NCBI GenBank assembly: GCA_009787835.1
Contig: WQSN01000032.1
Span: 244 to 33,425 of the forward strand
Length of the DNA: 33,182 nt
Direction of reading: 5' to 3'
DNA from: Treponema sp.
Lineage (GTDB): Bacteria > Spirochaetota > Spirochaetia > Treponematales > Breznakiellaceae
In this document: positions 1 to 33,182 of the stretch, in pieces
Layout: every line of letters starts with the position of its first letter
Numbering within the stretch: position 1 is the first letter of the stretch
Notes under the pieces: generated by a model
Told to the model about the DNA's origin: nothing
Seen by the model: only the letters and a program-made list of their open reading frames with translations
The model's database searches: none
Translations under genes and position numbers: made by a program

Positions 1-164
1 TTGCCCTCCGCAATGTTGGCAGGAATCGATACAGCAGCTCTCCTGATTTGACTGGTTAGTCCGTACATTTCCTCTTTCGGAAAATTTTTCGTTTCCAGAT
101 AAACCATCTCGACAAGATTCATCGCCTCCTGCCAAACTATTAAATCCTTGAAAGTTTCTATCAT
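1..164 (-). CDS. Four-helix-bundle protein of the 23S rRNA intervening-sequence (IVP/S23) family, nested in leuS, partial
   Basis: Starting at ATG 164 and reading 54 codons to the edge, the +1 frame relative to leuS encodes a very typical N-terminus of the IVP/S23 four-helix-bundle family. Diagnostic pieces are [13 protein letters not shown] (residues 5-17), [19 protein letters not shown] (28-46) and IPANIAEG (47-54). The family is known from ORFs inside intervening sequences of 23S rRNA in Leptospira and other bacteria, and is related to Avd of diversity-generating retroelements; its molecular role is poorly understood. A strong ribosome-binding site, GGAGAGGAG, ends a few bases before the ATG, so it can be translated on its own. 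It lies wholly inside leuS on the same strand, directly after a heptamer repeat tract. The usual family length is near 115-125 residues, so about half is missing beyond the window. Family call is firm; function is not inferred. Confidence 0.87.
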
Positions 165-1311
165 TATTGCTCTCCTCTCCGACTCCCGACTCCCGACTCC
201 CAACTCCCCTTTCTTTAGAGACTACCTCAACTATAGGTAAGTTAAACGCTAATGCAAACTCAAAATCCCTCTCATCATGTGCGGGAACTGCCATAATGGC
301 GCCTGTGCCGTAAGAAATTAAAACATAATCCGCTATCCAGATTGGAATCTTTTGATCGTTGACAAGGTTAACCGCGTAGGCGCCGCAGAAAACGCCGGTT
401 TTTTCCTTGGCAAGATCGGTGCGTTCAAGATCGCTCTTGCGCGCGGCTTTTTCGATGTATGCGGTTACTGCTTGTTTTTGTTCCGCGGTTGTAAGTTTTT
501 CAACTAACGGATGTTCGGGAGAGAGTACCATGTATGTCGCGCCGAAAAGAGTGTCGGGGCGCGTTGTGTAGATTTCCAATGAGTCAGAGTGACCGTCTAT
601 CCTGAAGGTAACATTCGCGCCTTCGCTGCGGCCAATCCAGTTGCGCTGCATAAGTTTTACAGGTTCAGGCCAGTCAAGAGTATCAAGATCAGCTAACAGG
701 CGTTCAGCGAAAGAAGTGATTTTTAGTATCCATTGGCGTATACGTTTGCGCGTAACTTTCTCGCCGCAGCGTTCGCATAAGCCGTCCTTCACCTCTTCAT
801 TGGCAAGGCCGGTTTTGCAGGACGGGCACCAGTTGATAGGGCTTTCAGCTTCGTAGGCAAGACCCTTTTCAAAAAGTTTTAAAAATATCCACTGCGTCCA
901 GCGGTAGTAATCTTCGGTTGATGTATCAACCTCACGATCCCAATCGTAAGAAAAACCCAAAGCCTTTAGCTGATAACGAAAACGCTCAATATTGGACGCA
1001 GTAGTAACAGCGGGATGTGTACCGGTTTTTATCGCGTAATTTTCAGCGGGAAGACCGAAAGCGTCAAAGCCCATGGGGTGCAGCACATTGTAACTGTTCA
1101 TGCGAAGGTAGCGGCAGTAAATGTCTGTAGCCGTATAACCTTCGGGGTGTCCCAGATGTATCCCCTGCGATGACGGATACGGAAACATATCAAGCACATA
1201 TTTGCGTTTGTCTTTGGGAACTGTTGGATCTTCAGTTGTTTTAAAAGTTTTGTTATCACTCCAAAACTTTTGCCATTTAGGTTCGATTGTATCAAAAGGG
1301 TATTTTGCCAT
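1..1311 (-). CDS. leuS: Leucyl-tRNA synthetase, 5' part, with an insertion in the editing domain
   Basis: Class Ia aminoacyl-tRNA synthetase that charges tRNA-Leu in the cytoplasm. The first 437 codons are in the window and the gene runs off the left edge. Visible are the HIGH-type motif HLGH at residues 52-55 inside [15 protein letters not shown], a zinc-ribbon-like pair CPSC...CERC, and the CP1 editing domain with [14 protein letters not shown] and [20 protein letters not shown]. Homology is lost after LPIVEVV (residue 364). From about residue 365 to the edge the frame stays open but reads as Ser/Gly/Asn-rich sequence unlike LeuRS, which fits an insertion in a loop of the editing domain. 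A second protein frame is nested in that insert. The KMSKS half must lie outside the window. ATG at 1311 has no Shine-Dalgarno sequence, but TATAAT lies 8 bases upstream. Identity is certain; whether the full protein is functional cannot be judged here. Confidence 0.93.
181..208 (-). repeat. Four tandem 7-base repeats at the start of the leuS insert
   Basis: On the leuS sense strand the units are GGGAGTT then three GGGAGTC, followed directly by GGAGAGGAG, which serves as the ribosome-binding site of the nested IVP gene. The tract sits at the point where LeuS homology ends. A related heptamer pattern occurs in rimO at 19922-19976. Heptamer tandem repeats of this general kind are known as STRR elements in cyanobacteria; whether these are related is not known. 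Confidence 0.85.
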
Positions 1312-1319
1312 AATAGTGA

Positions 1320-1348
1320 ATTATATGGGATTCAGCGATAAATGAAAA
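1320..1348 (-). promoter_or_regulatory. leuS promoter
   Basis: On the minus strand TTTTCA (1348-1343) is followed by a 17-base spacer and a perfect TATAAT (1325-1320). The start codon follows 8 bases later, so transcription would begin at or next to the ATG and leave almost no leader. Confidence 0.65.
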
Positions 1349-1426
1349 TAGAGCTTTTCATTAATTAAATCAGTTGTGTTTACATTACTGACATAAAACG
1401 GCTTTTGCGTGAGGTATTTCTCTGCC

Positions 1427-1455
1427 TTGACAGCTATCCTGTCTCCAGTTAAAAT
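1427..1455 (+). promoter_or_regulatory. tRNA-Gly promoter
   Basis: TTGACA (1427-1432), a 17-base spacer and TAAAAT (1450-1455) form a near-consensus sigma-70 promoter. The tRNA starts 16 bases after the -10 box. Confidence 0.8.
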
Positions 1456-1470
1456 GTAGTCTCTTCATCA

Positions 1471-1541
1471 GCGGCCGTCGTATAACGGCATTACCCGAGC
1501 TTCCCAAGCTCGTGACGCGGGTTCGACTCCCGTCGGCCGCT
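1471..1541 (+). tRNA. tRNA-Gly (anticodon CCC)
   Basis: Folds as a full cloverleaf. The acceptor GCGGCCG pairs with CGGCCGC (1534-1540). The anticodon stem CGAGC/GCTCG holds the loop TTCCCAA, giving anticodon CCC, which reads GGG. The T arm is CGGGTTCGACTCCCG. The 3' CCA is not encoded and must be added after transcription. Confidence 0.93.
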
Positions 1542-1746
1542 TAAAGTAAAATATATTATCTAAAAATCACTTAGAAGCAAGTAAATTTTTCCATTGCCTG
1601 TAATGTCGGGAGTCGAACCGGAGTTTTTATACGGTCTGCGATACATAAGTTAGAGTTCTGTAAGAGCCTCTTGAACCTGAACCGAGTGTTATATAGATAG
1701 ATGAATACGAATAAAAACTTCAGTTATTTTTCGCTGTTACCAGTCT
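1542..1746. other. Intergenic stretch between the two tRNA genes, no gene seen
   Basis: No convincing ORF with a start site was found on either strand. The only notable piece is at 1603-1619: on the minus strand CCGGTTCGACTCCCG resembles a tRNA T arm, and differs from that of the neighbouring tRNA-Gly at one base, but no matching acceptor, D or anticodon arms were found upstream. It may be a fragment of a decayed tRNA. Confidence 0.4.
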
Positions 1747-1813
1747 GAAGAAAACCGCAGCGCGGTTTTCTTCCAGGTTAGTGAGGGAACCAACCGGGTT
1801 CCATCACTAACCT
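1747..1813. repeat. Two adjacent hairpins downstream of tRNA-Arg
   Basis: A perfect 12-base inverted repeat, GAAGAAAACCGC/GCGGTTTTCTTC with a 3-base loop, occupies 1747-1773. Next to it, 1775-1813 is a second palindrome with arms AGGTTAGTG/CACTAACCT and an inner GGAACC/GGTTCC. They lie just 3' of tRNA-Arg on its strand, so they could end its transcript or be processing signals. Neither has a clean T-tract after it, so the terminator reading is uncertain. Confidence 0.65.
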
Positions 1814-1815
1814 AT

Positions 1816-1888
1816 TGATCCAGGGCCGAATCGAACGGCCGACCTGCCGCTTAGGAGGCGGCCGCTCTATCCCCTGAGCTACTGGACC
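1816..1888 (-). tRNA. tRNA-Arg (anticodon CCT)
   Basis: On the minus strand the acceptor GGTCCAG pairs with CTGGATC (one G-U). The D arm is GCTC...GAGC. The anticodon stem GCCGC/GCGGC holds the loop CTCCTAA, giving anticodon CCT, which reads AGG. The T arm is GGCCGTTCGATTCGGCC. CCA is not encoded. Confidence 0.93.
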
Positions 1889-1896
1889 TAATGCCA

Positions 1897-1925
1897 AGAT
1901 TATCATTCATATAGGGTAATGTCAA
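1897..1925 (-). promoter_or_regulatory. tRNA-Arg promoter
   Basis: On the minus strand TTGACA (1925-1920), a 17-base spacer and TAATCT (1902-1897) stand 8 bases upstream of the tRNA 5' end. Confidence 0.78.
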
Positions 1926-2020
1926 CTTTGCGTTTATTTAAGTGTCTTGTTATTTGATGGAATGAAATCTCATATTGCTATTTTGAAAACCTGAAATATC
2001 TGAATAAATATTTATTTCCA

Positions 2021-2029
2021 TGTTACAAT
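2021..2029 (+). promoter_or_regulatory. Extended -10 element before the RNA methyltransferase
   Basis: TGTTACAAT is a TGn-extended -10 box. No good -35 is seen. The start codon follows after only 6 bases, so the transcript would be leaderless or nearly so, which agrees with the lack of a Shine-Dalgarno sequence. Confidence 0.5.
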
Positions 2030-2035
2030 GATGAA

Positions 2036-3259
2036 ATGAATAAAATTGTTAGCGCAGTCGCGCTTTGCGCTGTCGGCGCTGAAAAAATTGTATCAAATGA
2101 ATTGCGGAAACTTGATCTGAAAGTTGATGAATCTCTTTACGGGAGAGTACGGTTCAAAGCTGATATTAAGGGACTGTATCAGACATTGATTGGACTGCGG
2201 GCCGCTGATCGCATACTGCTGGAAATTGGTTTTTTTAAAGCTGTTGATTTTGACGAGCTGTTTGAGGGAACGGGCGCTGCTGCCTGGGAACTGCTTGTTC
2301 CTAAAAACATGGGATTGAAAGTTGTAAAAGTGCGTACAAACCGTTCTCAGTTGAAAGCGGAAACAAGCATTCAATCTGTAGTTCACAAAGCTGCCGCGCA
2401 AAGGCTTTGCGGAAAATATAAAATGAACCGGCTCCCCGAAGACGGCAAGGCCGCGGAAGTGCGTGTGTATATCGAAAAAGACATGGTTTCGCTGCTTGTG
2501 GATTTATGCGGTGAGCCTTTATTTAAAAGAGGCTATCGCTCTGAAGGCGGAGTAGCGCCGCTGCGTGAGACGACAGCCGCTTCCATATTGCTGTTGTCCG
2601 GCTGGAAGCGCAAGTTTCCGCTTTATGATCCTTTCTGCGGTTCCGGAACCATAATAATTGAAGCTGCCATGTATGCGTGGGATATGGCTCCAGGTCTTGG
2701 CAGATCTTTTGCAATAGAGAACTTTCTCATTGCTGATAATAAAACAGAACAGACAGTCCGCGAAGAATGCCGCGGCAGGATTGATTTTTCCCGCCTGGTG
2801 CGAATCGCAGGCAGCGATGAAGATACCCGATCCGTATCCATTGCTTCATCCAACATTGCGCGGCTGTACGATATCGCCGAAGGAAAAACGCCTCAGCGCG
2901 GTATTCGTCTTTCAGACATTAAAACTCATGGAATCAATGTGAAAGCTCAGCCCATGTCAAAAGCTTCATCGCCATTTCCTGCTTCTGAATCTTCGGCATT
3001 AAACTCTAAACCTTCAGATCCTTCTGGGTTTATCATTACCAATCCGCCCTACGGCAAGAGGCTTGGAGATCAATCTATAGCGGAACAGACCTACAGTGAA
3101 ATGGCGAATTTAAAGGAGCGTTTTCCCGGCTGGAAGCTCGCGCTGATAACTGATCACAGCGGTTTTGAAAGTTTTTTCGGCAGAAAAGCGGACTGCTGCC
3201 GTGAGATTAGCAATGGCGCAATTCCTTCCTATTTTTATGAATATGCATTACTATTATAA
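2036..3259 (+). CDS. THUMP-domain class I RNA methyltransferase (RlmL/YpsC type)
   Basis: Predicted SAM-dependent RNA methyltransferase of the COG0116 group, whose studied members methylate guanine N2 in 23S rRNA. The 407 residues carry an N-terminal ferredoxin-like/THUMP RNA-binding part (about 1-160) and a Rossmann methyltransferase domain (about 165-400). Seen are the SAM-binding motif DPFCGSGTIIIEAA near residue 200 and the catalytic motif TNPPYGKRLGD (NPPY type) near 335. It lacks the second methyltransferase half found in E. coli RlmL, so its length matches the short YpsC-like forms. About 25 residues before the NPPY motif are Ser/Pro-rich and look like a loop insert. It stands alone, 54 bases before a TetR gene. 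ATG 2036 is preceded by a -10 box and no ribosome-binding site. The exact target base cannot be read from the sequence. Confidence 0.85.
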   Translation: MNKIVSAVALCAVGAEKIVSNELRKLDLKVDESLYGRVRFKADIKGLYQTLIGLRAADRILLEIGFFKAVDFDELFEGTGAAAWELLVPKNMGLKVVKVRTNRSQLKAETSIQSVVHKAAAQRLCGKYKMNRLPEDGKAAEVRVYIEKDMVSLLVDLCGEPLFKRGYRSEGGVAPLRETTAASILLLSGWKRKFPLYDPFCGSGTIIIEAAMYAWDMAPGLGRSFAIENFLIADNKTEQTVREECRGRIDFSRLVRIAGSDEDTRSVSIASSNIARLYDIAEGKTPQRGIRLSDIKTHGINVKAQPMSKASSPFPASESSALNSKPSDPSGFIITNPPYGKRLGDQSIAEQTYSEMANLKERFPGWKLALITDHSGFESFFGRKADCCREISNGAIPSYFYEYALLL

Positions 3260-3313
3260 TAATAGTGTTTATTCGCATGAGACGGCAGATTTTTAATGGC
3301 ATAAGGAGATAAA

Positions 3314-3913
3314 ATGGCTATTGTAGTTGAACATGACAAGCGGCGGAAGAAAATCCTTGATAAAGCTCTGACTGTTTTCATGGACGATGGCTTTGAGAAC
3401 GCTACTTTTCAAAAAATCGCGGACAAATGCGGTATCACAAGAACCATACTGTACCTTTACTTTAAAAATAAAAGAGAAATATTCATCTACAGTATTAAAC
3501 ATCTGCTTATGAATGTTGAGGAAAACATAAATACTATCCGTGCCGATGATTCACTTAACAGCATAGAAAAAATTTCCAAAGTAATTCACAATATTTTCAC
3601 GCTTTTGGAGCAGAACCGGCAGCTTCTTTGTGTGGTTATAGATTATCTTTTTCATCTGTCAATATCCAAAAACGATGTTAGCCCGGAATTACGCGTGCGC
3701 CGGAGAACCGTAAGGCTGCGGCACATTCTATCCTCGATGGTTATTGAAGGCGTTAAAGCCGGTGAGATCAAAAAAGTCAGCGTTAAAAAGGCGGATGATT
3801 ATCTTTACAGTTTCATTGAATCTGCCATTTTCCAGTTGGCAATCCTGAAACGCAAAAATCTGGACGAATTAAGGGAAACGGCCATCTTTGCCGTAAAACA
3901 AATTACGGTGTAG
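3314..3913 (+). CDS. TetR/AcrR-family transcriptional regulator
   Basis: A one-component DNA-binding regulator of 199 residues, the usual family length. The N-terminal helix-turn-helix is clear at about residues 10-55, with the signature FENATFQKIADKCGITR followed by TILYLYFKNKREIF. The C-terminal two-thirds is helical and variable, as expected for the ligand and dimer domain, and gives no hint of the ligand. The start ATG 3314 has a strong ribosome-binding site (TAAGGAG, 3302-3308), unlike the gene upstream. It converges with the large histidine kinase, which ends 40 bases away. No transporter or enzyme operon is adjacent, so its target is unknown; family members often repress neighbouring genes, and here the only plus-strand neighbour is the RNA methyltransferase upstream. 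Confidence 0.88.
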   Translation: MAIVVEHDKRRKKILDKALTVFMDDGFENATFQKIADKCGITRTILYLYFKNKREIFIYSIKHLLMNVEENINTIRADDSLNSIEKISKVIHNIFTLLEQNRQLLCVVIDYLFHLSISKNDVSPELRVRRRTVRLRHILSSMVIEGVKAGEIKKVSVKKADDYLYSFIESAIFQLAILKRKNLDELRETAIFAVKQITV

Positions 3914-3953
3914 GTTTAATTTCCTGTTAATTTAAATTTTCGCGAAGGTTTAT

Positions 3954-6900
3954 TTAGCGTAAAAAATGGCGTAGTTTTTCCATTACGATTTCAAAATCAA
4001 GCGGTTTCCCGATATGATCATCCATACCCGCGTTTTTACAGTTTTCTATGTCTTCCAAAAAAACATTGGCTGTCATTGCGACAATCGGGATGCGTCTGTG
4101 CTTCAGGGGCAGATCCGCTTCTATATTGCGTATATGCCTTGTCGCCTGATAACCGTCCATTTCCGGCATTTGCACATCCATGAAAATCATCTCGTATTTG
4201 TCAGGATTATTTTTAAACATTTGTACGGCCTGCACTCCGTTTTCTGCGCAGTCTATTTTTAATTTTGTCGGTTCAAGCAGAGTCAGAACAATTTCGCGGT
4301 TTATTTCCACATCTTCCGCCAGCAGAATCCGGCGTCCCGTGAATATATCATCATTTTCCACCGTATCTTCTATTTCGCTTCTTTCGGTTCCCAGACACTC
4401 GATGATAATATCCTTTATAACAGACGGAAATAAAGGTTTGGATAAATATTTATTAACGCCTGCGTTTTGCGTCCCGTCTTTTATCACGCCCCACTCGTTA
4501 GCTGAAATCATAACGACTATCGCTTTCTCGGGGTTGATTACCTTTCCCTTTATGGCGTTCGTTAAAGCGATGCCGTCCATACCCGGCATTATCCAGTCGA
4601 CAAAATAGAGATCATAACCGCCGTTCTTCTCTATAAGCTCAAGCGCCTTTTCGCCGCAGATTGCGGTGTCGCAGTTTATATTGAATCTTTTTGCAACATC
4701 ACTGAAAAACGCGAGTATGTCAGAGTCATCATCAACCGCGAGTATGCGGATTATGTCCCAGTTTACAATTTTTTCCTTTAGTATGTATTTCCTTTCCTCT
4801 CCGCGCTTTACCTGAATTGTAAAGGCGAAAGTTGAGCCTTTGCCGGGTTCCGACTCAATCCAGATTTTTCCGCCCATCATTTCTACTATGCTCTTGGATA
4901 TTGAAAGTCCCAGACCTGTGCCGCCGTATTTCCGCACCGTGCTGGTTTCCGCCTGCTGAAACGATTTAAACAGGCGTTTTTGCTGTTCGGCGCTGATGCC
5001 AATCCCGGAATCAATTATTGATATTTGTATGGTGCACATTTCGTTTTCTTCGCCCAGAAACCTCGCGTCAAGCGTGATAGAGCCGTTTTCCGGCGTGAAT
5101 TTTACAGCGTTACTGAACAGATTTGTTACTACCTGCGAAAGCCTCTGATCGTCACCTATCAGCACGACCGGAATATCCTTGTCAATATGAAGCCTTAACT
5201 TCTGGCGTTTTTCCTCAATACGGAAATTGATAACATTAACCACACGCTGAAGCATTTTTTCAAAATTAAAATCCGCAGGCGCAAGATCAAATTTATTCGC
5301 CTCAATTTTGGACATATCCAGAATATCATTAATTACGCCTAACAGATGTATTGACGCGTCTTCAATTTTATTTAACGCGTGATTTTTTCTTTCCATGTCT
5401 GTGGAATGTTTCGCTATGGCTGTCATGTTAATAATCGCGTTCATCGGCGTCCGTATTTCATGGCTCATGTTGGACAGGAACTCGCTCTTTGCCTTGCTCG
5501 CTTCTGTAAGCTGCTTAACGGCGTCTTTCAGTTTTGAATTGTAGATATCCATCATGATCGCGCCTGCTATTGTGCTTGCGGTCATAACAATAAAATTCTT
5601 TTCGCTGCTCGACCATTTGCGCGGTGCGTCGTACTGTTCCGTAGCCAGCATTCCCCACAAACTGCCTTCAACATAAAGAGGCGCGCATATAAAAGCGTGA
5701 ACATTATCAGCTAACAATTCCTGGAAAACTTCTATCTTGCTTGTGGACGTGTCCGCGCTTGAAAGAATTGGCATGGTCGCGCAGTCGTATAACCGTTCCG
5801 GAAAACTCGCCTTTATTAATTCCCTCATGTTTATTTTTGTTCTTTTTGGCTGCTGACAGTCCGCAGACCAATGATAAGCCAACTCGGCGTCTCCGCTCTG
5901 ATAATCAAGGCTGAAAATTAAGACTCTGGATACTTTATGGTAACGTCCCAGTCTCGCAATGGCTTCGTAAATTAACATTTTTATTTCACCGGAAGAAATA
6001 AAACTCCTGGAAATTTCAGATATTAGTTCCTGCTGTTCAAGGCGGGTTTGAAGCTGTTCGCTCTGTTTTATAAATTTTTCATTTATTTTTTTTATGTTAA
6101 GCAGATCGTATTGATAGCCAAGTATAATATATTTCCCGTTGAATAATGCGCGCGTTAAGGTAATTTCAAACGGTATTATATCTCCTGAGTTTGTGCGGTA
6201 CTGCCACTCGCTTACCTGTTTGTTTCCATCCAGCGCTTTTTGGAGAATCTCAATGCCTTTATCTTTGGATACTGATCCGTCAGGCTGATAATACGGGGAA
6301 AAATCAAAAAAGTGTTCAATGTAATAATCCTTGGTTGTCCCGAGTGTATCCAGAATTACATTATTGCAGTCTATTATGCGCAGATTTTCGTCAAAAATTG
6401 TAAAACCTATCGGTGTGGCTTCAAGCGTGGCGCGGTTAAATTCATTCGCTGTCGCTATACCGCGCTCCATTTCATAGCGTATAACAGTATTGGCGCATAA
6501 AAACGCCGCTGAACGCATCAGTTCGGTTGAGTCATCCTCAAAGAAACGTTCACTGCGGCGGTCTTCAAAAAGCACAAACCCCCAAATTGTTTTGTTAATG
6601 AACACCGGTGAGATAAATGCGGACACTATTTTAAATGATTTTAATAATTCCGCTTCCGGCAGCAGTCTTACAGGACTGTTAATTGATTCGCCCCTTGCGA
6701 AAAGTTCTTCCCAGCGGGGTGCGAATTTGGAATAGGCAAGATCAGCCAGTCCTTGAGTCGGATCCGTGGTTCCGCCCGATTCCCTGTCCCAGCGGTAAAT
6801 CTGCGACGCGTATAAACCATCGTCGTTTTTTGTATTGCGCCAGACGGATACCCTGTCCAGATTCGCCGCGTCTGTAATAAGCCCTACGCCCGAGTTCATC

Positions 6901-7568
6901 ATGTCTTCGAATATTTTTTCGCTGTATGAAAGAAATGTAACGGCGATTTTATTCAGCATATTCGCCATTCTTTCGCGGCGTTTAAGCGAATTTATGGCGC
7001 CGGCTGCGTTTTGGGTTTTTTCCGCTCTGATGACGGCGTTTGCGCACAGGAGGGCGGTTGAATACAGTAAATCCATGCAGCCTTCATCAAAGTATGCGTC
7101 ATTAACATGATCCTGAAGAGACACAGCGCCCCATAACTCGCCATGGGAAAAAACAGGCACAATCAATATCGACTTAACATTAAACTGACGCAGGAAAGAC
7201 AGCTCGTCCTCTGTCATTTCGCTTTCACGGGTTCTTATACATTTTCCATTTAATAAAGTTGAAATCCAGTATTCTATTACCGGTATTTTTGGCAAAATCC
7301 GCAGTTCTTCGTCAAGGGAGAGCATACTGTTCGATTGTTTGTCCCAGAGGTATATCTGTCCGAAGCGAATTTCCCCGTCAATTATCATTCTGCGGTAAAA
7401 AACAACGCGATCCAGACTTACAGCTTCCGTAATATGGTGCAAACCGTTGTTCATTACATCATTAAAATCTGTTTCACTGTGAGAAGTAAAAATTTTTATG
7501 GCTTTATTTATTGCATTTACAATGGAGTCGCGGCGTTCGGATATTTCCAAATTTTCATTTTTTTTCAT
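3954..7568 (-). CDS. Hybrid sensor histidine kinase: GAF-GAF-PAS-GAF-HisKA-HATPase-REC-REC
   Basis: A 1204-residue signalling kinase with no membrane segment, so probably cytoplasmic. In order: two GAF domains (about 20-190 and 205-370), a PAS domain (about 375-500, with IGFTIFDENLRIIDCNN), a third GAF (about 520-680), HisKA with the H box NMSHEIRTPMN and the phospho-accepting His703, and the ATPase domain with N box NLFSNAVKFTP and G boxes DSGIGIS and GGTGLGLSIS. Two receiver domains follow, with phospho-aspartates Asp991 (YFVDWIMPGMDG) and Asp1131 (FMDVQMPEMDG). The first two GAF domains resemble each other and look like an internal duplication. There is no HPt or output domain, so phosphate must pass to a partner encoded elsewhere, or the receivers act as phosphate sinks. 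The neighbouring TetR gene and small membrane protein give no clue to the signal. Confidence 0.95.
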   Translation of the reverse strand: MKKNENLEISERRDSIVNAINKAIKIFTSHSETDFNDVMNNGLHHITEAVSLDRVVFYRRMIIDGEIRFGQIYLWDKQSNSMLSLDEELRILPKIPVIEYWISTLLNGKCIRTRESEMTEDELSFLRQFNVKSILIVPVFSHGELWGAVSLQDHVNDAYFDEGCMDLLYSTALLCANAVIRAEKTQNAAGAINSLKRRERMANMLNKIAVTFLSYSEKIFEDMMNSGVGLITDAANLDRVSVWRNTKNDDGLYASQIYRWDRESGGTTDPTQGLADLAYSKFAPRWEELFARGESINSPVRLLPEAELLKSFKIVSAFISPVFINKTIWGFVLFEDRRSERFFEDDSTELMRSAAFLCANTVIRYEMERGIATANEFNRATLEATPIGFTIFDENLRIIDCNNVILDTLGTTKDYYIEHFFDFSPYYQPDGSVSKDKGIEILQKALDGNKQVSEWQYRTNSGDIIPFEITLTRALFNGKYIILGYQYDLLNIKKINEKFIKQSEQLQTRLEQQELISEISRSFISSGEIKMLIYEAIARLGRYHKVSRVLIFSLDYQSGDAELAYHWSADCQQPKRTKINMRELIKASFPERLYDCATMPILSSADTSTSKIEVFQELLADNVHAFICAPLYVEGSLWGMLATEQYDAPRKWSSSEKNFIVMTASTIAGAIMMDIYNSKLKDAVKQLTEASKAKSEFLSNMSHEIRTPMNAIINMTAIAKHSTDMERKNHALNKIEDASIHLLGVINDILDMSKIEANKFDLAPADFNFEKMLQRVVNVINFRIEEKRQKLRLHIDKDIPVVLIGDDQRLSQVVTNLFSNAVKFTPENGSITLDARFLGEENEMCTIQISIIDSGIGISAEQQKRLFKSFQQAETSTVRKYGGTGLGLSISKSIVEMMGGKIWIESEPGKGSTFAFTIQVKRGEERKYILKEKIVNWDIIRILAVDDDSDILAFFSDVAKRFNINCDTAICGEKALELIEKNGGYDLYFVDWIMPGMDGIALTNAIKGKVINPEKAIVVMISANEWGVIKDGTQNAGVNKYLSKPLFPSVIKDIIIECLGTERSEIEDTVENDDIFTGRRILLAEDVEINREIVLTLLEPTKLKIDCAENGVQAVQMFKNNPDKYEMIFMDVQMPEMDGYQATRHIRNIEADLPLKHRRIPIVAMTANVFLEDIENCKNAGMDDHIGKPLDFEIVMEKLRHFLR

Positions 7569-7611
7569 TATATCATTTTCCAGTGCCCGGTATGAAACCG
7601 CTCTTTTTGCA

Positions 7612-7640
7612 ATTATACCATGAAAGTCAGCCTAATTGAA
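7612..7640 (-). promoter_or_regulatory. Promoter of the hybrid kinase
   Basis: On the minus strand TGGTATAAT (7620-7612) is a perfect extended -10 element. A weak TTCAAT lies 17 bases further upstream (7640-7635). Transcription would start near 7606, leaving a leader of about 38 bases. Confidence 0.6.
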
Positions 7641-7650
7641 AGCATTTTCA

Positions 7651-7674
7651 TTGACATATAAAAGAATCTGTCAA
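7651..7674. promoter_or_regulatory. Inverted repeat TTGACA-N12-TGTCAA
   Basis: A 6-base dyad with a 12-base spacer lies between the divergent kinase and small membrane protein genes. Each arm is also a perfect -35 hexamer, but neither has a good -10 box at 16-18 bases. It could be an operator for a dimeric regulator. Short dyads of this size occur by chance. Confidence 0.25.
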
Positions 7675-7789
7675 ATTAAGCGGATAATCCCTATGCCCGC
7701 TGAAACTTTCGTGAAAACTGCTTGAATTTATTTTCTTTAAACAGAATACTATTCTTTGATAACAAATTTATTTTAACCAGGAGAGAGAA

Positions 7790-8020
7790 ATGAAAGCTAC
7801 AATCATTGGAATTGTGATTATCGCTGCCGCTGTTTTCGCTATTTTACCCGGCACAATCGGACTGAACTGGGGAAGTGATGTCCTGGCCTTTTTACGCGGC
7901 GGTGTGCCGGTTATAGCGATTCTAATAGGTATTATCGCAGTCTTTATCGGTATCGCCGATATGAAAGACCGCGCAGAAGCAAAGAAAGAGGACGCAGAGA
8001 AGAATACGACACAGTCGTGA
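7790..8020 (+). CDS. Small two-helix membrane protein of unknown function
   Basis: A 76-residue protein with two hydrophobic helices (about residues 3-23 and 37-58) joined by a short loop with GLNWGSD, and a charged C-terminal tail, KDRAEAKKEDAEKN, likely in the cytoplasm. The ribosome-binding site GGAGAGAG sits just before ATG 7790, which supports real translation. Upstream, TTGAAT (7722-7727) with AATACT (7745-7750) at a 17-base spacing is a weak promoter candidate. I do not recognise a family. It could be a small inner-membrane stress protein, but nothing in the sequence shows this. It stands alone between the divergent kinase and der. Confidence 0.7.
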   Translation: MKATIIGIVIIAAAVFAILPGTIGLNWGSDVLAFLRGGVPVIAILIGIIAVFIGIADMKDRAEAKKEDAEKNTTQS

Positions 8021-8091
8021 AGATAAAAAAATTCAGAATGGCGTGGCATTAAATAGTAACTTCCAGGCGGGATAGACGCGGGAAAAACACG

Positions 8092-8120
8092 TTGAAACTA
8101 TATTTCTATTTTGCTACCAT
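8092..8120 (+). promoter_or_regulatory. der promoter
   Basis: TTGAAA (8092-8097), a 17-base spacer and TACCAT (8115-8120). The expected start of transcription falls within a few bases of the ATG at 8130, so the mRNA is predicted to be leaderless or nearly so. Confidence 0.6.
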
Positions 8121-8129
8121 GTTTCCCTG

Positions 8130-9497
8130 ATGACCAGGCCGAAATACCGGAATTTACCAATAGTCGTTCTAGCAGGGCGTCCCAATGTGGGAAAGTCTAC
8201 GCTCTATAACCGTCTGCTTCATAAACGCAGAGCGATAACCAGCCCGATACCGGGCGTTACACGCGATCCAATTGAGACTGAATGTTATATCGGCGGAAAA
8301 CCTTTAATACTCATTGACACAGGCGGTTTCAGGCTGGCGGAACGCGGCAATATTGACAAGCTGGTAGTGGAAAAAACTCTTGAAACAATTAACAGGGCGG
8401 ATATTATTGTCCTGATTCTTGAAGCAGGCGAAGTAACAAGCGAAGATGAAGAATTTATCAGCCTGCTGCGTCCATTCCATGGTAAGCTCATTGTCGCTGT
8501 TAATAAAACCGAAGGAGGCAGGCGAGAGGCTGATGCCTGGAATGTGCTTGCCTTTGGATTTGAAAAAATATTTTTGATCTCCGCCGAACACGGCGATAAC
8601 ATCGGCGAGCTTGAACAGGAAATCGTTAAACGGTTAACGTCTGATATTGATTCTGATGATCTTACGCCTGATATTTCCGGAACTGAAGAATCATTGTCTG
8701 TAATCCGCATCGCTCTTTTAGGTAAACCCAATACCGGTAAATCCACGCTTTCCAACCGGTTAACTTCAACTAACGCGTCAATTGTCAGCGAGATTCCCGG
8801 TACAACAAGAGATACAGTCGAAGGCTGCTTTCGCTGGAAATCACGGGATTTTATCATTCTTGATACCGCGGGCATCCGCCGTAAATCAAAAGTGACTGAT
8901 AATATTGAATACTATTCGGTAAACCGCGCCATAAAAACAATTGATGAATCAGATATCGTTATTTTAATGATCGACGCCGGGGAAGGACTCTCAGAACAGG
9001 ATAAAAAAATAGCGGCTCTGGCGCATGACAAGGGCAGGGGTATCATCATGGCGCTTAACAAGTGGGATGTCATGCCTAATAATAAGAATACATTTAAAGC
9101 GGCCGAAGACAGGATACGCTTTCAGTTTGGCCAAATGGAGTACGCGCCGGTTGTCCCTGTAAGCGCGAAAGACGGAACAGGAGTTGATAAATTGTTAAGT
9201 GCCACAGTTAAGATGTATGGCCAGCTTAACCTTCACATCGCGACTTCACAGTTAAATCAGGCATTGGAACGATGGCTTACAGAGCATCCGCCGCCTGTAG
9301 GTCCGCAGACGCGTTTTAAAATCAAGTACGCTGTCCAAAAGTCCGCAAATCCTGTCCATTTCATTTTTTTTACCTCTCGCGCTCAGGCGGTCAGCGACTC
9401 GTATGTTTCCTACTTACGGAATAAAATTCGCAAGGAACTTGGCTTTTCCCTAATTCCGGTTCTGGTTGATATTAAAAGTTCAAGCAAAAAAAGCTAA
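8130..9497 (+). CDS. der: Ribosome-assembly GTPase Der (EngA)
   Basis: A GTPase with two tandem G domains that acts in late assembly of the 50S ribosomal subunit. The 455 residues match the family. The first G domain has the P-loop GRPNVGKST (residues 16-24), the G2/G3 region PGVTRDPIE and DTGGF, and a G4 box NKTE in place of the usual NKxD. The second has GKPNTGKST, PGTTRDTVEG, DTAGI and the standard NKWD. The KH-like C-terminal domain (about 360-455) includes PPPVGPQTRFKIKYAVQ and NPVHFIFF. An ATG at 8119 is followed at once by a stop, so 8130 is the start; no ribosome-binding site is visible. It is flanked by short gaps and seems monocistronic. Confidence 0.97.
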   Translation: MTRPKYRNLPIVVLAGRPNVGKSTLYNRLLHKRRAITSPIPGVTRDPIETECYIGGKPLILIDTGGFRLAERGNIDKLVVEKTLETINRADIIVLILEAGEVTSEDEEFISLLRPFHGKLIVAVNKTEGGRREADAWNVLAFGFEKIFLISAEHGDNIGELEQEIVKRLTSDIDSDDLTPDISGTEESLSVIRIALLGKPNTGKSTLSNRLTSTNASIVSEIPGTTRDTVEGCFRWKSRDFIILDTAGIRRKSKVTDNIEYYSVNRAIKTIDESDIVILMIDAGEGLSEQDKKIAALAHDKGRGIIMALNKWDVMPNNKNTFKAAEDRIRFQFGQMEYAPVVPVSAKDGTGVDKLLSATVKMYGQLNLHIATSQLNQALERWLTEHPPPVGPQTRFKIKYAVQKSANPVHFIFFTSRAQAVSDSYVSYLRNKIRKELGFSLIPVLVDIKSSSKKS

Positions 9498-9548
9498 TGC
9501 AGCTAACGGCATCAATTAACTTTATTGACTGTCACTGCGCCCGGTACT

Positions 9549-10193
9549 TTACCATTCTTTTGGTTTATTATACGGAGGAGTAATATTGAATGTTTCTCCG
9601 GATGGTTCTATAAGGTAAAAGCCGCTGCTTAACGCGTATTCTCTTTCATCAGCTTCAACAATTACCCCAGCGACCGCTCCCAGAAAATGACGTTTATCTC
9701 CGCGAAAATCGGCATACATACGCATTTTTTCCAGGCGTTTAATATGCTCATTTATATCGCTGATTGTAAGTTTTGTTTTTATTTCGACAAGCATGGCAGT
9801 ATCGCCATTTTGCAGATAAACATCTATTTGAAAATGAATGTTGTTTTTTTTATCATTGGCTTTGTGGTTGGTACTGACTTCCTGGAAATCAAAACCCATC
9901 TCACAAAATTTTTCCTGAAGATTGGGAGCGATCATATATTCAACTACTTCGCCAAAACGATTGGTAAAATCGCCGAACCGTTTGCCAATTTCTTTCAGAT
10001 GCCGGTCAGTTTCCTCTAATTGTAGGTTTGTTTTTTTCATTTGCTGATCAAATTCCATCCGGCTTTCTTTCATTTGCTGATCAAATTCCTTCCGGCTTTC
10101 TTTTATTTGTTCACGGTCTTCCATTAAAGCCGCCCATACATGCTCGAAGGTCAGCCCTCTTGGATAATCTATCTGTGTCTGCGTATTTTCCAT
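9549..10193 (-). CDS. Coiled-coil protein with a PD-(D/E)XK-like nuclease fold (DUF3782-like)
   Basis: A 214-residue protein. Residues about 20-75 form a charged coiled coil that includes a duplicated 11-residue unit, ESRKEFDQQMK and ESRMEFDQQMK (33 bases each). The C-terminal part (about 85-200) carries IDVYLQNGDTAMLVEIKTKL, where the Asp and the E-I-K triplet fit the D-(E/D)xK active site of restriction-endonuclease-like proteins. Such proteins are often found in multiple copies in spirochaetes and cyanobacteria, and their biological role is not established. No methyltransferase or toxin-antitoxin partner lies next to it; the only neighbour on its strand is a HicA-like remnant. ATG 10193 has only a weak purine stretch upstream, but a promoter-like TTGAAA-17-TATTAT lies 15 bases before it. 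It converges with der. The fold call rests on motif reading, not on a search. Confidence 0.72.
   Translation of the reverse strand: MENTQTQIDYPRGLTFEHVWAALMEDREQIKESRKEFDQQMKESRMEFDQQMKKTNLQLEETDRHLKEIGKRFGDFTNRFGEVVEYMIAPNLQEKFCEMGFDFQEVSTNHKANDKKNNIHFQIDVYLQNGDTAMLVEIKTKLTISDINEHIKRLEKMRMYADFRGDKRHFLGAVAGVIVEADEREYALSSGFYLIEPSGETFNITPPYNKPKEW
10038..10103 (-). repeat. Tandem 33-base coding repeat
   Basis: Two copies (10038-10070 and 10071-10103) that are almost identical and in frame. They encode an 11-residue coiled-coil unit in the PD-(D/E)XK-like protein, at about residues 31-52. Copy number is likely to vary between strains. Confidence 0.8.
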
Positions 10194-10208
10194 AATTTAC
10201 TCTTATAT

Positions 10209-10237
10209 ATAATATAACGCCTTTTAAATTTTTTCAA
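10209..10237 (-). promoter_or_regulatory. Promoter of the PD-(D/E)XK-like gene
   Basis: On the minus strand TTGAAA (10237-10232), a 17-base spacer and TATTAT (10214-10209), about 15 bases before the start codon. Confidence 0.5.
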
Positions 10238-10259
10238 AGAAATTATAGCCGGATAAGCA

Positions 10260-10337
10260 CTAATTTGAGTATGTCATTATAAATGAACATCCATTTCTTT
10301 GCAGGATTTCCCTTACTTTCTTTTCGTATTCTGCCAT
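10260..10337 (-). pseudogene. Truncated HicA-like toxin remnant
   Basis: A 25-codon frame from ATG 10337 to TAG 10260 begins MAEYEKKVREILQRNGCSF, which closely resembles the N-terminus of HicA/YcfA-type mRNA interferases. In intact members this is followed by the RQGKGSHEIW-type segment with the catalytic His. Here the reading breaks off after GCSFI into MTYSN and a stop, so the conserved histidine segment is absent. No HicB antitoxin frame is visible on either side. It sits between divergent thyA and the PD-(D/E)XK-like gene and is probably the leftover of a deleted toxin-antitoxin pair. The match was judged by eye and is short, so confidence is moderate. Confidence 0.5.
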
Positions 10338-10413
10338 TAAACAATAACTGCCTGAGGTTCCATTTTAAATGCTGTGGTCGGGTTTAGAGTACTTGCCGGG
10401 AACAAAACTCACA

Positions 10414-10419
10414 TATAAA
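10414..10419 (+). promoter_or_regulatory. Putative -10 box of thyA
   Basis: TATAAA stands 9 bases before ATG 10429. A TTGCCG at 10393-10398 is a possible -35 with a short 15-base spacer. No ribosome-binding site is visible, so a leaderless mRNA is suggested. Confidence 0.4.
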
Positions 10420-10428
10420 ATTAAATTA

Positions 10429-11295
10429 ATGAGAGCATATATTGATATTGTTCAAAAAATTCTGGATCACGGTTCGCGAAAGACAAACCGTACCGGTATT
10501 AATACTCTCGCAATTGCCGGGGTCATGTTTGAACATGATATGGCCGAAGGTTTTCCCCTGCTAACCACAAAAAAAGTTCCTTTCAGGCTGGTAGCGTCGG
10601 AGCTGGAATTTTTTATTCGGGGTATTACAGATAAAGATTGGCTGCGGGAACAGAACAATCATATCTGGGATGAGTGGTGCAGCCCTGATACGGTTCCTTA
10701 CGGTAACGACGAACAAACCAAAGCAAAAATGATGAGCGAACGCGAATTGGGTCCAATTTACGGCTGGCAGTGGCGTAATTTTGGCGCGCGGTACACAGCG
10801 TATAATATTCCTCCTGTGGGACAGGGCATTGATCAACTGCAGCAGGTAGTTCAAACTTTAAAAACAGATCCTGATAACCGGCGCATGTTAGTCAGCGCGT
10901 GGAACCCTCTGGATATTACCCGTATGGCATTGCCTCCCTGTCATTACGCTTTTCAGGTGACGGTAATTAATGGCAGACTGAATCTGCTCTGGAATCAACG
11001 TTCAGTGGATGTCGCGCTGGGGCTTCCGTTTAACATCGCAAGTTATGGGTGCTTACTGCACCTGCTGGCAAAAGAAGCAAATTTAAAAGAAGGAAGGCTC
11101 ATCGGTTTTTTGGGAGATACGCACATCTATGAAAACCACATTGAGGCTATCCGTTTGCAAATTACCCGTGTTCCCAGGGCGCTGCCGCAAATAAAAACGC
11201 TGCCTTTCACATCAATTTTTAATTGGCATTTTAGCGATACGGTCATCGAAAATTACGATCCTCATCCGGCGGTAAAATTTGAAATTGCGGTTTAA
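10429..11295 (+). CDS. thyA: Thymidylate synthase ThyA
   Basis: Converts dUMP to dTMP using methylene-tetrahydrofolate, producing dihydrofolate. The 288-residue frame has the ThyA landmarks: HGSRKTNRTGINTL near the N-terminus, LGPIYGWQWRNFG, the catalytic Cys171 in ALPPCHYAFQ, NQRSVDVALGLPFNIASY and FLGDTHIYENHIE. An in-frame ATG 60 bases upstream would add 20 residues unlike any ThyA, so the start at MRAYIDIV is preferred. It is followed 11 bases later by dihydrofolate reductase, its usual metabolic partner, which recycles the dihydrofolate made here. The protein is about 24 residues longer than E. coli ThyA, with the extra length mainly in the region between HIWDEWCSPD and ELGPIYG. Confidence 0.97.
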   Translation: MRAYIDIVQKILDHGSRKTNRTGINTLAIAGVMFEHDMAEGFPLLTTKKVPFRLVASELEFFIRGITDKDWLREQNNHIWDEWCSPDTVPYGNDEQTKAKMMSERELGPIYGWQWRNFGARYTAYNIPPVGQGIDQLQQVVQTLKTDPDNRRMLVSAWNPLDITRMALPPCHYAFQVTVINGRLNLLWNQRSVDVALGLPFNIASYGCLLHLLAKEANLKEGRLIGFLGDTHIYENHIEAIRLQITRVPRALPQIKTLPFTSIFNWHFSDTVIENYDPHPAVKFEIAV

Positions 11296-11306
11296 CAAGT
11301 GAATCT

Positions 11307-11834
11307 ATGCAGGAAGTGATTATAATTGCTGCAATGTCACAGAACCGGGTTATCGGTAATAACAATGCCATGCCCTGGTCGCTAAAAGAGGATTTAACGC
11401 ATTTTAAAAAATTAACAAATGGCTGGCCTTGTATCATGGGCAGAAAAACATGGGAATCTTTGCCTAAAAAACCTCTGCCGGGAAGGCTCAATATTATTGT
11501 TTCCAATACAATGACTGAAGCAGACTCTGTTCCTGATGATGCTCTCTGTCCACGGGGAGCGGATATAAAAATTTTTAACTCCCTCATTTCCGCCATCGGG
11601 TTTTGTTCCAGTTACCAAAAAATCTTCATCTGCGGAGGAGAAACAATTTATAAACAGGCAATGGCGGCTGCGAATAAAATTGAGCTTACCTTGATTCATA
11701 AAAATTACGAAGGAGATACATTCTTTCCTGAAATTGATCCTTCCTGCTGGATGCGGGTTAGCGCTCAGGATTTTGAAGCTTTTTCATTTATTACTTACAG
11801 TAAAATTAATTCCAAAAATACAAATTTAACCTAA
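11307..11834 (+). CDS. folA: Dihydrofolate reductase
   Basis: Reduces dihydrofolate to tetrahydrofolate with NADPH. At 175 residues it has the usual length. The N-terminal IIAAMSQNRVIGNNNAMPW is the classic substrate and cofactor loop with the conserved Trp, followed by LKEDLTHFKKLT with the catalytic acidic residue, MGRKTWESLP, and LPGRLNIIVSN. The C-terminal part includes FICGGETIYKQAM. It lies 11 bases after thyA, and the two almost surely form an operon. No clear ribosome-binding site precedes ATG 11307, so translation may depend on coupling to thyA. Confidence 0.96.
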   Translation: MQEVIIIAAMSQNRVIGNNNAMPWSLKEDLTHFKKLTNGWPCIMGRKTWESLPKKPLPGRLNIIVSNTMTEADSVPDDALCPRGADIKIFNSLISAIGFCSSYQKIFICGGETIYKQAMAAANKIELTLIHKNYEGDTFFPEIDPSCWMRVSAQDFEAFSFITYSKINSKNTNLT

Positions 11835-11861
11835 GACAACTTTATCTGAATTTGTTATATT
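11833..11861 (+). promoter_or_regulatory. Promoter of the nucleotidyltransferase gene
   Basis: TGTTATATT (11853-11861) is an extended -10 box. AAGACA (11833-11838) lies 17 bases upstream as a weak -35 box. This leaves a leader of about 24 bases that holds the ribosome-binding site AAGGAG. Confidence 0.45.
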
Positions 11862-11892
11862 GAAGTTATCCTAATTTTGATAAGGAGCGGTT

Positions 11893-12813
11893 ATGAATCA
11901 TCCAATTCTGGTTGTGCTCGCGGCAGGCATGGGAAGTCGTTACGGCGGACTCAAGCAAATGGATAAAATCGGGAAAAACGGCGAGGTATTGCTTGATTAT
12001 TCAGTGTACGATGCTGTTAAATCCGGATTTGATAAAATAGTTTTTATTATTCGTCATGATATAGAAAAAGATTTCCGAGAACTTGCGCTTGCGCGGATGG
12101 GATCAAAAGTAAAATGGGAACTGGCTTTTCAGGATCCGGACAGTTTGATCCCTCCTGACATTTTCCGTCTGGCGCAGGAAACGGGAAGGACAAAACCCTG
12201 GGGTACAGCCCACGCTCTGCTTTGCGCTGCGGATTTGCTTGATAAGCCGTTCACAGTTATCAACGCGGACGATTTTTACGGAAGGGAAGCCTTCGCGGCA
12301 ATGGGCGAACACCTATGCGGCTCCGGCGCGGCAGCTCCCGCCATAGTTCCCTATCAGCTTGATAAAACGTTAAGCCCCAGGGGAACAGTCGCGCGCGGTG
12401 TCTGCGAAGTTAATAATGGTTTTCTGGTAAGTGTCGATGAATTGACCGCCATCGGGATAAAGGACGGGCTTATTTTTAATACCGCTTCCGATGGCGCTAT
12501 CCGCGAGCTTCCCGCGCAGACGCCGGTATCCATGAACTTCTGGGGTTTCTCTCCGGATATCCTGCCTGAGTTTAAAAAATATTTTGATGAATATTTAAAA
12601 ACTTACGCGTCTGACGCCAAAGGACAAATTAAAAGCGAATGTTTTATTCCGAAAGCTGTTGATTTTTTTATAAAGCGGAAAATCTGCGAAGTAAAGGTTC
12701 TTCCCGCGGATTCAGAATGGTTTGGCGTAACGTACAGGGAAGACCGGGAAGCCGCGATTAACAGAATTGAAGAATTAACCGCCTCGGGTGTTTATCCCGT
12801 TCCCCTCTGGTAA
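11893..12813 (+). CDS. Sugar-phosphate nucleotidyltransferase-like protein
   Basis: A 306-residue member of the NTP_transferase family, which makes NDP-sugars from sugar phosphates. The nucleotide-binding N-terminus ILVVLAAGMGSRYGGLKQMDKIG matches the G-x-G-x-R signature with a following Lys. TAHALLCA and INADDFYG (metal-binding acidic residues) follow. There is no left-handed beta-helix acyltransferase domain. The start ATG 11893 has a good ribosome-binding site, AAGGAG. It is followed after 4 bases by a PLP-dependent sugar aminotransferase, so the two are probably co-transcribed and may build an activated amino sugar for the cell surface. The sugar and the nucleotide cannot be told from the sequence. 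Confidence 0.82.
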   Translation: MNHPILVVLAAGMGSRYGGLKQMDKIGKNGEVLLDYSVYDAVKSGFDKIVFIIRHDIEKDFRELALARMGSKVKWELAFQDPDSLIPPDIFRLAQETGRTKPWGTAHALLCAADLLDKPFTVINADDFYGREAFAAMGEHLCGSGAAAPAIVPYQLDKTLSPRGTVARGVCEVNNGFLVSVDELTAIGIKDGLIFNTASDGAIRELPAQTPVSMNFWGFSPDILPEFKKYFDEYLKTYASDAKGQIKSECFIPKAVDFFIKRKICEVKVLPADSEWFGVTYREDREAAINRIEELTASGVYPVPLW

Positions 12814-12817
12814 TATC

Positions 12818-13945
12818 ATGTGGCGCATACAGCTTCATAAAATCAGCTATGATGACAGGGAGTACCAGGCAGTCAGGGAAGTGCTCGATTCCGGCTGGCT
12901 GACAATTAGTCAGAAAACTTATGATTTTGAAGACGCTTTTTCCGCTTTTCTGGGCCATGAAACAAAGTGCCTTGCTGTTTCAAACTGCACTGCCGCTCTT
13001 TACATGGCGCTGCAGGTCTTGGGCGTTAAGGAAGGTGATGAAGTTATTACTCCGTCGCTGACATTTATCGCCGACCAGAATGTAACTCACATGATTGGCG
13101 CTGGGAATGTCCTCTCTGATATTACCTCAATGGAAGACTGGTCCATGGATCCTGATGACATTGAAGCGCGCATAACGCCGAAAACAAAAGCGGTTATGAT
13201 AGTCCACTACGCCGGTTATGCCTGCGACATGGAGCGTATTGCCGATATTTGCAAAAGGCGCAATTTGTTTCTTGTCGAAGACTGCGCGCATTCTCCGGGA
13301 GCGGATTTCATGGGACAGCCTCTCGGCACATTCGGCGATGTGTCGGCTTTCAGTTTTTTTGGCAATAAAAACATAGCGGTTGGCGAAGGCGGCATGGTTG
13401 TTACGCGCAACAGCGGATTATACGCAAAGTTAAAAGGCCTGCGTTCCCACGGAATGTCTGTCCCTTCTTTTGACCGGTTTAAGGGACGGGCTGTCTCCTA
13501 TGATGTTGAATCTCCGGGATTTAACTACCGTATCCATGAGATCAGTTCAGCGCTGGGGATCGTTCAGCTTCAGAAACTTGAAGAAGCGAATAATAACAGA
13601 AAAAAACTTACAGAGCATTACTTTAAACGGCTGGACGGCAATCCGTCAGTTTTAATCCCATTCAGGCGTTTTTTACGTGGCAGGCCGAATTATCACATAA
13701 TGCCTGTCCTTCTCTGTGAAACCGCAGACAGATCGGCAGTAATTGAATTCATGAAACAGGAGGGGATTCAAACCAGTATTCATTATCCTCCTGTTCAGAA
13801 TTTCAGCGCGTATAAAAATAAGGTTAATGATACCCCGAAAGCGCAGTATGTCTGCGCTCACGAATTGACGCTCCCACTGTATCCTGATATGTCGTGTCAG
13901 GATGTTGACTTGGTTTGCGATGCGCTCATTCGCGCCTTACGCTAG
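12818..13945 (+). CDS. DegT/DnrJ/EryC1-type PLP-dependent sugar aminotransferase
   Basis: Fold type I aminotransferase of 375 residues that usually transfers an amino group to a keto-NDP-sugar. It has the family start HKISYDDREYQAVREVLDSGWLT, the PLP phosphate region NCTAALYMAL, PSLTFIADQN, the cofactor-stacking VEDCAHSPGA, and the Schiff-base Lys184 in FSFFGNKNIAVGEGG. The C-terminus has FNYRIHEISSALGIVQL. An upstream ATG at 12788 would overlap the nucleotidyltransferase and add ten unconserved residues, so the start at MWRIQLHK (12818) is chosen. It sits directly after the nucleotidyltransferase and before thymidine kinase, which has its own promoter. The substrate is unknown. Confidence 0.9.
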   Translation: MWRIQLHKISYDDREYQAVREVLDSGWLTISQKTYDFEDAFSAFLGHETKCLAVSNCTAALYMALQVLGVKEGDEVITPSLTFIADQNVTHMIGAGNVLSDITSMEDWSMDPDDIEARITPKTKAVMIVHYAGYACDMERIADICKRRNLFLVEDCAHSPGADFMGQPLGTFGDVSAFSFFGNKNIAVGEGGMVVTRNSGLYAKLKGLRSHGMSVPSFDRFKGRAVSYDVESPGFNYRIHEISSALGIVQLQKLEEANNNRKKLTEHYFKRLDGNPSVLIPFRRFLRGRPNYHIMPVLLCETADRSAVIEFMKQEGIQTSIHYPPVQNFSAYKNKVNDTPKAQYVCAHELTLPLYPDMSCQDVDLVCDALIRALR

Positions 13946-13949
13946 CATC

Positions 13950-13979
13950 TTGTTCAATATTTATAATAAATTGTACTAT
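13950..13979 (+). promoter_or_regulatory. tk promoter
   Basis: TTGTTC (13950-13955), an 18-base spacer and TACTAT (13974-13979). The start codon at 13987 comes 7 bases later, so the mRNA would begin at about the ATG. Confidence 0.5.
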
Positions 13980-13986
13980 AAAATAT

Positions 13987-14541
13987 ATGAAGGCAGGAAA
14001 AGTTACATTATTATTGGGTCCCATGTTTTCGGGCAAAAGTTCCATTTTACTGAGCGAGATGGATAAAGCGGCTATCGCAAAAATTCCATGCTGCATAGTC
14101 AGACCTAAAACTGATACAAGAAAATTTTTCACCCATTCAAAATGGGAGTACCAGTCATTTGACAATTACAATGTTGAGGATTTAAAAGATGTTCCTGCCG
14201 GCAAGTATGATGTTATTTGCGTTGACGAAGGGCAATTTTTCAGCAGTTTGCTATACAGTCTGGAATGGGCAAGCGTCGGAAAGCGCGTTTTTATCTCTGC
14301 GCTGAACGGCGACAGGCATCAAAATGAATGGAAAACAACCCAGGAAATGATACCGTTAGTTGATGAAATTGTTTTTCTTAAGGCTGTTTGTTCCCGATGC
14401 GGATCTTATGAAGCATCCTTTTCATACAAGCTAAATGACACCAGCGAGTCTCAGGTAGATATTGGCGGAAGCGCCGAGAGTTTCATCGCCCTTTGCAGAG
14501 GATGTTTGCTGAGTGAAAATCCTGACAAGTCTGTTATGTAA
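13987..14541 (+). CDS. tdk: Thymidine kinase (type II, zinc-binding)
   Basis: Salvage enzyme that phosphorylates thymidine with ATP. The 184 residues fit the type II family. Seen are the P-loop GPMFSGKSS (residues 11-19), the catalytic DEGQFF, and a zinc-binding set CSRCG...CRGC in the C-terminal lasso region. The reading frame is open back to 13915, but that would overlap the aminotransferase and add 24 unconserved residues, so MKAGKVTLLLGP is taken as the start. With thyA in the same stretch, the cell has both the de novo and the salvage route to dTMP. No ribosome-binding site is visible, and the promoter predicts a leaderless transcript. Confidence 0.95.
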   Translation: MKAGKVTLLLGPMFSGKSSILLSEMDKAAIAKIPCCIVRPKTDTRKFFTHSKWEYQSFDNYNVEDLKDVPAGKYDVICVDEGQFFSSLLYSLEWASVGKRVFISALNGDRHQNEWKTTQEMIPLVDEIVFLKAVCSRCGSYEASFSYKLNDTSESQVDIGGSAESFIALCRGCLLSENPDKSVM

Positions 14542-14612
14542 AGGAACTGATGGAAAGAGATTTTACAGTGTTGATTATGTACAGGCTGCCTTAAAAGCGG
14601 AGTTTAATTCAA

Positions 14613-15998
14613 TTGAAAAAACAAAAAGAGCTTATCTATAAATGTTCCTCCTGCGGGCGCGAAGAGCCGAAATGGCTTGGCCGTTGTCCCGAATGCGGTG
14701 AATGGAATACCTTGACAGAAACCGCCGCAAGAAACAATGAAGGCAGGAACGTTAAATCAAATAAAAGCTTTCCGCGAATTCTGCCGCTATCGACAGTAGA
14801 CCCGCTGGAGGGAAGCCGCATTGGAAGCGGTATCGGCGAACTGGATCGCGTGCTTGGCGGCGGAATTATGAAGCGTTCTGCAGTGCTGGTCGGCGGTGAA
14901 CCCGGCATCGGTAAATCAACCTTGCTGCTACAGGCAGCCGCTTCTGTGCAGACAAAAGGGCGTATTTTATATGTTTCCGGCGAAGAATCCGCAGGCCAGT
15001 TAAGGTTAAGAGCGGACAGGCTGGGTTTAAGCGGCAGCAAGAGCGCCATGGAACGAATAGAAATCCTTTGCACCGGAAACCTTGAAGAAATTGAGACAGT
15101 TCTTAATGCTGTAAATCCGGTTTTGGTGCTGGTAGATTCCGCGCAGACCTTGTTTTCAGCTGACGCCGGTTCCGCTCCCGGCGGCGTAAACCAGATGAAG
15201 TTTTGCGCTTTTGAATTAATTGAATGGGTTAAGGAACATGACGCGGCCTTATTTTTAACAGCCCATGTTACCAAGGAAGGATTGATTGCCGGTCCTAAAA
15301 CACTGGAACACATGGTAGATACAGTTCTTTACTTTGAACAGAATGATAAAACAACAGGTTTAAGCGGAACCGCCGATTGCCGTTTTCTGCGCGCCGCTAA
15401 AAACAGGTTTGGCTCAATTGATGAAATTGGTATTTTCATCATGGGAGAACAGGGGCTTTCATCAATTGAAGATACAGGCCGTCTGTTTTTGGTCAGACGG
15501 GAAGGGGATCTGCCATCAGGGGTAGCCACAGCGGCTGTGCTTGAAGGTTCCAGGACAATCTTGGTGGAGATTCAGGCACTGACAATTCCCGCAAAAGGCA
15601 CGATAAGCCGGGTTTTTTCTGATAAGATAGATTCAGGCAGGGTTTCGCGTGTTGCCGCCGCTCTTGAAAAACATCTTGGGCTGAGGCTCTCAGATCAGGA
15701 TTTGTATGTAAACGCTGCGGGAGGAATTCGCATAACGGAAGTCGGCGTTGAACTTGCTCTCGCCTGCGCCCTTTATTCAGCCCGCACAGGTCTTGCACTT
15801 CCCGCGGATTTAGCGATTGCGGGAGAGCTTTCCCTGACAGGAGAGATTCGGCCTGTACGACGTCTTTCAGGCCGGGTTAAAACTGCGGTAAATCTTGGGT
15901 TTAGCGCTTTTCTCGGACCCGCCGCGGAAGCTCAGTCTTTATCAGAATTACGCGTAACAAACGACATAAAATCCGCGATTAAATTGATATATGGATGA
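14613..15998 (+). CDS. radA: DNA repair protein RadA (Sms)
   Basis: Branch-migration ATPase in recombinational repair, 461 residues as usual. In order: the N-terminal zinc finger CSSCG...CPECG (residues 11-31), the RecA-like ATPase with Walker A GGEPGIGKSTLL (about 94-105), the RadA-specific KNRFG motif inside AAKNRFGSIDEIG, and the Lon-protease-like C-terminal domain (about 300-461) with VNAAGGIRITEVGVELALACAL. The start is a TTG codon at 14613, just upstream of the zinc finger. A weak GGAG at 14599-14602 may serve as ribosome-binding site. It follows tk by 71 bases and ends before the AT-rich region leading to the RRM gene. Confidence 0.97.
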   Translation: MKKQKELIYKCSSCGREEPKWLGRCPECGEWNTLTETAARNNEGRNVKSNKSFPRILPLSTVDPLEGSRIGSGIGELDRVLGGGIMKRSAVLVGGEPGIGKSTLLLQAAASVQTKGRILYVSGEESAGQLRLRADRLGLSGSKSAMERIEILCTGNLEEIETVLNAVNPVLVLVDSAQTLFSADAGSAPGGVNQMKFCAFELIEWVKEHDAALFLTAHVTKEGLIAGPKTLEHMVDTVLYFEQNDKTTGLSGTADCRFLRAAKNRFGSIDEIGIFIMGEQGLSSIEDTGRLFLVRREGDLPSGVATAAVLEGSRTILVEIQALTIPAKGTISRVFSDKIDSGRVSRVAAALEKHLGLRLSDQDLYVNAAGGIRITEVGVELALACALYSARTGLALPADLAIAGELSLTGEIRPVRRLSGRVKTAVNLGFSAFLGPAAEAQSLSELRVTNDIKSAIKLIYG

Positions 15999-16067
15999 AA
16001 ATATTTGACAAAATTCCCATATTTTTAAAAAACTTTCTAAAAAACCAGTCAAAAATTTAAAAATGAC

Positions 16068-16097
16068 TTGACAATATTGGTGTTTTCAGTTTATATT
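16068..16097 (+). promoter_or_regulatory. Promoter of the RRM gene and its long leader
   Basis: A perfect TTGACA (16068-16073) is followed at 17-18 bases by TTATAT/TATATT (16091-16097). Transcription would start near 16104, about 305 bases before the RRM start codon. A second TTGACA at 16005-16010 lacks a good -10 box. Confidence 0.75.
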
Positions 16098-16103
16098 CTT
16101 TTT

Positions 16104-16408
16104 AGTTGGTGATTTTTTTTATTTTATGGAATATGTATTTTTGCGGTTTTTATTGAAATCCGCGGGGTTTAGGGGTTCTGTTTTTGTTGATTGCCTGTCG
16201 TTTTTCTCCCTTAACAATTTATCATCTTATTTTCTCATGCGCCGGAATGGGCACAAGGGAGTTTGAGTCGCTTGCTTTTGCGGGCGTGAATACTTGGACG
16301 TAAGTCTTGGGCCTCGGATAACGAGACCAGCGTGCCCGGACGTGAATGCAGACCGGCGTTACCTGCTAAGGGTAATTTCTGTTTGTTCCGGGTGAAGGAA
16401 TTTTCTCA
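16104..16408 (+). promoter_or_regulatory. Long structured 5' leader of the RRM gene
   Basis: The gap from radA to the RRM gene is 410 bases with no ORF. Its first part (15999-16200) is very T/A-rich. The last 160 bases are GC-richer and fold locally. GGGCAC (16249-16254) pairs with GTGCCC (16332-16337) around three small hairpins: CGCTTGC/GCGGGCG with a TTTT loop (16269-16286), ACTT/AAGT (16292-16305) and CTCG/CGAG (16313-16325). A further hairpin, TTACC/GGTAA (16359-16375), lies before the ribosome-binding site GAAGGAA. A long leader on a small RNA-binding protein gene resembles cold-shock or autoregulated mRNAs. Alternatively this is a separate small RNA. I recognise no known RNA family. 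Confidence 0.5.
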
Positions 16409-16690
16409 ATGGCCAAGAAATTGTATGTCGGTAATCTTTCCTACAACACAACCGAAGATGGTCTGCGTAACCTCTTTTCGGGTTTTGGCGCCGTAGCATC
16501 TGTCAAGATCATTTTTGACCGTGAAACCGGCAACTCAAAAGGTTTCGGCTTTATCGAAATGAGCGGCGATGATGAAGCAGTCGCGGCAATCGCTGGTACC
16601 AACGGCCGCGAATACGATGGACGCAAACTGCGCGTTAACGAAGCGATGGATAAACCTCGCCGTGAACGCGGCGGCGGCGGGAACTGGTAA
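16409..16690 (+). CDS. RRM-domain RNA-binding protein
   Basis: A 93-residue protein made of one RNA-recognition motif plus a short Arg/Gly tail. RNP2 is LYVGNL (residues 4-9) and RNP1 is KGFGFIEM (about 44-51), both with the aromatic residues needed to stack on RNA. The tail RRERGGGGNW is typical of the small bacterial RRM proteins described in cyanobacteria and other phyla, often cold-inducible and thought to act as RNA chaperones. The start has the ribosome-binding site GAAGGAA. It is monocistronic: it has its own strong promoter, a leader of about 300 bases, and a terminator right after the stop. The target RNAs are unknown. Confidence 0.95.
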   Translation: MAKKLYVGNLSYNTTEDGLRNLFSGFGAVASVKIIFDRETGNSKGFGFIEMSGDDEAVAAIAGTNGREYDGRKLRVNEAMDKPRRERGGGGNW

Positions 16691-16700
16691 CAGAATGTTA

Positions 16701-16736
16701 ACCCGGCGCCTTTTCAGGTGCTGGGTAATCTTTTTT
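16701..16736 (+). terminator. Rho-independent terminator after the RRM gene
   Basis: A GC-rich stem CCCGGCGCC/GGTGCTGGG (two G-U pairs) with loop TTTTCA is followed by AATC and six T. The stem overlaps the last codons and the stop of the convergent acyltransferase gene. Confidence 0.82.
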
Positions 16737-17595
16737 CTTCCGTTGTTACGTGCATTTTTTCCAGTTCATTCATTATCGCATCCGCGACAGCCTGTTTTTT
16801 ATCTTCATTTTCATCCGCTAAAGAAATAACTTTATTACGGAATTCATTGCAGGAATGAACGGGGCTTACCGTTACACGCACCATGTCCTTATAAACAGCG
16901 TCATTTATCATGTTTGATTTTTGAACGCCCATAATCTGACCGTTCAGCGCGATAAAACACATATAATCAAAAGAGCGGATATAAGCGTCAATATCCCGGA
17001 CGCCTTTTTTTGATTCAGGCGCCCATGGACGGTAACGCGTTCCTGACGGAAAAACCAGAATTAACTTACCATTGTATTTATTCCTGATAATGGCTTTCAT
17101 GGCTGCGCGGTTAATGGCGTTGCCGCGTAATATTTCAGCCTTGTCTTTTTCCGGGTCAAGATCCTGCAGGGTACGGCTTGGATAGATTACTATCCTGGAA
17201 TACGCGCCGGCGAATGCGGCAATGGCGCGGTTATCTTCATTCAGTTTCATCCCGGCGATTGCGATAAACGCGTTTCCGATTTCATTACCCCGGCCTCCAG
17301 CTTTGCGCGTCATTAGCGATACAATTGAAAGATCCAGATTGCTGTAATGCTCTGAGAGTAACAGGCATGATTTTCCCGATTCAGCTTTCTCATACAGGTC
17401 TTCAAGATTTTCCAATCCTTCAAGTCCGCTTCCCTCAAGCGCGAGAGTTTCTACCATTTCATCCAGAATTGGCAGAATGTCCGGATTTCCCTCCTGAAAT
17501 ACATTATCTTCCGTTATTACACCGGGAACATTAGCGGTACTAATCGCTCTTTTTATCTGATCATGAAAAAATGTATTTAGTGTTCCTACCATCAT
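16714..17595 (-). CDS. PlsC-like glycerophospholipid acyltransferase
   Basis: Predicted acyltransferase of the PlsB/PlsC family, which moves fatty acyl groups onto glycerol-3-phosphate or its 1-acyl form in membrane lipid synthesis. About 293 residues. The catalytic HX4D motif is seen in LLSEHYSNLDLS, and FPSGTRYRPW stands in for the family's second block FPEGTRS. No strong membrane helix is evident, so the protein may be soluble or peripheral. The frame is open from a TTG at 17610, but that codon overlaps the ribosome-binding site GGGAG (17607-17603), which is ideally spaced for ATG 17595; that start is chosen. It lies 21 bases after peptidase T on the same strand, probably in one transcript. 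Which step it catalyses cannot be settled by motifs alone. Confidence 0.8.
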   Translation of the reverse strand: MMVGTLNTFFHDQIKRAISTANVPGVITEDNVFQEGNPDILPILDEMVETLALEGSGLEGLENLEDLYEKAESGKSCLLLSEHYSNLDLSIVSLMTRKAGGRGNEIGNAFIAIAGMKLNEDNRAIAAFAGAYSRIVIYPSRTLQDLDPEKDKAEILRGNAINRAAMKAIIRNKYNGKLILVFPSGTRYRPWAPESKKGVRDIDAYIRSFDYMCFIALNGQIMGVQKSNMINDAVYKDMVRVTVSPVHSCNEFRNKVISLADENEDKKQAVADAIMNELEKMHVTTEEKRLPST

Positions 17596-17616
17596 ATTAT
17601 TTTCTCCCAATTTTTT

Positions 17617-18849
17617 TTACCGTATTTTTATCAGTTCAATGATTACTTTACAGGCTGCGCACATTTCACTCACGCTTACCCATTCAAGGCGGCTGTGAAA
17701 ATTCCGGCCTCCCGTAAAAATATTAGGCGTGGGAATACCCATTTCTGTCAGCACGGAACCGTCAGTTCCGCCCCTGATTGGTTTTAATTTCCATTCAATG
17801 CCTGAATTTTTCATTGCCTGTTTCAATCTTTCCAGCGCTTCAGGCTTTTCATCAATTTTGGATTTCATATTATAATACTGAGGCTGCGTTTTTACGATTA
17901 CCTTTCCGCCCGGAAACTGCGCTTCCACTGTTCCTGCGAAAACATTTAACGCTTCAATGCGGCTCTTCATGCTGTCAGAATCAAAATCACGCAGGAAAAC
18001 TTCCAGCACGGCGTTTTCCAAATCTCCTGATATTTCCATGGGACAGTAATAACCATAGTAGCCGTCTGTCGCTTCCGGGCTTTCGCTGCGCGGCAGCAGC
18101 ACCGCGAAACTGGCCGCCATGAGCGCCGCGTTCGCGAGTATTCCCCTTGCCGCGCCGACATGGATCACCCTGCCTTTAAATTCAATATCGGCTTTCCAGG
18201 CATTAAAACATTCGCTTTCAATTTCACCTAACGGACCTCCGTCCACCGTGTAGCAGATGGCGGATTTAATTTCATTGATTGGAAAATCAGGCAGTCCTTT
18301 ACCGGTTTCTTCATCGGGAGTAAATACTATCTCAACAGGCCCGTGTTCTGTTTCAGGATGGGTAACAAGGTATTCAATTGCGGCCATTATTTCCGCGATG
18401 CCTGCCTTGTTATCCGCGCCAAGCAGCGTTGTTCCGTCACTGTGGATAATCGCTTTTCCCTTCTGCGCCGCAAGATCCGGCTCTTTTTCCGGATCTAGGA
18501 AAAGGCCTCCCGCAAGTTCAATTTTACCGCCGTTATAATTCTGCACATGCTGAGGTTTCACATCCCTTCCGCTAACATCGCTTGCGGTGTCAATATGCGC
18601 AAGAAACCCCACAGGCGGCAGACCTTCTTTCCCGGGACTTGGCGGCAGGCGGGCTATCACATAACAGTAGTCTGTGACTTTTGCATCCTTCAGCCCGATT
18701 TCGAAAAGCTCGTCACGTAACGCCCTGGCGAGATTCCACTGCCCCAGTGTCGAAGGAGTTGCTTCATTGCCTCTATCGCTTTCTGTGTCATAACAGACAT
18801 ATCTCAAAAACCGCGGAACCAGAAGGTTTTCCAATTCTTGATCGTTCAT
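17617..18849 (-). CDS. pepT: Peptidase T (tripeptide aminopeptidase)
   Basis: Zinc-dependent M20 aminopeptidase that removes the N-terminal residue from tripeptides in the cytoplasm. With the start at MNDQELENLL it has 410 residues, matching E. coli PepT (408). Metal-site motifs seen are GFLAHIDTASD, TTLLGADNKAGIAEIM, the catalytic PDEETGKG, VDGGPLGEIE, and the C-terminal GGTDGSVLTEMGIPTPN with NFHSRLEWV. An in-frame start at 18918 would add a hydrophobic stretch that looks like a signal peptide; it is rejected because PepT is cytosolic and TATACT stands 6 bases before ATG 18849. It is followed by the PlsC-like gene and lies 80 bases after rimO on the same strand. Confidence 0.94.
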   Translation of the reverse strand: MNDQELENLLVPRFLRYVCYDTESDRGNEATPSTLGQWNLARALRDELFEIGLKDAKVTDYCYVIARLPPSPGKEGLPPVGFLAHIDTASDVSGRDVKPQHVQNYNGGKIELAGGLFLDPEKEPDLAAQKGKAIIHSDGTTLLGADNKAGIAEIMAAIEYLVTHPETEHGPVEIVFTPDEETGKGLPDFPINEIKSAICYTVDGGPLGEIESECFNAWKADIEFKGRVIHVGAARGILANAALMAASFAVLLPRSESPEATDGYYGYYCPMEISGDLENAVLEVFLRDFDSDSMKSRIEALNVFAGTVEAQFPGGKVIVKTQPQYYNMKSKIDEKPEALERLKQAMKNSGIEWKLKPIRGGTDGSVLTEMGIPTPNIFTGGRNFHSRLEWVSVSEMCAACKVIIELIKIR

Positions 18850-18855
18850 TGGATA

Positions 18856-18861
18856 AGTATA
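18856..18861 (-). promoter_or_regulatory. Putative -10 box of pepT
   Basis: TATACT on the minus strand, 6 bases before ATG 18849. The -35 region is poor. There is no ribosome-binding site at this start. Confidence 0.4.
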
Positions 18862-18929
18862 CAGGGCGCATATAAAAAATAATAGGGCAGATGATGGAAG
18901 AATACGCGTAAAAACCATAACGCTCTTTG

Positions 18930-20342
18930 TTAGAGTATTTGCACTTCCAAATCAAAGCCGTTTCGGGCGGTTATTTTACAGGGAACAAGCGTTCCTGTAT
19001 GCAGAATTTTGCCGTCTTTATTTCCGTTTATTATAACCGCTGAACCGTCAATGTCAGGCGCCTGACAGTAGAGCCTTCCAAGAAAGATATCTTCGGCGCC
19101 GGCGGCGGAAATTTTTTCTTCGGTCAATACATCCATGGTTAAGCCTGTAAAACGTTCCATTTTTCTTTCTGTAATTGGGATCTGGCGCTCTTCAATTATT
19201 TTTTTTCGCGCTGCCGCTGTTTTTTTTGGAACTTTTCCTTTCATGGAATACGCCGCAGTGCCTTCTTCTCCTGAGTATGTAAAACAGCCAAGCCAGTCCA
19301 GCGCGGCTTTTTCCTGAAAAGCACATAACATTTCAAAATCTTCATTTGTTTCGCCGGGGAAGCCAAGCAGAAAGGTTGAGCGGATAACAGCGCGCTCCAG
19401 CCGGCCGCGGATAATTGCAAGTAACGCAAGATATTTTTCGGCTGTTCCGCGCCGGTTCATGGCGGCGAGAATTTTAGGGGACGCGTGCTGGAAGGGAATG
19501 TCAAAATAGGGGAGGAATCGTTCGTCTCTTTCCATAATGTCAAGAATTTGCACAGGAAAATGATCGGGGTGGATGTAAAGAAGACGCACCCAAAATTTTC
19601 CTTTCAATGCGGAAATAGCGTCTAGCAGTTGCGGTAATTTTGAAGCAATGACGGATGTTTTATTTGACTTTTTTGCGGTTGAATCCGGCGCAAAAGCGCC
19701 AATGTCCTGCCCGATTATACAGATTTCTTTTATACCGCGGTTTATAAGAGCGCGGTACTCCTGTAATATATCAGGTATTGAACGGCTTACCTGTTTTCCG
19801 CGTATCAGAGGAATGGCGCAGTATGAACAGTTATTGCTGCAGCCTTCGCTTATTTTTACATAAGCCGATCCCGGCAATGATAAAAGCGGTCTTTCTCCCG
19901 CAGAGTACAGGGCTGAAGTCTGGGATTTGGGAGTTGATAATTTTAAGTTTGCTGTTTTTATTTGTGGGTTGATAATGGAATTTGCAGATACAATCTTTTC
20001 CGCGATCTGTACAGCTTGCTCCGCCATGAAAGACCCCTGATATTCAGTTCCCATAAAAGCGCAGGCTTCTGGAAGTATTTCTGCAAGCTCTTTCGCGTAA
20101 CGCTGTGCAAGGCAGCCTGCCAGGAGTATTTTTTTACCGGGATATGTTTTATGCCATCCCAGGACAGCGTTAATGGATTCCTGTTTGGCGCTTTCGATAA
20201 AGCCGCAGGAATTAACGATTATTAAATCCGCGGATTCAGCTTCAGATACGTTTTCCCATCCCGCTTTGTTCAGGCCGGACATCATGTTTTCCGCGTCAAC
20301 CTGATTTTTTACGCAGCCGAACAGGTCAAGAAAATATTTCAT
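18930..20342 (-). CDS. rimO: Ribosomal protein S12 methylthiotransferase RimO
   Basis: Radical-SAM enzyme that adds a methylthio group to the conserved aspartate of ribosomal protein S12. The N-terminal UPF0004 domain has the three cluster cysteines in LFGCVKNQ, NSCGFIES and AGCLAQRY. The radical-SAM cluster is C168, C172 and C175 in SEGCSNNCSYCAIPLIRG. IPFQHASPKILAAMNRRG and the C-terminal TRAM domain follow. At 470 residues it is longer than most RimO proteins (about 440). The surplus includes a low-complexity linker at about residues 110-150, encoded partly by imperfect 7-base repeats (19922-19976). The ORF starts 16 bases after rodZ ends, so it should be in the lolA-like/rodZ operon. No clear ribosome-binding site is seen. 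Confidence 0.95.
   Translation of the reverse strand: MKYFLDLFGCVKNQVDAENMMSGLNKAGWENVSEAESADLIIVNSCGFIESAKQESINAVLGWHKTYPGKKILLAGCLAQRYAKELAEILPEACAFMGTEYQGSFMAEQAVQIAEKIVSANSIINPQIKTANLKLSTPKSQTSALYSAGERPLLSLPGSAYVKISEGCSNNCSYCAIPLIRGKQVSRSIPDILQEYRALINRGIKEICIIGQDIGAFAPDSTAKKSNKTSVIASKLPQLLDAISALKGKFWVRLLYIHPDHFPVQILDIMERDERFLPYFDIPFQHASPKILAAMNRRGTAEKYLALLAIIRGRLERAVIRSTFLLGFPGETNEDFEMLCAFQEKAALDWLGCFTYSGEEGTAAYSMKGKVPKKTAAARKKIIEERQIPITERKMERFTGLTMDVLTEEKISAAGAEDIFLGRLYCQAPDIDGSAVIINGNKDGKILHTGTLVPCKITARNGFDLEVQIL
19922..19976 (+). repeat. Imperfect 7-base-periodic repeat in the rimO linker
   Basis: Two 17-base copies, at 19925-19941 and 19960-19976, match at 15 positions and are 35 bases (five heptamers) apart; both end in TTGATAAT. 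Adjacent units read GGGATTT and GGGAGTT, similar to the heptamers in the leuS insert but on the antisense strand of the host gene. The tract encodes about residues 122-141 of RimO, a linker absent from typical members. Confidence 0.6.
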
Positions 20343-20358
20343 TCACAGGTGATATTTT

Positions 20359-21474
20359 TTAATTGCTGGTTTCAAGCCGGACAAGAACAAGCCTGAAGCG
20401 GTTATCATCGTCTCTTACCCAGCGTATATCTGTTACTACGACTTCACCGGCTGTGCCGATTTCGACAGGCACTGTACGTCCGCCGCCGATAACCTGAAAC
20501 CTCGCGGCCTGCGCGTTTGATGTCCAGATGCGAATGCCGTTCTGAGCCTGTATGTTGAGTTCATCGTTGCGCTGAAAATATTGCTGATTTGTTCCGGCGC
20601 GGTCGCGTTCACTGAGAATTTCCCAGCGGAACATGCAATACCCCTGAAAATTTACCTGTAATGTAAACGGAAACGCGCTTGAATAAACGCTTGTGTTAGG
20701 CACAGGCAAAATGGTAGTGATGATTGTACTTGATGTATTTGTTGTCTCGGTAATGTCCCTTAAACCTTCCATGTCCAATGACAGCGAATCTGTCAATGTA
20801 AAGTGGATTAAGGCTCCCATATCAGCGTTGTTCTTCGCGAAATCGGCTACCGTTATGCGCAACTCAGGCATGCCGTCGCTGTTTAAATCGATATTGGCTT
20901 CCTGGCTTAAATCAAGGATCACGGAGCCTCCCGGGGTGCGGATTGTTATCGCTTCTCCAAGGTTGACCAGTTCCAGCTTGTAGATGCTGGAATATAAAGG
21001 AATTAAAATAGAATCGTCCCTGTATAACCGCCGTTCCAGATAATTGCCTTCCATCATGTATTCGGACGGAGCGCGGCTTAAAGGTCTGTTATTAACAGGT
21101 TTTTTTTCCCTGATAAACAACAGATAGTAGACGCCGTATCCTATCGCGCCCAGTACAATTAAAATCAATAAAACGGGAATAATGATTCTGGGGAGTTTCG
21201 ATCTGGGTCTTAGAAGCTGTTCTACCGGAATCGGCTGTTCCTGAATGCAAAGCGCTCTGTAAAGTGAAATTAATTTTTGTACATCAAGATCAAGATACGC
21301 TCCGTAATTTTTTAGAAAGCCTATAACATACGGTTCGCCCGGGAAAACGCTGAAATTTTCCGCTTCAAGCGCTTCTAAATAGCGAATCGATATATTGGTA
21401 TCACGGCTTATCTGATCAAAACTAAGTTCTTTTTCAAGACGGACGTTTTTTAATTTTTCACCAAGAGATTCCAT
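20359..21474 (-). CDS. rodZ: RodZ-like cytoskeletal/morphogenesis protein
   Basis: Bitopic membrane protein that in other bacteria links MreB to the cell-wall elongation machinery. The 371 residues show an N-terminal XRE-type helix-turn-helix (about 1-75, with LGEKLKNVRLEKELSFDQISRD), a basic stretch RPRSKLPR, one membrane helix (about 93-116, IIIPVLLILIVLGAIGYGVYYLLF) and a long periplasmic beta-rich region that ends in a DUF4115-like segment with PVEIGTAGEVVVTDIRW. The ribosome-binding site GGGAGGA is well placed before ATG 21474. It lies 15 bases after the lolA-like gene and 16 bases before rimO. The extended periplasmic part (over 100 residues between the helix and the final domain) is longer than in E. 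coli-like members. Confidence 0.87.
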   Translation of the reverse strand: MESLGEKLKNVRLEKELSFDQISRDTNISIRYLEALEAENFSVFPGEPYVIGFLKNYGAYLDLDVQKLISLYRALCIQEQPIPVEQLLRPRSKLPRIIIPVLLILIVLGAIGYGVYYLLFIREKKPVNNRPLSRAPSEYMMEGNYLERRLYRDDSILIPLYSSIYKLELVNLGEAITIRTPGGSVILDLSQEANIDLNSDGMPELRITVADFAKNNADMGALIHFTLTDSLSLDMEGLRDITETTNTSSTIITTILPVPNTSVYSSAFPFTLQVNFQGYCMFRWEILSERDRAGTNQQYFQRNDELNIQAQNGIRIWTSNAQAARFQVIGGGRTVPVEIGTAGEVVVTDIRWVRDDDNRFRLVLVRLETSN

Positions 21475-21489
21475 GGTTCCTCCCGCTCA

Positions 21490-22218
21490 TTAATCAGAAT
21501 CCCTGAATAGAAAATTGTGATATATATTTGATGCCGGAGGATGATCGAAAATGAATCTCTGTTCCGGAATTCCCTGATTAGTTCTGATATTGGTAAAGTC
21601 AAAACGCACATCGCCGTCCGCAATTGTCCGCCCTTCGATCCTGCGGATTAACAAAGTGTCCGGATTGATACTAAGCATTATTTCCCTGAATCCTTCGGAA
21701 ATTGAACGCCTTGTCAGACGCAGCCTTATCACCATTTCCCTGGAATTATTATCCAATGGGACAGGAGAAGGGCCGACATCATAGGATGATACATAATTGT
21801 TTCTGAGCATTGTTAACCCCTGGGCGCTTGCCAATGCCGCTCCCGAGGCGCTGGATCTTCTTGTCTGATTGATGCTCTGATTTAATACCATCCTGTAATC
21901 CGGCAGATAAATTGTAAGCAGTTCCCCGTTGAATATTATCGCCTGATCCGCCGGTCTGGTAAAATCTATTCTTAAAAAAGACGGCGATAAATGATTTACA
22001 ACACCTATCATATCTCCGCTGTTGCCGGAACGCATTACAATGTTCGCTTCATAATCCCTTATGGAGCCGTAACGTTCCGAGACCATTCTCAGAAAGCCGT
22101 CTGCGGTGACTATTTCCTGACATTCAAGCGGGCTGCCCGTATACTGGCTGATATTTAATATTAATAAAAAACCGAGGAAAACCCACTGTTTTTTTAAGAA
22201 AATTCCTTGTTTAAGCAT
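21490..22218 (-). CDS. LolA-like outer-membrane lipoprotein carrier protein
   Basis: A 242-residue secreted protein with the LolA/COG2834 pattern: an N-terminal hydrophobic signal (KKQWVFLGFLLILNIS), then repeated beta strands such as VMRSGNSGDMIGVVNHLSPS, LRIDFTRPADQAIIFNGELLTIYLPDYR, and a C-terminal LSINPDTLLIRRIEGR and DVRFDFTNIRTNQGIPEQRFIF. LolA proteins ferry lipoproteins across the periplasm, which fits a window with two large lipoproteins, though this link is an inference. An in-frame TTG at 22236 is possible, but TTGCAA-17-TAATAT ends 7 bases before ATG 22218, so that ATG is chosen. First gene of the operon with rodZ and rimO. Confidence 0.82.
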   Translation of the reverse strand: MLKQGIFLKKQWVFLGFLLILNISQYTGSPLECQEIVTADGFLRMVSERYGSIRDYEANIVMRSGNSGDMIGVVNHLSPSFLRIDFTRPADQAIIFNGELLTIYLPDYRMVLNQSINQTRRSSASGAALASAQGLTMLRNNYVSSYDVGPSPVPLDNNSREMVIRLRLTRRSISEGFREIMLSINPDTLLIRRIEGRTIADGDVRFDFTNIRTNQGIPEQRFIFDHPPASNIYHNFLFRDSD

Positions 22219-22225
22219 TATTTCA

Positions 22226-22254
22226 ATATTAGACAAAAGAGTAATTTATTGCAA
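22226..22254 (-). promoter_or_regulatory. Promoter of the lolA-like/rodZ/rimO operon
   Basis: On the minus strand TTGCAA (22254-22249), a 17-base spacer and TAATAT (22231-22226). The ATG at 22218 follows after 7 bases, with no ribosome-binding site: a leaderless layout. Confidence 0.68.
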
Positions 22255-22356
22255 GTGTCGGAATTTAGAAAATGTTTGCTTAACAGGCTTCCTTAATAAG
22301 CGGATGAGTCAATGGTTGTGTACTTATATTCCCCATTCACAAATAAACATCTTTTA

Positions 22357-22365
22357 TGGTATATT
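22357..22365 (+). promoter_or_regulatory. Extended -10 element of smc
   Basis: TGGTATATT, a TGn-extended -10 box, lies 9 bases before ATG 22375. The -35 region is weak. No ribosome-binding site is present. Confidence 0.5.
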
Positions 22366-22374
22366 GAGTAACTT

Positions 22375-25338
22375 ATGTTTCTGAAACGTCTTACTATTCA
22401 CGGCTTTAAATCATTTGCTGATCGTACTGAAATCGAATTTAGTGATGGCATTACCGCTCTTTTGGGGCCAAACGGCTGCGGAAAATCCAATGTTGTGGAT
22501 GCGGTCAAGTGGGTATTGGGAGAACACGCGATTAAATCTCTGCGGGCCGAAAAAATGGAAGATGTTATTTTTGGAGGTACCGATACCCGTAAACCGGTAA
22601 ATGTTGCTGATGTTACTTTAAGTATTGCGAATGAAGAGGGCCTTTTGCCCATGGATATGCCCGAAATTGAAATAAAAAGACGGCTCTACAGATCGGGCGA
22701 GAGCGAGTATTATATTAATGGAGCGCATGTCAGATTAAAGGATTTACGTGAGCTTTTCTGGGATACCGGCGTTGGTAAAGCCGCGTATTCGGTAATGGAA
22801 CAGGGAAAAATCGATCAAATCCTCTCGTCCAAACCCGAAGAGAGACGTTATCTTTTTGAGGAAGCGGCCGGCATTACGCGTTTCAAAGAACGGGGAGCGG
22901 AAGCAGAGCGCAACCTTGCCAAAACCGAAGAAAACATGCATCAGGTTGAATTAATCCTGACAGAAGTAAAACGTGCGCATGACAGCCTGAAAGCCCAATC
23001 CGAGAAAACGCTCAAATACCGCACATTACGCGACGAGATTTTCAATTATGAGCTGGATATTCAACTGCTGCGCTTAAAACAGTTCAAGTACGAAAGAGAT
23101 GAGCGAAACGAGACATTAAGGCGGCGGACTGCCGACCGCGACCGGATTCGCGCGGAGATGGAAGCGGAGAACAAAGCTTTGGAAGCGAACATGGATGAAG
23201 TAAACTCCATGGAAGCGCGGCTTGTCGAACTGCAAAAAAGTATATACGGTCTTGCGCTGGAAAAAAACGCGAAGGAAAACGAAGTCCGTCTGTTTAATGA
23301 ACAGCGCAGCGAGAGTAAGTTAAAAATCGGTCAAAATGAAGAGCGCGAAAAACAGGCTCTCCAAAAAATTACAGAGTTAAATGAAGATGCCGCAGGACAG
23401 GACGCTGTTGTAAGCGATCTGCGCAAACAATGTGAAGGCATAGAAGAGAATATCCGCTCTTTTGAAGAGAACATCCAGCTTGCCTCCACCCGCATCAGAG
23501 AAAACGAAAAAGAAGTGCGCAGGGCTGAAGATGAAATTCATGGTATTGAAAAAGAACTGGCAGCGCTGGAAAAGGAACTGGCGAAAATTACAGACGACAT
23601 TGTCGCCGAACTTGACGCCGGACTGAAAAAAGCCGGTTATTCATCGGCAGAGCGGCGCAGCGCGGAAGAAGCGTTACACGAAACTCTCGGCCGTCTGCGC
23701 ACGGTTCTTTCCGGCAGGGAAACATTAATCCGCGATCTTGGCGCAGCTACAGCATCCGGCGGCATTGATCCCGCCGAACTGAAACGCGTTACAGAAACCC
23801 TGGCTGCAAGCCTTGCGGAAGCCGCCGCCGACGCGGAAAAGGCAATAGGTCTTTTTCAAAGTTACCGCGAACACTCGCCGGCGTTTATTGATGAGTTCCT
23901 CGCTCCGGAAGGCATTATTACCAAAAAGCGCGCATTGGACGCGCAAATAAGAAACTCGAAAGACGGCATAGAAGAACGGCGGCAGCGGATACGAACCCTC
24001 CGCAATGACAATATTAATTTGATGGCAAAAATAGACGAATACCGCGCTACATTGGAAAACCTGAAGGTAAACAGGGCGCAGATGAACGCTCGCGCTCAAT
24101 CCGCGGAAGCGCAGGCAAGGCTAATCAGGAGGGAACTGTCCGGCCAGGAAGGGCTGTTAAAAAATATTCGTGATGAGCTTGTTCTTTACCGCAAAAAACT
24201 GGACGAATTTAATGTGCGCATTTCCGCCATTCAGGGAGATATTACCGCAATCGGAGAGAAAACGACCCTCTTTACCGCGGAACTCGGAAAACTTGAAAAA
24301 GATATCCGCAAAAGGAATGACAATGTAGCGGGTAAAAAAGAAATAATCAACAAGCGCATGGCAGTACTTTCCAAAGTGCAGGATTCCCTGGAGAAGATAC
24401 ATCTGGAACTTGTACAGTCCGAAATGGAAATTAAAAATACACAGGAAAATTTCAGGGAAACCCATTCAAGGGATCTGCTGGAGTTTGAAGAGCGCATTTT
24501 TACCATTACCGCCGCTCCTGCGCAGTTACGTGAAAAACTGGCATCCTCGCGCGCGCGGATGAAAGAACTGGGATCGGTAAACCTGATGGCTCCGGAAGAA
24601 TTTGAAGAGACAAAGCAGCGCTATGAATTCCTCAGTAACCAGATGGCAGACCTTGAAAAGGCGCGCAAAGACCTGGAAGACCTTACATCGGAAATCAGGC
24701 AGGAATCCTCCGCATTGTTTCTTGAAACCTACAACCGCATCAAGAAGAATTTTCACAATATGTTCAGGCGGCTGTTTGGAGGCGGACGCGCGGAACTGCG
24801 CCTTTCGGATCCGAATCATGTTCTAGAATCCGGCATAGAAATTTTGGCGCAGCCGCCCGGAAAAAAACTGGAACATTTAAGCCTGCTCTCAGGCGGCGAG
24901 TGCTCGATGACGGCAGTCGCTCTTCTGTTCGCCACTTACATGGTAAAGCCCAGCCCATTCTGTCTGTTAGACGAAATTGACGCAGCCCTGGACGAACAAA
25001 ACGTAGGCCGCTTTGTCCAGCTTCTGCGCGAGTTCAGCGACTCAAGCCAGTTTATCATCATTACGCATAATAAAAAAACCGTAACCGGAGCCGGAACACT
25101 TTTGGGCGTTACCATGGAAGAGTCAGGCGTTACAAAATTAATTACAGCGCGGATAAAACACGAAGAACTAGTTATTGAAGACGAACCGGAACCTCAGAGC
25201 GATCTGTGGGATACAGACGAAATATTTGAGGAAGAGGATGTTCCCCCCGAAGAAGGCAGGGAGCTTCCTGTCGGCATAGATGACCCAAAGAAGGTAACCC
25301 AGTCGCAGTTAAGACCCATAAGATCACGGAATAAGTAA
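22375..25338 (+). CDS. smc: Chromosome segregation protein SMC, short form without a visible hinge
   Basis: Condensin-type ATPase that organises and separates chromosomes. The N-terminal head has FLKRLTIHGFKSFADRT and Walker A GPNGCGKSN (residues 31-39), with VDAVKWVLGE after it. The C-terminal head has the ABC signature region LSGGECSMTAVALLFA (Ser839) and Walker B FCLLDEIDAALDE (about 862-874). Long coiled coils fill about 170-400 and 560-790. At 987 residues it is some 180 shorter than typical bacterial SMC. The middle (about 400-545) is helical and shows none of the glycine-rich hinge pattern. The signature deviates from the usual LSGGEKALTA. An acidic C-terminal tail of about 50 residues follows the head. 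ScpA and ScpB are not in the window. Confidence 0.93.
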   Translation: MFLKRLTIHGFKSFADRTEIEFSDGITALLGPNGCGKSNVVDAVKWVLGEHAIKSLRAEKMEDVIFGGTDTRKPVNVADVTLSIANEEGLLPMDMPEIEIKRRLYRSGESEYYINGAHVRLKDLRELFWDTGVGKAAYSVMEQGKIDQILSSKPEERRYLFEEAAGITRFKERGAEAERNLAKTEENMHQVELILTEVKRAHDSLKAQSEKTLKYRTLRDEIFNYELDIQLLRLKQFKYERDERNETLRRRTADRDRIRAEMEAENKALEANMDEVNSMEARLVELQKSIYGLALEKNAKENEVRLFNEQRSESKLKIGQNEEREKQALQKITELNEDAAGQDAVVSDLRKQCEGIEENIRSFEENIQLASTRIRENEKEVRRAEDEIHGIEKELAALEKELAKITDDIVAELDAGLKKAGYSSAERRSAEEALHETLGRLRTVLSGRETLIRDLGAATASGGIDPAELKRVTETLAASLAEAAADAEKAIGLFQSYREHSPAFIDEFLAPEGIITKKRALDAQIRNSKDGIEERRQRIRTLRNDNINLMAKIDEYRATLENLKVNRAQMNARAQSAEAQARLIRRELSGQEGLLKNIRDELVLYRKKLDEFNVRISAIQGDITAIGEKTTLFTAELGKLEKDIRKRNDNVAGKKEIINKRMAVLSKVQDSLEKIHLELVQSEMEIKNTQENFRETHSRDLLEFEERIFTITAAPAQLREKLASSRARMKELGSVNLMAPEEFEETKQRYEFLSNQMADLEKARKDLEDLTSEIRQESSALFLETYNRIKKNFHNMFRRLFGGGRAELRLSDPNHVLESGIEILAQPPGKKLEHLSLLSGGECSMTAVALLFATYMVKPSPFCLLDEIDAALDEQNVGRFVQLLREFSDSSQFIIITHNKKTVTGAGTLLGVTMEESGVTKLITARIKHEELVIEDEPEPQSDLWDTDEIFEEEDVPPEEGRELPVGIDDPKKVTQSQLRPIRSRNK

Positions 25339-25498
25339 AAGTTTTTATGTTTACGCCTTTTTAAATTTACTTTATATGATTACTCCGGTGTTTTTTTTCG
25401 TTTGCAAGGAAATTCTTTGTTTTATGAACAAAAACATCATTATTATTTTAGAATAAAGTAAAAATTCCTCATTTTTTGCATGTTTTTTAATTTTTTTC

Positions 25499-25526
25499 TT
25501 ACAATTCAATCAAAATATGTTATAAT
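25499..25526 (+). promoter_or_regulatory. Promoter of the giant lipoprotein gene
   Basis: TTACAA (25499-25504), a 16-base spacer and a perfect TATAAT (25521-25526) extended by TG at 25518-25519. Transcription would start near 25533, leaving a leader of about 26 bases with the ribosome-binding site GGAGGT. This is among the strongest promoters in the window. Confidence 0.75.
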
Positions 25527-25558
25527 TATAGTGTGAAGATTTATTTATGGAGGTCGAT

Positions 25559-28500
25559 ATGGCCAGGTTATTCCCAGAAAAAAAGACGGGTTTTTTCCTG
25601 AAAAACGGTGTTTTTAACAGTTTATTACTCATATCAGTAACGATACTGTTCTCGTTTGTCGCCTGTAATTCGCCCATGGGTATGGGCGATTCTATCGACT
25701 GGGAACCGCCAATATTAACTCTAGACCCGGGTCCGAATCCAAGATATGTGCGGCTTGGCACAACGCTTACCGGGACTGTTACTGATAATGTAGGAGTACA
25801 GCGTGTTATTTTGCGTGAAGCCGGAAGCACAGAAGAGATTTATTTCGCTGTGATAACCGGTGACAGATGGGAAATAATGCTTGATTTCAGCGAAGATAAA
25901 AACGGAGAAAAACTCGCAGTTGAAGTTGTCGCCTATGACATGATTGGAAATTCAGGCGAACAATCAATGAGGGCGATATCTCTTATTATTGATATAAGGC
26001 CGCCCTTTATCCAGGATGTTTATATACAGCGCACGCCGATGAGAACAGCCATTCTGGAACCATTGGCCGATCTTCAGGAACTGGAAACAGAAGACTTGCA
26101 CGGTGAAAGAAGCGCCCATGCGAACAGGTATCAAAACGGGTGGTTTACCGTAAACGCAAGGATAATGGAAGAAGAGACAAGGATTAATGATATAAAACTT
26201 GCGATTTATGATTACCGCGAGCCTGATACAATGCTTTTACTGCTGGAAAGAGATGCCGGATCTTCAACATTTTCTCCGCGATGGCTGTTAAAAGAAGAAG
26301 AGATTCTCGCGGCAGGAGAGATTTTATGGCCCGATTATACCGCAAATTATTATAATGATGAACGTTATTATTACCGTGTCGAGATTATCGCGAACGACAG
26401 AAGTGAAAATGAACTTGTAGATATAGTGGAATATTTCTGTATGTGGCAGAAAAGCGATGTTCCCAAAGGCACTCTTGATCCGGTAGTCGGGACTTATTTT
26501 ACACGCGGTTCAACCCTCCCTGTGGAATTTTTTGATGATGATTCTCTTGATTGGGCGTACGCGGGCTTGTTAACAAAACATCAATGGAACGCAACCTATT
26601 CAGGAAATCCCAAAGATGCGTGGTTAAATGATACCCAGTTAACCATGCCTAATTTATCGACAGACAACGCAAAATTGGACTGGTTAAAGGAACAGCTGAG
26701 AAACGATGTAACTATCTATAACTGGAAGTACTCCAAAAGACATTCCACTGAAAATATTGCTAATAATGATTTAAAGGAGAGAATAGTTGATCTTATCGGC
26801 GATACAAAACCGGATGAGAAAGTGCATTATGTTCCGACAGGCGACAGGGACAGCGATTACGGAGAATTTGTCCTTTTTACTCTGGTCGCGGATAAAAAAC
26901 AGGTTCCTCATGACGGAACCGGTCCTGTTACAAACGCAGACAGATGGAGCAAAAGATCATGGGAAGTAGAAGTAATAGATGAAAATATTCCGCTTATAGT
27001 ATTTGATACCGTAGACACCCGTGAATCAGGATATAATCCCGATAATCATTCAGGCAGTAATATTAATGAATCAATTGGAGCTGCGCAAACAGGAAATAGC
27101 CCGGAAGAAAATACTTTTCCGCGCCTTACAGACGGCCGTTATTTTACCATTAACGGTTATACCCTTCGTGAAAACAGGGCGCAGACAAATGAAGTAATCG
27201 CGTTCCGTATGGCATGGATACCCTATGGTATGGAAAACGGGCCTGATAATTATATTACTGCGGTTCAAAACAAGTTAAAAAATTATGGGAACGCGAATAT
27301 ACCGCTTCCTCCGGGCGTTGTCGCGTGGGATTTAACAAATGATCTGGTAACAGGCCATAGTAATACATATTTCAACGATATTAACGGAATTCCTTTTAAG
27401 AAACAGGCGTTCAGAAAAGAATTTGATATTCTTGGCGGGACAAGAGCTGCGAATATTCAATTGGCGGATTATCAAAATACTCAACGAACAACGATATTGA
27501 CCAATCCTGCGGCCAAACAAGGCATAACTGAACCTCATTTTGTTTATCATGATAAACTGGAGAATGAAACAAAACTTTTTATTTTTTACGCCCAGGATAA
27601 TGTGGGAAACGAAGTTTTCAGGCATTTGCGTATTTTAGGTAATAAAACTCCGCCGGATCTTGGCGTATACAATATGACCGGAAGAGTGCAGCCGGATGAA
27701 AATCAAAAGCCGCCTTATATATACGATACCGATTACATGGAAGGCAAAGATAATATTGACGACGAAGTACGCGCAAAATATAAAGCAGATCTCTACGCTA
27801 TGCAGGAAACAGGTTACAACCTAATGCGGACTTATGCGCTTACAGGCAATCCGCCTGCATTAAACCCGGATCTTAACAGGGCCGAACCGCTGCAGGCATT
27901 TCCGCGCGATACAACTTTAATGTTTTGGGTTACCGCAGAGAGAAGCGGAGAGCTTGCTGTTAAAAATATCAGAATGCGGGATGTAACATACAATTCCAAT
28001 ATCGAGTCAAATATCGGGCATTATAACAGCAATGCAAGATCGCTTAGTTATTATGAAAGACTGCCTGAAATCGGACAGAGAATATTTGTTTTTTCCGCCG
28101 AGGATACTCTGGGTAATGAAGCTATGATCCAACGTACGGTTGCTGTTACAAATGCCGCTGTTTTAAGTGAAATAAGCACGCCGCAGCAGAACGGATCTTA
28201 TGGTATAGGCGAGGAAGTTATTATTAGGGCGTATTTCTCTAATCTTGTTAGATGGAGAAACACAAATGGAGATTCAAAACCGCAGTTAAATGTACGTTAT
28301 AAGAGAAATAACAATTATGTTATCGAGTCGCTTAACACGGTAACAGATAAGAATACGGATCAATTATACCTTGCGTTTGAATTTGTTGTTGGAGAAGGTT
28401 ATTCAGGCGATTTGGAGACAATGTATAGTGACAATTCTCTTACCGGTACTCCCCTAAATGAAGATGAAACGGCATATACAAACCGCCCAATCTGGCTTCC

Positions 28501-31500
28501 TGCCGGCGTTGTAATAGTTGACTCGGAACGTAATGACAGAGCCTTAACTCCAGGAAATGATGCGTATGATTGGACATCAGAAGATTATTCCTTACAGGAT
28601 AAGAAAACAATAACGCTTCAGGGAATACGTCCCGTTATTAATAATGCTCTTGTAATTAACGGAAAAACGCCGCATTCAGACGGCGCGTATTATTTTAAAT
28701 CGGGCGAAACAATTGATTTTACCCTTAAAGCAAATGCGCCAATATTTACTTATAACATAAGCGGCAGTGGAAACCCGAACCCAAAGATACGGTTCAGAAT
28801 ACAGGGCAGCGACTATTACGCCGACTACCAGCGAAATATCGATGCTAACACAATGTTATTCAGTTATACAGTTAGTACAATTGCAAATGGTGAAATTAAT
28901 AAAGATTCTATTGGAATTGATACACAATATGGCGCGATAGGAGACAGTGTAGGAAATTTTCTTGCTTCTACTGTAAATACAGCAGGAACACTTTTATCAG
29001 ATTCAAATTATCCAACTGCTTATAATCCTACAAATACAGTTCGTATAGATAGAACAAAGCCACCCGCGCCTGTTACAAAATTAAATGGTAATCAGGTAGG
29101 GCCTTCATCCAATGCTTATTTTAATACACCCCCTTTATTAGAAATTGATAATCCGCCTTCAGCCGATGAACCGTGGTGTGACACTAAACAGTATTCTCTG
29201 AATGGCGGACTTACATGGGTAGAGTATACTGCACCTCTTTATATATCAAACGGCCAGTTGAATCTTTCTACACGTTACATAGACAAGGCCGGAAATGAAG
29301 GAGAAGTAACCAGTAAGCCAATTGAGGTAAACGCGAATTTCCCGCGCCTTTTGGGTGTTACTGCGGTACAGGGAAACGGAACTTACAGAATCGGGCAAAG
29401 ACTTGATTTTGAAATGAGCTTTTCGGATATTGTTTCCTATGGGAACGCCGCGAATGTTACTATAACACTACAGGATAGAACATCAACAGGAAATGGAACA
29501 ACAAGTAATTCAATTGTATTAAGTGCGACAGGCGGCAGCGGAACAAGCACAATTACTTTCGCATGGAGTGGAAATGCTGGTACTAACCCGTTTATTGATA
29601 AAGATATGTTAAGCGGGTTAAGAATAACAGCGATTAATTTAAGCGGACTAACTGACCGTTTTGGCACTGCATTTCCTTCTAATGTCACTATAGTACCTTC
29701 TACAACTACTCCATGGCAAATTAATGTGCCGGCTTTAGGATCCAATACTGCTTATTCTGTGCCGTACACACTTTCCTCAGTTATTGTAAGCACCATCACG
29801 CCTGTTGTTTTAAGCCGCATACCAGTGAACGCGCAAGGAGCGGGCGCTAATTTTTCTACATCGGTTTCCCCGAATAACAGAACAGTAACTCTTACATTTA
29901 ACAAGCCGGTACAGAAAGGAAATGGCACAATTACATTAAGACCTCACGGAACTTACGCAATTCCCGCTGTTATGGAACATAATGGCTACTATGTTGAAAT
30001 TAATTCAAGCGGTCAAATAGAGACAGACACGCGAGGGTTTGATAACAGATACGCAAGCGGAGGAACCAACAGAACTTATGTTTCAGGCTTTTCGGATATC
30101 TTTAATAATCTTACAACAGAAGGCAGTGTTACAGCCGCTGATCACAGAACAAATTTAATAGGAAGCACTAATATAAGTGAACCAGCCGTAAGTCTGCAAT
30201 CAGCTTTACCAGTGGGACCGTATCAAAGGATGACTCACGGATTAACATTAGGCATGGGATATACAGGTAATTATGGCAATACAGCTACTATAAACACAAA
30301 TAACAGTGCAACTATTAACTTACCGGGTACAAACGCGCCCGGACCGAGAAATGAAGTAAATCCGAATAATGGAAGTAATTTTATGATTCCGGATATTGAA
30401 ACCAAATGGGTGCTTCATTATGGTTACAATGATCTTTTCGCGACAGGAACGCCTTCAGGCAGAACCGTATCTGCCGCAAATATCCGCGCGGCGTTTACAA
30501 ATGCAAAATGGCGCTGGCAGGAATTCGCAGTAACCGCAAGTAATGTAGCTGTCAGCGGTAACACAGTAACGATTACTCTTTCTGAACCTCTGCTTCCGGG
30601 CTTGCAGTGGACTTTATATTATCCAAACGGTACTTTCTCGGATGAAGCAGGAAACGCCGTAGCGGCAAGCGCGCAAGAAGCCTACTGGTTCTGGTCCGCC
30701 GGAGCGCAGCGTCCTGTAATCCGGGTAGACAGAAAGAGTTATGACGCAAGAAACGGCGCCAATTTATCAGGCGCATGGAATAAATCAGGATGGGCGTATA
30801 ACGCAACAGGATTTAACGGAGCTATTACAAGCTTTAATAACATCGGCTATGTAATTACTACAGAAACACCTTCTTCAAAAATTTACTACGGCACCCGTGT
30901 AGGTACCGCAGCTAATTTAAGCGGTGTTACAGGAGCGTGGGGAGGAAGAGTAAATACAGATTTTACCGGTAATAATATATCGCCCAGTAACATTAACTGG
31001 GGCGGTCCTTTGGCTACTGTTAATAGTAATACAAGAGCAACTACATCCAATGAATATACCGCTACGAATAATACCGTTTATAGTAATACACGGGCAAATA
31101 CCACAAACCAATATACCGCTACTACCAATACCACTGGTACAACTGCAACTAATCACAATCTTGGTGCTAACAACACTGTTCTTCAGGTTTCTGTTACTAG
31201 CGGAACAACGACCGCAGACTATTGGTTAAGGATTATTGGAGCTCAAACTTTCAGGTTGTACAACACACAAGCCGATGCCAGTACAACTACAGCAGGTAAT
31301 GGCGTAAATGTTGCAACACCTATAACACTTAACAATGTTATTACTACCACCGCTATTGCTCATAATTTTGGCGCTACAGGCAGAGTCTTTCTGGCGCCTG
31401 TTACCAGCGGAACAACAACAACAGAGTACTGGCTGCGTGTTACAGGGAATCAGACATTCAGGTTATATAACTCGCAAGCAGACGCCAGTGCAGCTACAGC

Positions 31501-32263
31501 AGGCAATGGCGTAAATGTTGCAACCCCATTGACAATCAGTTCCGTGCTTACTACAGGTCAATGGGTGCGTCCGAATTTAATTTTCAGAAATAATTATCAG
31601 GATTATTACGATTTGATGCTTTATCATACAGATTTACAGCAGAGAGTCGGCGGTATGGCTGATACTGCTAATGCACTGACGGGACGTTTCTACGGATTTA
31701 GATCATTTAACAAAGACGCTACATTAACAGAGTTAAACGCTATCGCAAGAAGCTCTGGCGGTAGCAGCGAACAAAATGTTGTTACAAATTTTACTTATAG
31801 CGCTTTTGAAGCAAGCAAAAATTATATTGTAGCGGAAACCAGAATAGATCATGGAAGTTCTACCACAACAACTTCGCCAAGAGGTTATGAAGGCGTTTTC
31901 AGAACTGTAATAATGAATAATATGTCAACAGTAACAGTCACAAATAATAATAATCCAATAATATTATTCGGAACAAATAGAATTAACGGAATACCTACTG
32001 TTCCTGCATTCCCGCTTAAAGACGGCGTTGATCAGGTTGATTCCCGCTTTGGTAAGTTCTATTTCAGGGACGAAAGTTCTGCAGTAGGTAATGGAGATCG
32101 TAACAGATATTATTGGGTATCAAGTGAAATAGTCAGCTCGTGGTTTATTCAGAATTATGGAAGAGGTACAGGCGGTTCATATACAAGAAAAGGTGACAAT
32201 AACGACTGGATAACCGCAGGTTACGGCGATTTAGTTAATACTTTGGATATTGAAGCATGGTAG
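25559..32263 (+). CDS. Giant Ig-like repeat lipoprotein
   Basis: A 2234-residue predicted surface lipoprotein. The signal peptide ends in FSFVAC with the lipid-modified Cys36, a relaxed spirochaetal lipobox. The mature start CNSPMGMG and the next segment, with TLTGTVTDNVGVQRVIL, are shared with the next gene. The body is Ser/Thr/Asn-rich and beta-rich, with Ig-like modules of the 'DNVGN' kind (VAYDMIGNSGEQ, YIDKAGNEGEVTSK) and two SbsA/Big_5-like modules (RTVTLTFNKPVQKGNGTITL near 1450; VTITLSEPLLPGLQW near 1675). Residues 1820-1857 are a 19-residue duplication and 1862-1999 a 69-residue duplication. ATG 25547 overlaps the ribosome-binding site GGAGGT (25549-25554), so 25559 is used. Likely role is adhesion or surface structure, inferred only from architecture. 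Probably an operon with the next gene. Confidence 0.85.
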   Translation: MARLFPEKKTGFFLKNGVFNSLLLISVTILFSFVACNSPMGMGDSIDWEPPILTLDPGPNPRYVRLGTTLTGTVTDNVGVQRVILREAGSTEEIYFAVITGDRWEIMLDFSEDKNGEKLAVEVVAYDMIGNSGEQSMRAISLIIDIRPPFIQDVYIQRTPMRTAILEPLADLQELETEDLHGERSAHANRYQNGWFTVNARIMEEETRINDIKLAIYDYREPDTMLLLLERDAGSSTFSPRWLLKEEEILAAGEILWPDYTANYYNDERYYYRVEIIANDRSENELVDIVEYFCMWQKSDVPKGTLDPVVGTYFTRGSTLPVEFFDDDSLDWAYAGLLTKHQWNATYSGNPKDAWLNDTQLTMPNLSTDNAKLDWLKEQLRNDVTIYNWKYSKRHSTENIANNDLKERIVDLIGDTKPDEKVHYVPTGDRDSDYGEFVLFTLVADKKQVPHDGTGPVTNADRWSKRSWEVEVIDENIPLIVFDTVDTRESGYNPDNHSGSNINESIGAAQTGNSPEENTFPRLTDGRYFTINGYTLRENRAQTNEVIAFRMAWIPYGMENGPDNYITAVQNKLKNYGNANIPLPPGVVAWDLTNDLVTGHSNTYFNDINGIPFKKQAFRKEFDILGGTRAANIQLADYQNTQRTTILTNPAAKQGITEPHFVYHDKLENETKLFIFYAQDNVGNEVFRHLRILGNKTPPDLGVYNMTGRVQPDENQKPPYIYDTDYMEGKDNIDDEVRAKYKADLYAMQETGYNLMRTYALTGNPPALNPDLNRAEPLQAFPRDTTLMFWVTAERSGELAVKNIRMRDVTYNSNIESNIGHYNSNARSLSYYERLPEIGQRIFVFSAEDTLGNEAMIQRTVAVTNAAVLSEISTPQQNGSYGIGEEVIIRAYFSNLVRWRNTNGDSKPQLNVRYKRNNNYVIESLNTVTDKNTDQLYLAFEFVVGEGYSGDLETMYSDNSLTGTPLNEDETAYTNRPIWLPAGVVIVDSERNDRALTPGNDAYDWTSEDYSLQDKKTITLQGIRPVINNALVINGKTPHSDGAYYFKSGETIDFTLKANAPIFTYNISGSGNPNPKIRFRIQGSDYYADYQRNIDANTMLFSYTVSTIANGEINKDSIGIDTQYGAIGDSVGNFLASTVNTAGTLLSDSNYPTAYNPTNTVRIDRTKPPAPVTKLNGNQVGPSSNAYFNTPPLLEIDNPPSADEPWCDTKQYSLNGGLTWVEYTAPLYISNGQLNLSTRYIDKAGNEGEVTSKPIEVNANFPRLLGVTAVQGNGTYRIGQRLDFEMSFSDIVSYGNAANVTITLQDRTSTGNGTTSNSIVLSATGGSGTSTITFAWSGNAGTNPFIDKDMLSGLRITAINLSGLTDRFGTAFPSNVTIVPSTTTPWQINVPALGSNTAYSVPYTLSSVIVSTITPVVLSRIPVNAQGAGANFSTSVSPNNRTVTLTFNKPVQKGNGTITLRPHGTYAIPAVMEHNGYYVEINSSGQIETDTRGFDNRYASGGTNRTYVSGFSDIFNNLTTEGSVTAADHRTNLIGSTNISEPAVSLQSALPVGPYQRMTHGLTLGMGYTGNYGNTATINTNNSATINLPGTNAPGPRNEVNPNNGSNFMIPDIETKWVLHYGYNDLFATGTPSGRTVSAANIRAAFTNAKWRWQEFAVTASNVAVSGNTVTITLSEPLLPGLQWTLYYPNGTFSDEAGNAVAASAQEAYWFWSAGAQRPVIRVDRKSYDARNGANLSGAWNKSGWAYNATGFNGAITSFNNIGYVITTETPSSKIYYGTRVGTAANLSGVTGAWGGRVNTDFTGNNISPSNINWGGPLATVNSNTRATTSNEYTATNNTVYSNTRANTTNQYTATTNTTGTTATNHNLGANNTVLQVSVTSGTTTADYWLRIIGAQTFRLYNTQADASTTTAGNGVNVATPITLNNVITTTAIAHNFGATGRVFLAPVTSGTTTTEYWLRVTGNQTFRLYNSQADASAATAGNGVNVATPLTISSVLTTGQWVRPNLIFRNNYQDYYDLMLYHTDLQQRVGGMADTANALTGRFYGFRSFNKDATLTELNAIARSSGGSSEQNVVTNFTYSAFEASKNYIVAETRIDHGSSTTTTSPRGYEGVFRTVIMNNMSTVTVTNNNNPIILFGTNRINGIPTVPAFPLKDGVDQVDSRFGKFYFRDESSAVGNGDRNRYYWVSSEIVSSWFIQNYGRGTGGSYTRKGDNNDWITAGYGDLVNTLDIEAW
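31016..31129 (+). repeat. Tandem 57-base coding repeat
   Basis: Two in-frame copies (31016-31072 and 31073-31129) encode TVNSNTRATTSNEYTATNN and TVYSNTRANTTNQYTATTN in the giant lipoprotein. It is a Thr/Asn-rich linker just before the 207-base repeat. Confidence 0.85.
31142..31555 (+). repeat. Tandem 207-base coding repeat
   Basis: Two in-frame 69-residue copies (31142-31348 and 31349-31555). Shared landmarks are an N-terminal HN(L/F)GA, VTSGTTT, YWLR, QTFRLYN, QADAS and AGNGVNVATP. The spacing and the YWLR...TFRLY pattern resemble short modules repeated in phage tail and bacterial surface proteins. Confidence 0.88.
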
Positions 32264-32276
32264 GAAGGAGGAAAAC

Positions 32277-33182
32277 ATGAAAACGAGTAAATATTGTTTA
32301 TTAATTGCGATAACATTTTTTGTTTTAAACCTTCCCTCCTGCAATAATCCAATCGGATTGGGAGTAATGCTGGATATAGAGGGACCTGTAGTTGATTTTA
32401 CTTCTCCATCCCCGCGAAGGGCTGTTCCCATTCAGTTTGATATAACAGGTACAGTTTCAGATAACAGTTTTATACAAAAGGTTATTCTGAAAGCATCTTC
32501 CAATAATGAGGAATACCCGAAGCAATGGCGTTATTTTCTGGGCGTATGGGAAGTATCGGAAGATTTCGGCGTAAGCTGGTCAGAATTGCCGGAAGCTGAA
32601 TGGAATGGAAACAATTATTCCGCGAACTGGAAAATTCCTGTTGATTTGAGCATTGATGGCGAAGATCCTGCGGACGGTGAATATATTTTTACCGTTCAGG
32701 CATGGGATCAGGGTAATTTTACAGGCGCTCTGTCTTTTAAATCCCTTGTTCTGATTATAGATAGGGATCCGCCTAAAGTAGAAATAACAAGTCCTTTCCT
32801 TTTTAATACGTATTATTATAACGCGGAATTAGGAGCGTTTACAGGCGAGTTACAGACGCTTCACACATATACAAATACAAGCCCCGCGAGATTTGAACCC
32901 GCGAATATTGGAAAATTTCTTACGCAGGGATTTCAGCTTCAGTGGCAGATTGATGATAACCACGATGTATGGTCGATAGATATTAGATTTTACAACCATG
33001 ATGTAAATATAGACGGTTATCCTGAAACTCCGCTTCCTGATAATTATATTTATCACTATTACAGGAATCTGCCTCCTCCTCCCGAAATTCCGGTTCCTGA
33101 AAACAATCTGAAGCCCAGCGGCTCAGTAATTATTCCGTCCCTTATAAGCCCGCAGGGAATTTATGATGAAGGCGGAGTGCTG
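32277..33182 (+). CDS. Second Ig-like lipoprotein, paralogue of the preceding gene, partial
   Basis: The first 302 codons of a lipoprotein that runs off the right edge. The signal peptide is short and ends in LPSC, giving lipid-modified Cys22. The mature start CNNPIGLG and the following PVVDFTSPSPRRAVPIQF, TGTVSDNSFIQKVIL match the start of the giant lipoprotein in order and spacing. An Ig-like module with FTVQAWDQGNFTGALSFKSLVLIIDRDPPKVEITSP follows, the usual link between consecutive Ig-like domains. The start ATG 32277 has a strong ribosome-binding site, GAAGGAGGA, and lies 13 bases after the preceding stop, so the two genes are co-transcribed. Total length and function are unknown. Confidence 0.85.
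   Translation, partial: MKTSKYCLLIAITFFVLNLPSCNNPIGLGVMLDIEGPVVDFTSPSPRRAVPIQFDITGTVSDNSFIQKVILKASSNNEEYPKQWRYFLGVWEVSEDFGVSWSELPEAEWNGNNYSANWKIPVDLSIDGEDPADGEYIFTVQAWDQGNFTGALSFKSLVLIIDRDPPKVEITSPFLFNTYYYNAELGAFTGELQTLHTYTNTSPARFEPANIGKFLTQGFQLQWQIDDNHDVWSIDIRFYNHDVNIDGYPETPLPDNYIYHYYRNLPPPPEIPVPENNLKPSGSVIIPSLISPQGIYDEGGVL

Follow-up and report, generated by a model that had tools for sequence, protein, structure and literature searches.

An IVP/S23 element nested out of frame within leuS of a Treponema genome and within other bacterial protein genes

In the leuS gene of a Treponema sp. metagenome-assembled genome from a termite gut, an IVP/S23 gene flanked by inverted heptamer arms overlaps the leuS reading frame one base out of phase, and the leuS frame runs through the whole insert without a stop. 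This insert is very likely an IVP/S23 intervening-sequence element lodged in a protein gene, where it would code in two frames, be translated through and be able to move. The IVP/S23 family has been known for more than 25 years as intervening sequences of 23S rRNA, of unclear function. Our findings place members of the family at home in essential protein genes, with a testable rule of tolerance under which one frame codes and another is merely open. They offer a clear natural example of two overlapping coding frames in a putative mobile element, and they account for insertions of about 150 residues in the synthetase, activase and restriction-enzyme genes described below.

The leuS locus and its nested gene

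The window, the whole stretch of DNA analysed (33,182 nucleotides), corresponds to positions 244-33425 of contig C32 of genome G000, and 243 more bases of C32 lie to its left. The features at the locus are listed below in window coordinates unless stated otherwise.

1..164, minus strand: first ~54 codons of the nested IVP/S23 four-helix-bundle gene, ATG at 164-162 (PF05635, TIGR02436)
172..180, minus strand: SD-like GGAGAGGAG of the nested IVP gene
179..209, minus strand: left arm of the element, heptamers of GGGAGTN type, inverted relative to the right arm (direct reading)
C32 ~18-49, left of the window: right arm of the element, CCCCACTCCCCACTCCCTACTCCCC (direct reading)
1..213, minus strand: pass-through stretch, in which the leuS frame stays open across the element in frame -1 relative to the IVP gene (from the 521-codon open frame)
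214..1311, minus strand: N-terminal part of leuS, codons 1-366, with the catalytic core and the start of the CP1 editing domain (TIGR00396, PF13603)
1470-1542 and 1816-1888: tRNA-Gly(ccc) and tRNA-Arg(cct) genes, which adjoin leuS

The leuS part on C32 matched TIGR00396 with 574.7 bits, up to profile position 385, and its editing domain was matched by PF13603 in Pfam. By reading, V364 (codon at window 222-220) is the final LeuS-like residue ahead of the insert, which agrees with a preliminary description of this DNA that had ended LeuS homology at residue 364 in the editing domain. The same description had reported an IVP/S23 gene with its own ribosome-binding site in the +1 frame. This was confirmed: the ORF lies one base out of phase with leuS, in its +1 frame, with the SD-like site ahead of its ATG, and it scored above the curated cut-offs of both family profiles (PF05635, 136.1 bits against 33.8; TIGR02436, 128.6 bits against 24). 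With such scores the ORF is not a chance frame. By sequence, it is homologous to the solved S23 four-helix bundles 2gsc (E 5.4e-28) and 2rld (E 5.9e-5).

The full IVP gene (L006:51-464, minus strand) runs beyond the window to C32:51 and ends with TAG. The complete element covers approximately C32:16-452 and consists of the IVP gene between inverted arms of 7-bp repeats (GGGAGTN/NACTCCC). Terminal inverted repeats around the window's IVP ORF are present by reading, in a copy that contains N, and the copies of relatives fold as strong RNA hairpins (z -6.8 to -7.2). Leftward extension showed that leuS homology picks up again directly past the right arm, where the protein restarts with FTGDG. C32 ends 15 bases into the resumed leuS. 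Contig C44 begins within the IVP gene and continues FTGDGYSINSG to the leuS stop; its part of leuS matched TIGR00396 with 521.8 bits, starting again at profile position 367. The two contig ends have 101 identical bases in common, the join itself is unassembled, and the IVP gene on C32 carries several N's. Across the whole element, the leuS frame contains 0 stops (row L007) and forms a 521-codon open frame (L006:1-1563, minus strand).

Within the LeuRS editing domain, the element occupies a variable loop. In three leuS genes, G, S, P, Q, N, D, E, K, R, T and A make up 78-81% of the pass-through peptide, counting for G000 the in-window part. An AlphaFold2 model of LeuRS with the insert (20 rows) had a mean pLDDT of 46 and values of 25-30 in the insert; the insert was among its least ordered parts, in a model too poor to interpret further. 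The insertion of about 150 residues would probably be a disordered surface segment of LeuRS.

Two termite-gut Treponema MAGs, found among 26 IVP loci in named genomes, carry an IVP element at the same leuS loop, in single ORFs of 992 (L053) and 973 codons (L055). Within the genus, leuS was above cut-off in 36 of 39 genomes, and comparison of these 36 loops, with and without the insert, found it in three, namely G000, G007 (L055) and G008 (L053). The other 33 have short and variable IVP-free loops, for example AEKPEAGKDYSGEPQECTAADG. A target-site duplication was not definable in the leuS, activase, valS, ileS and trmD loops when compared with relatives; these loops are hypervariable. The patterns used to locate them found 5 of 31 trmD, 9 of 13 valS, 7 of 9 ileS and 28 of 31 activase loops; for the three activase loci missed, later reading covered the complete loop in one and part of it in two.

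Some relatives have unusual leuS genes. The IVP-free loops of L094 (G002) and L107 (G022) are atypical in sequence (EPIAENREQGTVFTGDG and VPQKQDVTLNNTILHSSFTTDG, respectively) and are without the usual EPAECT; they are possibly scars of earlier insertions. In L095 (G028), one TAA separates two same-frame leuS pieces of 279 and 586 residues, a possible error or pseudogene.

Other host genes, the open host frame and selection

From 95 hits above 40 bits, removal of short and duplicate entries left 71 distinct IVP genes (at least 80 model positions, 40 bits). Ten of the 71 lie in an open spanning ORF, a proportion that is not a frequency because the sample was built up by searching with PF05635 and the IVP of the window itself. 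Their hosts are the three leuS genes, a CoA-dehydratase activase, four restriction-modification enzymes and a histidine kinase, and one IVP lies just upstream of a pilin motif. The seven hosts besides leuS are as follows.

L054: activase, with BcrAD_BadFG before and DUF2229 after the insert
L056 and L057: two type ISP restriction-modification enzymes
L135: MmeI-like enzyme, with the insert between the TRD and the C-terminal domain
L137: DNA methylase that looks like type III Mod; no Pfam match covers the segment following the insert, which we take to belong to the same host
L147: hybrid histidine kinase
L058: IVP 5' of a pilin methylation motif, with just 35 open codons ahead of it; the element possibly precedes the gene proper

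Domains of the same gene were found on both sides of the insert in 7 of the 10 (three leuS, L054, L057, L135 and L147), and Pfam host domains on one side only in L056, L137 and L058. Four IVP-bearing hosts (L056, L057, L135 and L137) resemble restriction-modification enzymes, a possible sign of tolerance or of shared mobility. The occurrence of the element in unrelated host genes of several phyla supports the suggestion of the preliminary description that the family, or the element that carries it, can insert into protein genes. Its further suggestion of a little-described mobile element is in line with the distribution across hosts, which points to probable mobility; no transposition event and no transposase was identified.

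The remaining 61 IVPs were classed by the frame rule described below. Three with suspicious flanks (L071, L234 and L141) were read by eye and rejected as intragenic IVPs with a closed host frame, their neighbours being different genes by reading. Six others of the 61 (L274, L070, L261, L146, L064 and L144) were flagged for long antisense frames. No rRNA was matched by Rfam in the 28 IVP loci scanned (20 of them other IVPs), and the window's element is located in leuS, not in a 23S rRNA helix. The host ORFs had no intein family among their Pfam hits. A phage origin was considered and not retained, with 8 pattern matches and 0 relatives confirmed in viral contigs and no relative confirmed in phages.

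All ten nested IVPs have the same frame relative to the host (-1), the host codon beginning one base ahead of the IVP codon. The -1 frame contains 0 stops in each of the ten nested genes and 3-17 in each of the other 61, and the +1 frame of the nested genes contains 10-16. An open spanning ORF was the criterion by which nested genes were identified, so their zero stops are partly ascertained. A stop in the -1 frame arises only where a wobble T is followed by a codon starting with AA, AG or GA, so that a host-frame stop can be avoided without changing the IVP protein. By the same reasoning, ATG followed by A is unavoidable in the +1 frame, which leaves the -1 frame as the one open to evolution.

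Wobble T was counted at the stop-making junctions where T was possible. It occurs at 0 of 181 such junctions in the ten nested genes and at 622 of 1347 in the other 61, and at the remaining junctions of the nested genes it occurs at 192 of 541. Given the T frequency of the gene concerned, the probability that T is absent ranges from 4e-6 to 7.5e-3 per nested gene. The product over the ten genes is 10^-35.6, a value that ignores shared ancestry and recognition by openness. In the seven-member clade described in the next section, 13 of the 14 columns that always stand before a critical codon vary, among A, C and G only and never T, which makes shared ancestry alone insufficient to explain the pattern; in 5 of the 14 the encoded residues all exclude T, and a further 2 are mixed. 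The absence of T at stop-making junctions amounts to stop avoidance in the host frame.

The most likely course of events is the following. The element would land in a surface loop tolerant of insertion, and in needed genes only those insertions whose -1 frame continues the host frame stop-free would survive. Ribosomes would read straight through to give a LeuRS with a floppy segment of about 150 residues, some would start at the internal SD-like site to make the IVP protein, and the element, perhaps with a part played by that protein, would spread between tolerant loops and species.

If the element were instead removed at the RNA level, by splicing or ribosome bypass, leuS would be made without the insert. 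We judge this improbable. The hairpin-plus-ORF anatomy is like that of the 23S rRNA intervening sequences (IVS) removed by RNase III (PMC4990558), and the hairpins of the relatives are strong. However, RNA removal would make host-frame stops harmless, yet the ten genes have none and T is missing from every stop-making junction. RNase III leaves rRNA cut, which in an mRNA would be a broken message, and in 8 loci no intron family matched at the Rfam gathering score, a tRNA being the exception among matches.

Less probable again is a LeuRS made as two pieces, with the element giving the break and the restart. A split LeuRS exists in Aquifex, and the hairpin resembles an RNase III substrate, but the frame is open without a stop and the open-frame rule also holds in unrelated hosts, such as the MmeI-like enzyme and the histidine kinase.

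We give equally little credence to the window's IVP as a dead relic in leuS with selection acting on the host frame only, although L147 is such a case, its IVP frame truncated with TAG and its host frame still open. In the window's clade, the differences concentrate at third positions of the IVP codons (27/13/60% at positions 1/2/3 over 21 pairs of the seven members), and conservation is much stronger in the IVP frame than in the host frame, with identities of 81-86% against 43-55% among the four Treponema members. Both results indicate that it is the IVP that is conserved and that the host frame has only to stay open; the main-clade IVP protein is, on these substitution patterns, under purifying selection. 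The least credible alternative is an assembly chimera or pseudogene, suggested by the end of C32 just past the element, the ambiguous bases there, the estimated 8.36% contamination of G000 and its two valS genes: the agreement of the contig ends and the lack of a second leuS above the TIGR00396 cut-off in G000 speak against it, and the identical structure at the same loop on unbroken single contigs in L053 and L055 led us to reject a chimera.

Phylogeny of the IVPs and the short heptamer palindromes

A tree of the 71 IVPs placed seven nested members in one clade (100/99) that includes Spirochaetota, Bacteroidota and Fibrobacterota, a distribution that suggests transfer between phyla. L135 and L137 fall in another supported group together with stand-alone IVPs, and the tree leaves L147 without a resolved placement. 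The nested label needs 3 changes on this tree, at least 2 of them forced by supported branches, with gains and losses indistinguishable. The IVP of the activase (L054) falls among those borne by leuS, with L055 as its closest neighbour (100/81), and G036, the genome it comes from, has an empty leuS loop. In a tree of 31 LeuRS N-terminal parts, which through pattern misses is without G002, G005, G016, G022 and G036, G000 is not grouped with G007 and G008, and at least 2 changes are forced. The leuS loop may thus have been hit more than once. Taken as a whole, the trees are consistent with an IVP element that moves between tolerant loops and species.

The arm pattern also occurs without an IVP gene. 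In G000 it gave 73 hits (overlaps counted, one mismatch allowed) against 0 for the reversed control. With at least 40 open codons on either side as the test, 8 of the 14 G000 sites besides leuS are in frame: 4 of the 10 two-armed short sites, with 6 not, and all 4 one-armed sites. The in-frame hosts, named by Pfam, are an ATP-grasp protein (two sites), IleRS, the activase, ValRS, an MrfA-like helicase, an N-terminal extension before FlhB, and TrmD; both arms are present only in the activase, ValRS, helicase and TrmD sites. Elsewhere in the genus, 18 of 38 rows are in frame, including 5 of the 14 two-armed ones, in putative hosts. In the activase, the short element of G000 and the IVP element of G036 start at the same base and so have a common left junction. 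The IVP-less palindromes may be deletion derivatives or passengers of the IVP element system.

The loops concerned carry other insertions as well. The activase loop of G008 has a short palindrome of its own, and several relatives (loci L302-L320) have other repeat-like inserts there, among them a strong hairpin, CACAGAGG..CCTCCGTG, in L305 and GAACAGG and GAGCAGG repeats in L313 and L314, as if several palindrome families used one landing loop. In the ileS loop that holds one-armed heptamer repeats in G000, G007 (L292) carries a longer insert of its own (GSRGRGIGSGEVSPRATL...). G000 contains two different valS genes (C13 and C127), one with the palindrome and one without, which fits its contamination estimate.

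Across genomes, the five with at least 16 exact pattern hits (G000, G004, G007, G008 and G036) include all four that have a nested-clade IVP. This link between heptamers and IVPs has a Fisher p of 6e-5, with the cut and the grouping picked after the counts were seen. It weakens to p 3e-4 when G016 is added, a genome with a strong stand-alone IVP and no pattern hit, to p 0.002 if the seven genomes that exceed the Pfam cut-off are counted, and to p 0.011 if all ten with any match are. The strongest short periodicity at the 26 IVP loci is 7 bp in 22, 8 bp in 3 and 6 bp in 1; of 520 random stretches drawn from these loci, 79 have their peak at 7 bp. In a larger set, the 7-bp periodicity was found in 52 of 69, and in 36 of 69 the upstream and downstream flanks matched as inverted repeats with a score past the 99th percentile for permuted pairs. 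The tie between the IVP protein and palindromes of 7-bp repeats is a lead on the role of IVP/S23.

Relation to known elements

The nested IVPs belong to the same protein family as the S23/IVP ORFs in the 23S rRNA IVS of Leptospira, Coxiella and Brucella, and the element is likewise about 430 nt long with a terminal stem around its ORF; the Coxiella IVS also has heptameric repeats before the S23 ORF, and older proposals held that this ORF aids mobility (PMC4990558). The hosts differ: the rRNA host needs no open frame, whereas the leuS element sits in a protein gene that is kept stop-free. The Coxiella S23 ORF is thought to be decaying and its protein unmade (PMC4990558), in contrast to the purifying selection that the nested-clade IVP is under.

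Palindromes in frame in conserved protein genes are already known from Rickettsia palindromic elements (RPE), ERIC and NEMIS and other intragenic MITEs, and the short heptamer elements resemble them in this respect (PMC10969869, PMC2229807). The passages cited from these two sources describe none with its own protein gene in a second frame, and the short heptamer elements differ from RPE, here compared by description only, in their arms of tandem heptamers and in a linked protein-coding partner, the IVP. An IVP element that maintains both frames inside protein genes is probably new; in-frame palindromes and IVP-bearing rRNA IVS were known before. No description of IVP/S23 inside protein genes was found in the open-access literature searched, a scope in which few subscription papers fell.

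Cyanobacterial STRRs are tandem heptamer repeats. Of 38 plasmid records matched, 8 cyanobacterial plasmid IVPs were inspected and all 8 peak at 7 bp, like STRRs in having tandem 7-bp repeats in their arms, with identity as the same element putative. These 8 IVPs are intergenic by annotation and have 6-12 stops in the -1 frame. In two cyanobacterial plasmids (L369 and L370), the IVP gene lies between cas6 and cas4 of CRISPR loci. We put forward tentatively, and with more doubt than confidence, that IVP/S23 proteins serve the mobility or maintenance of widespread transposase-free, heptamer-armed palindromes, comprising the rRNA IVS, the intragenic palindromes and perhaps the cyanobacterial STRRs, and that one dual-coding lineage would have spread through protein genes across phyla by means of a synonymous stop-free host frame.

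A related four-helix bundle is the Avd/bAvd protein of diversity-generating retroelements; PF22296 (bAvd) matched the IVP protein with 33.3 bits, under its cut-off of 40, and no reverse transcriptase was seen on reading the sequence surrounding the nested IVP. Distant PF05635 hits in four other genomes of the genus (L129 in G030, L131 in G014, L132 in G010 and L134 in G007) lie, by reading, near reverse transcriptase-like ORFs, and the upstream proteins of L132 and L134 end in SSGWFWSSSQ-like motifs; these four loci look like diversity-generating retroelements with Avd.
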